Part shown: piece after piece, positions 1-64,000 of the stretch
How the letters are laid out: every line of letters starts with the position of its first letter
How positions within the stretch are numbered: the stretch's first letter is position 1
Assembly: GCA_002282445.1 (NCBI GenBank)
Contig: NCJK01000002.1
Location: 248,001 to 312,000, forward strand
DNA: 64,000 bases
Origin: Burkholderiales bacterium 39-55-53
GTDB taxonomy: Bacteria > Pseudomonadota > Gammaproteobacteria > Burkholderiales > Burkholderiaceae_C
Reading direction: 5' to 3'
Translations under genes and position numbers: made by a program
The notes under the pieces: model-generated
What the model was told of the DNA's origin: nothing
The model's input: the letters and a program-made list of their open reading frames with translations, nothing else
The model's database searches: none

Positions 1-228
1 GTCACGCAAGCGTTTTTGGATTTCTCGCTGCAGCGAGGCAACGACCTGATGACACCGCGTCCGGAACACCGCTTTGCAGGACTGAAAGCTGGCGACCGTT
101 GGTGCTTGTGCGCCCGCCGCTGGCAAGAGGCATTGGATGCGGGCGTGGCTCCGCCGGTCGTGCTGGAGTGCACACACGCCAAAGCCCTTGAATTTGTCAC
201 GCTGGAGCAATTGCAGTCATGCGCTTAA
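1..228 (+). CDS. DUF2237 family protein, C-terminal part (5' end outside window)
   Basis: The reading frame is open from base 1 and ends at TAA 226-228, so the N-terminus lies upstream of the window. The visible residues include RGNDLMTPRPEHRF, GLKAGDRWCLCA and APPVVLECTH, which fit my memory of DUF2237 proteins (about 120 residues, function unknown). The stop overlaps the start of the SOUL gene at 219, so the two are probably co-transcribed and translationally coupled. No catalytic role can be read from the sequence. The family assignment is from pattern memory only. Confidence 0.75.
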   Translation, partial: VTQAFLDFSLQRGNDLMTPRPEHRFAGLKAGDRWCLCARRWQEALDAGVAPPVVLECTHAKALEFVTLEQLQSCA

Positions 229-866
229 ACACACACACCCTCCTCGCTTTGCTGGTCGGATTTTTAGGAATGGAATCGGCCATGGCCACCGAAGAACCCA
301 AATACGAGGTGCTCACTTCACAAGCCCCGTTTGAACTGCGCCACTACGCGCCGACCTTGATTGCCCAAACCATCGTCGAGGGCGACATGGACGCCGCTTC
401 CAACAAAGGCTTTCGCTTGATTGCTGACTTCATCTTTGGCAACAACCTAGCGGTTGGCTCTGAACAAGCAGCCAAGATTGCCATGACAGCCCCTGTGACG
501 GTGGAGCCCCAGTCTTCGAAAATTGCGATGACCGCGCCCGTCACCATTGAGCCTCAATCGGGAAGTGCTCAGCAATGGCGTGTTCACTTTGTGATGCCCA
601 GCCAATACACCTTGGCCACCATCCCCAAGCCCAAGAACAGCGCCGTGACCTTGCACGAGCTGCCAAGCAAACACTTTGTGGTGCACCGCTATTCAGGTTT
701 CAACACCGAGGCACGCGTCCAAGAAAAAACCGATGAAGCATTGGCTTGGGCCAAGCAACAGTCGCTCAAAGTGGTGGGCACGCCGCAGCTATCACGCTAC
801 GACCCGCCATGGACGCTACCTATGTTCAGGCGCAACGAAATCATGGTGGAGGTGGCTGCGCGATGA
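219..866 (+). CDS. SOUL family haem-binding protein, exported
   Basis: This 215-residue protein has an N-terminal hydrophobic stretch (about residues 6-23) ending in AMA-T, a likely signal peptide, so it should act in the periplasm. The body has SOUL-family features: YEVLTSQAPFELRHY near the start, a doubled IAMTAPVT motif (about residues 87 and 102), then HFVMPSQYTL and VHRYSGF. SOUL proteins bind haem or other tetrapyrroles; the exact bacterial role is not known. The start overlaps the DUF2237 gene by 10 bases and the stop overlaps the next gene by 4, consistent with one operon leading to the photolyase genes. Confidence 0.85.
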   Translation: MRLNTHTLLALLVGFLGMESAMATEEPKYEVLTSQAPFELRHYAPTLIAQTIVEGDMDAASNKGFRLIADFIFGNNLAVGSEQAAKIAMTAPVTVEPQSSKIAMTAPVTIEPQSGSAQQWRVHFVMPSQYTLATIPKPKNSAVTLHELPSKHFVVHRYSGFNTEARVQEKTDEALAWAKQQSLKVVGTPQLSRYDPPWTLPMFRRNEIMVEVAAR

Positions 867-1276
867 CCGCCTTCTTGCTCACTGCAACCCATGCGCCGCT
901 CAGTGCCTGCGTCGAGTTGCGTGACCTGCAGCTGAAAACAGACATCGGCACTTACGGCCCCAGCGATGTGGTGCCTGATGCGCACACGCTCGACCTCACG
1001 CTGTGGCTCGCACCCGCATTGGTGTTGATTGAACAAGATGGCATGGACCACGTGTTTGACTATGACCCCTTGGTGGCTGACATCGACCGCCTTGCCGCTG
1101 ATGGCCATTACGAGACACAAGAACGCCTCATCACGCGCATCGTCCACGCATGTGCCGCCTACCCAGCCATCGAAGCATTGGACATTGGCTTGCGCAAATC
1201 GCCTGTGCATCAGGGCTCAGGCTCGTTGGGTGTGCGCGTGTCGGTGGATGCCAAAACGCTGAGCGCCCTGCGCTGA
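863..1276 (+). CDS. folB: FolB-like dihydroneopterin aldolase family protein
   Basis: The 137-residue product resembles dihydroneopterin aldolase/epimerase (FolB), which acts on dihydroneopterin in folate synthesis. Visible features are the opening strand VELRDLQLKTDIGTYGPSD, the acidic segment DHVFDYDPLVADI, YETQERLITRIVHACAAYP (family Glu region) and LRKSPVH (family Lys region near the C-terminus). The ATG at 863 overlaps the SOUL stop (ATGA), which favours this start over the longer upstream frame. It neighbours a pterin dehydratase and two photolyases, so its product may serve pterin or folate cofactors. Symbol tentative: it could be a FolB paralogue (FolX-like). Confidence 0.75.
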   Translation: MTAFLLTATHAPLSACVELRDLQLKTDIGTYGPSDVVPDAHTLDLTLWLAPALVLIEQDGMDHVFDYDPLVADIDRLAADGHYETQERLITRIVHACAAYPAIEALDIGLRKSPVHQGSGSLGVRVSVDAKTLSALR

Positions 1277-1302
1277 ATCTGATCAACGACATCACCAGCA
1301 CC

Positions 1303-1611
1303 ATGCACCACAAACTTCAGCCCAAAGACATCGAGCTCGCCATGACCGCCCTCACCGGCTGGACGCTAGAGAAACACGCTCAGTACCACACACCTTGCTT
1401 GTCCAAGAGCTGGACACTGCCCAGCTTTGAAGCTGCGGTTGAGCGTTTCAACCAAATCGCGCAGTTGGCCCAAACGCAGGACCACCACCCTGAGGTGCTG
1501 TCAAGCTACACACTCCTGCAAGTGCGCATCTGGACCCATGATGTGGCGGGTTTGACGCACAAAGACTTTGCACTGGCCAGTGCCATCGACCAACTGAGCA
1601 CCACGCCATGA
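1303..1611 (+). CDS. phhB: 4a-hydroxytetrahydrobiopterin dehydratase (pterin carbinolamine dehydratase)
   Basis: This 102-residue protein has the size and signature of pterin-4a-carbinolamine dehydratase. It carries LTGWTLEKHAQ early on, then the motif DHHPEV (about residue 63), whose paired histidines belong to the active site, and LTHKDFALASAID at the C-terminus. The enzyme recycles the 4a-carbinolamine of tetrahydropterin. No phenylalanine hydroxylase gene is adjacent, so here it may serve another pterin-dependent process. The ATG at 1303 is preferred because the longer upstream frame lies inside folB. The stop overlaps the next start by 4 bases (ATGA). Confidence 0.88.
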   Translation: MHHKLQPKDIELAMTALTGWTLEKHAQYHTPCLSKSWTLPSFEAAVERFNQIAQLAQTQDHHPEVLSSYTLLQVRIWTHDVAGLTHKDFALASAIDQLSTTP

Positions 1612-1955
1612 ACTACTTCAACAAGCTCAAGGGCTTTCAACGTTCACCCGCAGGCCTTGAGTGGCAAATATGGAAACGACTGCACCTCATCTTGGCAGCA
1701 GGAACAGTCCTGCCACTGCTGGCCAGTGCAGGTGCGTATGTGTTGGATGGGCTGGAGCCTGCCACGCAAAACGCCAGAGCAGTGGAGCAATTTTTCTATG
1801 TGATGCTGGGTGTGGTCATCCTGCATTGGACGCTGGTGCTGACCCTCGCCATTGGCTGCGCAATCGTGATGTTGATGAAAGGCCCGGCCTACGTGGCCGA
1901 TGCCTACGAGATGGAGGAGCTTCCCCTTGGCTCAGAAAAACACGTTCAAAGGTAA
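1608..1955 (+). CDS. Small two-helix membrane protein of unknown function
   Basis: A 115-residue protein that I do not recognise as a named family. It has two clear hydrophobic segments (about residues 26-46 and 62-90), a basic N-terminus and an acidic C-terminal tail (ADAYEMEELPLG), so it is probably an inner-membrane protein. Its ATG overlaps the dehydratase stop and its end overlaps the DUF2256 gene by 29 bases, so it is embedded in the pterin/photolyase operon. No function can be inferred beyond that context. Confidence 0.7.
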   Translation: MNYFNKLKGFQRSPAGLEWQIWKRLHLILAAGTVLPLLASAGAYVLDGLEPATQNARAVEQFFYVMLGVVILHWTLVLTLAIGCAIVMLMKGPAYVADAYEMEELPLGSEKHVQR

Positions 1956-2094
1956 CAAGCAAAGCCTGCCCAGCAAGCCCTGCAAAACCTGCGGGCGTGA
2001 CATGACCTGGCGCAAAGCGTGGGCCAAAAACTGGAATCAAGTGCTGTACTGCTCAGACGCTTGCCGCAAACACAAATCGCCCACGCCCCCATGA
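1927..2094 (+). CDS. DUF2256 small zinc-ribbon protein next to photolyase
   Basis: A 55-residue protein with KPCKTCGRDMTWRKAW and YCSDACRKH, i.e. two Cys pairs (CxxC and CxxxC) that should bind one zinc. This is the pattern I know from DUF2256 proteins, usually encoded beside cryptochrome/photolyase genes. The start is uncertain: a TTG at 1927 gives the typical opening AQKNTFKGNK, while an upstream ATG (1900) would add nine residues. It overlaps the previous gene by 29 bases and shares ATGA with the photolyase start. The function of the family is unknown. Confidence 0.8.
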   Translation: MAQKNTFKGNKQSLPSKPCKTCGRDMTWRKAWAKNWNQVLYCSDACRKHKSPTPP

Positions 2095-3704
2095 GTTACG
2101 AGCTAGTTTGGTTCAAGCGAGACCTGCGCTGGCAAGACCACGCGGCCTTGGCCCACGCTTCAAAGCTTGGCCCTGTGCGCTGCATCTATGTGGTGGAGCC
2201 CGAGCTGTGGTTGCAGCCCGATGCCGCCTTGCAGCACTTTGAATTTGTACGCGAATCGCTTCAAGCGCTGGATGCTGAACTGCGTTTGCAAGGCGGCTGC
2301 GTCGAGGTGCACACGGGCGAGCTGCCCGGTGTGCTGAGTCGCATTTGGAACGAAGCCCCCTTTCGCCAACTGCATGCGCACCAAGAAACCGGCAATGGCT
2401 TTACCTACGCACGTGACCTGAGAGTGGATGCATGGTGCAAAGCGCACCAAGTGGGTTGGCATGAGTACCCACAGTTTGGCGTGGTGCGTGGGCTGAAAAA
2501 CCGCAATCTGTGGCAGCCTGCGTGGGAGCGGCACATGGCTGAGCCTTTGCAAGATGTGGGTGAGTTGCAGTTTTGGCGGACGTTTGTCAACGCGCCAACG
2601 ACTACATCGCCACATGCCATGCCTCATGCATCACGTCACACATGGTGTACGCCCTCGCAAATGAAAGCGCCTTCGCACTTGCAACACAACCCACCGCTGC
2701 GCCAACGCGGTGGCCGTCCTTTGGCACTAGAAACCTTGCACAGCTTTTTGCACGCACGCAGCTTGGGCTACCGCGGGGGCATTTCGTCACCACTGTCCGC
2801 ACCCGATGCTTGCTCGCGTTTGTCGACCTATTTGGCTTGGGGTTGCATCAGCATGCGCGAAGTGGTGCAACACACACGGGCGCACATCGCGCAGCTGCCG
2901 CCCCAAGCCAGCCGCCATCGCGCTGGATTGACGGGGTTCATCAGCCGTTTGTATTGGCACTGTCACTTCATCCAAAAGTTAGAGAGCGAATCTGCCATCG
3001 AGTGGCAAAACATGCACCGTGGTTACGACGGTTTGCGTGAACACGATTTCAACGAAGCACACTTTGAAGCGCTCAAAGCCGCACGCACGGGATGGCCCAT
3101 GGTGGACGCGTGCGTGACCATGTTGCGCGAAACGGGTTGGCTGAACTTTCGCATGCGCGCCATGTTGGTGTCGGTGGCCGCCTACCCGTTGTGGCTGCAC
3201 TGGCGCCCCGTGGGCGAGTGGTTGGCCACGCAGTTTTTGGACTACGAGCCAGGCATCCACTGGTGCCAATTGCAAATGCAATCGGGCACAACCGGGATCA
3301 ACACCACGCGCGTGTACAACCCCATCAAACAAGCGCAAGACCACGACCCACATGGCCGCTTTGTGCGCCAGTGGCTACCCGCCATGCGCCAAGTGCCTGA
3401 CACATGGCTGTTCGAGCCATGGCTCATGCCAGACACGATGCAAGCGCACCTGGGCGTTTTTATAGGCAGCAACAGCGACACGCCAAGCGCATTGGTTCAA
3501 CCCGTGGTCGACTTGGCACAAGCGACACGCGAGGCCAAACAACGGCTGCACATCCGACGCCAAACCGACGAAGTCAAAGCAGCGAAGAAAGCCGTGGTCG
3601 ACAAACACGCCTCGCGTAAAAACTGGGGCACACGATCTGCAACTTCGCGTCGCTCGACAGCTTCTTCACCAGCCGAGAAACAGCAACTCGGTTTTGATTT
3701 CTAA
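2091..3704 (+). CDS. Cryptochrome/photolyase family protein (FAD-binding)
   Basis: This 537-residue protein starts MSYELVWFKRDLRWQDH, the signature of the N-terminal alpha/beta antenna domain of class I photolyases and cryptochromes. The C-terminal FAD domain is visible as GYRGGISSPLSAP, HFIQKLESE, TGWPMVDACVTMLRETGWLNFRMRAM and GIHWCQLQMQSGTTG. It would repair pyrimidine dimers with blue light or act as a photoreceptor. The C-terminus has a basic tail (about 40 residues rich in K, R, S, T) that could aid DNA binding. The ATG at 2091 overlaps the DUF2256 stop and is preferred over the in-frame upstream 2019. Repair versus signalling cannot be decided from the sequence. Confidence 0.88.
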   Translation: MSYELVWFKRDLRWQDHAALAHASKLGPVRCIYVVEPELWLQPDAALQHFEFVRESLQALDAELRLQGGCVEVHTGELPGVLSRIWNEAPFRQLHAHQETGNGFTYARDLRVDAWCKAHQVGWHEYPQFGVVRGLKNRNLWQPAWERHMAEPLQDVGELQFWRTFVNAPTTTSPHAMPHASRHTWCTPSQMKAPSHLQHNPPLRQRGGRPLALETLHSFLHARSLGYRGGISSPLSAPDACSRLSTYLAWGCISMREVVQHTRAHIAQLPPQASRHRAGLTGFISRLYWHCHFIQKLESESAIEWQNMHRGYDGLREHDFNEAHFEALKAARTGWPMVDACVTMLRETGWLNFRMRAMLVSVAAYPLWLHWRPVGEWLATQFLDYEPGIHWCQLQMQSGTTGINTTRVYNPIKQAQDHDPHGRFVRQWLPAMRQVPDTWLFEPWLMPDTMQAHLGVFIGSNSDTPSALVQPVVDLAQATREAKQRLHIRRQTDEVKAAKKAVVDKHASRKNWGTRSATSRRSTASSPAEKQQLGFDF

Positions 3705-3715
3705 AAAGCATACCC

Positions 3716-5254
3716 ATGACCGCACCACGTAAACGCCTCATCCTCATCTTGGGTGACCAGCTCGATGAAGACGCATCCGCGCTGAGCGATTTCGACCCCG
3801 CACACGACACGCTTTGGATGGCCGAGGTGTTGGAAGAGTCCACGCACATCCCCTCCTCCAAGCAACGCACCACGGTTTTCTTAAGTGCCATGCGTCACTT
3901 CGCTGCATACCTGCAGGCACGCGGCTGGCCCATGGTTTACAGCCACCTCGACGATGCGCACAACACAGGCACGCTAGCGGGTGAATTGGGTCGAGCCATT
4001 GCCCAAGTGCAACCCCAGCTTTTGGTGATGACCGCCCCCGGCGACTGGCGCGTGCTGCAAAGCGTTCGTGCAGTGGCAAAGCAGCACGACTTGCCGCTAG
4101 AGATCAAAGACGACACACACTTCTTCAGCACCGTGCGTGACTTTGCGGCGCATGCCGAAGGCCGCAAGCAGTTACGTTTGGAATATTTCTACCGCGAACT
4201 GCGTCAAAAAAATGGCATTCTGATGGAGGGCAAAAAGCCCATAGGCGGCCAGTGGAACTTTGATGCCGACAACCGCGGTAGCTTTGGCAAACAAGGGCCT
4301 GGCATGTTGCCCCCACCCACACGCGTCGCACCCGATGCCATCACCCAAGAGGTGATGCGCTTGGTGAATGACAAGTTGGCGCATCACCCCGGATCGATCG
4401 CGCAGTTTGGTTGGCCCGTCACGCGTGCACAAGCTTTGGTGGCTTTGGACGAATTCATCACACACCGCTTGCCCAGCTTTGGGCTTTACCAAGACGCGAT
4501 GTGGGAAGGCGAAGTGTGGCTGTATCACTCGCACCTGTCGTGTGCGTTGAACCTCAAACTGATCAACCCACGCGAAGTGTTAGCGGCGGCCGAGGCAGCT
4601 TTTCACAAGGGCCACGCACCGCTAGAAGCTGTCGAGGGTTTTGTGCGCCAAGTCTTGGGTTGGCGAGAATACGTGCGCGGCATTTACTGGACGCACATGC
4701 CCGAGTACGCCGAGGGCAACGCCCAACAAGCGCACGAACCGCTGCCCGAGTTTTACTGGACCGGCAACACCGACATGGCCTGCTTGCGCGATGCCATCAC
4801 GCAAACACTGCAGCACGGCTATGCACACCACATTCAACGCTTGATGGTCACTGGCCTTTACGCCTTGCTGCTGGGCGTAGAACCCAAGCAAGTACACCAG
4901 TGGTACTTGGGCGTGTATGTGGATGCGGTGGAATGGGTAGAGCTACCCAACACGCTCGGCATGAGCCAGTTCGCCGATGGCGGCCTGATGGCCAGCAAGC
5001 CCTATGTGGCCAGTGGCAAATACATCGACCGCATGAGCAACCATTGCAAAGGCTGCCGCTACAACCCCGCCGAATCCACGGGCGAGACTGCTTGCCCGTT
5101 CACGACCCTCTATTGGGATTACCTAGGCCGACACGCCGACATGCTGGCCAAAAATCCGCGCATGCTGATGCAGCTGAAAAATTTAAATCGCCTCACGCTT
5201 GAGCAGCGAGAGGCGATCAAAAATCAAGCTCAAAAAATTCGAGCTTTGGCTTAG
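3716..5254 (+). CDS. phrB: Iron-sulfur bacterial cryptochrome/photolyase (PhrB-like, (6-4) photolyase family)
   Basis: The 512-residue product belongs to the iron-sulfur bacterial cryptochromes and photolyases. It opens with RLILILGDQLDED, has YQDAMWEGEVWLYHSHLSCALN and QVLGWREYVRGIYW in the FAD domain, and carries the cluster cysteines near the C-terminus: SNHCKGCRYNP followed by ETACPFT, plus an upstream Cys in DMACLRDAI. In characterised members four Cys bind a 4Fe-4S cluster, FAD is catalytic, a lumazine is the antenna, and the substrate is the (6-4) photoproduct. It lies 11 bases after the other photolyase, so the operon supplies two complementary repair or light-sensing flavoproteins. 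Confidence 0.9.
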   Translation: MTAPRKRLILILGDQLDEDASALSDFDPAHDTLWMAEVLEESTHIPSSKQRTTVFLSAMRHFAAYLQARGWPMVYSHLDDAHNTGTLAGELGRAIAQVQPQLLVMTAPGDWRVLQSVRAVAKQHDLPLEIKDDTHFFSTVRDFAAHAEGRKQLRLEYFYRELRQKNGILMEGKKPIGGQWNFDADNRGSFGKQGPGMLPPPTRVAPDAITQEVMRLVNDKLAHHPGSIAQFGWPVTRAQALVALDEFITHRLPSFGLYQDAMWEGEVWLYHSHLSCALNLKLINPREVLAAAEAAFHKGHAPLEAVEGFVRQVLGWREYVRGIYWTHMPEYAEGNAQQAHEPLPEFYWTGNTDMACLRDAITQTLQHGYAHHIQRLMVTGLYALLLGVEPKQVHQWYLGVYVDAVEWVELPNTLGMSQFADGGLMASKPYVASGKYIDRMSNHCKGCRYNPAESTGETACPFTTLYWDYLGRHADMLAKNPRMLMQLKNLNRLTLEQREAIKNQAQKIRALA

Positions 5255-5263
5255 TGCTTTTGC

Positions 5264-5410
5264 TTAATGCTTTTGCTTAGCGGCTTGCGCTGCCAGCTGT
5301 TGCTGTTGTTGCTGCTTTGCAAAAGCCTCTGCCACTTCTTGTTTGAGCTTCGCAAATTCAACGTCAATGAATTTTTGCAGCTCAGCAGAGATCAACTCAG
5401 GTTGCGTCAT
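5264..5410 (-). CDS. Small Gln-rich coiled-coil protein of 48 residues
   Basis: A short reading frame follows fba on the same strand with a 20-base gap. It starts at ATG 5408-5410 behind a good ribosome binding site (GAGGGA about 10 bases upstream) and ends at TAA 5264-5266. The product opens MTQPELISAELQKF, continues as an amphipathic helix (DVEFAKLKQEVAEAFAK) and then has six consecutive Gln followed by an Ala/Lys/Gln tail. It is probably a helical or coiled-coil protein. I do not recognise a family. The ribosome binding site and position at the end of the cbb block suggest it is translated. Confidence 0.6.
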   Translation of the reverse strand: MTQPELISAELQKFIDVEFAKLKQEVAEAFAKQQQQQQLAAQAAKQKH

Positions 5411-5430
5411 GGTGTTCGCGTCCCTCGTGA

Positions 5431-6468
5431 TCAACGGTAGTTTTTGATCATGGCTTCAAGCGCGATGGGCTTGATTTTGGAGCCCTGACCTGCGCAACCA
5501 AACGCCTCAAAACGCGCCTCGCAAATACCCTGTGCGGCACTGCGTGCGGCAATGAGTGCTTTACGTGGATCAAACTCGCTCGGCTGCTTGGCAAACAACT
5601 GACGCATTGCGCCCGTCATGGCCAAACGGATGTCAGTGTCGATGTTGACTTTGCGCACGCCGCTCTTGATGCCACGCACGATCTCTTCCACTGGCACGCC
5701 ATAGGTTTGCTTGATGTCACCGCCGTATTGGCGAATGATTTCCAACCACTCTTGCGGCACGCTAGAGCTGCCATGCATGACCAAGTGCGTATTAGGCACT
5801 GCGGCGTGGATGGCCGCGATGCGGTCAATCGCCAAAATGTCGCCTGTCGGTGGACGTGTGAATTTGTATGCGCCGTGGCTGGTACCAATGGCAATTGCCA
5901 AGGCATCTACACCCGTGTTGGCCACAAAGTCTTTGGCTTGCACAGGGTCGGTCAACATTTGGTCGTGGCTCAAAATGCCAGCCGCGCCCACGCCGTCCTC
6001 TTCACCCGCTTCGCCTGTTTCCAGGGACCCCAAGCAACCCAACTCGCCCTCAACGGACACGCCAACTGCATGTGCCATTTCGCACACTTTGCGTGTGACG
6101 TCGACGTTGTACTCGTAGCTCGCAGGTGTTTTGGCGTCTTCCATCAACGAGCCATCCATCATCACGCTTGAGAAGCCTGAGCGGATCGATTGCTGACATT
6201 GCGCAGGCGATGCACCATGGTCTTGGTGCAAGACCACTGGCAAGTCTGGATGGGTTTCGATGGCGGCCAACACGAGGTGGCGCAAATAAGCCTCGCCCGC
6301 ATATTTGCGAGCACCTGCAGAGGCTTGCAAGATAACGGGGCTGTTGGTGGCTTGGGCAGCCTCCATGATGGCCTGAACTTGTTCGAGGTTGTTGACGTTG
6401 AACGCTGGCACGCCGTAGTTGTGCTCAGCGGCGTGGTCTAGTACTTGGCGCAGTGATACCAATGCCAT
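5431..6468 (-). CDS. cbbA: Class II fructose-bisphosphate aldolase
   Basis: This 345-residue enzyme interconverts fructose 1,6-bisphosphate with glyceraldehyde 3-phosphate and dihydroxyacetone phosphate, and sedoheptulose bisphosphate in the Calvin cycle. Class II signatures are visible: [10 protein letters not shown] (zinc-binding His), [38 protein letters not shown] and [13 protein letters not shown]. It is the last large gene of the minus-strand cbb block, 33 bases after pgk. Length and motifs match the zinc-dependent type, so it is probably intact and shared between glycolysis and CO2 fixation. Confidence 0.96.
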
Positions 6469-6501
6469 AAAGAAGTCTCCTGTTGATGATTTAAAAAATA
6501 G

Positions 6502-7698
6502 TTATTGGGTGGCAGCGCGATGGCTCAGAATCTCAAACGCAGGCAAGGTCTTGCCTTCGAGCACTTCAAGGAAAGCGCCGCCGCCGGTGGAGATGTAGCC
6601 CACGTCTTTCTCGATGCCGTACTTGGCGATCGCCGCCAAGGTGTCGCCACCCCCGGCAATGCTGAACGCGCTGGACTTGGCCACAGCTTCTGCAATGGCC
6701 TTGGTGCCACCTTCAAAGGCCGCGAACTCAAACACACCCACTGGGCCGTTCCACACAATCGTGCCGGCCTTCATGAGCTGAGCGGCCAACTTGGCGGCGG
6801 TCTCTGGACCGATGTCCAAAATCAAGTCGTCGTGCGCGACATCGGTGGCTTTCTTGACCGTGGCCTCTGCATCGGGCGCAAAAGTTTTGGCGGTCACCAC
6901 ATCGGTCGGGATCGGCACTTCAGCGCCACGCGCTTTCATGGCTTCAATCACTGCCGTGGCCTCGCTCACCAAGTCAGGCTCGGCCAAGCTCTTGCCGATC
7001 TTCAGGCCTGCGGCCAGCATGAAGGTGTTGGCGATGCCGCCACCCACGATCAAACCATCCACGTTCTTGGCCAGGCTTTGCAAAATGGTCAGCTTGGTGC
7101 TCACCTTGGAGCCGGCCACGATGGCGATCAGTGGGCGTTTGGGCGCGGCCAAAGCTTTCGAGATCGCGTCCATCTCGGCGGCCAGCAAAGGGCCGGCGCT
7201 GGCGATGGGCGCAAAGCGGGCGATGCCGTGGGTCGTGCCCTCGGCGCGGTGGGCGGTGCCAAAGGCGTCGTTCACGTAGATGTCGCACAGCGCGGCCATT
7301 TGGCGCGACAGGGCTTCGTCGTTTTTCTTCTCGCCTTTGTTGACGCGGCAGTTTTCGAGCAAGACCACTTGACCGGGTTGCACGTCCACACCACCGACCC
7401 AGTTGGCCACCAGTGGGACTTCGCGGCCGAGCAACTCGCTCAGTCGCTTGGCCACTGGTGCCAGCGAATCCTCGGGCTTGAACTCGCCCTCGGTGGGGCG
7501 GCCCAAGTGGCTCGTGACCATCACGGCCGCACCGGCGTCCAAAGCCATCTGAATGCAAGGCACGCTGGCGCGGATGCGCGTGTCTTCGGTGATGCTGCCG
7601 TCGTCGGCTTGCGGCACGTTCAGGTCGGCGCGGATGAACACGCGTTTGCCAGCAGCAAAGCCGTTGGCGCATACGTCAGAAAATCGCAGGAAGTGCAT
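6502..7698 (-). CDS. pgk: Phosphoglycerate kinase
   Basis: A 398-residue phosphoglycerate kinase, which in the Calvin cycle uses ATP to phosphorylate 3-phosphoglycerate. Visible are the N-terminal substrate domain ([32 protein letters not shown]), the hinge region ([20 protein letters not shown]) and the nucleotide-binding [13 protein letters not shown] near the C-terminus. The N-terminus (about 12 residues before the usual start) is slightly extended. It lies 13 bases downstream of gap and 33 upstream of fba, as expected for one transcript (cbbG-cbbK-cbbA). Confidence 0.96.
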
Positions 7699-7711
7699 GT
7701 TGGCCTCCCGA

Positions 7712-9405
<1,694 letters not shown>

Positions 9406-9414
9406 AGCGTCTGC

Positions 9415-11502
9415 TCAGTTAGTTGAAGGGACGACGTGGTCAGGAAACGGCACTGCGTGCTTGTGGCTGTCGCGGTGAACCAAGCTTTTCACGGCTGCTT
9501 CAATGCGCTCAGCGGTGATACCGAAATGTTTGTACAAATCAGGCGCAGGCGCTGACTCACCAAACGTGGCGATGCCAATGACCATGCCCGTGCGACCCAC
9601 GTATTTGCGCCAGAAGTCTGGATGCGCTGCTTCCACAGCCACTGTGGGCAAGCTCAATGGCAAGACCATGTTTTGGTAGGCATCGGTTTGACGATCAAAC
9701 ACATTGGTACAAGGCATGGACACCACGCGAGTCGGAATGCCAGCGGCAGCCAAACTGGCTTGTGCTTGCATAGCCAGCATGGTTTCAGAGCCTGTGCCGA
9801 TGATGACGGCTTTCGCGCCTTCCATATCGCTCAAGATGTAGCCACCCTTGCGCACTTTTTCTGCGTCGTCTGCGTTGTCCAACAAGCGTGGCAAGTTTTG
9901 ACGGGACAGGGCCAACAACGATGGACCGTCATGACGCTCGACACCACAAGCCCAAGCCACTGCAGTTTCTAAGCCGTCGGCGGGACGCCAGACATCGAGG
10001 CCTGGAATCAAACGCAAGCTGGGCACATGCTCCACGCTTTGGTGTGTAGGGCCGTCTTCACCCAAACCGATGGAGTCATGGGTCATCACATGGATGACGC
10101 GCTGCTTCATCAGGGCAGACATGCGAATGGCGTTGCGGCTGTAATCGCTGAACGTCAAGAACGTACCGCCATAAGGCATGTAACCGCCGTGCAAAACGAT
10201 GCCGTTCATGATGGCGGCCATGCCGAACTCACGCACGCCGTAAGACATGTGGTTGCCCCACTGGTCGCGCTTGGCAATTTTGCAACCCTTGAAATTGGTC
10301 AAGTTTGAGCCGGTCAAGTCGGCGCTGCCGCCAAAGAACTCGGGCAACAAAGGCGCCAATAAATCGAGTGCGTTTTGGCTGGCTTTGCGCGTGGCAATGC
10401 TGTCTGCTTTGGCGCACACCGCTTCAAACACCGCGGGCAAACCAGCTGCATAGGTGCTGCTGAGCTCGCCCTTCATGCGGCGCTCGAGTTCAGCGGCTTT
10501 TTCTGGGAATTGGCTGCGGTAGGCCGACATGCGCTCTTCCCACTCTTTTTCATAGTTCACGCCACGCGCACGGGCATCCCATGCTTGCGCAATGGGGGCC
10601 GGAATGACAAAAGGTGCTTCGTGCCAACCCAATGCCTCACGGGTCGCTGCCACTTCTGCTGCGCCCAAAGCTGCACCGTGCACATCGTGCGTACCAGCTT
10701 TGTTGGGCGAACCTTGGCCGATGACTGTTTTGCAGCAAATGAGAGTAGGTTTGCCGTCAGCATGCAAGCCTTGCGCACGGGCAGCTTGGATGGCTTTGTC
10801 AATGGCAGCAGGGTCATGGCCATCGACATGCTTGATGACGTTCCAGCCATAGGCTTCAAAACGCTTAGGCGTATCGTCAGTGAACCAACCTTCGACGTGA
10901 CCGTCGATGGAGATGCCGTTGTCATCCCAAAACGCGATGAGTTTGGACAAGCGCAGTGTGCCAGCCAAAGAACAAGCCTCGTGGCTGATGCCTTCCATCA
11001 AGCAACCGTCGCCCAAGAAGGCGTAGGTGAAGTGGTCAATGATGTTGAGCGCATCATTGCCGTTGTTGGGGTTGAATTCTTGTGCCAACAACTTTTCCGC
11101 CAAGGCCATGCCCACAGCGTTGGAGATACCTTGGCCCAAAGGACCTGTTGTGGTTTCAACACCAGGGGTGATACCCACTTCAGGATGGCCTGCGGTCTTG
11201 CTGTGCAGCTTGCGGAAGTTTTCCAACTCGGACATGGGCAAGTCATAGCCAGTCAAATGCAGCAAAGCGTAAATCAACATTGAGCCGTGGCCGTTAGACA
11301 GCACAAAGCGGTCACGGTTGAGCCAATGTGGATTGTTGGGGCTGTGGCGCAAATGGCGGTTCCACAAAACTTCGGCAATGTCGGCCATGCCCATCGGCGC
11401 GCCGGGGTGCCCAGACTTGGCTTTTTCAACAGCGTCAACAGCCAAGATACGGATGGCATTGGCCATCTGGCGAGCGAGTTCAGGTGTAGGTGCTTGTGTC
11501 AT
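9415..11502 (-). CDS. tkt: Transketolase
   Basis: The 695-residue transketolase transfers two-carbon units with thiamine pyrophosphate in the regeneration phase of the Calvin cycle. It has [17 protein letters not shown] near the N-terminus, the cofactor-binding [14 protein letters not shown] (about residues 160-175), and [10 protein letters not shown] plus [13 protein letters not shown] in the pyrimidine-binding half. Length is normal, so it is intact. It lies 12 bases after prk and 9 bases before gph. Its TPP need makes the TPP riboswitch 25 kb away of interest, though no direct link is shown. Confidence 0.96.
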
Positions 11503-11514
11503 GTTGTGTTCTCC

Positions 11515-12399
11515 TTAACCTTGGCCCAGTGCGCGTTTGCGACGTTCCATCATGCGCCACACGAAAGGTGTGAAGATGAGCTGCATGGCAATTTCCATCT
11601 TGCCGCCAGGCACCACGATGGTGTTGGCACGCGACATGAAACTGTCGTGAATCATGTTGAGCAAGTATTGGAAGTCGATGCCTTTGGGGTTGGCAAAACG
11701 AATCACCACCATGCTTTCATCAGCCGCAGGAATGTCACGCGCAATGAAAGGGTTAGAGGTATCCACCATTGGCACGCGCTGGAAGTTCACGTGCGTGTGT
11801 GCAAACTGAGGCACGATGTAATTCACATAGTCAGGCATGCGACGCAAGATGGTGTCCGTCACAGCTTCTGTGCTGTAGCCGCGTTGGTTCTTGTCGCGCC
11901 AAAGTTTTTGGATCCACTCCAAATTGATGACGGGAACCACGCCCACGCGCAAGTCAGGGTATTGGGCGATGTTGTGTTCAGGGGTCACCACAGCGCCGTG
12001 CAAGCCTTCGTAGAACAACATGTCTGTGTCTTGGGGCAGGTCTTCCCAAGGTGTGAATGTGCCTGGATCTTGTTTGTAGGGTGCAGCCTCTTCAGCGTTG
12101 TGCAGGTATTTGCGTGATTTGCCTTGGCCTGTCTCACCATAGGTTTTGAACAGGTTTTCGATTTCGCCGAACAAGTTGTTGTCAGCACCAAAGTGGCTGA
12201 AGTTTTTATTGCCCGCTTTTTCTGCATCAGCTTGGCGCTTTTTCATCTCTAGGCGGTCATAGCGGTGGAAGCTGTCACCTTCGATGATGCCGGCCTTCAC
12301 GCCTTCGCGGCGGAAGATGTTGGAAAACGTGCGGGTCACAGTGGATGTGCCGGCACCTGATGAGCCTGTGATGGCGATGATGGGATGACGTTCAGACAT
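11515..12399 (-). CDS. cbbP: Phosphoribulokinase
   Basis: This 294-residue class I (bacterial) phosphoribulokinase makes ribulose 1,5-bisphosphate from ribulose 5-phosphate and ATP, one of two reactions unique to the Calvin cycle. The Walker A-like GSSGAGTSTVTRTF is near residue 12, GDSFHRYDR follows, and FYEGLHGAV is the later acidic segment. Length and motifs match proteobacterial CbbP. It is flanked by fbp upstream and tkt downstream on the same strand. Confidence 0.96.
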   Translation of the reverse strand: MSERHPIIAITGSSGAGTSTVTRTFSNIFRREGVKAGIIEGDSFHRYDRLEMKKRQADAEKAGNKNFSHFGADNNLFGEIENLFKTYGETGQGKSRKYLHNAEEAAPYKQDPGTFTPWEDLPQDTDMLFYEGLHGAVVTPEHNIAQYPDLRVGVVPVINLEWIQKLWRDKNQRGYSTEAVTDTILRRMPDYVNYIVPQFAHTHVNFQRVPMVDTSNPFIARDIPAADESMVVIRFANPKGIDFQYLLNMIHDSFMSRANTIVVPGGKMEIAMQLIFTPFVWRMMERRKRALGQG

Positions 12400-12431
12400 G
12401 GTGTCTCCTGAGTTTTAAAAATTTGTGGGAA

Positions 12432-13517
12432 TCAATCGCGGAACAAGCTGCGCTTTGAGAACAAGGGGTTCACGTCGTCCACCAGCTCTGCTGGCTCGGT
12501 GTGGTAGCGCTCAATGCGTTCCACTTCTTCTTTAGAACCAAACACCAAGCCAATGCGTTGGTGTAAGCCTGTGGGTTGAACGCTCAACATCGGAACTTGG
12601 CCAGTACTGGCACGACCACCTGCTTGCTCCATGATGAAACCAATGGGGTTTGCCTCGTACAGCAAGCGCAGGCGACCCGGCTTGCTGGGGTCTTTGGTGT
12701 CGCGTGGGTACATGAACACACCGCCGCGCATCAAAATGCGATGCGCTTCAGCGACCATGGACGCAATCCAACGCATGTTGAAGTCTTTGCCGCGAGGACC
12801 GGTTTTGCCAGCCAAGCACTCGTCCACATAACGCTTGACAGGGGCTTCCCAGAAACGACTGTTCGAAGCATTGATCGCGAACTCTTGTGTTTGCGCTGGC
12901 ACTTTCAAGTTGGGGTGTGTCAACATGAACTCGCCCAAAGTGGGGTCGAGTGTGAAACCGCTCACGCCATTGCCCACAGTCAAGATCAACATGGTGGTTG
13001 GGCCATACAAGGCATAGCCAGCAGCCACTTGCTGTGTGCCGGGTTGCAAAAAGTCGGCTTCAGTCACATCTTTGCCTTTGTCTGCGCCACGCAAGATACT
13101 GAAGATGCTGCCAACGGAAACGTTCACGTCGATGTTTGAAGAACCGTCCAAGGGATCAAAAACCAACAAGTATTTGCCACGTGGGAACTGCTTGGGGATT
13201 TGATAGGGATCATCCATTTCTTCGGATGCCATGCCTGCCAAATGCCCCGCCCACTCGTTCATGTGGATGAAGAGTTGATTGCTCAACACATCTAGTTTCT
13301 TTTGTGTCTCGCCCTGCACGTTCACGCTACCGCCTTCGTCAGCAGCGTGGTTGCCATACATGCCACCGAGTTCGCCAAATGCGACGGCCTTGGCAATGGC
13401 TTTGCATGCAAGTGCGACATCGAGGATCAAGGCATTGAAGTCGCCGCTGGCGTGAGGAAAGCGGCGGCGCTCCTCAATCAAGAACTGGGTCAGGGTGGTA
13501 CGTTGTTGGATAGACAT
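12432..13517 (-). CDS. cbbF: Class I fructose-1,6-bisphosphatase
   Basis: A 361-residue class I fructose bisphosphatase. The metal-binding motif [17 protein letters not shown] is present at about residue 119, with the upstream ASEEMD segment and the C-terminal [20 protein letters not shown]. It hydrolyses fructose (and probably sedoheptulose) bisphosphate in the regeneration phase. It lies between rpe and prk on the minus strand, with short gaps on both sides, consistent with a cbbE-cbbF-cbbP-cbbT order. Confidence 0.95.
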
Positions 13518-13549
13518 AAGGACTTTCAGTTTTCTTATTAATGCTTGAC

Positions 13550-14233
13550 TCAGGCAGCGGCTTGGCGCAGTGCTTTCATGATGGTGTGATAGCCACCATC
13601 CGCATCTGGCGCACCAAACACGGCGCTACCGGCCACACAGGTGTCAGCGCCAGCTGCGACGATTTTTTGAATGTTGTCGGTTTTCACGCCGCCATCAACT
13701 TCGAGCCAAATGTCTTGGCCGCCTTCAGCCTTGTGCTTGTCGATCAATTGGCGGGTTTGACGCAATTTAGGCAAAGTGCTGTCGATGAACTTTTGCCCCC
13801 CAAAGCCTGGGTTGACGCTCATGAGCAAAATCATGTCGAGCTTGTCCATCACATGCGCAAGCACATCCAAAGGGGTGGCGGGGTTGAGCACCAAGCCGGC
13901 TTTGCAACCATGCTCACGAATCAGGCTCAATGTGCGATCCACATGACGGCTGGCTTCTGGGTGAAACGTGATGATGTTGGCCCCTGCTTTGGCAAACAGT
14001 GGGATCAACGAATCGACAGGCTCAACCATCAAATGCACATCAATTGGGATTTGCACATGGGGACGGATGGCTTCACACACCAAAGGGCCAATGGTCAGGT
14101 TGGGCACGTAGTGGTTGTCCATCACATCGAAGTGAACCAAGTCTGCGCCTGCGGCTTCAATGGCACGCACCTCTTCACCCAAACGGGCAAAGTCGGCGGA
14201 CAAAATGGAGGGAGCGATGCGAAGGGTGCTCAT
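13550..14233 (-). CDS. rpe: Ribulose-phosphate 3-epimerase
   Basis: The 227-residue TIM-barrel epimerase converts xylulose 5-phosphate to ribulose 5-phosphate (CbbE). Diagnostic segments are [43 protein letters not shown] and [13 protein letters not shown]. Its start overlaps the stop of the upstream cbbY gene by 4 bases. It feeds the phosphoribulokinase encoded downstream in the same block. Confidence 0.96.
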
Positions 14234-14955
14234 GCGTTTGCTTTCGTTGGGTTAGCGTGCCATTCCTGCAGCTGCGCAACGCCAACGCCTTGCAAGCTTG
14301 GCAGCACACGCAAGGCACCAGAGAAGTCGTGGGTAGCAGTGAAATCGTTCGGGGTGATCAAGGTGGGCAAGCCCGTCGCCAAGGCGGCGCGCAAACCATT
14401 TTCGGAATCTTCAAAAGCCATGCAGGCCTGCGCCTCATAACCCAAGCGCGCCAGTGTCTGGCTATAAACCATGGGGTCTGGTTTCTTGCGAGGTGCAGTC
14501 GAGGCGTCTTCAATGACCAAAAAGTACTGTTGCCAGTCTGGGCCAATGGCTTTGCGCAACAAGGCACTGATGTTCACGGGCGATGTGGTGGTGGCAATGG
14601 CCAACTGCAAGCCGGAGGCACTGGCTTGCGACAGCAAAGCCAACACGCCGGGGCGCATTTGCACTGCCCCGTCTTGCACCGCTTGCTCATAAGCCGCAGT
14701 TTTGATGTCATGCAAACGGTCAATGGTCTCTTGCATGCCTGCACCACTGATGTCTTTGACGCCGCCCAACTCGGTTTGCCAGTAGGCCTTGATGCGCTCT
14801 TTACCGCCGGAAATGCCCAGCAAGCGGGTGTAGAGCGGCACATCCCAGCGCCAATCCAGCCCAAACTCGGCAAACGCGTGGTTAAACGCCGCCATATGGG
14901 CCATTTCGGTATCGGCCAGCGTGCCATCCACGTCGAATATCAGGGCTTTGAGCAT
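14230..14955 (-). CDS. cbbY: CbbY-type HAD hydrolase
   Basis: A 241-residue HAD hydrolase beginning [17 protein letters not shown] (nucleophile Asp in DVDGT), with ATTTSPVNI as motif II and [12 protein letters not shown] as motif IV. In other bacteria and chloroplasts CbbY dephosphorylates xylulose 1,5-bisphosphate, a misfire product that inhibits RubisCO. It is the first gene of the second cbb block and is preceded by a CbbR box and promoter at 14989-15022. It couples to rpe through a 4-base overlap. Confidence 0.88.
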
Positions 14956-14988
14956 GTCGAAGTCTCCACTTTTGTTTTCTGTGGGGCT

Positions 14989-15022
14989 ACTGTAAAAAAT
15001 TAGTACGATAAGGTAAATTCAA
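14989..15022 (-). promoter_or_regulatory. Promoter and CbbR box upstream of cbbY
   Basis: Read on the minus strand, TTGAATTTACCTTAT (15022 to 15008) is identical over 15 bases to a sequence upstream of cbbM. It contains TGA-N7-TTA, which fits the CbbR (LysR) consensus TNA-N7-TNA. TTTACC (15017-15012) can serve as -35, followed after exactly 17 bases by TACAGT (14994-14989) as -10. The same spacing occurs at cbbM. The box overlaps the -35, as in activated LysR promoters. A clear second box is not visible here. Confidence 0.7.
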
Positions 15023-15090
15023 TGTTGTTTAGCCCTTAGTTCATTAATTGCTTAACTATGGTAGTAACCCTTAATCGGCTTACCCAGCTT

Positions 15091-16824
15091 TCAGGTCTGA
15101 CTCAGGCTGGTGACCGCTTGGTGATGGGTGAGAAACACCTGTCCGCTTAAATGCTGCAAAAAATGGCTGCGATTGAGTCGGTCCATGACCGGCCCTTTGA
15201 CCTCTGAAAGATGCAGCTGCACACCCGATGCGGCCAGACGGGCATGGATGGCCTCCAAACTCTCCAGAGCGCTGGCATCAATGTCATTGACCGCGGTGCA
15301 CTGCAAGATCACATGACGCACGCCCGGGTTGGCCGCCACTTGCGTAGCGATGTAGTCCTCCAACACCCGGGTGTTGGCAAAGTACAGGCTTTCGTCCACA
15401 CGCACGCCCAACAAGTGTGGATGGGTCTGAACCGCATGACGCTGCACATTGCGATAGTGCTCAGTGCCAGGCACTTGCCCCACTGTCGCAATATGGGGTC
15501 GGCTGGTGCGGTAGAGCAGTGTCAACAACGACAACAGCACACCGGCGGGTAGACCTACCTCAACCCCCATGGCCAAGGTCAATCCAAAGGTCAGGGTCAA
15601 AGCGGCGAAATCTGCGCGGGCGTAGTGCCAAGTTCTTGCGAAGGCCGAGAAATCAACCAAGGTGAGCACGGCCACCATGATGGTCGCGGCCAAAGTGGCT
15701 TGGGGCAGGTGATAAAGCGCAGGCGTCAAATACAACGCGGCCAAGGCCAAGCCCACCGCCGTCAAGATGCCCGCAGCGGGGGTGCGTGCGCCGGCATCAA
15801 AGTTCACCACCGAACGTGAAAAACCACCCGTCACAGGAAAGCCGCCCGTCAAGCCCGCGCCCAAGTTGCTCAAGCCCAAAGCCCGCAGCTCGGCATCAGG
15901 GTCAATGCGCTCACGCCGGCGCGCGGCCAAGGATTGCCCGACCGACACCGACTCGACAAAACCCACCAAAGAGATCAGCACAGCAGGCAACCATAAATCG
16001 CGCACCATGGCACTGCTGCTGGCGTCCCAACTCGGCCACGCGACTAAAGGCAAGCCCGAAGGCACATGCCCCACCACTTTCATGCCTTGCGCGGCCAAGT
16101 CAAAAACCCAACTCAAAGCCATGCTCAGCAACAGCGCGAGCACAGGCGCCGACTTGGCGGCCATGTCGGCCGCACGTGCCGACAACCCAAAGTGCTGCAA
16201 AAGGGGCTTGACGCGCCGACGCGCCCACAACAAAAACACCAACATGCCCACGCCCATCATGAATGTGGGCATGTGCACATGGCATAAATGATGGGGAAGC
16301 TCTAGCGCAACTTCCCACAAGGTGCTGCCATGCAAGGGCACGCCCAACACATGTTTGAGTTGGCTGGCTGCAATCAGCAAACCCGAGGCCGACACAAAAC
16401 CAGAAATGACAGGATGGCTTAGAAAATTGGCCACAAAGCCCAAGCGCACAGCGCCCATGAGCAGCATCATGACGCCGCTGAGCAAGGCCAACCACACCGC
16501 CGCTTGCGCATAAGAAGCGCTGCCTTGTGTAGCCACTGCTCCGATGGCAGCGGCGGTCATCAAGGAGGTCACGGCGGCAGGCCCCACCGCAAGAGTGTTG
16601 CTGCTGCCCATCAAGGCATACAACACCAACGGAGCCATACTGGCATAGAGCCCCGCTTGGGGCGGCACACCGGCCAACAAAGCATAGGCCAAGCTTTGCG
16701 GGATCAACATCAAGGTGACGATGGCAGCGGCCAAACCGTCAGCGGCCAAGTGCTCGCTGCGGTAGTGGCGCGACCAGCTCAGGATGGGAAACCAGCGCTC
16801 AGGCTGCACACCCCAAAATTTCAT
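15091..16824 (-). CDS. SulP family anion transporter with C-terminal STAS domain
   Basis: A 577-residue SulP permease with many hydrophobic helices over about residues 25-430. SulP hallmarks include LIPQSLAYALLAGVPPQAGLYASM and ALGLSNLGAGLTGGFPVTGGFSRS. A STAS domain follows at about 460-570 (VRVDESLYFANTRVLEDYI, CTAVNDIDASALESLEAI). Family members carry sulfate or bicarbonate. Its place between CO2-fixation blocks and beside a persulfide-dioxygenase-like gene fits either HCO3- uptake for RubisCO or sulfate movement, and the sequence alone does not decide. The stop of the upstream metallo-hydrolase overlaps its start by 4 bases. Confidence 0.88.
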   Translation of the reverse strand: MKFWGVQPERWFPILSWSRHYRSEHLAADGLAAAIVTLMLIPQSLAYALLAGVPPQAGLYASMAPLVLYALMGSSNTLAVGPAAVTSLMTAAAIGAVATQGSASYAQAAVWLALLSGVMMLLMGAVRLGFVANFLSHPVISGFVSASGLLIAASQLKHVLGVPLHGSTLWEVALELPHHLCHVHMPTFMMGVGMLVFLLWARRRVKPLLQHFGLSARAADMAAKSAPVLALLLSMALSWVFDLAAQGMKVVGHVPSGLPLVAWPSWDASSSAMVRDLWLPAVLISLVGFVESVSVGQSLAARRRERIDPDAELRALGLSNLGAGLTGGFPVTGGFSRSVVNFDAGARTPAAGILTAVGLALAALYLTPALYHLPQATLAATIMVAVLTLVDFSAFARTWHYARADFAALTLTFGLTLAMGVEVGLPAGVLLSLLTLLYRTSRPHIATVGQVPGTEHYRNVQRHAVQTHPHLLGVRVDESLYFANTRVLEDYIATQVAANPGVRHVILQCTAVNDIDASALESLEAIHARLAASGVQLHLSEVKGPVMDRLNRSHFLQHLSGQVFLTHHQAVTSLSQT

Positions 16825-17699
16825 AAGGCGTTCACAGGGATCTTCAAATAGGTCATGCCGTTGTCTTCGGCTGGCGGCATTTGCCCTGCACGCATGTTCA
16901 CCTGCACTGAGGGCAAGATGAGCACAGGCATGGACAAAGTGGCATCGCGTTTTTCACGCATGGCCACAAAATCATCTTGCGTCACACCCGCATGCACATG
17001 GATGTTGGCGCGTTTTTGCTCGGCTACTGTCGTGACACAAGTGGGCTCACGGCCTTCGGGTGGGTAGTCATGACACATGTAAAGCACCGTGTCATCACTC
17101 AGGCTCAGCACCTTGGCGATGGACTCAAACAAGATGCTTGCACTGCCGCCGGGAAAGTCGCAACGCGCTGTGCCGTAATCAGGCATGAACAAGGTGTCAC
17201 CCACAAAAGCAACTTGACGGGCGGGCTGCACACGCGTGTCACGCACCACATACGTCATGCATGCGGGGGTGTGCCCTGGCGTGTGCATGGCTTGCAAGTG
17301 CAAATGTCCCACATGGAGGCTATCGCCATCGTTGAGCAAGCGGTCAAACTGGCTGCCATCTCGCGCAAACTCACTGCCCGCGTTGAACAATTTGCCAAAC
17401 ACGTTTTGCACCGTGGTGATGTGTGAGCCAATGGCCAGCTGCCCACCGAGCTGCTTTTGCAGATAAGGAGCAGCCGATAAGTGATCTGCGTGCACATGGG
17501 TTTCTAGCAACCATTGCACTGTCAAACCCAGTTCCCGCACGCGCGCAATCAGCGTATCGGCACTCGTGGTTTGCGTACGACCCGATTTAGGGTCGTAATC
17601 CAACACGCTGTCGATCAACGCGCACTGATGGGTTTCGCTGTCCCACACGATGTGGCTGAAGGTGAAGGTGGCTGGATCAAAAAAGGATTCGATGTGCAT
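16821..17699 (-). CDS. MBL-fold metallo-hydrolase, persulfide dioxygenase-like (ETHE1/Blh group)
   Basis: This 292-residue metallo-beta-lactamase-fold protein has the motif LETHVHADHLSAAP (metal ligands HxHxDH), then MHTPGHTPACM, FVGDTLFMPD and MCHDYPPEGREP. These segments resemble the ETHE1/Blh persulfide dioxygenases, which oxidise glutathione persulfide to sulfite. A rhodanese domain is absent. It is coupled to the SulP gene by a 4-base overlap. With the sulfide:quinone oxidoreductase at 23.4 kb it could form a sulfide oxidation route. A glyoxalase II-like role is the main alternative. Confidence 0.78.
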   Translation of the reverse strand: MHIESFFDPATFTFSHIVWDSETHQCALIDSVLDYDPKSGRTQTTSADTLIARVRELGLTVQWLLETHVHADHLSAAPYLQKQLGGQLAIGSHITTVQNVFGKLFNAGSEFARDGSQFDRLLNDGDSLHVGHLHLQAMHTPGHTPACMTYVVRDTRVQPARQVAFVGDTLFMPDYGTARCDFPGGSASILFESIAKVLSLSDDTVLYMCHDYPPEGREPTCVTTVAEQKRANIHVHAGVTQDDFVAMREKRDATLSMPVLILPSVQVNMRAGQMPPAEDNGMTYLKIPVNAL

Positions 17700-17810
17700 A
17701 CGAAGGTCAATCTAGATTTGCGATGACTCATTTTCTACTCACCGCAAGGCATCAGGCTTGATCCATCGCAAGCGCGACCAGGCCCTGCCCACGGGCCTTG
17801 AAACCATGAA

Positions 17811-20201
17811 TCAACGGGTCAGCTTGAAAAACAAACTGGCCAAAGTTTCAGGCAGTTGGGCCATGCGGTCGACCAAGGTGCAGTGGTCACCAAACACATA
17901 GCGCACACTCGCTTCGTGTGCAGGATGCAACTGGATGCACCATACAAAGACGCCTTGGGATTGCAAGCTGTGCACCACTTGGCGGGCGTCGTGCATGAGG
18001 TAGTTCGGATCCGTCACATCCACGTCAGAGGGTTCGCCATCGGTGAGTACCAACAAAATCTTCTTGGTGCTTTTGCGTTTGATCAGCGTTCGTGCGGCAT
18101 GGCGAATGGCCACGCCCATGCGTGTGGAGTAAGCGGGCTCCAGCGCGGCCAATCGGGCCTTGACAGGATCTGCCCACGGCTCTTCAAAACCTTTGATGTG
18201 CATGTAGCGCACATCGTGTCGAGTGTTGGAATGAAAACCGCCAATAGCCAAAGCATCGCCCAACTGGTGCAATGCCCAAGCCAGCAAAGCCACCGACTCT
18301 TGGCTGATTTGCAAAACGGTTTGGTCCGAACCCGGCGCTTTTTCATTCAGGGACGCCGACAAATCCATCACCAGCTGCACACTCACATCACGCTCAACAG
18401 GTTTGATGTGTTGCTCCACGCGGTGACTCGGGGTGTGGCCCGTTTTCAGGTCGATGTGCGCGGCCAAGGCCACATCCAAGTCCAGCTCACTGCCATTTTC
18501 CAAATGCCGCTCGCGGGTGCGGCCTTGGGGTTTGAGTTGATCCAGCAATCGTTGCAAACGTTTGGACAGAGCGGCATGACGCAACAACAACTGGTCAATG
18601 TCTGACGCATGGCCGGGTGGGTGTAGGTATTCAAACACCCTCACCCAGTCGGGGCGCTCACTGCCCGCCAAATAATCCCACTCGGGATAGAGCTGAGGCG
18701 GCAAGCTATGCAGCTCTTCATCATCCACACGTGTTGGGCTAGGTGCGGTGTCTTCTTCGTCACCGTCTTCAATGAATTGCCAAAGGTGTCGGTTGTCGTC
18801 ACGCCAGTCCACTTGCGTGTGTTCGAAATGCACTTGCGCCTGCGCATCACTGGGGCGGCGTGTGCGAGCCACAAACTGCAGCGCCAACTGCGCCACTTGG
18901 GCCGTGCGAACTTGCCCCGTGACAGCGCCCTGCTCGGCATCTGTGCCCTGCCCTTGCCCATCGACCAAGGCCATGAAACGATCACGCCACTCGCGCAATT
19001 GCGGGTCTTGCACCTCAAAGCGTTCATCCAACACGCTACGGCTCCACACACTGAGGCGGTGCAGCACACAGGCGTGTGTGGCCTCGTTGCAGCCGCCTTC
19101 TTGCACGGGTGGGTACAGGGCCAGCAAGCTCTGTCGTAGACCAGGCCACGTGCGCATCAATAGCCAATCGATGCGGGTGTCCTCAAACCACTCCACTGCA
19201 AGCCTTTGCATCGGGCTCCAGTTGTCGGCAATGCAGGGCGTGGACCACTGGATGTGTCCCGCCATGTGCATGAGCATGAGGCGGTAACGGTCCAAGGCGC
19301 TGACGCCATCACGCGCATCCAACACATCCGGCAAGCCCATGGCGTAGCTGGTCCCTTTGTCGGTGGACTCCAACAACAAACAGGGCAACACCGATACGGC
19401 CTGCACCCCATGCTCTTCGCTCATTTGAGCAGTCGGCAGGGGCAACACATGTGCTTGCAATTGCCACATGGCTTGCAGGCTCAGTGTGAGGGTGCGCTCG
19501 GCATCACGCAACAAAGTGCCGTGGCGTTCACGCTGCAACACAGCCAAACTGTCGGGGCTACGCAAGGCAAAGTAGTCTTCTTGTTGTGGCGGGTGGTGCG
19601 CATACGCACGCGCTCCAAAGTCCACCCACGCTTGCCAGCCTGACAAGGACAGTGTTTGCAACAGTCGCGGGGCTTGCAAGAGCAGCTCAGACAAACCCGC
19701 GCTGGGCAAGGTGGCTTGTCGGCCATGGATAGAGCCGGTGGTGCGATCCATGAAATGACCGACCGTCTGCAAATACGCTTGCAACACAGACAAACCACCC
19801 AAGCGCTGGGCCACAGGCCCGAGGCTGGTGAGCAAGGGGGCCATCGCAGCACTGTTGGGCGACTTGTGCATGCGCAGCAGCAAGGCCATGACAGCTTCCA
19901 AAGCTTGATCCGCAGCGCTCTCGCCCAAAGCTTCCACCACTTCAGGCCAATAGGTCAGCCATGCCAGCACAGGAGCCGCACCTCGACCGAGTTTGCCAAG
20001 CTGACGACCGCCCTGCCAAAAGGCTTGCAAAGAAGCAGGACTCAGACGGGCGATGGCTTCATGTGCGCAGGCTTCAAACACCGGGCGCACGGCGGGCAAG
20101 GCACAGTCCAAGGCTTGCCAGCCCGCCAACACTTGGGGGTCATGCGCCCAAGGGGCGTTGGGATTGGGGGTGGGGTCAGCCCCAGCAGGCATCGATGGCA
20201 T
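17811..20201 (-). CDS. cbbO: CbbO-type RubisCO activation protein with VWA domain
   Basis: A very long protein (about 796 residues from this start) with a C-terminal von Willebrand A domain. The MIDAS motif LVMDLSASLN lies in the last third, followed by VLTDGEPSDVDV. CbbO works with the AAA+ ATPase CbbQ to remove inhibitory sugar phosphates from RubisCO. The VWA/MIDAS domain is thought to contact the RubisCO carboxylase. The start is uncertain: ATGs at 20201 and 20192 both overlap the cbbQ stop slightly, and the open frame extends to 20279. It follows cbbQ in the cbbM-cbbQ-cbbO order typical of form II systems. Confidence 0.9.
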   Translation of the reverse strand: MPSMPAGADPTPNPNAPWAHDPQVLAGWQALDCALPAVRPVFEACAHEAIARLSPASLQAFWQGGRQLGKLGRGAAPVLAWLTYWPEVVEALGESAADQALEAVMALLLRMHKSPNSAAMAPLLTSLGPVAQRLGGLSVLQAYLQTVGHFMDRTTGSIHGRQATLPSAGLSELLLQAPRLLQTLSLSGWQAWVDFGARAYAHHPPQQEDYFALRSPDSLAVLQRERHGTLLRDAERTLTLSLQAMWQLQAHVLPLPTAQMSEEHGVQAVSVLPCLLLESTDKGTSYAMGLPDVLDARDGVSALDRYRLMLMHMAGHIQWSTPCIADNWSPMQRLAVEWFEDTRIDWLLMRTWPGLRQSLLALYPPVQEGGCNEATHACVLHRLSVWSRSVLDERFEVQDPQLREWRDRFMALVDGQGQGTDAEQGAVTGQVRTAQVAQLALQFVARTRRPSDAQAQVHFEHTQVDWRDDNRHLWQFIEDGDEEDTAPSPTRVDDEELHSLPPQLYPEWDYLAGSERPDWVRVFEYLHPPGHASDIDQLLLRHAALSKRLQRLLDQLKPQGRTRERHLENGSELDLDVALAAHIDLKTGHTPSHRVEQHIKPVERDVSVQLVMDLSASLNEKAPGSDQTVLQISQESVALLAWALHQLGDALAIGGFHSNTRHDVRYMHIKGFEEPWADPVKARLAALEPAYSTRMGVAIRHAARTLIKRKSTKKILLVLTDGEPSDVDVTDPNYLMHDARQVVHSLQSQGVFVWCIQLHPAHEASVRYVFGDHCTLVDRMAQLPETLASLFFKLTR

Positions 20202-20955
20202 GGTCCAGGCTTTGTCGGATGTCCAAGTCATCGGTGATGGGGCGAACCATCGCCATGCGGCAAGCGTCGCGTGGTGCAACGCCTTGGCGCATCAACTGTG
20301 CCGCATACACCAGCAAGCGTGTGGACACACCTTCACTCAGGCCGTGGCCCTTGAGTGCACGGGCTGTTCCCGCGATACGCACCAGCTGCGTCGCTGTGGC
20401 CGTGTCGATGCCAGTTTCACTCGCCACGATTTGGGCTTCCAACTCGGGCAAGGGGTAATCAAAATCAAAAGCCACAAAGCGTTGTTTGGTCGAAGGCTTC
20501 AAATCCTTCATCGCGCTTTGGTAGCCGGGGTTGTACGAGATAACCAATTGAAAGTCTGGGTGGGCTTGCACCACCTCCGCTTTTTTGTCGATAGGCAAAC
20601 TACGGCGGTGGTCGGTCAGTGCATGAATGACCACCGTGGTGTCTTGCCGTGCCTCCACCACTTCGTCCAAATAACAGATCGCCCCGATGCGGGCCGCTTG
20701 TGTCAGCGGCCCGTCCACCCAACGCGTGCCCTGGCTGTCGAGCAAATAGCGGCCCACCAGGTCGGAGGCCGTCATATCCTCGTTGCAAGCCACTGTGATG
20801 AGTGGCTTGCCCAAGCGCCAGGCCATGTGCTCCACGAAGCGCGACTTACCGCATCCCGTGGGGCCCTTGACCATGACGGGCAAACGTGCAGCGTAAGCGG
20901 CTTCATACAAAGCCAACTCATCGCCTTGTGGGTGATACAGGGGTTCGCTGGTCAT
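20176..20955 (-). CDS. cbbQ: CbbQ-type AAA+ (MoxR) RubisCO activase ATPase
   Basis: The 259-residue MoxR-family AAA+ ATPase has Walker A VKGPTGCGKSRFVEHMA (about residue 30), Walker B GAICYLDEVVEA and the sensor segment VISYNPGYQS. With CbbO it forms the ATP-driven RubisCO activase of bacteria. It lies 32 bases downstream of cbbM and overlaps cbbO, so stoichiometric co-expression with RubisCO is expected. Confidence 0.94.
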   Translation of the reverse strand: MTSEPLYHPQGDELALYEAAYAARLPVMVKGPTGCGKSRFVEHMAWRLGKPLITVACNEDMTASDLVGRYLLDSQGTRWVDGPLTQAARIGAICYLDEVVEARQDTTVVIHALTDHRRSLPIDKKAEVVQAHPDFQLVISYNPGYQSAMKDLKPSTKQRFVAFDFDYPLPELEAQIVASETGIDTATATQLVRIAGTARALKGHGLSEGVSTRLLVYAAQLMRQGVAPRDACRMAMVRPITDDLDIRQSLDHAIDACWG

Positions 20956-20987
20956 GGTGGGCTCCTGTTATTGGACGTCGGGTCGGC

Positions 20988-22367
20988 TTACTTGTGTGCA
21001 GACAACTTGTCGCGCCAGCCTGGGAACAGCTTATCAGCGTCGCCGGGGAACGAAGCGAACGCACGGGCGAACTCTTTGTGCTCTTTAGCGAACTCGATCG
21101 GATCAGCACCCGACTTCCAGCACTCATACGACTGACGCAGAGAAATCGCGCCAGCAGCTGGGCTGTCGATGTGGCCGTAAGAGCCGCCACCGGAGGTGTT
21201 GATCACGTTGCCGTGGCCCAAGTTTTGGAAGAAGCCAGGCAGACGCAGCGCGTTCATGCCGCCCGAGATGATCGGGGTGGTGGGCTTCATGCCGTACCAC
21301 TTCTGAAAGTAGACAGGTCCTTGGCACTCGTCGCGCTCAATCATGTAAGCGATGAGTTTGTCGTCATTCTCACCTTCCATCTTGCCAAAGCCCATGGTCC
21401 CTACGTGGATACCAGATGCTCCTTGCAAGCGGGAGATTTTGGCCAAAACAAAGGCGGTGTAACCACGCTTGGCACTGGGGCTGGTGATCATGCCGTGACC
21501 TGCGCGGTGGTAGTGCAGGTATTGGTTGGGGTATTGGCGGCGGGCCGTGGTGATCATGCCGGGGCCACCCACAAAACCGTCGACCAAGAAAGCCACTTTG
21601 TCGGCATCTGCACCGAAAGCTTCCAAGATGAAGTCGGCACGAGCGCACATTTCGTAGTGGTCATCAGCGGTGATGTTGGCTGAGAACAATTTGGCTTGGC
21701 CAGTTTCGTCTTGTGCACGCTTCATCGCGTCCACGACCAATGGAATGGTCTTCTTCATAGGCGAGAACACTTGGTTGCCCTGAGGTTCGTCGTTCTTGAT
21801 GAAGTCGCCACCCAACCAGAATTGGTAAGCTGCTTGTGCAAAGGGCTCAGGACGCAGACCCAACTTAGGCTTGATGATGGTGCCGGCAATGTAGCCACCA
21901 TCTTTGATTGGGCGGCCCAAAACGCGCCACATGTCAGAAATATCTTTGCTAGGGCCGTCAAACAATTGAATGACACGCTCGGGCACATAGAAGTCGTGAA
22001 TCTTGGCGTGCTCGATGTCGCCCATGCCTTGGTTGTTACCAATGATCAAGGTCAACAAAGAAACCATCATCATGCGGCCATCGGTCACGTTGCGATCGAA
22101 CAAGTCCACGGGATAGGCGATGCGCATGTCCTCGGTGGCTTCGTCGATGTGGTACACCAAGGCATCGAGGCCTTTGGTGAAGTCGTCGGTGGTTGACACC
22201 TCGACGTTGGTACCGGTGGAAGATTCAGCAGCAAAGTGAGCTGCAGCTTCCAAGTAGCCATAACCGGACTTGGGTTTCATTTTGTAAGCCACCAAAATGT
22301 GGCGACCGCCTTTGATGAGGTCCTCTTCTTTGAGGCTCAGGTCGGAATAACGTGCGCTTTGGTCCAT
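20988..22367 (-). CDS. cbbM: Form II ribulose-1,5-bisphosphate carboxylase/oxygenase
   Basis: A 459-residue form II RubisCO. Catalytic residues sit at the numbers known from Rhodospirillum rubrum: K166 in TIIKPKLGL, the carbamylated K191 with D193 and E194 in [13 protein letters not shown]. Also present are [10 protein letters not shown], the loop 6 segment [10 protein letters not shown] and [11 protein letters not shown]. The enzyme fixes CO2 and needs no small subunit; none is encoded here. Form II enzymes suit high CO2 or low O2. It is first in the cbbM-cbbQ-cbbO transcript, opposite to cbbR. Confidence 0.97.
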
Positions 22368-22410
22368 CTTCAGTCTCCTAGTAAAAACAGTCGTTGTAGG
22401 GAATGTCCGA

Positions 22411-22465
22411 ACTATATGGACCTATGAACATAAGGTAAATTCAAAATTAATATCAATCGAGTTAA
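22411..22465 (-). promoter_or_regulatory. cbbM promoter with two CbbR boxes
   Basis: Read on the minus strand, two TNA-N7-TNA boxes lie two helical turns (22 bases) apart: TTAACTCGATTGA (22465-22453) and TGAATTTACCTTA (22443-22431). The nearer box overlaps a -35 TTTACC (22439-22434), and TATAGT (22416-22411) follows after 17 bases as -10. This is the layout of a LysR recognition plus activation site. The region also lies directly upstream of divergent cbbR, so it may autoregulate cbbR. Confidence 0.75.
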
Positions 22466-22476
22466 GAAAAGACTTA

Positions 22477-23406
22477 ATGAAAAACGCAACCTTCCGTCAA
22501 CTTCGTGTGTTCAATGAAGTGGCCAAAAACTTAAGCTTTGCCCGTGCCGCTGAAAACCTGCACCTCACACCCCCTGCCATCACCATGCAAGTCAAAGAGC
22601 TAGAGGGCCACATTGGCATGCCGCTGTTTGAGCGAAGCGGCAAAAAGATCAGTCTCACCACCACGGGTGAATACATGCTGGTCTACGCCCGCAAGATTTT
22701 GGCAACGGTCAAAGATGCGGAAGATGCCGCAGCCCGATTGCTGCGTGCAGAGACGGGTGTGCTGACCATCGGCTTCGTGAGCACGGCCAAATATTTTTTG
22801 ATGCGTCTGCTGGCCGACTTTCGCGCCCTGCATCCCGGTGTGGATATCCAGATTTGCATTGGCAACCGTGACCAACTCGTCAGCATGCTGCAAAACAGTG
22901 AAGTGGACATTGCCGTGATGGGCCGCCCTCCCAAAGAACTGCAAACCCGAGCGGAACCTTTTGCAGCCCACCCACATGTGTTTGTTGCCGCGATCGACCA
23001 CCCTCTTGCACAGCGCGATCATCTGCGTGTTGAAGACTTGCGCCCTTATGACTTTATCGTGCGCGAAAAAGGCGCGGGGACACGCGCGGCGATGGAGAAG
23101 TTTTTTGAGGATACGCACGTCGAGCCACGCATGAAGATTCAGCTGCACAGCAACGAAATCATCAAACAGGCTGTGATGGCGGGCCTTGGCCTTGGGTTTT
23201 TGTCGCTACACACCATTGGCCTTGAACTGGAACACAAACTGATTCGCATGCTGGACGTTGAGGGTGCACCGGTGGTTCGCGCATGGAATGTGGTGCACAC
23301 CCACTCCAAGATGCTGTCACCCGCCGCTGAATCGTTTCGCTACTTCATGCTCGAACAAGGCGAAAAACAATTGGCCGATCAATTTGGACGTTTCCTGTCC
23401 ATTTGA
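22477..23406 (+). CDS. cbbR: LysR-family transcriptional regulator CbbR
   Basis: A 309-residue LysR regulator with an N-terminal winged helix-turn-helix (FRQLRVFNEVAKNLSFARAA, ITMQVKELEGHIGMPLFE) and a C-terminal periplasmic-binding-like effector domain. It is divergent from cbbM with a 109-base gap. This is the classical arrangement for CbbR, which activates cbb operons in response to Calvin-cycle metabolites. CbbR-type boxes are visible in the gap and also upstream of cbbY. Confidence 0.93.
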   Translation: MKNATFRQLRVFNEVAKNLSFARAAENLHLTPPAITMQVKELEGHIGMPLFERSGKKISLTTTGEYMLVYARKILATVKDAEDAAARLLRAETGVLTIGFVSTAKYFLMRLLADFRALHPGVDIQICIGNRDQLVSMLQNSEVDIAVMGRPPKELQTRAEPFAAHPHVFVAAIDHPLAQRDHLRVEDLRPYDFIVREKGAGTRAAMEKFFEDTHVEPRMKIQLHSNEIIKQAVMAGLGLGFLSLHTIGLELEHKLIRMLDVEGAPVVRAWNVVHTHSKMLSPAAESFRYFMLEQGEKQLADQFGRFLSI

Positions 23407-23441
23407 TCGGCCACTGAGGCACTTGGCGCTGTCAATAGCGC

Positions 23442-24719
23442 TTACTTTTTGTCTTTGAGCTTGACGATGCCCATCATGTCCATGACCATTTTTTCGTAGA
23501 AGGGCTCGGACGTGCCTTTTTGCATCTTGCGCATGAAGTATTTTTCAAACGCCACTTTCGCCAAGTGCACCCATTTGCCCTCGCCAAACCAACTCACGTT
23601 GCGCGGCGGAATCTGAGGCAAGGCCACAAAAGCAGCCCCCGTGTCACCGAAATCAGCCAAACACACGGTGTTCCAAGTGGCCTTGTGGGAGGGCTCGTGA
23701 CCATCCAACATTTCACGAATGTTGTGCGCCGTGGCGGTGACCATGGACTCAATCATGTAGCCCGTTTTGGGTGTACCCAATGGCACAGGCGTTGGCTCCA
23801 CCGGTGGGATCGCGACACACACCCCCACACTGAAGATGTTGGTGAATTTGGGATTGCGCTGGTGCTCGTCAATGGTGATGAAGCCGCGCGGGTTGGTCAG
23901 TCCCTCGATGCCAAACACGGCATCCACCCCTTTGAATGCGGGCAACATCATCGAGTGCTTGAACGGCAGCACATGTTCTTTTTTAGGTTGTCCGTCTTCG
24001 TCATGCTCGGTGACAAATATTTGGCCATCTTCGATCTTGGTGGTCTTGGCGTTGCAAATCCACTTGATGTGGCGATCGCGCATGGCTGACTCAAGCAAGC
24101 CCTTGGAGTCCCCTACCCCGCCCAAACCCAGGTGGCCGATGTAAGGCTCTGACGTGATGTAGGTCATGGGCACTTTGTCGCGGATTTTGCGGCGGCGCAA
24201 GTCGGTGTCCATGATCATGGCGTATTCGTACGCAGGACCAAAACATGATGCACCTTGCACCGCACCTACAACGATAGGGCCGGGATCGGCCGTGAATCGG
24301 TCCCAGTTGAGCTTGGCTTTTTCTGCATGAGATACATGGCAAATGGACTGCGAATAGCCATCTGGGCCCATGCCTGGAATTTCATCAAAAGCCAATTTAG
24401 GACCTGTCGCAATGACGAGGTAGTCGTAATCGACGACTGTGCCATCGAGCAACTCAACCTGGTTACGCTCTGGGTGAACGCGCTTGGCCCCCTGCGTGAT
24501 CGCCTCAATCCCTTTGCGATGGAGCGTGGGTTCAATGTCCATCTCAATGTCTTTGCGCTTGCGCCAATCAACCGCCACCCATGGGTTGGAAGGTACGAAA
24601 TGAAATTTAGGCGATTCACTGATGACCGTGACACGGTCACCCTGCCTTGCCAACGCCTTCATCTCGAAAGCCATCGGCATGCCGCCAATTCCTGCTCCAA
24701 TAATCACGATATGTGCCAC
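23442..24719 (-). CDS. sqr: Sulfide:quinone oxidoreductase
   Basis: A 425-residue flavoprotein with the FAD-binding IVIIGAGIGGMPMAFEM at the N-terminus. Three cysteines lie where SQR needs them: C127 (SICHVSH), C159 (QGASCFGP) and C301 (SVGVCVAIPP). It would oxidise sulfide to polysulfide or persulfide and pass electrons to quinone at the inner membrane. The C-terminus is rich in aromatic and basic residues (YFMRKMQKGTSEPFYEKM), as in membrane-anchored SQRs. An FNR-like box lies upstream. A flavocytochrome c subunit is less likely, because there is no signal peptide. Confidence 0.88.
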   Translation of the reverse strand: MAHIVIIGAGIGGMPMAFEMKALARQGDRVTVISESPKFHFVPSNPWVAVDWRKRKDIEMDIEPTLHRKGIEAITQGAKRVHPERNQVELLDGTVVDYDYLVIATGPKLAFDEIPGMGPDGYSQSICHVSHAEKAKLNWDRFTADPGPIVVGAVQGASCFGPAYEYAMIMDTDLRRRKIRDKVPMTYITSEPYIGHLGLGGVGDSKGLLESAMRDRHIKWICNAKTTKIEDGQIFVTEHDEDGQPKKEHVLPFKHSMMLPAFKGVDAVFGIEGLTNPRGFITIDEHQRNPKFTNIFSVGVCVAIPPVEPTPVPLGTPKTGYMIESMVTATAHNIREMLDGHEPSHKATWNTVCLADFGDTGAAFVALPQIPPRNVSWFGEGKWVHLAKVAFEKYFMRKMQKGTSEPFYEKMVMDMMGIVKLKDKK

Positions 24720-24776
24720 TTCTGTCTCCTTTTGTAGTCATTTTTTATGATCATGCAACATGAGACATATTGCCGG

Positions 24777-24790
24777 TTGACATAGATCAA
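24777..24790. promoter_or_regulatory. FNR/Anr-like box upstream of sqr
   Basis: The minus-strand sequence TTGATCTATGTCAA matches the FNR-family consensus TTGAT-N4-ATCAA at nine of ten defined positions. Its centre is about 64 bases from the sqr start. If it acts at -41.5, transcription would start near 24742, and CATGAT (24755-24750) is a fair -10. This suggests oxygen-responsive control of sulfide oxidation. Confidence 0.6.
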
Positions 24791-24844
24791 CCGCGTGACG
24801 GGGACTTTCCCTTGCTATCGCCAGTATTTGCAAAGGCCAAGGCA

Positions 24845-24879
24845 CAAAAAAGCCCCCAAAGCCAAGGGCTTGGGGGCTT
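24845..24879 (-). terminator. Rho-independent terminator after icd (minus strand)
   Basis: Read on the minus strand, a G/C-rich hairpin (stem GCCCCCAAGCC with its complement) is followed by a run of T residues. It starts about 20 bases after the idh stop and closes that transcript. Confidence 0.85.
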
Positions 24880-24897
24880 GAGGGGGATATGAAATCG

Positions 24898-27129
24898 TTA
24901 GATGCTGGCCAATGCTGCGTTGAACGTGGCACTGGGGCGCATGACAGCTTCGAGTTTCTTTGGGTCTGGCAGGTAGTAGCCACCGATGTCTACAGGCTTG
25001 CCTTGCACGCTGTTGAACTCAGCCAAGATTTTCTTTTCGTTGTCAGCCAAGGTCTTGGCCAAAGGCGCGAACTTGGCAGCCAAGTCTGCGTCTTCGGTTT
25101 GCGCCGCCAACTCTTGCGCCCAATACATGGCCAAATAGAACTGGCTGCCACGGTTGTCGAGCTGACCCGTTTTTGGCGATGGGTTTTTGTTGTTGTCCAA
25201 CAATTTGCCTGTCGCTGCATCCAAAGTTTTGGACAACACGGTGGCTTTGGCATTGCCATTTTTCAGCCCCATGTCTTCGAAAGACACGGCCAAGGCCAAG
25301 AACTCACCCAGGGAGTCCCAACGCAAGTGGTTTTCTTCCACCAACTGTTGCACGTGCTTCGGTGCGGAACCGCCCGCGCCTGTTTCGTACATGCCGCCAC
25401 CGGCCATCAAAGGCACGATGGAGAGCATCTTGGCCGAGGTACCCAATTCCATGATGGGAAACAAGTCCGTCAAGTAGTCGCGCAAGATGTTGCCTGTCGC
25501 ACTGATGGTGTCCAAACCGCGCACCACGCGCTCCAGCGTGTAACGCATGGCACGCACTTGACTCATGATTTGAATTTCTAAGCCGGCCGTGTTGTGCTCG
25601 TGCAGGTACATCTTGACCTTGGTGATCAACTGGGCTTCGTGCGGACGGAACTGGTCCAGCCAGAACACCACAGGCATGCCTGAGTTACGGGCACGTGTGA
25701 CGGCCAACTTCACCCAGTCGCGGATCGCAGCATCTTTGACCTGGCACATGCGCCAGATGTCGCCGGCTTCTACGTTTTCGGACAGCAGCACTTCGCCTGT
25801 GTTCAGGTCGGTGATGTTGGCGACGCCGTCTTCAGGAATTTCAAAAGTCTTGTCATGCGAGCCATATTCTTCAGCTTGCTGCGCCATCAAACCCACGTTA
25901 GGCACTGTGCCCATGGTTTTGGGATCAAACGCGCCATGCCACTTACAGAAGTTGATCATCTCTTGGTAGATGCGAGCAAACGTTGATTCGGGCATCACAG
26001 CCTTGACGTCTTTCAAGCGGCCGTCAGCGCCCCACATCTTGCCGCCGTTACGAATCATGGCGGGCATAGACGCATCCACGATCACGTCGTTGGGTGAGTG
26101 GAAGTTGGTGATGCCTTTGGCCGAGTCAACCATGGCCAACTCAGGGCGGCCTTCGTGACAGGCATGCAGATCGCGCTTGATCTCGTCTTGCTTGGACTCT
26201 GGCAAAGCCTTGATCTTGCTGTACAGGTCGGCCATGCCGTTGTTGACGTTGACACCGAGTTCTTTGAACGTTTTGGCGTGTTTGTCGAATGCTTCTTTGT
26301 AGAAGATCTTGACGCAGTGACCAAACACGATGGGGTGCGACACCTTCATCATGGTGGCTTTCACGTGCAATGAGAACATCACGCCGGTTTTGTAAGCGTC
26401 GTCGATTTCCTTGGCATAAAACTCTTCCAAGGCCTTCTTGCTCATGTACATGCTGTCGATGACTTCACGATCCAGCAAGGACACTTTCTCTTTCAACACA
26501 ATCGATTTGCCACTTTTCGTGATCAGCTCCATCTTCACTTCACGAGGGCGATCCAATGTCATCGATTTTTCACCGTGGTAGAAGTCGCCACTGTGCATGT
26601 GCGAGACGTGTGAGCGAGAGGCTTGGCTCCACTCAGCCATGCTGTGTGGGTTCTTGCGCGCGAACTCTTTCACAGCGCGAGGGGCGCGGCGGTCAGAGTT
26701 ACCTTCACGCAAAACGGGGTTCACCGAGCTACCAATGCACTTGCCGTAACGGGCCTTGATGGCTTTGTCTTCGTCCGTGGTTGGGGCTTCTGGGTAATCA
26801 GGCAGTGGATAGCCTTTGTCTTGCAATTCTTTGATGGCCGCAGTCAGCTGGCCCACAGAGGCGCTGATGTTGGGCAACTTGATGATGTTGGCCTCTGGCT
26901 TCAAGGTGAGCTTGCCCAGTTCGGACAAGTTGTGCGTGACGCGTTGAGCTTCGGGCAACATGTCAGCGAACTCACCCAAGATACGGGCTGCCACAGAGAT
27001 ATCGCTGGACACCACGTCAATACCGGCTGGTGCAGCGAACGTTCGGATGATGGGGAGGAAAGAGGCAGTTGCCAGCAGGGGGGCTTCGTCAGTCAGGGTG
27101 TAAACGATGGTGGATTTATCAGCAGCCAT
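24898..27129 (-). CDS. icd: Monomeric NADP-dependent isocitrate dehydrogenase
   Basis: The 743-residue protein has the length and sequence of the monomeric isocitrate dehydrogenase type. Segments include [16 protein letters not shown] at the N-terminus, [18 protein letters not shown], and the substrate region [17 protein letters not shown] (about residue 130-150). It converts isocitrate to 2-oxoglutarate with NADP. It is a single-gene unit with its own terminator and is unrelated to the cbb or sulfur genes, except by supplying NADPH and 2-oxoglutarate. Confidence 0.95.
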
Positions 27130-27310
27130 TACGCGGTCTCATTCTTTGTTTGGATAGGGTGAAAGAAATACTGTTTTCTTGTGCTTTGCAGCGGTTAACC
27201 ACTCACACAGAAGCCTGCATTATCCACATCACTTTAGCCCAGCTGCCCCTGCAATTTGCTTACGCGACAGCCCAGCAAAAAACCCTTATTCCAATTCAGC
27301 ATATATGTAG

Positions 27311-27329
27311 AACAAACAAATCGTTTGTT
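27311..27329. promoter_or_regulatory. Perfect 7-5-7 inverted repeat upstream of the TauE-cys cluster
   Basis: The palindrome AACAAAC-AAATC-GTTTGTT lies 31 bases before the TauE/SafE start. It is perfect over 7 bases per arm and is a candidate repressor or activator operator for the tauE-cysI-cysH-cysD-cysN genes. The regulator is unknown. Confidence 0.45.
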
Positions 27330-27359
27330 TTGGCATAAAGAGCGCCTACAGTCCGCGAC

Positions 27360-28151
27360 ATGCAAGATTTTGGGTTCGTATTCGCGGGTTTCTTTGTGGG
27401 CGTGGTTGTCGGCTTGACTGGGGTTGGCGGCGGCTCGCTGATGACCCCCATTTTGATTTTCTTCTTCGGCGTCAAGCCTTATATGGCCGTAGGCACCGAT
27501 TTGCTGTTTGCCGCTTTTACCAAGGCGGGCGGGACGGTGAGCTTTGCGCGTCAGCGCATCGTGCCTTGGCGTGTGGTCATTTCTCTTTGCGCGGGCAGTA
27601 TCCCTGCGTCGGGCGCCACGCTTTGGGTGCTACACAACATCGGCCCATCTGACCCAGCCGTGCAAAAAGTGATGACAGGATCTTTGGGCATCGCCTTGCT
27701 TTTGACTGCAACTGCCATGCTCTACAAGGTGGTGCGCGGCAAACAAGCCCCAGTGGTTTTGGCAGAAGAAAACCTCGCCCAAGCCAGCCGCCCGCGCCAC
27801 TGGGCTTTGCCTGTTCTGTTTGGCGCAGCCATTGGCATCTTGGTCACCCTCACCTCTGTGGGGGCAGGCGCCATTGGTGTGACGGTGCTGATGATCTTGT
27901 ATCCCCAACTGCCTTTGTCACGCATCGTGGCGGCTGATATCGCTTACGCCGTGCCGCTGACCATGGTGGCGGGCTTGGGCCACGCGTCTTTGGGCTCGAT
28001 TGATTGGTCTTTGCTGGGGCTGTTGTTGGCGGGCTCTTTGCCAGGCATCTGGTTGGGCTCGCGCCTGATGCACAAAACGCCAGAGCGCGTGATTCGTTCC
28101 ATTCTTTCTGTGTTGCTGGCTTGGGCTGGCAGCAAACTGGTTTTTGCTTGA
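27360..28151 (+). CDS. TauE/SafE (TSUP) family sulfite or organosulfonate exporter-like permease
   Basis: A 263-residue integral membrane protein with TSUP hallmarks: VVVGLTGVGGGSLMTPILIF at the N-terminus and the repeat ILVTLTSVGAGAIGVTVLMI in the middle, with about seven or eight helices. Family members export sulfite or carry sulfur-containing anions. It is the first gene before cysI, 21 bases away, so it probably exports or imports sulfite or sulfate for the reductive pathway. With SQR and a persulfide dioxygenase in the window, it may also remove excess sulfite. Direction cannot be read from the sequence. Confidence 0.85.
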   Translation: MQDFGFVFAGFFVGVVVGLTGVGGGSLMTPILIFFFGVKPYMAVGTDLLFAAFTKAGGTVSFARQRIVPWRVVISLCAGSIPASGATLWVLHNIGPSDPAVQKVMTGSLGIALLLTATAMLYKVVRGKQAPVVLAEENLAQASRPRHWALPVLFGAAIGILVTLTSVGAGAIGVTVLMILYPQLPLSRIVAADIAYAVPLTMVAGLGHASLGSIDWSLLGLLLAGSLPGIWLGSRLMHKTPERVIRSILSVLLAWAGSKLVFA

Positions 28152-28172
28152 TTGATTAGCTTGAGAATTTAG

Positions 28173-29972
28173 ATGTACCAATACACCCCCTTCGATTCAG
28201 AGTTCGTCAAAGCCCGCTCAGCGCAATACCGCGATCAGCTCGAACGCTACTTGGCTGGCAAATTGGGCGATGACGAATTCCGCCCCTTGCGTTTGCAAAA
28301 CGGCTGGTATGTCCAGCGCTACGCCCCCATGCTGCGCGTGGCTGTGCCCTACGGCGAATTGAACAGCGCACAACTGCGCGTTTTGTCACACATCGCGCGC
28401 GACTACGACACACCCAAGCCTGAGGTGTTGGCCACGGCACAAACCACCCAAGACAAGATCAGTGGCACAGCCGCAGTGCCAATTGATGCGCCCAAGTTGG
28501 TCACCAACTGCGGCCACTTCACCACGCGCCAAAACGTGCAGTTCAACTGGATTCCCTTGGAGAAAAGCGCGGACGTGATGGACCTACTGGCCAGCGTTAA
28601 CATGCACGGCATTCAAACCAGCGGCAACTGCATACGCAACATCACCAGCGACGAACGCGCCGGTATTGCCGTGGACGAAGACGTCGACCCACGCCCCTAC
28701 GCTGAGATGCTGCGCCAATGGAGCACCTTGCACCCTGAGTTTGCCTACCTGCCACGCAAGTTCAAAATCGCCATCACTGGCGCGACTGAAGACCGCGCTG
28801 CGATTGAATGGCACGACATTGGCCTGCGCTTGCTGCGTGATGACGAAGGCCAAGTGGGCTTCAAGATTTACGTGGGCGGCGGCATGGGCCGCACACCGAT
28901 GACGGGCCAAGTCATCCGTGAATTTTTGCCCTGGAACCACATCATCAACTACCTCGAAGCTGTGGTGCGTGTGTACAACAACTGGGGTCGTCGCGACAAC
29001 ATCTACAAAGCGCGTATCAAAATTTTGGTCAAGGCCGAAGGCCAGCGCTACTTTGATGAGGTCAACGAGGAGTTTGACCGCATCTTGGAAAGTGGCGCAC
29101 ATCACACCATTCCACAAACTGAACTCGACCGCGTGAGTGCCTACTTTGTGCTGCCACCTGTCGATGTGGTGTCTGATGAAGCGCAAGAAAAAGCCGAACA
29201 AGCCCTGTTGGCACAAGCCCGTGCAGACAAAGAATTCACCCGCTGGTTGCAACAAAACGTGACCAGCCATCAAAACCCAGGCCTACGCGTAGTGACCTTG
29301 TCGTTCAAACGGTTGGGCCAAGCCCCAGGCGACGCGACAGCCGGCCAACTGGCCACGGCTGCTGACTTGGCCGACAAGTTCAGCTCAGGCGAAGTGCGTG
29401 TGAACCACGACCAAAACTTAGTGCTGCCTTGGGTGCGCATCGATCAATTGGCTGACTTGTATCAAGCTGCCAAAGCGGCAGGCTTTGCGCGCGCCAATGT
29501 GCATCTGTTGACCGACATGATTGCCTGCCCTGGTGGCGACTACTGTGCGTTGGCGAACGCCCGTTCGTTGCCCATCGCCGCAGCCATCACTGAGCGATAC
29601 GAAGACCTCGACGAGTTGTTTGACTTGGGCGAGATCGACTTACACATCAGCGGCTGCATCAACTCTTGCGGCCACCACCACAGCGGCCATATCGGCATCT
29701 TGGGCGTGGATAAAGACGGCCAAGAGTGGTACCAAGTCACCCTCGGTGGCTCGGATGGTTCGTTCTTGAGCGGCCCTGCCAAAGCGGGCAAAGTGGTTGG
29801 TCCATCATTCGCCGCCGCAGAAGTGGTGGATGTGGTGGAAGCCGTGCTTGACACCTACCGCGACAAACGCGAAGGCCACGAAACCTTTGCACGCACTTTG
29901 AACCGCGTGGGCTTTGATGTGTTCAAAGCAGCGGCCAACTCGGCCCGTAACACCACGGCACGTTCGGAATAA
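28173..29972 (+). CDS. cysI: Sulfite reductase (or nitrite/sulfite reductase) haemoprotein
   Basis: A 599-residue sirohaem/4Fe-4S reductase. The N-terminal half has GGHFTT-like NCGHFTTRQNVQF and GNCIRNITSD. The C-terminal half carries the cluster-sirohaem cysteines: IACPGGDYCALANARSLP and SGCINSCGHHHSGH (two CxxxxxC/CxxxC pairs). It reduces sulfite to sulfide for cysteine synthesis. The following DUF934 and cysHDN genes are standard for beta-proteobacterial assimilation clusters. A nitrite-reducing role is an alternative, but the context favours sulfite. No flavoprotein subunit (cysJ) is present. Confidence 0.9.
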   Translation: MYQYTPFDSEFVKARSAQYRDQLERYLAGKLGDDEFRPLRLQNGWYVQRYAPMLRVAVPYGELNSAQLRVLSHIARDYDTPKPEVLATAQTTQDKISGTAAVPIDAPKLVTNCGHFTTRQNVQFNWIPLEKSADVMDLLASVNMHGIQTSGNCIRNITSDERAGIAVDEDVDPRPYAEMLRQWSTLHPEFAYLPRKFKIAITGATEDRAAIEWHDIGLRLLRDDEGQVGFKIYVGGGMGRTPMTGQVIREFLPWNHIINYLEAVVRVYNNWGRRDNIYKARIKILVKAEGQRYFDEVNEEFDRILESGAHHTIPQTELDRVSAYFVLPPVDVVSDEAQEKAEQALLAQARADKEFTRWLQQNVTSHQNPGLRVVTLSFKRLGQAPGDATAGQLATAADLADKFSSGEVRVNHDQNLVLPWVRIDQLADLYQAAKAAGFARANVHLLTDMIACPGGDYCALANARSLPIAAAITERYEDLDELFDLGEIDLHISGCINSCGHHHSGHIGILGVDKDGQEWYQVTLGGSDGSFLSGPAKAGKVVGPSFAAAEVVDVVEAVLDTYRDKREGHETFARTLNRVGFDVFKAAANSARNTTARSE

Positions 29973-30015
29973 GCGCCGACTAAACGGACATTGAGAACCG
30001 ATATTGAGAACTGAC

Positions 30016-30399
30016 ATGAGCCTGCAAATCATCACCCAACACACACCCGATGGCACACACTCGGATGTATCGGCACGCGCCTTGGCCAATGACGTGGATG
30101 TGCAAACACTCGACCTCGAAGGCTTGGAGCGCATCGATTTGAACTTCCCCAAGTTCACCGATGGCCGCGCTTTCAGCCAAGCTTTTGTGCTGCGCCGTCG
30201 TGGCTTTAGCGGCGACATCCGCGCCCATGGCGATGTGTTGATTGACCAACTCTTGCAAATGCAACGCAGTGGTTTTTCTAGCGCAGTGCTGCGCGTTGAC
30301 CAAGACGCGGCACACGGCGAGAAGTTACTGACGCACTACAAAGCCTTCTACCAAGGCGATGCCGTCAATGCGGAACCCAAGTTTGCCCGCGTGGGTTAA
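30016..30399 (+). CDS. DUF934 family protein of the sulfate assimilation cluster
   Basis: The 127-residue product (ATG 30016) has DVQTLDLEGLERIDLNFPKF and FVLRRRGFSGDIRAHGDVL, segments typical of DUF934. These proteins sit between cysI and cysH in many beta-proteobacteria and are thought to help sulfite reduction. No catalytic residues are known to me. Its 5' end lies 43 bases after cysI and it precedes cysH by 11 bases. Confidence 0.82.
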   Translation: MSLQIITQHTPDGTHSDVSARALANDVDVQTLDLEGLERIDLNFPKFTDGRAFSQAFVLRRRGFSGDIRAHGDVLIDQLLQMQRSGFSSAVLRVDQDAAHGEKLLTHYKAFYQGDAVNAEPKFARVG

Positions 30400-30410
30400 G
30401 TAAACACACC

Positions 30411-31166
30411 ATGAGCACCAGTTCATTTCTATCTGCCAACGGGCAGTCCAAGGCAACGACCTTGAACGCCCGCGCCAGCGACGATTTCGCAGCCAAGCTG
30501 GCTGAAACGCAAGCCTTGCTGCAACGCGCAGCGGCAGACTTCACGCCTGTCACCCAAGCCTCCAGCCTTGGCGCTGAGGATGTGGTCATTACCCACATCA
30601 TCAACCACTTGAAGCTCGACATCCCCGTGTTCGTGCTTGAAACCGGCGCACTGCACACCGAAACTTTGGCCCTGCTGGAACGCACAGAAGCTACCTCACG
30701 CGCGCCCATCCACGTGTACCGCCCTGCGCATGAATCTGTCATCCAGTTTGTGCGCAACGAAGGCCAAGACGCGATGTACAAAAGCATCGAGTTACGCAAA
30801 GAGTGCTGCGGCATTCGCAAAATGGAACCGCTCGCCCGCGCCCTCAAAGGCCAACGCGCTTGGATCACCGGTTTGCGCCAAGAGCAATCCACCGCACGCG
30901 CCGATGTGCCGTTGCAAGACGACAGCGAAGTTGCCACCAAGAACTTGAGCAAGTTCAACCCCCTGGCCAAGTGGACATGGGGCGATGTTTGGCACTACAT
31001 CGTCACCAACCACGTGGACTACAACCCACTGCACGACCAGTTTTTCCCCAGTGTGGGCTGCGCCCCTTGCACACGCGCCATCAGCTTGGGCGAAGAGTTC
31101 CGCGCGGGCCGTTGGTGGTGGGAAAGCAGCGACCTGAAAGAGTGCGGTTTGCACGTGAAGAAATAA
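30411..31166 (+). CDS. cysH: Assimilatory adenylylsulfate (APS) reductase
   Basis: A 251-residue reductase with SSLGAEDVVITHIINH (nucleotide-binding loop) and two Cys pairs that hold a 4Fe-4S cluster: RKECCGIRKMEP (Cys-Cys) and VGCAPCTRAIS (CxxC). The catalytic Cys lies in the C-terminal KECGLH. The iron-sulfur pattern marks APS-type rather than PAPS-type reductase. This agrees with the absence of a visible cysC, because cysDN makes APS directly. It lies between DUF934 and cysD. Confidence 0.92.
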   Translation: MSTSSFLSANGQSKATTLNARASDDFAAKLAETQALLQRAAADFTPVTQASSLGAEDVVITHIINHLKLDIPVFVLETGALHTETLALLERTEATSRAPIHVYRPAHESVIQFVRNEGQDAMYKSIELRKECCGIRKMEPLARALKGQRAWITGLRQEQSTARADVPLQDDSEVATKNLSKFNPLAKWTWGDVWHYIVTNHVDYNPLHDQFFPSVGCAPCTRAISLGEEFRAGRWWWESSDLKECGLHVKK

Positions 31167-31188
31167 AAGTTAGATACCGAGAAACGTC

Positions 31189-32118
31189 ATGAACGCTACA
31201 ACCCAAACCGAGTTGCACCATTTAAGCAACACTCACCTCGATGCGCTGGAAGAAGAAACCATCTTCATCTTGCGCGAAGTCGCCGCTGCTTTTGAGCGCC
31301 CCACCCTCTTGTTCTCAGGCGGTAAAGATTCGCTCGTCATGCTCAAGTGCGCTGAGAAAGCCTTCGGTGCTGGCCGCATCCCCTACCCACTGTTGATGAT
31401 TGACACGGGTCACAACTTCAAGGAAGTCACAGACTTCCGCGATTCACGCGCCAAAGAACTCGGTGCTGAGCTGATCGTTCGAAGCGTCGAAGACTCGATG
31501 AAAAAAGGCACGGTGCGTTTGGCTCACCCGGGTGAGAGCCGTAACGTGCATCAATCGGTCACGCTGCTCGAAGCGATCGAAGAATTCCGCTTTGACGCTC
31601 TCATTGGCGGCGCTCGCCGTGACGAAGAAAAAGCACGCGCCAAAGAACGCATCTTCAGCCACCGCGACAGCTTTGGCCAGTGGCAACCCAAGGCACAACG
31701 CCCTGAGTTGTGGACCTTGTTCAACCACAAACTACAGCAAGGCGAACACTTCCGCGTGTTCCCCATTTCCAACTGGACTGAGTTGGATGTGTGGCAATAC
31801 ATTGCCCGCGAAAAAATCGCTCTGCCTTCCATCTACTACACGCACAAACGCGAAGTTGTGGATCGTCGCGGCTTATTGGTTCCTGTGACCGAACTCACCC
31901 CACCGAAAGACGGTGAGAAGGTAGAGATTCGCGACGTGCGTTTCCGCACCGTGGGCGACATCACTTGCACTTGCCCGGTCGAAAGCGACGCGGCAACGCC
32001 CGAGCAAATCGTCATCGAGACTTTGGCAGCTGACGTGAGCGAACGCGGTGCTACGCGCATGGACGACAAAACATCTGAGGCTTCGATGGAGAAGCGAAAA
32101 AAAGACGGATATTTCTAA
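31189..32118 (+). CDS. cysD: Sulfate adenylyltransferase subunit 2
   Basis: A 309-residue ATP sulfurylase small subunit with the PP-loop LLFSGGKDSLVMLKCAEKAF and the cluster DTGHNFKEVTDFRD; GGARRDEEKARAKERIFS follows. It forms APS together with the GTPase CysN. The TAA stop overlaps the cysN ATG by one base. The substrate is sulfate from the SulP or other transporters. Confidence 0.95.
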   Translation: MNATTQTELHHLSNTHLDALEEETIFILREVAAAFERPTLLFSGGKDSLVMLKCAEKAFGAGRIPYPLLMIDTGHNFKEVTDFRDSRAKELGAELIVRSVEDSMKKGTVRLAHPGESRNVHQSVTLLEAIEEFRFDALIGGARRDEEKARAKERIFSHRDSFGQWQPKAQRPELWTLFNHKLQQGEHFRVFPISNWTELDVWQYIAREKIALPSIYYTHKREVVDRRGLLVPVTELTPPKDGEKVEIRDVRFRTVGDITCTCPVESDAATPEQIVIETLAADVSERGATRMDDKTSEASMEKRKKDGYF

Positions 32119-33392
32119 TGAACGCACTTAAATTCATCACCTGCGGTTCCGTTGACGACGGCAAAAGCACCTTGATTGGCCGCTTGTTGGTTGACACCAA
32201 AGCCGTGTTGCAAGACCACTTGGCCGGCGTGCAACGCTCTGGCGAAACGGACCTCGCTTTGTTGACCGACGGCCTCTCAGCCGAGCGCGAACAAGGCATC
32301 ACGATTGACGTGGCTTACCGCTACTTCAACACCGAAGCACGCAAGTTCATCATTGGTGACGCACCTGGCCACGAGCAATACACCCGCAACATGGTGACCG
32401 CTGCCTCTAGCGCCGATGCTGCCGTGGTGTTGGTCGACGCCATCAAGCTGGACTGGAAAAACCCAAGCCTTGAATTACTGCCGCAAACCCGCCGCCACTC
32501 GTTGCTGGTCAATATGCTGCGCGTGCCCTCCATCGTGTTTGCCATCAACAAACTCGATGCGGTGGAAGACCCTGCACTGGCGTACAAAAACATTGAAGCT
32601 GCTTTGCGCAAATTTGCCAAAGAAACTGGCATCGCCATCAAGGCCATGGTGCCCGTGTCTGCCCTCAAAGGCTGGAACGTGGTGACCACTGAGAACAATG
32701 ACCAAACCGACTGGTGCGGCTACACGGGCCCAAGCCTATTGAGCATCTTGGAAGAGCTGCCCAACACGCCTGCCGAAACTGAAGTGGCGTTCAGCTTCCC
32801 CGTGCAGTGGGTGGAAAAATTCCACGACTCTGGCGTGACCACCCAAGGCCGTCGCGTGTTCTGGGGCCGTGTGGCAACGGGCACCATTGAGCCAGGCCAA
32901 ACCATCAAAGTGTTCCCAAGTGGCCAAACCGCTTTGGTGTCGCAAGTGTTGTCAGCAACACGCGAGCCACAAAACAAGGCCGCAGGCCACAGCGCTGGCA
33001 TCGTGCTGGACCGCGAAGTGGACGTCTCGCGTGGCGACTGGTTGCTGGCCGAAAAATCCGAATCTTTGGGAAGCCCTGAAAGCCAACGCCAGCTCAACAC
33101 CACCATCGCTTGGATGGACGACGAGCCTTTGGTGGCTGGTCGCGTGTACTGGGCATTGCACGGCCACCGCTGGGTGAAAGCCAAAGTGCAACGCGTGGTG
33201 CACCGCCTGAACGTCAATACTTTGGCCGAGGAAGAAGCCACCGAGCTGGCCCCCAACGCCATTGGCCATGTGACTTTGGCCCTGCAAGAGCCTTTGGTCA
33301 CACTGCCTTTCAGCCAGTCGCGCATCTTGGGCGCACTGGTGTTGGTGGACACCGCCACGCACAAAACCTCGGGCGCAGTGTTGGTGAACTGA
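32118..33392 (+). CDS. cysN: Sulfate adenylyltransferase subunit 1 (GTPase)
   Basis: The 424-residue elongation-factor-like GTPase has G1 GSVDDGKSTLIGRLL, DAPGHEQYTRNM (G3) and FAINKLDAVED (G4). GTP hydrolysis drives CysD-catalysed APS formation. There is no C-terminal APS kinase (CysC) fusion, so the pathway relies on APS reductase. It is the last gene of the cys cluster, closed by a terminator at 33439-33473. Confidence 0.95.
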   Translation: MNALKFITCGSVDDGKSTLIGRLLVDTKAVLQDHLAGVQRSGETDLALLTDGLSAEREQGITIDVAYRYFNTEARKFIIGDAPGHEQYTRNMVTAASSADAAVVLVDAIKLDWKNPSLELLPQTRRHSLLVNMLRVPSIVFAINKLDAVEDPALAYKNIEAALRKFAKETGIAIKAMVPVSALKGWNVVTTENNDQTDWCGYTGPSLLSILEELPNTPAETEVAFSFPVQWVEKFHDSGVTTQGRRVFWGRVATGTIEPGQTIKVFPSGQTALVSQVLSATREPQNKAAGHSAGIVLDREVDVSRGDWLLAEKSESLGSPESQRQLNTTIAWMDDEPLVAGRVYWALHGHRWVKAKVQRVVHRLNVNTLAEEEATELAPNAIGHVTLALQEPLVTLPFSQSRILGALVLVDTATHKTSGAVLVN

Positions 33393-33438
33393 TCCAGCTC
33401 AAAGCCCTGAATTGATTCCCGTTTAAAATCAAAGGCTT

Positions 33439-33473
33439 GGCGCACCAGCAACCGCTGTTGCGCCCAGTTTTTT
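33439..33473 (+). terminator. Rho-independent terminator after cysN
   Basis: A nested hairpin (outer GGCGCA/TGCGCC, inner CAGC/GCTG with a loop of four) is followed by six T residues. It separates the cys cluster from fdxA. Confidence 0.75.
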
Positions 33474-33491
33474 AATATTGATTGAATTGTC

Positions 33492-33818
33492 ATGACGCAC
33501 GTTGTCACCGAAGCCTGTATCCAATGTAAGTACACCGACTGTGTGGACGTTTGTCCCGTCGACTGCTTCCGCGAAGGCCCTAACTTCCTCACCATCGACC
33601 CAGACGAATGCATCGACTGTGCGGTGTGTATCCCCGAGTGCCCTGTGAACGCCATCTACGCAGAAGAAGACGTGCCAGAAGGCCAAGAGCACATGACCAA
33701 GCTCAACGCTGAGTTGTCGCTCATCGGCTGGCCCAGCATCACCAAGCGCAAAGCGCCTATGGCCGATGCGGATGCATGGAAAGACAAAACCGGCAAGCTC
33801 GCCGAACTCAAGCGCTAA
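33492..33818 (+). CDS. fdxA: 7Fe ferredoxin (3Fe-4S and 4Fe-4S)
   Basis: The 108-residue FdxA has [18 protein letters not shown] at the N-terminus (the 3Fe-4S/4Fe-4S pattern) and [16 protein letters not shown], then a long C-terminal extension ([13 protein letters not shown]) typical of this group. It carries electrons at low potential. It is followed 23 bases later by a flavin reductase-like gene that could reduce it. Confidence 0.94.
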
Positions 33819-33841
33819 GCACTTCAGCGCAAATAGCCCCT

Positions 33842-34882
33842 ATGACGGCAGCCACGATTCATACTGACGCCGTCATCGTGGGTGCAGGCCCAGTGGGCCT
33901 GTTTCAGGCTTTCCAGCTCGGGCTGCAAGACATTCGCAGCCACATCATTGATGCACTGCCCCATGTTGGCGGTCAGTGCGTGGAGCTGTACGCAGACAAA
34001 CCCATTTACGACATCCCCGGCATTCCTGTGTGCACGGGCCGTGAGTTGGTGGCGCAACTGCAAACGCAAATCAAACCCTTTCCACCCACGTTTCACCTCA
34101 ACCAAGAAGTGACTGAAGTCGAACGACTCGACGATGGGCATATCTCTGTTCGCACCTCCACAGGACTGCACTTTGTTTGCAAGGTGTTGGTCATAGCAGC
34201 AGGTGTGGGCGCATTTCAAGCGCGCAAGCTGTCCGTCGAAGGTGCAGCTGAACTAGAAGGCACGTACCTGCATTACCGCTTGGGCGATGCATCGCGTTTT
34301 GCGGGCCAAGATGTGGTGGTGATGGGTGGCGAAGAATCGGCCGTCGCAGCCGCGTTGAAACTCTCACTCGAAGCACAGCCACCTAAAAGCGTGACCCTGA
34401 TGCACCGGCGCGATGTGTTCGCCGCCGAGCCTTTGCTGTTGCAAACCATGCGTGATGCGGTGGCCAGCGGCAAGCTGCAACTGCAAATCGGCCAACCCAC
34501 TTCCCTGCTTAGCAAGGCTCATCAGCTGCACACCGTGCAAGTGGCTACACCCGAAGGCCAAACCACTGAACGCCCAGCACAACATGTGTTGGCCTTCTTG
34601 GGCCTCTCACCCAAACTCGGCCCTATCACCAGCTGGGGCTTGGCCATAGAGCGCAAGCAACTGGTGGTCAACACCGAAACCTTTGCCACTGATGTGCCAG
34701 GCATCTTTGCTGTTGGCGATATCAACACCTACCCTGGCAAGAAAAAACTCATCCTGTGTGGCTTTCACGAAGCCACCCTCGCCGCTTTTGGTGCGGCCGC
34801 TATCGTGCATCCCACACGAAAAACCCTGCTGCAGTACACGACAACGTCCACCGAACTGCATCGCCTGCTCGGGCTCGCATAA
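33842..34882 (+). CDS. Ferredoxin/flavodoxin-NADP reductase, thioredoxin reductase-like type
   Basis: A 346-residue flavoprotein with the FAD-binding AVIVGAGPVGLFQAFQLG, HVGGQCVELYADKPIYD, the NADP-binding VVVMGGEESAVAAAL and the C-terminal FAVGDINTYPGKKKL. This is the FNR type with a thioredoxin-reductase fold but no CxxC redox pair. It is 23 bases from fdxA, so it probably reduces FdxA from NAD(P)H or the reverse. The true start is the ATG at 33842; an in-frame upstream extension lies within fdxA. Confidence 0.86.
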   Translation: MTAATIHTDAVIVGAGPVGLFQAFQLGLQDIRSHIIDALPHVGGQCVELYADKPIYDIPGIPVCTGRELVAQLQTQIKPFPPTFHLNQEVTEVERLDDGHISVRTSTGLHFVCKVLVIAAGVGAFQARKLSVEGAAELEGTYLHYRLGDASRFAGQDVVVMGGEESAVAAALKLSLEAQPPKSVTLMHRRDVFAAEPLLLQTMRDAVASGKLQLQIGQPTSLLSKAHQLHTVQVATPEGQTTERPAQHVLAFLGLSPKLGPITSWGLAIERKQLVVNTETFATDVPGIFAVGDINTYPGKKKLILCGFHEATLAAFGAAAIVHPTRKTLLQYTTTSTELHRLLGLA

Positions 34883-34911
34883 AATACACACCGCGTTAGC
34901 AATAACGCATT

Positions 34912-35034
34912 CGCTAGGGGTGTTGAAGCCGTCACCGACTTCGACTGAGAAAGTCCCTTTGAACCTGTTGAGATCCGCCTAAAGCGGATCTCAAAGTCCG
35001 CAAGGACTTGAGGTAATCCTCGCGCAGGGAAGCT
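34912..35034 (+). promoter_or_regulatory. TPP (thiamine pyrophosphate) riboswitch
   Basis: The leader of the TonB receptor genes has the conserved TPP-riboswitch pieces in order: CTAGGGGTG (34914), ACTGAGAAAGTCC (34944), TTTGAACCTG (34959), and GGTAATCCTCGCGCAGGGAAG (about 35012). A long variable hairpin (GAGATCCGC with its complement GCGGATCTC) sits in the P3a position. The conserved CTGAGA and GCGCAGGGAA segments should bind the pyrimidine and pyrophosphate ends of TPP. It lies 30 bases after the reductase gene and 86 before the first receptor. Confidence 0.9.
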
Positions 35035-35119
35035 TGGTCTTATCACGAGGCTCTTCACTCACAAGAGCATTCACTCGTTACAAAGTCAGCCGACCTGCCA
35101 TCACGTTGAAGGAAACGTC

Positions 35120-37270
35120 ATGGCAAACCATTCGCCATTTTTGAAAGCAACTCGCATTCATGCGGCAGTTGCACTGTGCATCGCCTCTTGCGCATCCGCT
35201 TGGGCACAACAAAACCCCACCGAAATCACCATCACCGACCAGCTGCCTGCACGCGTGTCGGGCTTTGGTGATGTGCCAGCGCAAGAGTTGCCTTTCTCCA
35301 CCACCACCATCAACAGCGCCACTCTAGAAGACATTGGCGCACGCCGTGTGTCTGACGCCTTGCACCTCGATGCATCGGTCAGCGACAGCTACAACTCGCC
35401 AGCGTACTGGGACATCTTGAGCGTGCGCGGCTTCACACTCGACAACCGCTACAACTACCGCCGTGAAGGCTTGCCCATCAGCGCGGAAACCATGATTCCC
35501 ATGGACAACAAAGAACGCATTGAACTGCTCAAAGGTACCAGCGGCATTCAAGCGGGTACCAGCTCGCCCGGCGGCTTGGTGAACTATGTGGTCAAACGCG
35601 CGCCTAACCGTGCAGAACAACAAATTCGAAATGTCACCTTGAGTTACGGCCAAGGTGACAACCGCTCCATCGCCGCAGACTTAGGCGGTCGCTTTGGTGA
35701 AGTGTCCGAGTTCGGCTATCGCTTCAACGTAGCCCATGAGGACCTCAACCCCTACATTCGCAACACAAAGGGCCATCGCGACTTGGTAGCACTGGCCATG
35801 GACTGGCGATTGAAACCAGGCACTGTGATTGACTTTGAATTTGAGCAATCACACCGTGAGCAAATTGGCGTCAATGGGTATAGCTTGTTAGGCGGCGTGC
35901 TGCCTGCGCCAGTCGACCCACGCATCAACTTGACAAGACAGCCTTGGTCACAGCCAGGCGTGTTTGATGCTTTGACGGGTTCTGTGCGCTTACGTCAAGA
36001 ACTGGATGCTGGATGGCGTTGGACCACGCAGTACGGTGCTCAACGCTTGAGAACCGAAGACCGTCTTACTTTTGGACTGGGGCCCAACTCAACCGACGTA
36101 CCGAATGGCTTGAATTTCAACCGCAACGGAGACTACGACCTATATGACTATCGCAGTGAAAACGAACGTCGGCTGGTGGACGCGCTGCAAACAGAGGTGT
36201 CAGGCCAAATCAATACTGGCTCAGTTGTCCACAACTTAACCCTGGGCATGCAACGACAAAGACAACTTGACCGTCTATCGCCCATGCAAGCTTATAACTG
36301 GGTTGCAACTGCCAATGTATCTGGCGGTGTTTATGGCACTCAGGATTCGCGCCTGACCTATTCGAATACCAATCGAAGCGAATACAGCACTGAGTTTTCA
36401 GCCAAAGACAAAATACAGCTCACAAGCAACGCCAGTCTATGGCTTGGCTTGCGTCATGTTGAGTACAACCGCAGCAGTGTTCAGAATGAGCCGTCAGGAA
36501 CGAATCCAGTTCAATACCGTGGGAATATGAATCTTCCCTGGGTAGGGCTCTCCACAACATGGGCTGGTTTAAATATTTACGGCTCTCACGGGCATGGCAT
36601 CGAACAACTGATCGTTCCCAACTCGACTGCTTTTGATACCCCAGGGGAACAGTTAGGCATAGGAAGAAGCCGTCAGTCAGAAGTAGGCGTAAAGAGCGCT
36701 GCAAAATCCGCCGCGCAATGGCACGCCACACTATTTCAAGTTGAACGCCCATTAACTTATGACGTTTACGACGCAGCCAATTTCGTGAGTTCACGCTACC
36801 TTGACGGCAAACAAACGCACAAGGGTATCGAGCTGGGCGCAAACTGGACCGAACGCCAATGGAAACTCGGAGCAACCGCGCAATGGATGCACGCTGAAAT
36901 TTCAGACGTTGCACAAAATCCAAGCCTCGTCGGCACAACACCGCTGAACGTGCCCAAGTTTGTCTTACGCAGCATGGCCGAATACCGCTATGCCAGCGTT
37001 CCGGGTTTGCGTACAGGTTTGCGTTTGTCGCATGAGGGCGAACGCCAAGTCACCGAAAACGGGAGCGTTCAACTGCCAGCGTGGACCACACTCGACGCAA
37101 GCGCCCATTACGACACCAAGTTCAACAACATGGCTTCGTCATGGACACTAGGCATCGACAACTTGGCAGACAAGCGTTACTGGCGCGAATCACCCAAGCA
37201 GTTTGGCCATTACTACCTCTACCCAGGTGCGCCGCGCACATTCAGAGCGACTGTGCAGTTCCGCATGTAA
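35120..37270 (+). CDS. TonB-dependent outer-membrane receptor, TPP riboswitch-controlled
   Basis: A 716-residue TonB-dependent receptor. A signal peptide (AVALCIASCASAWA) and a short TonB-box-like segment (NPTEITITD) are followed by a plug (DALHLDASVSDSYNS, SVRGFTLDNRYNYRREGLP, RIELLKGTSGIQAG, GGLVNYVVKR). The C-terminal barrel ends in Phe-containing strand TFRATVQFRM. Its sequence resembles the siderophore-receptor branch. The TPP riboswitch upstream suggests uptake of thiamine or a precursor rather than iron; this is inference. It is followed by a related receptor 21 bases later. Confidence 0.85.
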   Translation: MANHSPFLKATRIHAAVALCIASCASAWAQQNPTEITITDQLPARVSGFGDVPAQELPFSTTTINSATLEDIGARRVSDALHLDASVSDSYNSPAYWDILSVRGFTLDNRYNYRREGLPISAETMIPMDNKERIELLKGTSGIQAGTSSPGGLVNYVVKRAPNRAEQQIRNVTLSYGQGDNRSIAADLGGRFGEVSEFGYRFNVAHEDLNPYIRNTKGHRDLVALAMDWRLKPGTVIDFEFEQSHREQIGVNGYSLLGGVLPAPVDPRINLTRQPWSQPGVFDALTGSVRLRQELDAGWRWTTQYGAQRLRTEDRLTFGLGPNSTDVPNGLNFNRNGDYDLYDYRSENERRLVDALQTEVSGQINTGSVVHNLTLGMQRQRQLDRLSPMQAYNWVATANVSGGVYGTQDSRLTYSNTNRSEYSTEFSAKDKIQLTSNASLWLGLRHVEYNRSSVQNEPSGTNPVQYRGNMNLPWVGLSTTWAGLNIYGSHGHGIEQLIVPNSTAFDTPGEQLGIGRSRQSEVGVKSAAKSAAQWHATLFQVERPLTYDVYDAANFVSSRYLDGKQTHKGIELGANWTERQWKLGATAQWMHAEISDVAQNPSLVGTTPLNVPKFVLRSMAEYRYASVPGLRTGLRLSHEGERQVTENGSVQLPAWTTLDASAHYDTKFNNMASSWTLGIDNLADKRYWRESPKQFGHYYLYPGAPRTFRATVQFRM

Positions 37271-37291
37271 CTAATCCAATAAAATCGCTAA

Positions 37292-39448
37292 ATGCGCATG
37301 AAATTTAGCAATCTGAAAGTCTCTCCGATACAAAGCGCAGTTGCACTTTGTATCGCTTTGACTTCATCTGCATTTGCGCAACAGAGCCCAAACGAAATCA
37401 CCATCGTTGCAGAGCCCTCTGTCAAAGTCTCTGGCTTTGATGGCGCTTCTCAACAAGAACTGCCGATCAGCGTCACCGCCTTTGACAACGCCACCTTGCG
37501 CGATGTGGGCGCCCAACGCATCTCCGACGCTTTACGACTAGACGCCTCGGTCAGTGACAGCTACAACCTCCCCGCCTATTGGGACAAACTCAGTGTGCGA
37601 GGCTATGCCCTCGACAACCGCTACAACTACCGCCGCGAGGGCTTACCCATCTCTGCAGAGACCATCATCCCGATGGACAACAAAGAGCGGATTGAACTGC
37701 TCAAAGGTACCAGCGGTATTCAGTCTGGCACCAGTGCACCTGGCGGGCTGGTGAACTATGTGGTCAAACGCGCACCGAGCAGCGCTGACAAGACGGTACG
37801 CGATGTCACGCTGAGCTACGGCACCGGCAACAACCGCTTGACCGCCGCAGACTTGGGCGGTCGTTTTGGTGAAGACGCCCGCTTTGGCTATCGCTTCAAT
37901 GTGGCGCACGAAGATCTAGATCCGTATATCCGAGATACCAAGGGTCACCGCAACCTTGTAGCTTTAGCTATGGACTGGCGCATCAATGCACGCAATCGTC
38001 TGGAGTGGGAGTTTGAACAAAGTCATCACGAACAAATTGGCGTGAATTTCTACAGCCTCCTAGGTGCAGGAACCAACGCGTTACACCCAACGGTGGATGG
38101 CACGCGCAATATCACGCGCCAACCCAACTCACAGCCGGGCGTGTTTGATGGTCAAACAGGCACATTGCGTTGGCGGCATCAACTTGACAACAACTGGATT
38201 TGGACCACTCAAGCAGGAGTGCAGCATCTACGCGCAGATGACCGGTTGGTTTATGCATCGGGGTGCCCCACCGCACCCACTGATCGTTTTTGTGCCAATG
38301 GCGATTTCGAAATCCGCGACTACCGCAGCGACAACGAACGACGCAACAACGAAGCAATTCAAACCTACTTGCGCGGGCAGGAGTTAATTGCAGGGCTTGA
38401 ACACAGCTTCAAACTCAGCGTCATGCGACAACGCCAGATCAATCGGATGTCTGCCACACATACAGATGAATTGCTTGGTACAACCAACAGTTTCAACGGC
38501 GGCCTGATCACAGCCACAACGGCCAACAGCCGTGGCGGCCCCATGACCAACAACTCGGACTACAACACTGAAGTTGCCCTGAACGACCGTGTGAAACTCA
38601 ATCCACAAACGACGGCTTGGCTTGGGCTCAGGCACACACAACTCAACCGTCAAAGTGTGCAAACTAACGGTACCGAAGCCGTACAAGACACACGCAGCGT
38701 GAACACTCCTTGGGTTGCCCTGAGCCACCAACCCAACGCCAACGACACGGTCTACGCCAGCTACGGCTATGGGCTTGAGGCCGAAGCAACGCCCAAAGTT
38801 TCCAACTACACCAATGCAGGCCAACCATTGCCAGCATTGCGCAGCACGCAACGCGAAGTGGGTTTCAAACGGCAAAACCAACACAGCTTCTGGCAAGCCA
38901 CTTGGTTTGACATCACACGCCCACAAACAACAAATGGCCTTGGCTGCTCTAACACTGTTGGCAGCTGCACACTTCAAATGGATGGACAAAGCCATCACCA
39001 TGGCTTAGAGCTCAGCGGCGTGACTAAATTGAGTCAATGGAATTTGGGCGGCAGCGCCATGTGGCTAGATGCCAAACGCGAAAACGCCACGATCCAAACC
39101 GACCTCAACGGCCAACGCCCCATCAATGTGCCGCAATACATCTTGCGTGGCATGACTGAATATCGGCATACGAACATCGTTGGTTTGCGATCTGGCCTGC
39201 GCGTATCACATGAAGGCAAGCGCCACGTCACAGAAAATGGTGACATCCGCCTGCCAGCTTGGACCACCGTTGACGCCACCACACACTACGACACCAAGAT
39301 CAACCATGTGGCATCAAGCTGGACATTGGCAATCAACAACCTAGCCAACAAACAGTATTGGCGCGAATCGCCCCGCCAATATGGCCAGTATTTCTTGTAT
39401 CCGGGCGCGCCCAGAACCGTTCGTGCGACTGTTGTGTTTCACCTCTGA
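37292..39448 (+). CDS. Second TonB-dependent receptor, paralogue of the first
   Basis: A 718-residue receptor clearly related to the preceding one: the plug motifs DNRYNYRREGLPISAET, RIELLKGTSGIQ and GGLVNYVVKRAP are shared, as is the terminal region. Divergence is concentrated in the barrel loops, suggesting a related but different ligand. It begins 21 bases after the first receptor and is likely controlled by the same riboswitch. The start is either 37292 or 37298 (two in-frame ATGs). The tRNA-Asn promoter overlaps its stop codon. Confidence 0.85.
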   Translation: MRMKFSNLKVSPIQSAVALCIALTSSAFAQQSPNEITIVAEPSVKVSGFDGASQQELPISVTAFDNATLRDVGAQRISDALRLDASVSDSYNLPAYWDKLSVRGYALDNRYNYRREGLPISAETIIPMDNKERIELLKGTSGIQSGTSAPGGLVNYVVKRAPSSADKTVRDVTLSYGTGNNRLTAADLGGRFGEDARFGYRFNVAHEDLDPYIRDTKGHRNLVALAMDWRINARNRLEWEFEQSHHEQIGVNFYSLLGAGTNALHPTVDGTRNITRQPNSQPGVFDGQTGTLRWRHQLDNNWIWTTQAGVQHLRADDRLVYASGCPTAPTDRFCANGDFEIRDYRSDNERRNNEAIQTYLRGQELIAGLEHSFKLSVMRQRQINRMSATHTDELLGTTNSFNGGLITATTANSRGGPMTNNSDYNTEVALNDRVKLNPQTTAWLGLRHTQLNRQSVQTNGTEAVQDTRSVNTPWVALSHQPNANDTVYASYGYGLEAEATPKVSNYTNAGQPLPALRSTQREVGFKRQNQHSFWQATWFDITRPQTTNGLGCSNTVGSCTLQMDGQSHHHGLELSGVTKLSQWNLGGSAMWLDAKRENATIQTDLNGQRPINVPQYILRGMTEYRHTNIVGLRSGLRVSHEGKRHVTENGDIRLPAWTTVDATTHYDTKINHVASSWTLAINNLANKQYWRESPRQYGQYFLYPGAPRTVRATVVFHL

Positions 39449-39474
39449 AAAACACGTAAAAAATGCGCTATACT
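39445..39474 (+). promoter_or_regulatory. tRNA-Asn promoter upstream of first half-tRNA
   Basis: CTGAAA (39445-39450), overlapping the stop codon of the TonB receptor, and TATACT (39469-39474) are separated by 18 bases. The same spacing occurs at the other tRNA-Asn copies. This is the most likely original chromosomal promoter of the locus. Confidence 0.6.
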
Positions 39475-39482
39475 TGCTGCAT

Positions 39483-39520
39483 TCCTCGATAGCTCAGTCG
39501 GTAGAGCGCCGGACTGTTAA
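39483..39520 (+). pseudogene. 5' half of tRNA-Asn (copy 1)
   Basis: Thirty-eight bases match the tRNA-Asn acceptor, D-arm and anticodon GTT plus two bases, then the match to tRNA ends. The anticodon is at 39516-39518. It marks the left junction of the first mobile element. No 3' half follows, so no functional tRNA can be made from here. Confidence 0.9.
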
Positions 39521-39560
39521 CTCCGCAGAAACAGTCCTCTTCAAAAAAACACCCCTCAAA

Positions 39561-39596
39561 AACCCTTATGAATCAATGATTTATAAGGGTTTTTTA
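39561..39596 (+). terminator. Terminator after first half-tRNA
   Basis: A nine-base-pair hairpin (AACCCTTAT with ATAAGGGTT) is followed by T residues. It lies 40 bases after the broken tRNA, so transcripts from the tRNA promoter should stop before the integrase remnant. Confidence 0.7.
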
Positions 39597-39602
39597 TTCT
39601 AA

Positions 39603-39632
39603 AGTATCAATTACACGGTTATTACACGAATA
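39603..39632. repeat. Integration-site repeat with two TTACACG copies (copy 1)
   Basis: The segment ATTACACGGTTATTACACGA holds two direct copies of ATTACACG. Near-identical segments follow the half-tRNAs at 49497 and the intact tRNA at 51182, each 86-90 bases after the anticodon break. It is a candidate arm-type integrase binding site. Confidence 0.7.
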
Positions 39633-39745
39633 CTTCGTGGGCTTTTCTCGAAATTTTTAAAAAGTTGCGTTTTACAACTTTTCCGGTGCCAGCATCAAAT
39701 TTGGCAAAACTCATTGCTTGGTAGGCTTCGACTCTTTTGAGTCAC

Positions 39746-40159
39746 ATGAGCCTAGAAATTCAAATCAACAACAGCACCTACGTCAACACAAACATCCGCC
39801 GCAGGATTTCCCTTCACGGCATCGAGTTCGACGAAGAATTTTTAACCAATCTGGTCGTAAAACATCTGAAGGAGCAATCTCAGGTTGCACGCCCAACGAT
39901 GCAAACAGCTTACGAAATTTACATGGCTGAGAACCACTCCTCTCACCGACGTAAGTTTCAAAGCAACGCCAATCTGTATTTCAATTATTTTGTACAGCTC
40001 TTTGACGATTTACCTTTGGATGAACTTCGTCATCACCACATCACCAAGTACAGGGATCACCAACTTGCGAGAGGACTGAGCCCAGTAAGCGTTCGCAAAC
40101 ACAACAATGTCTTGAATGCCATGATCAACATGGCCTTCAAACACCTAGATCTCCGTTGA
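39746..40159 (+). pseudogene. Truncated tyrosine recombinase (N-terminal half only)
   Basis: The 137-residue frame matches the N-terminal part of the integrase at 49825 nearly throughout (SSHRRKFQ, ITKYRDH, ARGLSPVSVRKHNN, INMAFKHLD). It stops right after MAFKHLD and lacks all catalytic residues (Arg, HxxR, His, Tyr). It is therefore a remnant of the core-binding domain, adjacent to a palindrome at 40166-40206. It was probably the integrase of element 1. Confidence 0.85.
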
Positions 40160-40165
40160 TTTGCC

Positions 40166-40206
40166 ATAAGGTAGCTTGCGTCCAAAATCTGGACGCCCTA
40201 CCCTAT
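40166..40206. repeat. Long inverted repeat at the integrase break point
   Basis: GCGTCCA-aaatc-TGGACGC is flanked by GGTAG and CTACC, giving an imperfect palindrome of about 40 bases just after the truncated integrase. The GCGTCCA/TGGACGC core is related to the GTCCAGA/TCTGGAC repeats near 47.0 and 49.2 kb. Confidence 0.6.
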
Positions 40207-40248
40207 GAAATATCACAAACAGGAAGACTAAGCTTCCATGCGAAAGTC

Positions 40249-40545
40249 TCAACCCATTAATGCAGCACGCTCCTCATCAGTAATTAATGACTCAACCACA
40301 GTCACACCCTTAATGCTCTTGCGGATTTCATCCATCGCTGCGAGTTGCTGATTAAATACAGGTGACAAATGATTACCAAACTTTTGACAAGGTAAATCGA
40401 CCGTTTTGCCTTGCCGAGCCCAAGTAACTGTCTCCACTTGAACTTGCTCAATTAGGCTTTGAAGTTGCAGATTCACTCGCTGTATGTGGTCAATCTTCGC
40501 TCGCAATTTTGCATTCTCTGGATGACGCCGATCTGTAGAAGCCAT
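40249..40545 (-). CDS. Hypothetical coiled-coil protein
   Basis: A 98-residue protein from ATG 40543-40545, supported by an AAAGAG ribosome binding site; the frame could extend to 40626 with a weaker start. It has HPENAKLRAKIDHIQRVNLQLQ, an amphipathic helix suited to coiled-coil pairing, and an acidic C-terminus (ITDEERAALMG). I do not recognise a family. It is divergent from the EAL gene, at the left end of element 1. Confidence 0.5.
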   Translation of the reverse strand: MASTDRRHPENAKLRAKIDHIQRVNLQLQSLIEQVQVETVTWARQGKTVDLPCQKFGNHLSPVFNQQLAAMDEIRKSIKGVTVVESLITDEERAALMG

Positions 40546-40716
40546 GTCTGATCTCTTTAAATGTTCGTTTCGATTATGAAGACTCATCAATAAAGCTATT
40601 TTGGAACCATTCGCTGGATATAACAATAGGATTCAAAATCAACATTTAATTTGACTTTCGAAGAAATCAAACATCGCCTGGACCAAATGATTCGTCATTG
40701 ATAGGAAAATAGCCAC

Positions 40717-41511
40717 ATGGACCTAGATGTTTTGATAAGCCGAATACCTGATGTTGAGCAGCATCTCTTGCGCGCCATCGAACTAAAAACAGTATCGGTG
40801 GTTTACCAAAGTCAAAACGCCTTACCTTCAGAGAAACTTGTTGGAGTAGAAGCCTTGTGTCGCATCGGCTCGGGCCCTATCGCGGATGTATCGCCCGAAG
40901 AATTTATTCCTGTCGCCGAACACACCGGCTTGATTGCCCCGCTTGAACGGTTGGTCTTGTCACAAGTTGCAAACGACCTACCGCTACTCATGCGCCACCA
41001 CCCCAACATTCGCGTGGGCGTGAACCTCTCGATTCGCCACATCACAGATCACGACTTTTTACCGTTCATACATGGCTGGCTAGACGCATTGCCTGCGGAT
41101 GCCGTTGAACGTTTAGACTTTGAAATCACTGAAACCTATTTCCAGCGCATTTCTCAAACAGTTATTGAGGGCTTGCACACACTGCGCAAAAGGGGTGTTC
41201 GTATCGTCATGGACGATTTTGGTTCCGGCCAATCTAGCTTAAGTCGGCTACACACATTGCCATTTGATGTAATCAAACTTGACAAGCAATTTGCTCAGCA
41301 AATTGATCACCCCATGGTGTACGCCATCATCAAAGCCGCCATAACTTTTGCAGATGAGTTTGGCATTGAGTTAATTGCCGAAGGCGTGGAAACAACTGAG
41401 CAATGTCTCGCCCTTCAAGCCATCAACTGTCGCTTGGTTCAAGGTTTTTTATTCTCTCACCCACAACCCCTTGCGCATTGGCTCTCACTGCCAATCGCAC
41501 ACGCAACTTAA
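40717..41511 (+). CDS. EAL-domain cyclic di-GMP phosphodiesterase
   Basis: A 264-residue stand-alone EAL domain. The key motifs are present: E45-A-L in VEALCRI, NLSIRHI, FEITETYF, MDDFGSGQSS, VIKLDKQF, IAEGVETTEQC and QGFLF. These include the metal ligands and the catalytic Glu, so it is probably active in cleaving c-di-GMP to pGpG. There is no sensory domain. The stop codon is directly followed by the glycosyltransferase start, so the two are coupled. Confidence 0.9.
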   Translation: MDLDVLISRIPDVEQHLLRAIELKTVSVVYQSQNALPSEKLVGVEALCRIGSGPIADVSPEEFIPVAEHTGLIAPLERLVLSQVANDLPLLMRHHPNIRVGVNLSIRHITDHDFLPFIHGWLDALPADAVERLDFEITETYFQRISQTVIEGLHTLRKRGVRIVMDDFGSGQSSLSRLHTLPFDVIKLDKQFAQQIDHPMVYAIIKAAITFADEFGIELIAEGVETTEQCLALQAINCRLVQGFLFSHPQPLAHWLSLPIAHAT

Positions 41512-42816
41512 ATGCCTTACATCACGATTCGCTGGAAATTCATCATCACCGTAGCCGTTTCTACTGCATGGATGCTGTTATCGATTTGGCTCTCTGTTCC
41601 CTGGTATGAACAACTCAGCGAACACACCACCCCATTCATCGCGGCTTTTTTAATTGGCTTCATTGCCATCATCCCCGGCTTCATGAACGCCTTCATCATG
41701 GTAGCCTTAGCTTTGGACAAACGTCCCCGAGTGCCGCTGTTTGAACACTACCCTAGCGTAACTGTGCTGGTGGCCGCTTATAACGAAGCGGAATCGATCG
41801 AAGACACCGTTCGCAGCCTGATGCGTCAAACCTATCCTGGCGAGCTGCATGTCACCGTCATCAATGATGGCTCTGCTGACAATACGGCCGACATCGTGCG
41901 CACACTTCTGCCCGAGTACCCCAACCTGAACTTATTGGATCTGCAAAAAAATGCAGGTAAAGCCAACGCACTCAACCAGGGCTTGGCACAGTGCACCAGC
42001 CCATTCGTCATCACCGTCGATGCAGATTGCTGGATTTGGAAAGACGGCATTCAAAACTTAGTTGGCCGCCGCTTGGCTGACCCAGCCAACACACGCGCCG
42101 TCGCCGGTGCGATTCTGATTCGCAACTCACGCCAAAACTGGCTCACAAAAGCACAAGAGTGGGATTACTTCTTAGGCATCGCTGCAATCAAACGGATTCA
42201 GTCTTTGTTTCAAGGCACGCTTGTGGCGCAAGGTGCATTTTCGTTGTACGACCGAGAAACATTGGTAGAAGTCGGTGGCTGGCCAGAAACCGTGGGCGAA
42301 GACATCGTGCTCACTTGGAAGATTCTGCAGGCCGGTCACCGCGTAGGCCATGCTGAAAACGCCATTGCACTCACCCGCTGCCCCGACAACCTGACCCAGT
42401 TCATTCGCCAGCGTCAACGTTGGTCACGCGGACTGATTGAGGCGTTCAAGATGACTCCCGGTCTTTTGATGCAACGGCGAATGCCTGTGTTTTACATCTG
42501 GTGGAACACCTTGTTTCCGTTTATGGACTTGGCCTACAGCGTGGGCTTTATTCCGGGCATAGTGCTGGCCATGTTTGGCCACTTCTGGATCGTTGGCCCG
42601 ATGACCTTGGCTTTGTTGCCTATCAGCTTTTTGATGAACTCACTCATGTACTCCCGCAGCAAGGCCACGTTTGACGAAGTGGGTCTCACAGTGCGTCGCA
42701 ACCGCTTGGGGCTGCTGTCTTACACCTTGGTATACAGCATCATATTGCAGCCCGCCTGTGTGTGGGGCTACATCAGCGAAATGCTGAACTTGCGCAAAAC
42801 ATGGGGAACCAAATGA
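41512..42816 (+). CDS. Processive family 2 glycosyltransferase, membrane-bound (PgaC-like)
   Basis: The 434-residue enzyme has two N-terminal hydrophobic segments (about 8-30 and 42-66) and more near the C-terminus (about 320-410). The GT-A core has VAAYNEAESIEDT, NDGSADNT (118-125), the metal motif D170-A-D172, VGED (261-264) and the processive QxxRW (Q300-W304). This pattern matches poly-N-acetylglucosamine or cellulose-type synthases. It should polymerise a sugar and export it across the inner membrane. The barrel protein that follows could be the outer-membrane exporter. The polymer identity is unknown. Confidence 0.85.
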   Translation: MPYITIRWKFIITVAVSTAWMLLSIWLSVPWYEQLSEHTTPFIAAFLIGFIAIIPGFMNAFIMVALALDKRPRVPLFEHYPSVTVLVAAYNEAESIEDTVRSLMRQTYPGELHVTVINDGSADNTADIVRTLLPEYPNLNLLDLQKNAGKANALNQGLAQCTSPFVITVDADCWIWKDGIQNLVGRRLADPANTRAVAGAILIRNSRQNWLTKAQEWDYFLGIAAIKRIQSLFQGTLVAQGAFSLYDRETLVEVGGWPETVGEDIVLTWKILQAGHRVGHAENAIALTRCPDNLTQFIRQRQRWSRGLIEAFKMTPGLLMQRRMPVFYIWWNTLFPFMDLAYSVGFIPGIVLAMFGHFWIVGPMTLALLPISFLMNSLMYSRSKATFDEVGLTVRRNRLGLLSYTLVYSIILQPACVWGYISEMLNLRKTWGTK

Positions 42817-43757
42817 AACACCACATCACAGTGCTCGCCGCATTCACCGCATTTAGCCTCAGCACATACGCATGGGCCGCAGACAACACATGGGCCATCT
42901 CACCTGCTTGGAACCAATCCAGCGACAGTGATGGTTTAAGCGTTCACAAAGCTTTTGCAACCGCCATGCCCAGCTACACCAATGGTCTGAAATGGCAAGG
43001 TGTGGAATGGCAAGAGCAACGCTATAAACAAAACAGCACAGCCTTGAGCGGCCACGGTGTGAACTACACAGCGCAAGACTTGGACGCACTCACAGGCCTA
43101 GGCTACAGCCTGAAAGTAGGCCTCAACCAAGGCCCGGAGAAAACCACTGTCATTGGTGACTGGAACTACAACAAAGCTTTCAACTCGCAATTGAATTGGG
43201 GCGTGTTTGCCAGCCGCGACTGGGTGGAGTCCATCGGCGCTTTGCAACAAGGCACTCACTACGACTTGGTGGGCGGCAATGTGGACTATCAAGTACACCC
43301 ACGCATCACCCTTGTGGGCGCTTTGGCACAAACCCACTTCTCCGACGGACAAGACCGCCAGCAGCAACGCGCCCGCGCGGTGTGGGATGCATGGCCAGAC
43401 CAAGGCATCACGCTGCAATGGGCTTACAAACACCAACTGGGCGACAGCCATGGTGTGACAACGCGCAACTACTTCAACCCCGACCGCTTGGACGAATCAA
43501 TGGGCCTCATTGGTTGGCGTCGTCGCATTGAGGGCTGGCAGTGGTACGCACGCTTAGGAGAAGGTCGTCAACAAGTGAACAGCGAAGGCCACACGCCTGC
43601 ACGCTTGGCTGAGCTGCAACTCACCAGCCCTGTGCGTGGTGACTGGTATTTGAAACTGCGTGCAGGACGCAGCGAAACCTTGGGCCTGTACAGCAGCAAC
43701 AACGGCTATGTTTACCGTTACCTCGACGTGCAGTGGATCTGGCGACTGGATCGGTAA
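42813..43757 (+). CDS. Outer-membrane beta-barrel protein, possibly exopolysaccharide export
   Basis: A 314-residue protein with a signal peptide (ITVLAAFTAFSLSTYAWA) and alternating hydrophobic/polar strands typical of a beta barrel. The last residues (YVYRYLDVQWIWRLDR) contain aromatic positions of a terminal strand. The 4-base overlap with the glycosyltransferase (ATGA) makes coupling likely. It may resemble YaiO or the barrel part of PgaA, but I cannot confirm a named family. It is presumed to help secrete the polysaccharide. Confidence 0.6.
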   Translation: MKHHITVLAAFTAFSLSTYAWAADNTWAISPAWNQSSDSDGLSVHKAFATAMPSYTNGLKWQGVEWQEQRYKQNSTALSGHGVNYTAQDLDALTGLGYSLKVGLNQGPEKTTVIGDWNYNKAFNSQLNWGVFASRDWVESIGALQQGTHYDLVGGNVDYQVHPRITLVGALAQTHFSDGQDRQQQRARAVWDAWPDQGITLQWAYKHQLGDSHGVTTRNYFNPDRLDESMGLIGWRRRIEGWQWYARLGEGRQQVNSEGHTPARLAELQLTSPVRGDWYLKLRAGRSETLGLYSSNNGYVYRYLDVQWIWRLDR

Positions 43758-43758
43758 T

Positions 43759-44898
43759 TCAAGTTGCAGACAGAGCCAAGCCGCCGTCACTGTCTGCATC
43801 AAATGTCGACACACGGTTGCGGCCACCTCTCTTCGCCTCGTACATGGCTTGGTCAGCATGCTGCTGAATGGCTTGCATGGTTTCTTGGTCGAAGCGTTTC
43901 ACAGCCACGCCAATACTGGCAGTAATCTTTAGGCGAACGCCATCCACTTCAATGTGAATCGACTCAATGGCCAAACGCAATGTTTCGGCCAACTGTTGCG
44001 CACCTTGCACCTGCGTGTTGGGCAGAAAGACTGAGAACTCTTCACCACCAATACGACCCACGATATCGCTACGGCGCACCGCAGTTTGCAGCGTTTGAGC
44101 CACCGCAAGCAACACATCGTCGCCCACCGCATGGCCGTAGGTGTCGTTGATGGATTTGAAATGATCGAGGTCAATGAACAACACAGCAAACGATTGGTTG
44201 GCCCGCTGGCTGGCATGAATTTGCTGGTCACATGCGCGGTAGTAGGCCCCTGCGTTGAATACACGCGTTAGCGGATCATGGCTGGCCAAGTCTTGCAATT
44301 GCATGTTGTAGTCGCGCATACGCTTGAAGTAAGACATAGAGCGATCAACATACGCATGAAATGACACCGCGAAATACACCATAGCCAGCACACCAGTTGC
44401 AACCGCACTGGGCGAATAAGGCTGCTCTAGTTGGGGATTGATCAGCAAGAAGCCTGTGATCGTTAAACCTGTCACCGCCCAGCCAGCCCGCTGTCCCAAC
44501 AAAATAAACACACAAGGAATATTTGTGTAAAACCACAAAATGCGCAACTCATCCACCGGCACATAGACCAGTGCAGAAATACTCTCAATTAGGCTCAATA
44601 CCTCATACGTCCAGCCAACTTGCTTAAATCGCTTTGGTGAACCCCGTAACAACAGCCATAGCAACAATGTGCCTGTGACAAAAGTGATCATCATGCGGCC
44701 GTGCGCCCAACCAATCAGGTTCATCTGGCTAACCAGACCGAGGATGAGCAGACCCGTCAACACAGCAGCCGAGAGCATGAGCACGATGATGAACTTGTAG
44801 CGAAACTCTAGGTACTCTTCTTGCTCTGAAAATTGAACCGAACCAAAAGCCAACCACTTCAAAGCACGCATGGGCACGGAAACAAGGCGCTTAAACAT
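43759..44898 (-). CDS. Membrane diguanylate cyclase (GGDEF)
   Basis: A 379-residue protein with about six hydrophobic segments (residues 34-180), a short linker and a GGDEF domain from about 200. The active-site signature is GGEEF at 284-288 and the inhibitory I-site RxxD at 275-278 is intact, so it should make c-di-GMP with product feedback. FIDLDHFKSINDTYGH is the usual metal-binding region. Its stop is one base from the barrel gene stop, in convergent orientation. Confidence 0.92.
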   Translation of the reverse strand: MFKRLVSVPMRALKWLAFGSVQFSEQEEYLEFRYKFIIVLMLSAAVLTGLLILGLVSQMNLIGWAHGRMMITFVTGTLLLWLLLRGSPKRFKQVGWTYEVLSLIESISALVYVPVDELRILWFYTNIPCVFILLGQRAGWAVTGLTITGFLLINPQLEQPYSPSAVATGVLAMVYFAVSFHAYVDRSMSYFKRMRDYNMQLQDLASHDPLTRVFNAGAYYRACDQQIHASQRANQSFAVLFIDLDHFKSINDTYGHAVGDDVLLAVAQTLQTAVRRSDIVGRIGGEEFSVFLPNTQVQGAQQLAETLRLAIESIHIEVDGVRLKITASIGVAVKRFDQETMQAIQQHADQAMYEAKRGGRNRVSTFDADSDGGLALSAT

Positions 44899-44960
44899 AA
44901 TCTTCCTATGAGAGATAACAGTCTTTATGATTGGAATTGAAACACAAACTCACAACCAAA

Positions 44961-45647
44961 ATGACAAACCACGAGCAAGCCATCAAAAAAGCAAAATTTG
45001 CGGACATGAAGTTCCAAGTGGGGCAGCGTGTGCAGCTCATACTGGAAAGCGCTGGGGCTCACAAACAATACACGAGCGTCATTGGCTGGGTTGAAAACGA
45101 GTTCTTAATGCTGCGCGTACCCCAAGAGGATGGCTGGATCGTCCATCTACGCGAAGGCATGAATGTAGAAGTTCGCTTGTTTTCTGGTTTGTCCATCTTC
45201 ACATTCAAAAGTCGTATTAACACTATGTTGCTTAACCCACGCAATTACATGTTGATGAGCTTTCCTGAGGAAATCTTTGAGACGCCCATGCGCGCCCATC
45301 TTCGAGTGCGGACAAGTTTGCCTGTGGAAATATTGAACGCCTCTATAACTGGACACAACTTGGGAGACTTCCACTTGCACGACATTAGTGGCGGTGGCAC
45401 ATCGGTCGTAGGACCGCATAAGCTGGGCGAGGTAGATAGCTCAGTCAAACTTAGGTTACGTTTTGATTTGCAATCCACAGGCAAATCAGAAGATGCTGAA
45501 ATGACAGGCACTATTCAAAACGTGGAATTGATCCATCACGCAAATCAAAGCGACTCAAAGCCTGAATATCAACACGGCATCCGTTTTCATGAACCTGATG
45601 CTCGTGTAGTTTTGTTGGTACATGAACTTAAAGAGCGCACAGATTGA
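44961..45647 (+). CDS. PilZ domain cyclic di-GMP receptor (YcgR-like)
   Basis: A 228-residue protein (ATG 44961; a TTG at 44931 could extend it by 10). The N-terminal part (about 15-95) looks like the YcgR N-terminal domain. A PilZ domain follows with R111-AHL-R115 and DISGGG (141-146), matching the RxxxR and D/NxSxxG c-di-GMP contacts. It may bind the signal and act on the motility or export machinery. It is divergent from the GGDEF gene upstream. Confidence 0.85.
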   Translation: MTNHEQAIKKAKFADMKFQVGQRVQLILESAGAHKQYTSVIGWVENEFLMLRVPQEDGWIVHLREGMNVEVRLFSGLSIFTFKSRINTMLLNPRNYMLMSFPEEIFETPMRAHLRVRTSLPVEILNASITGHNLGDFHLHDISGGGTSVVGPHKLGEVDSSVKLRLRFDLQSTGKSEDAEMTGTIQNVELIHHANQSDSKPEYQHGIRFHEPDARVVLLVHELKERTD

Positions 45648-45829
45648 GCATCACCACATTTATGTTGTTACGGAATTTCGCACCAGACCTCACCGCACCG
45701 TCTAGAGCCACTCTTCTTAAAGTCGACACTAATTTGAGACAAATTGCGCTTGGGACGTATCCTCGCTTTAAGGGGGAATCCCATAATTTAATTTTCGCTC
45801 AGACCAAAATACTCATTAGCTAGCTACCA

Positions 45830-46975
45830 ATGTCCTTAGATTCAAGAACCTTGCTGTTCTCCCTCGCATCTTTAGCGGTGCTAATTGCCCTCATGTCAAT
45901 TCTGCTTGAGTCTACAAGTGGCGAGCGGGCTTACGGATTTAAGCAATGGGCTCTGGCATCGGCTGGTGTGGGATTCTCGCTAGTCTTAATTTTCTTTCGC
46001 GGGTTGATTCCAGATATTTTCGGAATATTTTTGGCTAATGTGGTTTTGCTGTTCTCGGCCTCTATGTGTCTTGCAACTGTGTGCAAGTTTTATGAGACCC
46101 CTTACCCTTGGTACTGGTGCATTGCCAGCGTAACTTTAGGATTAATCGGCTTAGGCTTATGGCAGTTTGGTGGTTTATCTTTAGCTGTACCTACGGTCAC
46201 GGTGTGCATCGCATTGTCTGTACTTTTGTTTTACGCTGCCGTGCTAATTATGAAAAAAGCGATACGCCCCATCTCGTTCGCAGTGGCGTTGTTTGCATTC
46301 ACCCTATGCGTCATGGCTGCGATGTACTGTTTAAGAGCGTTAACCACAGTCTTTGCTGCTCAGCCTACGATCGGAGTGATCAACAACTCAGCCACTCAGC
46401 TGGGAGTTTTGATTGTTGGAGCATTGTTTATCGTTAGCGCATCAATTGGTTTTTTTGTGATGGTCAATGAACGCCAGCGCTCGATCATTGAAGAGTTAAG
46501 TCGCCGCGATGTATTGACAGGTGTTTTGGTACGCCGCGCGTTCTTTGATGATGCACGTCAAGTTGTCGCAAAGCACTCAAGCTATGCAGTGCTCATGATG
46601 GACATTGATCATTTCAAATCCATTAATGACCGGTTTGGGCATGCAGGCGGCGACAGAACACTAGCGCACTGCGCTCGCCTGTTAATGAATGCAGTTCGCA
46701 TTGATGATGTTCTGGGGCGCTATGGTGGTGAAGAGTTTTGTGCACTCCTACCAATGTGCAGCCTTGAACATGCGGAAAAAATCGCAAACACTATCGTTAT
46801 TCAAGCCCGCGGGCAGAACGTAGCACTTGATACGAATCAGCTGGCACATTACACCCTCTCCATCGGTGTAGCCATTTATGAAGATAAAGAAGAGCTACTA
46901 GCTACCATTGCTAGGGCTGATGCTGCTTTGTATCAAGCGAAAAATACAGGCCGAGATCGTGTTTGTTTAGCTTGA
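45830..46975 (+). CDS. Second membrane diguanylate cyclase (GGDEF)
   Basis: A 381-residue protein with about seven N-terminal hydrophobic segments (about 5-215), then GGDEF. It has DIDHFKSINDRFGHAGGD, GGEEF at 299-303 and an I-site R290-x-x-D293, so it should be catalytically competent and feedback controlled. It is the last gene of element 1. Its N-terminal sensor differs from that of the other cyclase, so the two probably respond to different inputs. Confidence 0.92.
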   Translation: MSLDSRTLLFSLASLAVLIALMSILLESTSGERAYGFKQWALASAGVGFSLVLIFFRGLIPDIFGIFLANVVLLFSASMCLATVCKFYETPYPWYWCIASVTLGLIGLGLWQFGGLSLAVPTVTVCIALSVLLFYAAVLIMKKAIRPISFAVALFAFTLCVMAAMYCLRALTTVFAAQPTIGVINNSATQLGVLIVGALFIVSASIGFFVMVNERQRSIIEELSRRDVLTGVLVRRAFFDDARQVVAKHSSYAVLMMDIDHFKSINDRFGHAGGDRTLAHCARLLMNAVRIDDVLGRYGGEEFCALLPMCSLEHAEKIANTIVIQARGQNVALDTNQLAHYTLSIGVAIYEDKEELLATIARADAALYQAKNTGRDRVCLA

Positions 46976-46992
46976 GTTCGCACAACGTACCA

Positions 46993-47262
46993 GCTCAGAC
47001 TCTGGACACCCCTGCACCGTCCAGAGTATCCCAAGCGTCCAGATTCTGGACACCCCTGCACCGTCCAGAGTGCTGATATTTCAGTAAAACAGCGGCATAG
47101 CCACCCAATACAGCCCGCTGTAAACGATATCAAAACGCGCTTGACATCAAGTTGAAAAAACAGCCATTTTTTTGCTATACTATGCGTCTCTGCAAAACAC
47201 GACAGTGTTACGCATACCGAATATTCCTCGATAGCTCAGTCGGTAGAGCGCCGGACTGTTAA
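46993..47262. repeat. Direct repeat copy A (element end, 270 bases)
   Basis: The sequence from the first CTCTGGAC motif through the tRNA-Asn promoter and half-tRNA is repeated nearly intact at 49144-49415. It carries four half-sites of TCTGGAC/GTCCAGA, namely 46999-47007, 47019-47027, 47037-47051 (perfect 7-1-7 palindrome) and 47063-47071. Confidence 0.9.
47152..47181 (+). promoter_or_regulatory. tRNA-Asn promoter, copy A
   Basis: TTGAAA (47152-47157) and TATACT (47176-47181) are spaced by 18 bases, 44 bases before the half-tRNA. The same pair and spacing occurs in copy B. Confidence 0.75.
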
Positions 47263-47265
47263 TCC
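47225..47265 (+). pseudogene. 5' half of tRNA-Asn (copy 2)
   Basis: The match to tRNA-Asn covers acceptor, D-arm and anticodon loop and ends at GTTAATCC (47265); then unrelated DNA begins. It lies at the end of element 1 and start of element 2. Confidence 0.9.
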
Positions 47266-47270
47266 ATTAA

Positions 47271-47294
47271 AGCCAGCATATAGCTGGCTTTTTT
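47271..47294 (+). terminator. Terminator after second half-tRNA
   Basis: Hairpin AGCCAGC-atata-GCTGGCT followed by T residues, immediately after the broken tRNA. Confidence 0.8.
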
Positions 47295-47346
47295 ATTTAA
47301 AAATCCTTTTAAAATAAAACACTTAGGATTAACTTTTAGATCAAGC

Positions 47347-47563
47347 CTCAATTACACATATATTGCACAGTTTTTCCGTAGGCTTCTCAAAATTAACTGC
47401 ACTTTCACACTGGACGCTTGATCATTTAAGCGCTTTGATGAACGTCCAGACCACCAGCAGAAACGACACAGCACTCCCTTTTGTGGAGTCGAACTTTTCA
47501 AAAAAGTGGTTAACGTAAATTGCTCTGGACGCCCTAGACATTGCAGAGAAGTTTTTTTATTTC
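47347..47563. other. Non-coding left end of element 2
   Basis: I see no convincing gene in this stretch. It holds a degenerate copy of the ATTACACG repeat (47347-47370) and several TCTGGACG-type half-sites (about 47410, 47443 and 47524) that echo the repeats upstream of the tRNA copies. Confidence 0.5.
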
Positions 47564-47857
47564 TCAAACACTTTCAACACCTACCAGACGCGCTGAACTG
47601 CACTGATCCCGAATAGTTTTCAGCCCCTGGTAAATGGGGCCATTGTAGAAATCTTCCCAAGCATCTAGTGATGGAAACTCCAGAATCACGATTCGTCTTG
47701 GATTCCAATCCCCTTCGTAGACACGATGCGCGCCGCCACGAGTTAGATACTTTGCGCCTGCATCTGCCAAAGCCGGTTTAACTTGATTCATGAAATCCTG
47801 ATACCTAATCTGATCATGAATTTCGACATCAAAAATCACATACGCAGTCATATTCAC
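47564..47857 (-). CDS. DUF1330 family protein
   Basis: A 97-residue protein (start at 47857 or two codons in) with AYVIFDVEIHDQIRYQDFM, RRIVILEFPSLDAWEDFYN and IYQGLKTIRDQ. These are typical of the ferredoxin-like DUF1330 family, whose function is unknown. It is divergent from the GST-like gene on element 2. Confidence 0.8.
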   Translation of the reverse strand: MNMTAYVIFDVEIHDQIRYQDFMNQVKPALADAGAKYLTRGGAHRVYEGDWNPRRIVILEFPSLDAWEDFYNGPIYQGLKTIRDQCSSARLVGVESV

Positions 47858-48071
47858 CTCCCCAAGAAAGTAACGAGCATTTGGTTGATTTGTAGATTAG
47901 ATGAATTTCAAGGTGCCATTATTCTTGACGCCTCCAAGAGGTCGAGCGGCAGCGTCAGATGCGCTATGAAAAGTGTCTATAGGTTTGGGGGAATGCCAAT
48001 GAAGCGCCGCGTAAACTAGATGCAATCAAAAATGATTGCTGCGCCGACGGCCGGCAATAGGAGGCAAATGC

Positions 48072-49085
48072 ATGCAAGACATTGAACTGCTGGGTGTACC
48101 TGGCTCTCCTTACACACGCAAAATGCTTGCACTATTGCGTTACCGCCGCATCCCTCATCGCATGTTGTGGGGCTCACATTTCGATCCACCGAGGGGTTAC
48201 CCCGAACCCAAAGTCAAACTCTTACCTACCTTCTACTTTCCAACGGCAAATGGGCTAGAAGCCATGGTCGATTCAACGCCAATCATTAGGCGACTCGAAG
48301 CAGAGCACTCAGGTCGAACGGTAATCCCTGACGATCCATTGCTGTGTTTTCTTGATCAACTCATAGAAGACTTCGCAGACGAATGGCTGTCCAAGGCGAT
48401 GTTTCACTACCGTTGGAACTTTTCTGAGGACGCCGCGCACGCAGGCCCTTTACTAGCACTCTGGCAACACCCGCAACTCAGTCGCCATAACTCTGAAAGA
48501 GTTGCCGCAGATTTCGCACATCGACAAATATCACGGCTTTTCGTAGTTGGTTCTAACAAGCACACGGCACCTGTAATAGAGTCAAGTTTTCAGCGCATGG
48601 TTGGCATCATGGACCGCATCATTGAGCGCCAAGGCTTCGTGCTTGGTTCGCGGCCAGCATCAGCAGATTTCGCTTTATTTGGACAGCTAACACAATTGGG
48701 ATTGGTTGACCCTACACCGGCCCACTTTTTGGAGTGCAACTCGCCGCGCTTGCGTGCATGGCTGGACCGTGCTGAAGATCTTTCAGGTCACACTGACGAT
48801 AAATGGTTAACAAACCTTGCAATACCGGATCATTTGGGTGAGTTGCTACAAGAAATTGGCCGATGCTACGCACCATTCCTTATTGCCAATGCGCAAGCTG
48901 CTGCCAACGGTCAAATGGATTTTGAAACAACCATTGATAACAATTTTTGGTCGCAGCCGGTCTTTCCATATCAAGTCAAGTGCCTTGAAGCTTTAAGGAA
49001 CTCAAGAAAAATCATGAATGAAGAAACTCGTGATGCCCTTGATTCCTTGCTGACTGGAACCGGCTGTGAAATTCTGTTTCGATGA
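48072..49085 (+). CDS. Glutathione S-transferase-like protein
   Basis: A 337-residue protein with a thioredoxin-fold N-terminus (ELLGVPGSPYTRKMLALLRY, then DSTPIIRRLE) and an all-helical C-terminal part (GFVLGSRPASADFALFGQL), typical of the GST superfamily. A perfect AGGAGG ribosome binding site lies seven bases before the ATG at 48072, which fixes the start. It is longer than a standard GST (about 210 residues) because of a C-terminal extension. The substrate is unknown. Together with DUF1330 it is the cargo of element 2. Confidence 0.8.
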   Translation: MQDIELLGVPGSPYTRKMLALLRYRRIPHRMLWGSHFDPPRGYPEPKVKLLPTFYFPTANGLEAMVDSTPIIRRLEAEHSGRTVIPDDPLLCFLDQLIEDFADEWLSKAMFHYRWNFSEDAAHAGPLLALWQHPQLSRHNSERVAADFAHRQISRLFVVGSNKHTAPVIESSFQRMVGIMDRIIERQGFVLGSRPASADFALFGQLTQLGLVDPTPAHFLECNSPRLRAWLDRAEDLSGHTDDKWLTNLAIPDHLGELLQEIGRCYAPFLIANAQAAANGQMDFETTIDNNFWSQPVFPYQVKCLEALRNSRKIMNEETRDALDSLLTGTGCEILFR

Positions 49086-49143
49086 ATTTAACGTCAAGAA
49101 AATTAACGCTTCAACCCAAGCTGTGTAATTGAAATACATCCAA

Positions 49144-49415
49144 GCTCATAAACTCTGGACACCCCCGCACCGTCAAGAGTAGCCCAAGCGTCCAGATTCT
49201 GGACACCCCTAGACCGTCCAGAGCGCTGATATTTCGCGAAAAACGCGGCATTGCCACACATCAGAACCCGCAATAAACGACATCAAAACGCGCTTGGCAT
49301 CAAGTTGAAAAAACAGCCATTTTTTTGCTATACTGTGCGTCTCTGCAAAACACGATTCTGTTCTGCATACCGAATATTCCTCGATAGCTCAGTCGGTAGA
49401 GCGCCGGACTGTTAA
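49144..49415. repeat. Direct repeat copy B (element end, 272 bases)
   Basis: The second copy of the element end, with CTCTGGAC/GTCCAGA half-sites at 49152-49160, 49172-49180 (one mismatch), 49190-49204 and 49216-49223, then the tRNA promoter (TTGAAA 49305-49310, TATACT 49329-49334) and half-tRNA. Confidence 0.9.
49378..49415 (+). pseudogene. 5' half of tRNA-Asn (copy 3)
   Basis: The match to tRNA-Asn ends after the anticodon (GTTAA). It is the junction between elements 2 and 3. Confidence 0.9.
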
Positions 49416-49420
49416 GTCCG

Positions 49421-49824
49421 CGGCAATAGGAAAACCCCCACTACTTCGATAAAAAAGTCGTTTAATTTCAACGACTTATTAAACTTTTTTAACCTAAAGT
49501 ATCAATTACACGGTTATTACACGAATAGTTTGCAGGCCTCTCACTAAATTGGAAAGTTGCATATCGCAACTTTTCAAGCCTCACCTCTACTTTTGACTTT
49601 GGCGTCGTCATTTTTGCTCCGCCCTACTTACTCGGTTACAAAGTCAAAAAACTAAGATTTCGGGTTTGCTAACTTCTACGTTTTCACTAATCTCGAAGAA
49701 CCCTTCCAATACTCTGGGACTCTTCCCTGAACGGTTGCCCAGCCAGTGTGGTCGAAACTAAATTTGTGTGACTTTCAATTGCGTAAACGCATTTACTTAG
49801 GCTAAGCAACTTTTGAAGAATCAC
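49421..49824. other. Non-coding left end of element 3
   Basis: No gene is visible. It holds a hairpin (AAGTCGTT with AACGACTT, 49455-49477), the repeat with two TTACACG copies (49497-49527) and a second hairpin (GAAAGTTGC with GCAACTTTTC, 49552-49575). The last two also occur, in the same order, at 39603 and 39660 in element 1. Confidence 0.6.
49497..49527. repeat. Integration-site repeat with two TTACACG copies (copy 3)
   Basis: Nearly identical to 39603-39632: two ATTACACG direct copies, 90 bases after the anticodon break. Candidate arm-type binding site for the integrase that follows. Confidence 0.7.
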
Positions 49825-50853
49825 ATGACAAATGAAATCCAACTGACACCGAATACTTTTTTAAGCACAACAATCAAAAGGCGAATCCCTCTGTGCGGAG
49901 TGGAGTTTGACGAAGACTTCTTAAGCGAACTGGTCAGCAAGCACATGACCCAGTTCCAAAAACATCAAAGACCTAGACTTTCTAACGCCTTTGAAATTTA
50001 CATGCAAGAGAACACATCTTCTCATCGAAGGAAATTTCAAACCAACGCAAATCAATATTTCCGAACGTTCACAACGTTTTTTGGCGATCTGCATTTAGAT
50101 GAACTTAGCCATTCACACATCACCCGCTACCGTGACCATTTATTAGCACGCGGTCTTCACCCCAACAGCATTCGTAAACACAACAACATTTTGAATGCGA
50201 TGATCAACATGGCATTCAAACACTTAGACATTGATAGGCTTAGCCCATTTCGGGGACTTAGTATTCGTGGTGAAGGTGAAAACACAAGACCTATTCCCAA
50301 CATCACCAAAGAGCTTTTATTGCAAGTGAAGGCCTATCTGCTTCATTGGCAATCACCAGCAAAGATGGTTGGACTGATTCAACTCAATACAGGGATGCGA
50401 ATTTCTGAGCCTTCCATGGCACGACTAGAGGACTTAGTACTTGACCATGAAATTCCACATTTGTGGGTAAGAAAAAATAAGTTCACTGATCGAAAAACTA
50501 AAGCAAGCATTCGAGCAGTACCGCTACTTGGCGTGTCGCTTGATGCCGCAAAAGAACTTCACAAACGCGCCACCGCATCAAACAGCGAATGGCTTGTCCC
50601 TCAATATGCAAGTGAAATTGGCGGGACAAATTGCTCGGCAACACTCAACAAATCGATGAAGCACCTAGGCTTTAGAAGCCATATGTTCCGACATGCATTC
50701 ATTGATCGCCTTAAGGGCTGTAATGACATCCCTGTCCCACTTGCGGAAAGCATTACCGGACATGGGCGTGGTCAATCAGACTTTGCAAAATACGGCACAG
50801 TGGGATATTCATTGGAGCAGAAGCTTGAGGTGATTCGCAAGGTCTTAATCTAA
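49825..50853 (+). CDS. Tyrosine recombinase/integrase of element 3
   Basis: A 342-residue site-specific recombinase. An N-terminal SAM-like domain (SSHRRKFQTNANQYFR, HITRYRDHLLARG) is followed by the catalytic domain. Residues in order are R192 (GMRISE), H286-x-x-R289 (HMFRHAF), H313 (ITGHGRGQ) and Y323 or Y328 as nucleophile. The set looks complete and functional. The start is the ATG at 49825 (a TTG four codons upstream is also possible). It lies 400 bases from the half-tRNA and would use that site. Confidence 0.9.
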   Translation: MTNEIQLTPNTFLSTTIKRRIPLCGVEFDEDFLSELVSKHMTQFQKHQRPRLSNAFEIYMQENTSSHRRKFQTNANQYFRTFTTFFGDLHLDELSHSHITRYRDHLLARGLHPNSIRKHNNILNAMINMAFKHLDIDRLSPFRGLSIRGEGENTRPIPNITKELLLQVKAYLLHWQSPAKMVGLIQLNTGMRISEPSMARLEDLVLDHEIPHLWVRKNKFTDRKTKASIRAVPLLGVSLDAAKELHKRATASNSEWLVPQYASEIGGTNCSATLNKSMKHLGFRSHMFRHAFIDRLKGCNDIPVPLAESITGHGRGQSDFAKYGTVGYSLEQKLEVIRKVLI

Positions 50854-50856
50854 TTG

Positions 50857-50893
50857 ACGAAAAAAAGCCCCTGTAAAAACTACAGGGGCTAGT
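50857..50893. terminator. Hairpin terminator between integrase and tRNA
   Basis: AGCCCCTGTA with TACAGGGGCT around a five-base loop. The T-run is on the minus strand, so it best terminates transcription from the right, but the stem may also stop integrase transcripts. Confidence 0.6.
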
Positions 50894-51005
50894 GGAAAAA
50901 TTGTTGATGACGTGACAGGGAATCGAACAAATCAAGAGCTTTTTCAGGGCATCAGCCCTTGCCAAAAAAGCTTGACAAGAACTGCAAAAACTTCATTTTT
51001 CTTGC

Positions 51006-51011
51006 TATACT
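51006..51011 (+). promoter_or_regulatory. -10 element of the intact tRNA-Asn promoter
   Basis: TATACT at the same position relative to the tRNA as in the half-copies; the -35 region is CTGCAA, 18 bases upstream, weaker than TTGAAA in copies A and B. Confidence 0.6.
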
Positions 51012-51054
51012 GTGCGTCTCTGCAAATCACATAAGTGCTTTGCACAAAAAATAT

Positions 51055-51130
51055 TCCTCGATAGCTCAGTTGGTAGAGCGCCGGACTGTTAATCCGTAGG
51101 TCCCTGGTTCGAGCCCAGGTCGAGGAGCCA
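51055..51130 (+). tRNA. tRNA-Asn (anticodon GTT)
   Basis: An intact 76-base tRNA with an acceptor stem TCCTCGA/TCGAGGA, D-arm AGCTCAGTTGGTAGAGC, anticodon GTT in CTGTTAATC, T-arm GGTTCGAGCC and an encoded CCA end. It is the only full copy in the locus and the only source here of functional tRNA-Asn. A terminator hairpin follows at 51141-51168. Confidence 0.97.
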
Positions 51131-51140
51131 AAAACCCTTT

Positions 51141-51168
51141 AAAAACAACGACTTAGGTCGTTGTTTTT
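51141..51168 (+). terminator. Terminator of tRNA-Asn
   Basis: A 12-base-pair stem (AAAAACAACGAC with GTCGTTGTTTTT) around a four-base loop, ten bases after the tRNA. Confidence 0.85.
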
Positions 51169-51181
51169 ATTTTATACATTA

Positions 51182-51204
51182 ATTACACGGTTATTACACG
51201 AATA
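51182..51204. repeat. Integration-site repeat with TTACACG copies (copy 4)
   Basis: ATTACACGGTTATTACACGA again, 90 bases after the anticodon, with a third ATTACAC just beyond (51203). Same architecture as the sites in elements 1 and 3 although the adjacent integrase is different. Confidence 0.7.
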
Positions 51205-51255
51205 TTACACACGCCACTCATTGCTTTTTTCTAAAAGTGACTGTAAAGTGCTGGC

Positions 51256-52638
51256 ATGCGCGTATTAGGAAGCGAAACTGTCGTAGTCAAGCCAGAGTTG
51301 ATTAGGCTTGTGCGTCGCGACGACAGTAAGAAATGGCAAGCTCATTACAAGCTGGAGAGTGTTAAAACTTGGTTCCGTCGCAGCACAGATACTGCCGATA
51401 TTAAGGAAGCCACCAAGATAGCTGAGCGTATGTGGATGAAGGCCACCTTTGACTTTGAGGAAGGTCGCCCCGTAACCAGTAAAAAGTTCAAGCCAGTGGC
51501 GGAAATCGTTCTGCACCGCTTGGAGGCGGAAATTGCTGCTGGAACCGCCAAACCCAGCGCCAGAGACTATGTGTCAGCCATAAAGTTGTACTTAATCCCC
51601 TTCTACGGCGCTTTCAACGTAGATGGCATCAAGCCGCATGTGATATCCGAATTCCATGTCTGGCGTCGTGAAAAGGTAGGTCGCGAGCTCTCCGGCAGCG
51701 CTCAGAGCAATCACAACGCTGCACTGAACCTAATTTTTGATGAAGCTATTGAGCGCGGCTACATGACAGCCTACGAGCGCCCTCTCACCAAGAACACTGG
51801 GGTTGAAAGTGACCGTCGTGCTGAGTTCAGCCAAGAAGAGCTGGAAGCCATGATGAAGTACGCACCCAAGTTCATTATTGATGGTCGCACAGCCCGTACA
51901 AAAATCATCCGTGAACTACTGGCCATCTATGTACCCTTCATGGCCGCTACTGGTATGCGCCCGGGTACTGAGGCGGAGTACCTAGAGTGGCGGCATATTG
52001 ATGTGGAAATACGTGATGGACAGCCAATCCTGCATTTCCGTCTACAGCGCGGGAAACGCGGCGCACGTAACTTTGTAGCCCATAACAGCTGTTGGCTGCT
52101 GCTAGAGCGCCTACGTCAGCTTAGTCCCGACTTGTCCAGCATGACGCTGGAGGAAGTTTTAAAGAAAAAAATCCCCAAGCTGCTGTTCCGGCTTTCGGAC
52201 GGCTCCGTGCCCGACAACTGGAACAAACCATTCCGTCAGTGGCTTGAGGACTCAGAGTTACTCAACTGCCCTGTTTCGGGCAAGGAGCGCAGCTTGTACA
52301 GCTTGCGCCACTACTACGCCACCCAGCGCTTGCTGGAGGGAATCCCCATTCACGACTTGGCTGAACAGATGGGTACATCTGTATTGATGATCACCAAGCA
52401 CTACAGCCACTTAACGCCTTTAATGAAGGCCAAGCAATTTGCTGGTGTTGTGGACGAGACCGCCAGCACTGAAGCTGCTCAGATCAAAGCCATCATGAGT
52501 GCACAGATGGCTAACAACAACATCATGAACTTGGTGCAGATGGGCACAGGCCTTGTAATGCCCCTGATTGCACAAAACTCCGAACTTACGGACGACTTTG
52601 AGAATCGCCTCAAAGCTCAACGCAAAAAGTCCGCTTAA
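51256..52638 (+). CDS. Tyrosine recombinase/integrase of island 4
   Basis: A 460-residue integrase unrelated in close sequence to the element 3 enzyme. N-terminal DNA-binding and SAM-like parts (about 1-180) precede the catalytic domain: R235 (ATGMRPGTEAE), SLRHYYATQ (R351, H352) and nucleophile Y383 (ITKHYSHL). The usual first His of HxxR is Tyr 348, a variant seen in some recombinases. The C-terminus is extended by about 70 residues. It is next to the intact tRNA-Asn, which is its probable target. Confidence 0.88.
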   Translation: MRVLGSETVVVKPELIRLVRRDDSKKWQAHYKLESVKTWFRRSTDTADIKEATKIAERMWMKATFDFEEGRPVTSKKFKPVAEIVLHRLEAEIAAGTAKPSARDYVSAIKLYLIPFYGAFNVDGIKPHVISEFHVWRREKVGRELSGSAQSNHNAALNLIFDEAIERGYMTAYERPLTKNTGVESDRRAEFSQEELEAMMKYAPKFIIDGRTARTKIIRELLAIYVPFMAATGMRPGTEAEYLEWRHIDVEIRDGQPILHFRLQRGKRGARNFVAHNSCWLLLERLRQLSPDLSSMTLEEVLKKKIPKLLFRLSDGSVPDNWNKPFRQWLEDSELLNCPVSGKERSLYSLRHYYATQRLLEGIPIHDLAEQMGTSVLMITKHYSHLTPLMKAKQFAGVVDETASTEAAQIKAIMSAQMANNNIMNLVQMGTGLVMPLIAQNSELTDDFENRLKAQRKKSA

Positions 52639-52698
52639 CCCCCTGAAATGATTTACTAACCGCGACCTACCCCCACGACTGAATAATCAAAGCCCATC

Positions 52699-53178
52699 AT
52701 GTCTGAACTCCTAACACAGTACTTCGAACGCTACGCAGAAGAAGCCATCACCAAGATGAAGGCAGCGCTGATTGCGGTCGATTACTACGAACGGATCAGG
52801 GTCAGACTCGCGAGAAAAGAAGATCTCAGTGGCGAACTAGCCATCATTGCCAAAGTTGGTCCTGCAGGCACTATGGCCGTAGTCAAGGAAGCCATAGCGG
52901 ACTACAAAGCACAAGTTTCAGGTGCTTGGGAATTAAACCAGCGCCTGCAGGACATTGGCAAGCATAAGGTTAGTTTGATTGTTAATGAACGCGAACATCT
53001 ACCCCGAGCAGATGTCTCCTACCAATTTAAAAGCAAGGCCGGCACCGTGAAGGTTCACATCACAACTGCAGGCGAGACTTTTAGATTGGAGATCAATGCA
53101 GGCAAGAATCCTATGGCTGCGCAGATGGCCTGCATTGAACTCGAAAAGCAACTGACATTTATTGCACTTACTGGGTAA
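52699..53178 (+). CDS. Unrecognised 159-residue island protein
   Basis: I do not recognise this protein. The N-terminal half is helical and charged (FERYAEEAITKMKAAL, AIADYKAQVSGAWELNQRL); the C-terminal half looks like strands (VSYQFKSKAGTVKVHITT). Length and the lack of signal peptide suggest a cytoplasmic protein. It lies 60 bases after the integrase and converges on the next gene with an 11-base overlap. Confidence 0.6.
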   Translation: MSELLTQYFERYAEEAITKMKAALIAVDYYERIRVRLARKEDLSGELAIIAKVGPAGTMAVVKEAIADYKAQVSGAWELNQRLQDIGKHKVSLIVNEREHLPRADVSYQFKSKAGTVKVHITTAGETFRLEINAGKNPMAAQMACIELEKQLTFIALTG

Positions 53179-53656
53179 AACCACCCTGCTGCCTAGGAAC
53201 GATGGGCTTGTTCTTGTGATGTGAGAAGTCATATGCTTTGTCCAAAAATTCACACGCTATGTCTATATCGTAGTTTTCGATATCCATAATTTGCACACTT
53301 TTGTTCAATGCCAAGTACTCCCCAAAACACTTAGGTCGAGAGTTCTTAGGTAGATCGTCATAGCGCGGAAATACAAATCGCCACTCGAGTCCATTCATGT
53401 CGTGGTTCAAGTGAAAGCAAGATGCCAGCGTCATAGGCGACAGTCTCATGGATATGTAGATATCAAAAGTTTGACTTTTCTCATCAAGTGACTGCCACAT
53501 GTCCTCTAGTTGCACTGCCTCAATGATGTGCCTTGTGCGAGCTGCCATATCCAACTTGTACAGGGATGCTTCAATCGTTTCATCGTAATCAATGAACGAC
53601 GCGATCTCATCCAAGCTCATGTCGTACAAATATTTAAAAAGATGTGCTTGTTCCAT
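53168..53656 (-). CDS. Unrecognised 162-residue island protein
   Basis: No family is recognised. The start is the ATG at 53656, behind GAGGGTAGG; an upstream TTG at 53671 is possible. The product is acidic and mixed (EQAHLFKYLYDMSLDEIAS, VFPRYDDLPKNSRPKCFGEY, DIDIACEFLDKAYDFSHH). Part of a minus-strand set of three with the following paralogues; it lies 3-15 bases after them. Confidence 0.55.
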   Translation of the reverse strand: MEQAHLFKYLYDMSLDEIASFIDYDETIEASLYKLDMAARTRHIIEAVQLEDMWQSLDEKSQTFDIYISMRLSPMTLASCFHLNHDMNGLEWRFVFPRYDDLPKNSRPKCFGEYLALNKSVQIMDIENYDIDIACEFLDKAYDFSHHKNKPIVPRQQGGFTQ

Positions 53657-53667
53657 GGTGCCTACCC

Positions 53668-54159
53668 TCAAACTGGATGTCGTCTAATCACTTGAAATTT
53701 ATACATCTCATGCAAGGCGCGTTGAAATGTGTATTCAAGATCGTTAGAGCCCATCTGTTCTAGCGCACCATACACACTGATGTCATCACTTGGTGTGTAG
53801 CCTTTAAATCCGGTGCTGTTTTCATAAGCCTCGTCCAAATCACCCAAGGCTTGGTCGAGAACATTTTCTGCATGATCTCTGGCTGATTGAAATGAATTTA
53901 TGGCATCTTGAATATTTGTAACATCATTGCGCCAAGTATCAAGTGTTGACTGTGTAACTTCAATTGAGCACAACGCGTCATCTTTAAGAACAGCAAATGT
54001 GGCGACCTTGGTATCTGCAGGGATTGCCATCAAATAATCTGACGGTCCTGGGTAATGCAGCAAATTTTTAGCGATCTCACAAACCGTCTCTTCAGTACTG
54101 CCACCCGCATGAGTCATAGGTGAATCAGCACGACGTGGAATAACTAGATATCTAGACAT
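53668..54159 (-). CDS. Unrecognised protein, paralogue of the next gene (copy 1)
   Basis: A 163-residue protein (start ATG 54159, with AAAGGAA six bases upstream). It opens MSRYLVIPRR and shares with its neighbour the YLV start, a G-S-x-E-E motif and C-x-IAK, so the pair arose by duplication. Acidic with a helical middle (NVLDQALGDLDEAYENS). No function is known to me. Confidence 0.6.
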   Translation of the reverse strand: MSRYLVIPRRADSPMTHAGGSTEETVCEIAKNLLHYPGPSDYLMAIPADTKVATFAVLKDDALCSIEVTQSTLDTWRNDVTNIQDAINSFQSARDHAENVLDQALGDLDEAYENSTGFKGYTPSDDISVYGALEQMGSNDLEYTFQRALHEMYKFQVIRRHPV

Positions 54160-54170
54160 TGCTATTCCTT

Positions 54171-54659
54171 TCATGCGTGGTGATGGGAGAAAGTTTCGAC
54201 TTCGAAGATCTCCTCGACCTTTTCGGAAATTTCGCCAAACGAGTAGTGCTCAAGATTGTCAAAGGCTCTGTCCATACCAATGTTCTCTAGCACTTTGATC
54301 TCTTGAAAGTTTTTACTTTTTTCACATGCAAGATCTAATGCTCTGGCGGCTTCAACTATTGTGGAATAGGCATCTCCGATGGCATCATCGACGGCATAAG
54401 ATAAATCAGTCAAAGGCGAAATCTCCTTTTCCCAAAGTTCAGCTCGCTCGTCATCAATTTCTACTGAAAATTTCGCTGCCTCTTTAATGCTCTCCCAAGT
54501 AGAGTGCGGGTTCTCCAAGGGGTACGCAATATAGAAATCTTTAGGTAAAGCATCTTGGGAAACTACTTTGGCGATGGTGCAAGCCATCTCCTCCCTGCTG
54601 CCCGGCACATTAGATTGCCCACTACCCGGTTGATTCTTGAATACCAAGTATTTCGTCAT
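54171..54659 (-). CDS. Unrecognised protein, paralogue of the previous gene (copy 2)
   Basis: A 162-residue acidic protein opening MTKYLVFKNQ, with PGSREEMACTIAKV, FYIAYPLENPHS and a C-terminal EKVEEIFEVETFSHHHA ending in three His. Clearly related to the gene just downstream. Possibly a small phage- or island-borne factor; nothing more can be said from the sequence. An imperfect inverted repeat lies just upstream at 54676-54704. Confidence 0.6.
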   Translation of the reverse strand: MTKYLVFKNQPGSGQSNVPGSREEMACTIAKVVSQDALPKDFYIAYPLENPHSTWESIKEAAKFSVEIDDERAELWEKEISPLTDLSYAVDDAIGDAYSTIVEAARALDLACEKSKNFQEIKVLENIGMDRAFDNLEHYSFGEISEKVEEIFEVETFSHHHA

Positions 54660-54675
54660 TTTGATTTCTCCTATT

Positions 54676-54704
54676 TGATCGTTATTCCTATGAATAAATG
54701 ATCA
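54676..54704. promoter_or_regulatory. Inverted repeat upstream of the paralogue pair
   Basis: TTATTC-ctat-GAATAA flanked by TGATC and TGATCA forms a near-perfect palindrome 16 bases before the start of the 54659 gene. It is a candidate operator. Confidence 0.5.
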
Positions 54705-54753
54705 GCCAAGACACAGCCGTTACTCTGCGCCCTGACCAGATCAAGGGCTTGCT

Positions 54754-55776
54754 TTAAAAGGGAGCGTCGTCACTGTTATCCATATCAATGACTTCTACTT
54801 TCTTGTGTTTCAGAGGAATCGCCAACTGAACCTGCATTTCCTTGCGCAGGCTTTCAGGCTGAGATTTGTCCATGGAGATCTGCTTCTTAAGATTACGAAC
54901 ACCGTGCTCCAGCACTGTCAAATCGTTTGGCAGCGTCTTACCAATGAACTTGACTAAGTTGTCTTCGTAAGCTTTTCCAAGCTCATTAGCAGAGACCATC
55001 TTGAACTTGCTGCCACCCACATGCACGGCAACGAACACGCAAAAAGATGACGAATCAGTTTTACCCTCTTTATCTTCAGCGTAGACGCAGACATCGCCAT
55101 CAAAATCGAAGTCCAATTTGGATGCCTTGCCAACCAACTCGTAATACTCGCGAATCAGTGCAGTTCTTTCCTTGTTGTTCTTATCACCAGTACCTTTGGC
55201 TAGCGCTGCGGATTCAACGTCCTGAATCTGGCTCACACCACCGCGGCGAGCGATGTATGCGGGCAGATCTGCCGCTACAAGATTTTCTTTTTGCGCCACA
55301 GTCAAAACTTTCAAATAACGGCTCGCTGTAACCTTATCTGAGCGAACCATGTACTTGACCATCGTGGTAATGGCAGGTGTATTGGACTTGAGCGTGATGC
55401 TGTGGTTATCTTTTAAATCCTTACGGATCTCAGTCAAGATCTTTTCCTTGTAACTACTGTTTTCAATTCGCATGGAGAAGTCATAGATCGAAGCCAGTAG
55501 TTCATACAGCGCGTTATGGCCACGCTGGACGATTTCCACTTCATAGCGTTCACCGAGCTTGAACAGTTCAGCACCTTCAGTGAGGAATTTTTGGACCTCC
55601 GGGTTGTTACTCAAGACATCCGTGCCTGCCGCGCTGGCAGTGCGAACCTTCGCAGGCTTGGCAAAGGCACTTAGATCAAAAGTATCAAGATCTACGCCCT
55701 CATATTCCTCTACGGCACTAGGGTTCATTGGGGGCGGCTGCACCCCAACTTTGATGGCTCCATTGGTTAATTGCAT
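54754..55776 (-). CDS. Unrecognised 340-residue island protein with SSB-like acidic tail
   Basis: I do not recognise a family. The N-terminus is proline-rich (VGVQPPPMNPSAVEEYE), the middle is mixed (YEVEIVQRGHNALYELLASI, VVAADLPAYIARRGG) and the C-terminus ends IDMDNSDDAPF. This last segment resembles the acidic tip (DDDIPF) of single-stranded DNA-binding proteins that recruits partner enzymes. It is divergent from the 55914 gene and next to the polymerase-like gene of the island. SSB identity is not proven: no OB fold is obvious to me. Confidence 0.55.
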   Translation of the reverse strand: MQLTNGAIKVGVQPPPMNPSAVEEYEGVDLDTFDLSAFAKPAKVRTASAAGTDVLSNNPEVQKFLTEGAELFKLGERYEVEIVQRGHNALYELLASIYDFSMRIENSSYKEKILTEIRKDLKDNHSITLKSNTPAITTMVKYMVRSDKVTASRYLKVLTVAQKENLVAADLPAYIARRGGVSQIQDVESAALAKGTGDKNNKERTALIREYYELVGKASKLDFDFDGDVCVYAEDKEGKTDSSSFCVFVAVHVGGSKFKMVSANELGKAYEDNLVKFIGKTLPNDLTVLEHGVRNLKKQISMDKSQPESLRKEMQVQLAIPLKHKKVEVIDMDNSDDAPF

Positions 55777-55838
55777 GGCTATTTCCTTTCAGGGTTATGC
55801 AGCCAATCGCTGCTGGAACCAAGGCTAAGGGGCTTCGG

Positions 55839-55872
55839 TGATACAGATTCACTCTAGACAGAATCTGTATCA
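55839..55872. promoter_or_regulatory. Perfect 12-base inverted repeat between divergent genes
   Basis: TGATACAGATTC and GAATCTGTATCA are exact arms around a 10-base spacer (55851-55860), in the 137-base gap between the 54754 and 55914 genes. A T-run follows on the plus strand but there is no upstream plus-strand gene to terminate. An operator for a shared repressor is the better reading. Confidence 0.7.
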
Positions 55873-55913
55873 TTTTTTATATTGATAACCCATTCACCAG
55901 CTGGGAGATCAAC

Positions 55914-56861
55914 GTGGATACAGCTAACCTAGCCCTGCGCGGCAACGATTTACTGGCATCAAGCCTTCACTTTTGGTGGGTCGCATTTCTTCGCAGCAGC
56001 AAAGATTTTTGGTGGATTTGCCAGCAAAAAGGCAAGTGCCTGGATGATCGGTTGGTCAAGATTTGGGAGGACTTTGGGGATCTGTACCAGTACAAATCAT
56101 TTCCAGAGTGGTGGATCAAAAAAGGTACGAAGCTCTTTGACTCGCCACAAATTGAAATGGAACTGGTCAAAGCCTTAACTGCGGGTCTTGAGCTACTGCT
56201 AAAAACTGATCTAAAAATTCCAATGCCCGGAATGGTTTGCCTTGCGATTCCATTGCACCTAGATCCCAAAACCATCAGCGAGGCGATTTTCAAGCTCTTC
56301 ACCACAGCACGTTTACGTGGTTCGCATTTCGATCAAGATGCCAAATACCAAATCATCAAGTCCGGTAACAAAAAAGCCTACAAGAGCATCAAGCCTGCTT
56401 ATCTGACGAACGCCCTCAATGTCTGCATTGATCACAGTAACGCTTCAGATCAGATCAATCACTGGGGTACCTATCAGGTGAGTAAATTTTTGGAGCTATG
56501 CCCACAGCATCACCCCAAAGCTGGTGACTCCATCATCAGAACGAGATCAAAGCAAAAAGCCATGCGAACTAAATCAAGCCAAGCCACTTCGATGGCAGCC
56601 AAGTTGATCGCCAACGTTGAAATTGGTCGATTTCCAAGCTGTACAGATGTGCCCATGAAGGCTAGATGGACACCCAATCAGGAGGCTGATCTGAATACTG
56701 CAATCTCTTGTGGGCAATGGCAAAAATCTAGTTGGTTTGAATCGGAGCATTCATTCATGTTGCCCGAGCATTTAATCAGTGACACCAGCTTTGATGGTCT
56801 CAAGCAGCAAAGGTGCTTGGACTTGCTGAGTGACATGCGAGAGGTGAGACACGCATGCTGA
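55914..56861 (+). CDS. Unrecognised 315-residue island protein
   Basis: Starts at GTG 55914, with GGGAG (55903-55907) in place as ribosome binding site. The N-terminus is rich in Trp and aromatic residues (LHFWWVAFLRSSKDFWWICQ). No family is recognised. The C-terminal half is basic in the middle (IIRTRSKQKAMRTKSSQATS), so nucleic-acid contact is conceivable. Divergent from the SSB-tail gene with a strong palindrome between. Confidence 0.6.
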   Translation: MDTANLALRGNDLLASSLHFWWVAFLRSSKDFWWICQQKGKCLDDRLVKIWEDFGDLYQYKSFPEWWIKKGTKLFDSPQIEMELVKALTAGLELLLKTDLKIPMPGMVCLAIPLHLDPKTISEAIFKLFTTARLRGSHFDQDAKYQIIKSGNKKAYKSIKPAYLTNALNVCIDHSNASDQINHWGTYQVSKFLELCPQHHPKAGDSIIRTRSKQKAMRTKSSQATSMAAKLIANVEIGRFPSCTDVPMKARWTPNQEADLNTAISCGQWQKSSWFESEHSFMLPEHLISDTSFDGLKQQRCLDLLSDMREVRHAC

Positions 56862-56965
56862 GCATTGTGTAAATCTAGCTATCTTGACTACCAAGGTAGG
56901 AGAACCATTTGCGCTATGCCTGTCGTGACCGCGATTGCGGTTCAGAAAAGCACTATGTTTTCTGC

Positions 56966-57544
56966 CTAAAAACCGCGCTTTTGACCCGAAAACGCACTTT
57001 TTAACTGACTTATTGTTTTGAAAGGGTGCTGGGCACGTGAGTGCATCACCAACTCGTCCTTGTCTCTTTCGTCATAGCCATTAGTCATGGGCTCAATGGG
57101 GGTCACAGGTTTTTGGATGGGGGTTGGTGGCTGGGGGTAGATTCTTTGCTGGGGGTTGGACTTAGTAATCTCTTTTTGCAAGTGCTGGGCTAATTGTTGA
57201 TGCTGCTGAGTCTGCTGCTTAGCTGCTTGGGTTGGAGTTAGCTGCTGGGGGTTGGGCTTTGGTAAGGGCTTGGGTGCTGGAGCCATTGGCGCACGTCTAG
57301 GTTTAACTGCTTTACCCTTAGCCTTAGGCTGAGACTTGTGCGCGGTTTTCACTGGGGCCTTGGGTACATGCTTTGCTGCGGGCTTGACGGGTGTGGTCGC
57401 CTTACCCTGACCCATAGTTGCAGGCTGCCCAGGGGTCATAGAGCTAGACGGTAGTTGCTGTGCAAACGCGCCCCACATCTTGTCCGATACCAACTTCCAT
57501 AATGCCAGTTGGTCCTCGGGGTTGGCAATTTCCATAAATCTCAT
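56966..57544 (-). CDS. Pro/Gln/Lys-rich low-complexity protein
   Basis: A 192-residue protein starting at ATG 57542-57544 with AGGAGA seven bases upstream. The N-terminal 40 residues are ordinary (MEIANPEDQLALWKLVSDKMW). The rest is basic and repetitive (KPAAKHVPKAPVKTAHKSQP, PKPLPKPNPQQLTPTQAAKQ) and probably disordered. No family recognised; possibly a DNA- or protein-binding linker protein. The gap to the divergent 57595 gene has an 11-base inverted repeat. Confidence 0.6.
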   Translation of the reverse strand: MRFMEIANPEDQLALWKLVSDKMWGAFAQQLPSSSMTPGQPATMGQGKATTPVKPAAKHVPKAPVKTAHKSQPKAKGKAVKPRRAPMAPAPKPLPKPNPQQLTPTQAAKQQTQQHQQLAQHLQKEITKSNPQQRIYPQPPTPIQKPVTPIEPMTNGYDERDKDELVMHSRAQHPFKTISQLKSAFSGQKRGF

Positions 57545-57563
57545 CTTTGGTCTCCTTTTCCTA

Positions 57564-57593
57564 CATTTATTTATCTGTTGCCATAAATAAATG
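57564..57593. promoter_or_regulatory. Perfect 11-base inverted repeat between divergent genes
   Basis: CATTTATTTAT-ctgttgcc-ATAAATAAATG, located between the start codons of the 57544 (minus) and 57595 (plus) genes. An operator or transcription-coupled hairpin. Confidence 0.6.
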
Positions 57594-57594
57594 C

Positions 57595-57807
57595 ATGCGG
57601 ATATTTGAGCTTGAAAAACCAAAAACACCAGAGCAATTGAGACTGGATCAACTAAGCGTCACCAGCAAACGGGCAAGTGATGCATTAAAAACTGAACGTG
57701 AAAGACAAAAGGCACAACGCGCACAGCAAGCCCTGCAAAAGCTGCGTATGACAATTAAGCCCAATACCGCTACTGTCAAACCCATTAAGCCAATCAAAGC
57801 CGTTTAG
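57595..57807 (+). CDS. Small basic helical protein (70 residues)
   Basis: From ATG 57595 the product is MRIFELEKPKTPEQLRLDQL, then a highly charged helix (KRASDALKTERERQKAQRAQ) and KPNTATVKPIKPIKAV. Coiled-coil and nucleic-acid contact are likely; family unknown. It is short and embedded in the island, in divergent orientation to the low-complexity gene. Confidence 0.55.
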   Translation: MRIFELEKPKTPEQLRLDQLSVTSKRASDALKTERERQKAQRAQQALQKLRMTIKPNTATVKPIKPIKAV

Positions 57808-57859
57808 TCAAAAGAAAACCAGCAAGCTATTCACCTGCTGGCTCCGATTTTGTATTGCA

Positions 57860-58348
57860 CTAAGACTTGGCTGGCAACTTCAATGTTGGGCGACTACTAG
57901 TAGCAGAGTCTTTGGCAGAGCTTGCTTTGACCTGTCCCATTACTGCATCAATTCGCTTGTCCAACTCACCCGCGTCCACAGCTGAGCGAATCACTTGAAG
58001 CGAGGTAATCACATCAGCAATGCTGTCAGTTTCGATGGCATTTTTCCCCTCGACTATTTCCAAGGTGCGTGCCCCGTAACGGACAGTTATGCACAGCTTG
58101 CCCTTTTCATCTGACCACCACCAAGGCTTTAACTTCTTAGGCACTTCAACTTTGCGGCTCTGCCCAGTCGCCTCATCCTTTACTGTCCGAACTCTTACAG
58201 GGGAAAACTCAGCGCCCGACTGCTGCGCTTTGGCTAACTGGATTTGCTCAGCTAACTTGGTGCTGAGCTTTTGACGCCTTGCGTGCTGTGGGCTATTGCC
58301 CTTTTCACGCTTGGCTTGAACTAATTTCAACGCGTTTAAACCTGACAT
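57860..58348 (-). CDS. Unrecognised 162-residue island protein (DUF6641-like by memory)
   Basis: Opens MSGLNALKLVQAKREKGNSP, continues with AEQIQLAKAQQSGAEFSPVR, VPKKLKPWWWSDEKGKLCIT and VRYGARTLEIVEGKNAIETD. This pattern recalls DUF6641 proteins of beta-proteobacterial mobile elements, but I cannot verify it. The C-terminus is Lys/Ser-rich. It lies 117 bases before the polymerase-like gene on the same strand and is probably part of the same replication or maintenance set. Confidence 0.55.
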   Translation of the reverse strand: MSGLNALKLVQAKREKGNSPQHARRQKLSTKLAEQIQLAKAQQSGAEFSPVRVRTVKDEATGQSRKVEVPKKLKPWWWSDEKGKLCITVRYGARTLEIVEGKNAIETDSIADVITSLQVIRSAVDAGELDKRIDAVMGQVKASSAKDSATSSRPTLKLPAKS

Positions 58349-58465
58349 AGCTACTCCTTGTGTGTGTTGCAGGAATCGCTAATTTATTGTCAGACCATGG
58401 CGTCGAGCAACCGAAAAGACTGGTAACCCGACTACTTGGCGGGGCTCAAACTATTGGTTGACAGA

Positions 58466-60052
58466 TCAATCAACAGACAGGTTTGAATAGTGCTCTCGAG
58501 CTCGAATTGTCTCTAGACGTATGCGCTCTTTATGTGCAGCTTCATCCATTTTCAAATCCAAATAACGAGGCTCATAACGCTCCAACTGCTTGTGACTCAA
58601 GCGCCAATAAGGGTTTTTGGTTCGATCTTGCATAGCCATTTCTATGTCATGACGCAAGTCCACGCTGAGCTTGTGCTTGAAGAAAATAGCGTCATGTACT
58701 CGAGCAATGGGTTCGCGGCCGTGTTGGGCAGCTACTTCACAAACAATGTCCATGACTTCGGTTTCATCGTGCTGGTAAAGGTAAGCAAGGATCTTGGATT
58801 TACTGGGTCTGCCACTGGGCGTTTGAAGGAATGATTTGCTGAGCAAGTCCCTACGTGTAGTTTTGACTAATTCATATAAATGCGTATCTAGGATGCTCTG
58901 TTCGTTGATGTAGGCCTGTACTGTTGGATCAGCAAGGAATCGTTCCCTATCAGTGCCGTTTTTGATAATGTCGACTAGCGCAGGATTTGTCCAACCACCT
59001 GATTCGTTTTGCCAGCCAATAGTGTTTTGACGAGCACCAAAGCTGATGGCCGTAAACGCCTGCTTGAGCAATTTAGGTTGAAGATCTTTGTGGACTGGGC
59101 TGTCATCTTCAAATGTGAAGTACTGAACTGTGCCCATGAAGTCAGCTTTGTCTTCCAGAAAATTCAGCGTGGCACTGAAAACCTTGCGCAAATCCTTGCC
59201 CTGCCCATACGCATCGATGTATTGTTTGGCCCAGCCCATCTTCCAAGCTACAACACTTGAGCGGATGTCATATTCAAAGCAATTACCCAGCACTGCTCGG
59301 CGTAGTTCTTTGTTGATGTTTTGAACACTGGTGCCCTCGTAGTACATACGCCCGAATGCACTGGGCTTCTTGCGCTGCACATAGTAGCCATCCATCACAC
59401 TGGAAATGGCCAAAATAATTCGCGCTTGGCGCAGGGCTTGATCTTTCTTTTCTTGGCTGATTTTCTCTGACTCTGTTGTGAGCCAAATGATGTAGCTTTT
59501 GACGCTTTCCTTGTCCACAGGTACAAGGTCAAACAGCTCTTCGATCTCTTCTGATTTAATCCGTTGCTTGAACTCGGGAAACAACAAGTTCAAGACTTGG
59601 TAGTTGCCAAAGTCATCTCCGCAAAGGTACTGATCAATTTCACTATCGCTTTTGCCTGAACGCAATATCTTGTCCTCTACTGCCAGCGTGTCCACCATGG
59701 TCACCAGCTTGGTCAATTTGCACTGGCTCACACTACCTGTTAAGTTTGAGCCAGTGATCACCGACTCAACTAAGTTCAAGTTGTTGTTCCTGAGCCATGC
59801 GTGGACACGCAGCTTTGCAGGCCCAATCTGCCCGCCTTGATTTGCAAGTTGCTGGAGTGAAATAGCGAACAGATCATATTTGCGCTGCAGGGGTGTCGCA
59901 GCAAAATGCAGGCTTTTGAACAGCATGGTCTCAAGCACGCTAATGTATTTAGCCAGTGCTCTATGTGCTGTATTGGCAGGCTTAGGAAACGCCTTTTGCA
60001 GCGCTTCGTAGACTTTTTGATCGACGGTGATTTTGATCATCTGCCACCCCAT
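58466..60052 (-). CDS. Family-A/T7-like polymerase-related protein (novel, island-borne)
   Basis: A 528-residue protein with polymerase signatures in the right order and spacing. GRMYYEGTSVQNIN (234-247) aligns with the GRLSS..PNLQNIP motif of DNA polymerase I, with GR and QNI in register. Motif A is D262 in EYDIRSSVVAW, motif B is K330-x7-FG (LLKQAFTAISFG), and motif C is H453-D454 in RVHDAIFF. The K330-to-D454 distance (124) equals that in E. coli Pol I (K758-D882). The steric-gate Glu of DNA polymerases is not obvious. The N-terminal 230 residues are of unknown type and no 3'-5' exonuclease is visible. An RNA polymerase or primase role is possible. Confidence 0.7.
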   Translation of the reverse strand: MGWQMIKITVDQKVYEALQKAFPKPANTAHRALAKYISVLETMLFKSLHFAATPLQRKYDLFAISLQQLANQGGQIGPAKLRVHAWLRNNNLNLVESVITGSNLTGSVSQCKLTKLVTMVDTLAVEDKILRSGKSDSEIDQYLCGDDFGNYQVLNLLFPEFKQRIKSEEIEELFDLVPVDKESVKSYIIWLTTESEKISQEKKDQALRQARIILAISSVMDGYYVQRKKPSAFGRMYYEGTSVQNINKELRRAVLGNCFEYDIRSSVVAWKMGWAKQYIDAYGQGKDLRKVFSATLNFLEDKADFMGTVQYFTFEDDSPVHKDLQPKLLKQAFTAISFGARQNTIGWQNESGGWTNPALVDIIKNGTDRERFLADPTVQAYINEQSILDTHLYELVKTTRRDLLSKSFLQTPSGRPSKSKILAYLYQHDETEVMDIVCEVAAQHGREPIARVHDAIFFKHKLSVDLRHDIEMAMQDRTKNPYWRLSHKQLERYEPRYLDLKMDEAAHKERIRLETIRAREHYSNLSVD

Positions 60053-60165
60053 GTAGACAGGACTAAAGAAATCCTGGAATTCACACGTATTTAGCTGGAA
60101 TATACAGATTATCTAGAAAATTGAAAAAGTCACACGCTTATAGTAATTAATCAATTAAGTAATGA

Positions 60166-60198
60166 GCACATGTGCCCAAATGACCCATAAATGGGTCA
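60166..60198. promoter_or_regulatory. Two palindromes upstream of the polymerase-like and kinase genes
   Basis: GCACATGTGC (60166-60175) and TGACCCAT-aa-ATGGGTCA (60181-60198) lie close together in the gap between the minus-strand polymerase-like gene and the plus-strand toxin-like gene. Either could be an operator for divergent control. Confidence 0.55.
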
Positions 60199-60335
60199 CT
60201 TGGACTGATTGAAGCCAAATCAAGCAAGTCCTTCTTTGTCAGGAACAAGACCGAAATTCCGAGCAAATGCGGCCCAGATCATCCGGTTGGCAACTAGTCC
60301 AGCAGAGCATAAAATGGCTAAAACACGGGCTAAAT

Positions 60336-60848
60336 TTGAAAAAAATCATCATCATTGCAGGACCCAACGGCGCAGGCAAAACCACATTTGCCCATGACTT
60401 TTTGCCTGCTGAAGCCCAAACGCTGCGCTTTATCAACGCCGACTTGATTGCTGCTGGCTTGGCTCCATTCAATCCAGAGACTGCATCCTTCAAGGCAGGC
60501 CGGTTGATGCTGGAAGAGATTGATGAGTGTGTGGACGCTGGACACAGCTTTGCGTTTGAAACTACGCTGTCAGGCTTGACCTATTTGAAAAAGATCCCCT
60601 TGTGGCAAACCCATGGCTACCAAGTCAAGCTCTGGTTCTTGTCATTGGCCAATGTAGAAATTGCTGTTTCAAGAGTTGCCCGCCGTGTTCTGCAAGGTGG
60701 ACATAACATTCCCGAAGACGTTATTCGCAGGCGCTTTAAAGCAGGCTTAGCTAACTTCAACGAGCGTTACAGCAAGGCAGTTGACTCTTGGGCGTTTTAT
60801 GACAGCTCTGGCATGCACCCAAAACTAATTGACTGGAGTAACAAATGA
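60336..60848 (+). CDS. Zeta-toxin-like AAA/P-loop kinase
   Basis: A 170-residue P-loop protein with Walker A IAGPNGAGKTTFA near the N-terminus, FINADLIAAGLAPFNPE, AFETTLSG and SRVARRVLQGGHNIPEDVI. The pattern fits zeta toxins and related UDP-sugar or small-molecule kinases. No ATG is available in frame close to the P-loop: TTG 60336 is the best start, though the frame runs open from 60267. Its stop shares ATGA with the next gene, forming a two-gene unit like toxin-antitoxin modules. Confidence 0.7.
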   Translation: MKKIIIIAGPNGAGKTTFAHDFLPAEAQTLRFINADLIAAGLAPFNPETASFKAGRLMLEEIDECVDAGHSFAFETTLSGLTYLKKIPLWQTHGYQVKLWFLSLANVEIAVSRVARRVLQGGHNIPEDVIRRRFKAGLANFNERYSKAVDSWAFYDSSGMHPKLIDWSNK

Positions 60849-61051
60849 ACACCAAAGATATTCGCACCTCCACTGATCCAGATCTGGCAGGCTCATATGC
60901 GGCCATGGAACGTGCAGCACGTGCAGCCCAAGATCTAGCCATCAAAACTAACACGGGTATCGTTGTTGCAGTTGATGGAAAGAACGTTGAATTGACTGCG
61001 GCTGATTTGATCAAGCTACGTGACCAGGAAGCACAACACCCTCATCACTGA
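60845..61051 (+). CDS. Small partner protein of the zeta-like kinase
   Basis: A 68-residue protein starting at ATG 60845, overlapping the kinase stop by 4 bases. It opens MNTKDIRTSTDPDLAGSYAA, is Ala-rich and helical (MERAARAAQDLAIKTN), and ends in a short acid/His tail. It is a plausible antitoxin or neutraliser, though the usual order would be antitoxin first. A terminator follows at 61074-61097. Confidence 0.6.
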   Translation: MNTKDIRTSTDPDLAGSYAAMERAARAAQDLAIKTNTGIVVAVDGKNVELTAADLIKLRDQEAQHPHH

Positions 61052-61073
61052 GCTGATAAGACGCTCACCCACT

Positions 61074-61097
61074 AGCCAGCTTTACGCTGGCTTTTTT
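61074..61097 (+). terminator. Terminator after the kinase-partner pair
   Basis: AGCCAGC-tttac-GCTGGCT followed by six T residues. Confidence 0.85.
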
Positions 61098-61129
61098 GTG
61101 CGAGTCACTTTCACACTCTTGATAAGTAC

Positions 61130-61297
61130 ATGATGCACACCTACCAAGCATCAGTTCGGGCACAAGTTCGAGGCCGCAGCCAAGTGATTAAGACGGAAGT
61201 TAGAGCCCTGAACGCGCAGGACGCGCGTTGGTTGCTATGGGCTCAGTACGGATTTCACAGCATTCAAGCTGGCCCAAGCCTAATCAATTCTCGCTAG
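61130..61297 (+). CDS. Small 55-residue protein
   Basis: From ATG 61130 (or 61133) the frame gives MMHTYQASVRAQVRGRSQVI, then TEVRALNAQDARWLLWAQYG and ends at TAG 61297. It has the look of small phage- and plasmid-encoded proteins (a short beta-sheet followed by an Ala/Asp-rich helix with Trp). No family recognised. It lies after the terminator, so it would need its own promoter. Confidence 0.5.
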   Translation: MMHTYQASVRAQVRGRSQVIKTEVRALNAQDARWLLWAQYGFHSIQAGPSLINSR

Positions 61298-61362
61298 GCA
61301 GCATGATCACCAAGTTATTTCTTTCCAATTCTTTCGAAATATTCACAAAGCTGGAGTCTTTT

Positions 61363-61764
61363 TTATTTTGATTCTTTCAATAACTGTTTCATTTCGGCAA
61401 TTTCTTTTTTCTGCATAGTGATTATTTCTTGAGCAAGCTGACGAATCTTTGGATTCTTACCATGTTGTAAAACTACTTCTGCCATATCAACAGCTCCCTG
61501 ATGGTGTGGAATCATGGCAGCAAGAAAATCTTTATCAGCATCGCCTGTGAATTTTATGTCCATGCTTTTGTGCATGTTGTCATTGATCTGCTGATATTTT
61601 TTTGTGGATGTCGTCGCCGTTTCCGTGCTTGATGCTGAGGAACTGTGTCCTGCGTGCGAACCATGCCCAGCATGCGGATCGGTTGCTTTGGTTTGTGCTG
61701 CGACTCCGAAGCAGAAAAATGCCGTTGAAGCAATCAAGATTATTTTGTGTGAAGTGTTTTTCAT
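61363..61764 (-). CDS. DUF305 family exported protein, likely copper-related
   Basis: A 133-residue protein with a signal peptide (IILIASTAFFCFGVAA) and His/Gly-rich linker DPHAGHGSHAGHSS. The DUF305 motif FLAAMIPHHQGAVDMAEV follows, whose His residues probably bind copper or another metal. These proteins are often found with metal-efflux genes, as here beside an RND pump. It is on the minus strand, like the pump. Confidence 0.85.
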   Translation of the reverse strand: MKNTSHKIILIASTAFFCFGVAAQTKATDPHAGHGSHAGHSSSASSTETATTSTKKYQQINDNMHKSMDIKFTGDADKDFLAAMIPHHQGAVDMAEVVLQHGKNPKIRQLAQEIITMQKKEIAEMKQLLKESK

Positions 61765-61921
61765 TTTGATATGTCCTTAGATTTTTTTGTTAATGTTTAA
61801 TTTTGAATGAGATTAATTAAACATAAAAAAGATTGCAAAAATTTTCGAAAAATACCCACGATACGAAAACATTAAAGTTGTTTAAGTTTCAATGCAAAGC
61901 TCACAATTAAGGTCAAATTTT

Positions 61922-62302
61922 TTATTTAATCGTAAATCGCACAGTCATGCTCTTGCCGTTGACGTTGCTCAGCGCAGCGACGAGTTTGTCACCTTTGCCC
62001 AGATTGACGCCCATGACACGCAGCGTGTTGTCGCCTCCTTCTTTGATGTCTGCCTCGGATTTTTTGGTACCTTGCAAGACGGTGAGCTTGCCAGTGATGC
62101 CTTTGGTGGCCATCGGTTTGTCATGGTCCATCATGTAGATCGTGGCGCCATCCGCCTGAACGACCAGTTCAAAGCTCAGGTCATTGGCCTTCTGCACGAT
62201 GCCGCCATGCTGGGGCTTGGCGTTGCCATGAGCCTGGACCGGGTTCATGCCCAGGCAGTAAATGGCCAAACCAGCGACTGTAATCAAATGCTTCATCTTC
62301 AT
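61922..62302 (-). CDS. Small periplasmic protein of a metal efflux locus
   Basis: A 126-residue product (from ATG 62302; ATG 62296 also possible) with signal peptide HLITVAGLAIYCLGMNPVQA followed by HGNAKPQHGGIVQKANDLSF. The C-terminal part is beta-rich (TLRVMGVNLGKGDKLVAAL, KSMTVRFTIK). I recall such proteins next to CzcA/CusA pumps in beta-proteobacteria, with an unproven metal-binding role. It begins 68 bases after the pump stop. Confidence 0.7.
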   Translation of the reverse strand: MKMKHLITVAGLAIYCLGMNPVQAHGNAKPQHGGIVQKANDLSFELVVQADGATIYMMDHDKPMATKGITGKLTVLQGTKKSEADIKEGGDNTLRVMGVNLGKGDKLVAALSNVNGKSMTVRFTIK

Positions 62303-62369
62303 GTTTCTAAACTCCATGTATGGCGTGGTGCGCTTGAAGGCGGCACCACCAAACCTGTCGATCACCTCG

Positions 62370-64000
62370 TCAAAACGCATCGTGCTCGGGTCGCTGCGGC
62401 TCATGGTCGGTGCTGCTGGGCTTCAACAGCCGTTCCGTTGCGTCGGCTCCAAAGCGCCAGAACAGCAGAGGTGTTAGCAGAGTGTCTAAAAGCGTGGAAC
62501 TAACCAAGCCGCCAAAGATAACAACCGCGACGGGGTGCAGAATCTCCTTGCCCGGCGCATCGCCGGCCATCAGCAGCGGCGTTAACGCGAAGGCCGCCAC
62601 CAGAGCAGTCATCAGCACCGGTGTCAGCCGCTCAATCGAGCCGCGCACGATCATGGGCTGGCTGAAGGTCTCGCCCTCAAATTTGCACAAATTGATGTAA
62701 TGGCTGATCTTCAAGATGCCGTTGCGCGTGGCAATACCCGCTAAAGTAATGAAGCCCACCATTGTGGCCACCGATAGCGTCACGCCCGCCAGCCACATCG
62801 CGACCACACTGCCGATCAGGGCCAGCGGAATGTTGGCCATGATGATGCCCGCCAGCACCGCCGAACGATAGCGTGAGTAAAGCACCAAGAACATAAGCGC
62901 CAGCGACACCAGCGACAAGCCCATGATCTGTCCGGTGGCCTGCTCTTGCGCCTGGAATTGACCCTCCAGATTTATAAAGCTGCCACTGGGAAGCGCTGTA
63001 GCAGCAATAGCTTGGCGAATGTCTGCCACGATGCGGCCCATGTCGGAGCCATCGCTGTTGGCATAAACGACGATACGCCGGCGGCCATTTTCTCGCCCTA
63101 TTTGGTTGGGGCCGTCGGATTCCGTCACCGTGGCGAAGCTCGACACCGGTAAGCGTCCAGCCGGCGCATCTACCAGCATGCGTGCCAGATCCTGCGGGCT
63201 GCGCTTGTCGTCGGGCAGCCGCAGAACCAAGTCGTAGCGCTTGGCACCATCCACAATTTGCGAGCCATGAGCACCGTCCGTCAGCGCCTTCAGGATGCGC
63301 AGTGCCTCACCCGGCGCCAGGCCTGTCTGCGCCAGACGCTGCGGGTCAAGCCGGACCATGATCTGTGGGATCAGCACCTGCTTCTCAACAGTCAAGTCCA
63401 CCAGGCCGGGAATGGTGGCCAACTGGCCGCGCATCTGTTCGGCCAGCCCACGCAAGGTGTCGGTGTCGTCGCCGTAAATCTTTACCGCGATCTGGGCACG
63501 AACGCCCGAAAGCAAGTGATCCAACCTGTGCGAAATCGGCTGACCAATGGCCACTTGTCCGGGCAATACGGCCAGTTGGGCGCGAATGCGGGCCATCACT
63601 TCTTCACGGTCGACTGGCTTACCATCGCGATGCAAGTCCACGTCAATCTCGGTCGAATGCACGCCCTCGGCATGCTCGTCGAGTTCAGCTCGACCCGTAC
63701 GCCGACCCACCTGACTGACGCCAGGCACCTGGCCGATCAGTTGTTCGGCCACCGCCCCCATGCGATTGGCCTCGGCCAGCGAAGTGCCCGGGTTGAACAA
63801 CAGAGACAGCACCAGCGAGCCCTCGTTGAAAGCCGGCAGAAAAGCGCGTGGAAAAAAGGGCACACTGACGGCGGCCAAAGCAACTGCCACAACCGCGCCA
63901 CTAATCAGGACCCGCGCACGCGGAAAGGACCAGTCCAGCAACCTTCGGTCCCAAGCCTTCAGGCGCGTCACAAGGGGGCTGTCACCGTGTCCCAATTGTT
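62370..64000 (-). CDS. Heavy-metal RND efflux pump, CzcA/CusA type (5' part outside window)
   Basis: The frame runs to the window edge, so about the C-terminal half (over 540 residues) is visible. Typical HME-RND parts are a hydrophobic segment (VLISGAVVAVALAAVSVPFF), FNEGSLVLSLLFNPGTSLAE, a periplasmic domain and repeated membrane helices (LVSLALMFLVLYSRYRSAVL, IPLALIGSVVAMWLAGVTLS). It would export divalent metal or Cu+/Ag+ across the envelope. The substrate cannot be decided here. The DUF305 and small periplasmic protein genes follow on the same strand. Confidence 0.92.
   Translation of the reverse strand, partial: QLGHGDSPLVTRLKAWDRRLLDWSFPRARVLISGAVVAVALAAVSVPFFPRAFLPAFNEGSLVLSLLFNPGTSLAEANRMGAVAEQLIGQVPGVSQVGRRTGRAELDEHAEGVHSTEIDVDLHRDGKPVDREEVMARIRAQLAVLPGQVAIGQPISHRLDHLLSGVRAQIAVKIYGDDTDTLRGLAEQMRGQLATIPGLVDLTVEKQVLIPQIMVRLDPQRLAQTGLAPGEALRILKALTDGAHGSQIVDGAKRYDLVLRLPDDKRSPQDLARMLVDAPAGRLPVSSFATVTESDGPNQIGRENGRRRIVVYANSDGSDMGRIVADIRQAIAATALPSGSFINLEGQFQAQEQATGQIMGLSLVSLALMFLVLYSRYRSAVLAGIIMANIPLALIGSVVAMWLAGVTLSVATMVGFITLAGIATRNGILKISHYINLCKFEGETFSQPMIVRGSIERLTPVLMTALVAAFALTPLLMAGDAPGKEILHPVAVVIFGGLVSSTLLDTLLTPLLFWRFGADATERLLKPSSTDHEPQRPEHDAF

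Follow-up and report, generated by a model that had tools for sequence, protein, structure and literature searches.

A TV-Pol-like family-A polymerase on tRNA-Asn islands of a presumed Limnohabitans genome

A protein of 528 residues encoded in the window (the whole stretch of DNA analysed here, 64,000 nucleotides, C7:248001-312000 of a 2.56 Mb genome in 14 contigs) most likely belongs with the TV-Pols, a known but little-studied family of polymerases; a palm fold is predicted from its sequence. The gene lies on an integrative island at tRNA-Asn, and the enzyme most likely primes and/or copies this island after excision. The original prediction described a small family-A-type polymerase, and this is borne out by the invariance of R235 and of the two aspartates D262 and D454, together with a profile relation to superfamily A. 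It further suggested an undescribed replication or repair system. For the enzyme this does not hold, because in its catalytic half the protein clusters with the TV-Pols, a family known since 2008 (PMC2579912). The enzyme family is thus already known, and what is new is the setting: integrative islands of a presumed Limnohabitans.

TV-Pols were predicted in 2008, from gene context, to be primase-polymerases that serve as replication enzymes of small mobile elements (PMC2579912). One of them, CcPol, makes DNA primers de novo together with its partner MP, an activity that is lost if either catalytic Asp is changed; the 2020 SCCmec paper reporting this knew no other biochemically studied TV-Pol (PMC7581432). 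With four natural copies in a single genome and mapped attachment repeats, a compact TV-Pol would allow both priming and the function of the N-terminal part to be studied outside staphylococci. In addition, a number of unnamed proteins, from plasmids of Polaromonas and Calothrix and from phages of Vibrio, Desulfovibrio and Microcystis, gain a likely function through this relation. Table 1 lists the features of the island within the window.

Table 1. Island features and polymerase residues, with positions numbered from the first nucleotide of the window
Feature	Position	Strand	Evidence
tRNA-Asn (gtt), island attachment gene	51055..51130	+	ARAGORN
Attachment core	51086..51134	+	Other copies identical over 48, 49 and 46 bp
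Tyrosine integrase Int460	51256..52638	+	PF00589 E 9.8e-7; phrog_1 integrase E 2.1e-27
Conserved island protein fam9, 159 aa, adjoins integrase	52699..53178	+	Homologues in other loci
Three small conserved island proteins (fam6, fam6, fam16)	53168..54659	-	Homologues in other loci
Conserved island protein fam10, 340 aa, the 'SSB-like tail' protein	54754..55776	-	Homologues in other loci
Conserved island protein fam11, 315 aa	55914..56861	+	Homologues in other loci
Pro/Gln-rich fam13, third gene of same-strand run	56966..57628	-	Homologues in L014, L018, L066, partly L002
DUF6641 protein, next downstream of polymerase	57860..58348	-	PF20346 E 1.8e-14; untruncated in 7/13 loci
TV-Pol-like family-A polymerase, 528 aa	58466..60052	-	Profile comparison, alignment
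D454 codon, motif C (HD)	58691..58693	-	Invariant 10/10
K330 codon, motif B (K-x7-FG)	59063..59065	-	Invariant 10/10
D262 codon, motif A metal-binding Asp	59267..59269	-	Invariant 10/10; Asp in 19/19 TV-Pol-like rows
R235 codon, GR of hairpin segment	59348..59350	-	Invariant 10/10
Zeta-toxin/AAA_33-type P-loop kinase, accessory	60267..60848	+	PF06414 E 1.3e-10
Small protein fam21, beside kinase	60845..61051	+	Also in C11 copy
Small conserved island protein (ARWLL motif)	61130..61297	+	Recurs in other loci
Cargo start: DUF305 protein, protein without Pfam match, AcrB-type efflux pump	61363..63995	-

Active-site pattern and relation to TV-Pols

The polymerase frame is intact and open, and the residues named in the original prediction are placed as claimed (G234, R235, Q244, N245, I246, D262, V267, K330, F338, G339, H453 and D454). 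K330 and D454 are 124 residues apart, the same distance as between K758 and D882 of E. coli Pol I, and in the GR...QNI segment the Arg-to-Gln spacing is nine residues in both proteins (R235-Q244 and R668-Q677). Other distances differ: the Arg precedes the motif-A Asp by 27 residues against 37 in E. coli Pol I, and 68 residues against 53 separate this Asp from the Lys. When the window protein is aligned with nine relatives that share 31-95% identity with it, nine of the 11 named residues are invariant in all ten sequences, compared to 66 of the 528 positions overall, which exceeds chance (hypergeometric p = 2e-7, or 1.6e-6 within residues 231-528); N245 and I246 are the two that vary. The gene also shows a dN/dS of 0.053-0.062 against three orthologues, while dS was saturated in three further, more distant comparisons, which gave no value. 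Invariant named residues and low dN/dS together show that the gene is under purifying selection and that the pattern of its active site is conserved.

Searched alone, the window protein has no significant match in Pfam, PHROGs (best E 0.27), PADLOC or PDB sequences. As predicted, no exonuclease is recognised with Pfam, nor does any nuclease match above the curated cut-off: the best NCBIfam match, a weak one to a restriction endonuclease, has E 0.058 and 12.5 bits at a cut-off of 53. This silence of the libraries is no sign of novelty, because the candidate TV-Pol of Microcystis phage Ma-LMM01 is equally without match in Pfam and NCBIfam. With tblastn, three weak phage records were obtained (E 0.01-0.05, two of them from one phage). 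At E 0.05 these pointed to a Desulfovibrio phage and at E 0.01 to a T5-like DNA polymerase; two other members of the polymerase family used as queries gave zero phage matches. The copy in locus L020 gave one weak plasmid lead, Polaromonas pW9NP1 (E 0.8). These leads were retained because the profile comparison later backed them. Viral contigs yielded no relative to any of four queries, namely the window protein, the alignment of its family and the proteins from pW9NP1 and from the Desulfovibrio phage.

For the profiles 24 loci were handled, of which seven had no frame fitting the motif pattern and six near-copies or fragments were omitted; the other 11 sequences make up the Limnohabitans profile, and eight other TV-Pol-like proteins bring the joint profile to 19. 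Profile against profile (hhalign), the Limnohabitans family matches these eight proteins at E 6.7e-16, and the same set minus the Desulfovibrio protein at E 1.4e-9, whereas reversed targets, used as control, gave E 0.14 or worse. The cyanobacterial set with Ma-LMM01 is matched at E 0.0044 (8% probability) and Vibrio phage GR11A at E 0.13; the Polaromonas pair matches the cyanobacterial set at E 2.2e-11. A comparison with family-A and single-subunit RNA polymerases had been proposed along with the original prediction, and in it the joint profile lies closer to DNA than to RNA polymerases (E 1.8e-6 for nine DNA polymerases against E 8e-3 for nine T7-like RNA polymerases). When the Limnohabitans profile is compared to 174 single proteins, ranks 1-3 go to the protein of the Desulfovibrio phage and those of the two Polaromonas plasmids, and rank 4 to the T5-like DNA polymerase. 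The top ranks of the Polaromonas and Desulfovibrio proteins are confirmatory rather than independent, as these proteins were found with the Limnohabitans family as query. The same profile separates 19 family-A/T7-type polymerases from 150 others, decoys that by mistake include P60 RNA polymerase, with an AUC of 0.943, and of 0.911 among proteins of at least 500 aa (17 against 25).

The connection to a published TV-Pol runs through the plasmids. The pH8NP1 protein of Polaromonas leads to MAP_030 of phage Ma-LMM01 (tblastn E 6e-5), and MAP_030 as query leads to a Calothrix plasmid (E 4e-8) and to pH8NP1 (E 2e-4); between the Limnohabitans family and Ma-LMM01 the link is significant only through the Polaromonas proteins. 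Iyer et al. list Ma-LMM01 as a TV-Pol carrier and write of an 'element integrated in the genome' (PMC2579912). MAP_030 adjoins two transposase genes, as this wording suggests, and is our candidate for their Ma-LMM01 protein; the identification was made in this analysis, the gene name being absent from the main text of PMC2579912.

A tree of 32 catalytic segments (among them nine of the 11 Limnohabitans rows and five of the eight other TV-Pol-like proteins) groups the Limnohabitans and TV-Pol-like rows apart from DNA and RNA polymerases with a support of 93/81, just below the mark of the tool (95/80). Support for the DNA-polymerase group itself is low (63/48), and the tree has several long branches. 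The nine RNA polymerases cluster by themselves (100/99), and no Limnohabitans or TV-Pol-like row falls among them. Common to the TV-Pol-like rows is a signature of GRxY, LQ or VQ, an Arg, an Asp after Y, K...GA, Q..E and HD. Departures are seen at GR (MAP_030, its Microcystis kin and the Vibrio protein), at the Arg (Calothrix and Vibrio proteins) and at the Y (Desulfovibrio protein), and the Calothrix piece ends before HD.

In general build the window protein is like a TV-Pol: both are globular, with 400-600 residues and a superfamily-A core that has the hairpin Arg and two catalytic Asp, both are without a nuclease domain, and both occur on mobile elements, some TV-Pols together with lambda-type integrases and with an N-terminal domain. 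Iyer, Abhiman and Aravind (2008) report the hairpin Arg as absolutely conserved, and describe a bihelical coiled-coil thumb and fingers with an RxxxK motif and a conserved Asp (PMC2579912). Unlike this description, the Arg of RxxxK is absent in the window protein, which has Pro at position -4 from K330, nor is it seen at that place in MAP_030. Many published TV-Pols have a D5_N helicase, whereas the whole window genome yields zero PF08706 matches (the control search matched in three of 14 genomes). The N-terminal 230 residues had been said to resemble nothing; indeed, no relation to the TV-Pol-like relatives compared was detected (best E 0.03), and a domain common to these proteins is not supported.

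Other relatives outside the islands can be compared likewise. The proteins of Polaromonas plasmids pW9NP1 and pH8NP1 (538 and 501 aa) have the same motifs, but they are found on plasmids rather than islands and are 25% identical over the aligned part. No polymerase is named on either plasmid in the available portion of the paper describing them (PMC6015842). The divPolA2 proteins of barbaviruses and other phages offer a similar layout, a globular domain at the N-terminus, a divergent version of the PolA palm and no exonuclease (PMC11348598; AUR84708), and show GRMY...QNLPK and YDF motifs (AUR84708), but have VFDE where the window protein has HD. Membership in the same subfamily is not supported (the Limnohabitans profile gives E 0.28 and the joint profile of 19 gives E 0.021).

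Islands at tRNA-Asn and their genes

That the polymerase sits on a tRNA-Asn island with an integrase is confirmed by the attachment repeats and Int460. The 3' half of the tRNA-Asn gene, from the anticodon loop onwards (CTGTTAA...), is found at C7:299086 (the tRNA itself, window 51086), C7:332881, C7:437913 and C8:23009, and at the last three sites the identity to the window stops exactly at the left edge. Each repeat on C7 is followed by Int460 and the same genes with variations. Three Int460 islands stand in tandem at tRNA-Asn, each beginning with the tRNA 3' half (repeats of 46-49 bp). Given the next repeat at C7:332881, the first island measures about 33.8 kb and ends beyond the window. The second (C7:332881 to C7:437913; L017 and L063) has the polymerase as well, with two copies in an interval of 105 kb, and the third continues off the contig end. 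At C8:23009 no island gene was seen within the 4 kb looked at. Using the C8 junction to search for a clean empty site, none was obtained; tRNA-Asn 3'-fragments in many genomes of the genus were found instead.

Upstream of the full tRNA-Asn gene, two copies of its 5' half are present (window 47222-47265 and 49375-49420), and an integrase, Int346, lies at 49813-50853 between the second copy and the tRNA. This arrangement suggests that one and the same site in the anticodon loop has been invaded by elements from either side.

A search for homologues and a comparison of neighbourhoods, both proposed with the original prediction, covered 13 polymerase loci, some of which are cut by contig ends, and showed that constant island genes recur. 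A DUF6876 match is present in 11/13 loci and a short tyrosine recombinase in 10/13; Int460 is found in six and an untruncated DUF6641 protein in seven. In locus L057 the recombinase has 190 aa and consists of the catalytic domain only (L057:5985-6557), and the DUF6876 protein is at L057:5047-5535; both recur. One neighbour had been predicted to carry an SSB-like tail, but this tail is not conserved: DDAPF in the window protein (fam10) is DDAPL in L002 and different in L004 and L017, and the fam10 profile has no match in the PDB.

Beyond the polymerase the islands vary. The kinase gene and its small partner (60267-61051) stand between polymerase and cargo; in the C11 copy (L014:14436-14759) the partner is kept while the middle of the kinase gene fails to align. 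Cargo extends past the window end toward C7:332881 and, with the scan beyond the window covering four of the 27 frames listed for L057, includes in the first island genes of the metal-resistance type (AcrB-type efflux pump, heavy-metal-type P-type ATPase, multicopper oxidase). In a genome of another genus (G189, L020:1-19998) the polymerase is flanked by repeated modules of a porin-like gene (judged by eye), short recombinase, DUF6641 and integrase.

Role of the polymerase

We consider the polymerase to be probably a dedicated replication enzyme, either primase or replicase, of the integrative island, the priming step being deduced from its relatives. Int460 would cut out the island at the 3'-half repeats of tRNA-Asn that flank it; on the resulting circle the polymerase would make or extend a primer and copy the island, possibly assisted by the helicase and replisome of the host, after which the copied circle would survive until reintegration. 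As the genome has no D5_N helicase, another helicase, perhaps that of the host, would be needed. The position of related genes fits replication: on pW9NP1 the gene directly precedes repA, ending 10 bases before it (on pH8NP1 it is not next to repA), and in Vibrio phage GR11A it precedes RNase HI.

An RNA polymerase was one of the types suggested originally from the steric-gate position. Here V267 is confirmed, but the inference from it is weak, as this position (motif A +5) holds Val, Ala, His or Gln across the 19 TV-Pol-like rows: Val in ten Limnohabitans rows, Ala in the eleventh, and His, Val or Gln in the remaining rows. Since the lack of Glu is common to these TV-Pol-like proteins, it is no evidence for an RNA polymerase. 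A single-subunit enzyme transcribing the island genes, or making RNA primers only, would nonetheless agree with Val instead of Glu, with a hairpin GRMY resembling GRVY of T7 RNA polymerase, and with F338 at the place of T7 Tyr639 (this K+8 position is Phe in 11/11 Limnohabitans rows). Tyr639 of T7 RNA polymerase senses the ribose, and Phe at this place (Y639F) relaxes sugar choice. Moreover, the Limnohabitans profile alone matches RNA polymerases (E 8.2e-4, 24%) only a little less well than DNA polymerases (E 2.3e-4, 44%) and cannot choose between them. However, the joint profile favours DNA polymerases, the RNA polymerases stand apart in the tree, and relatives lie beside repA and RNase HI, which makes this role very unlikely. 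CcPol-MP, a TV-Pol that has been examined biochemically, shows a preference for dNTPs over NTPs (PMC7581432).

Repair or translesion synthesis as host cargo, like umuC on plasmids, has an equally low probability in our view. It would suit the lack of a recognised exonuclease domain and the ImpB/MucB-type Y-family polymerase on one island locus (L019:6652-7923, 1.5 kb from the TV-Pol gene), but the polymerase tracks the constant part of the islands (DUF6876 and short recombinase) whereas the adjacent cargo varies. A somewhat less improbable, still unlikely proposal is a PolA-SSB primase as in SCCmec, which needs a small single-strand-binding partner. CcPol-MP, likewise a family-A polymerase borne by an integrative element that has a site-specific recombinase, is a precedent for it (PMC7581432, PMC10061031), and the candidate partner, the DUF6641 protein, is encoded downstream on the same strand in 7/13 loci, although in two of these not directly adjacent. 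Against it, six of the 13 loci have no untruncated DUF6641, the protein also occurs with integrases away from the polymerase (L020), and its profile finds nothing better than E 0.56 in the PDB, so that it is a candidate by position only. The PolA-SSB primases surveyed also all come from Bacillota and carry Pol domains close to Pol I, and the gene for their OB-fold partner is placed between those for polymerase and helicase (PMC10061031), whereas the window genome is without D5_N helicase and offers DUF6641 only as a candidate. Slightly better placed, though we would not expect it to be right, is a two-part, helicase-free primase-polymerase serving integrative islands in Gram-negative bacteria, in which a new N-terminal module would bind DNA, DUF6641 would be the template-binding partner and dNTPs and NTPs would be used alike to start and extend strands; this last element is suggested by F338 occupying the place of Tyr639 of T7 RNA polymerase. 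On balance we retain the dedicated replication enzyme of the island as the preferred explanation.

Distribution

The nearest named matches of the window polymerase are in Limnohabitans sp. Rim11 and 2KL-17 (95% protein identity), and the host looks like Limnohabitans, a genus of freshwater life. Four copies are present in the window genome (100, 74, 69 and 42% identity). A scan of the genus gave a match in 12 of 84 genomes, two of the 12 with fragments only. Drawing from the family, 4/299 genomes match (the window's own, two from the same genus and one from another genus), and draws from the order (1/300) and the phylum (1/398) returned both times only the window's own genome; a scan of named genomes gave five loci. 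The Limnohabitans polymerase family as such is therefore narrow. Two short contigs bearing a copy, C11 (21.7 kb) and G184:C5 (17.5 kb), were inspected for circularity and showed no end overlap.

Among the literature matches listed, no description of Limnohabitans islands was found, and none tied an A-family polymerase to mobile elements by that phrase; a mention of DUF6641 or DUF6876 was likewise not found in the literature. In Vibrio phage GR11A (L059:1951-4720) an unnamed TV-Pol-like protein is followed by RNase HI. On Calothrix plasmid6 (L060:1180-2559) a TV-Pol-like frame without a listed gene reaches the end of the record, with its remainder probably at the beginning of the circular sequence.
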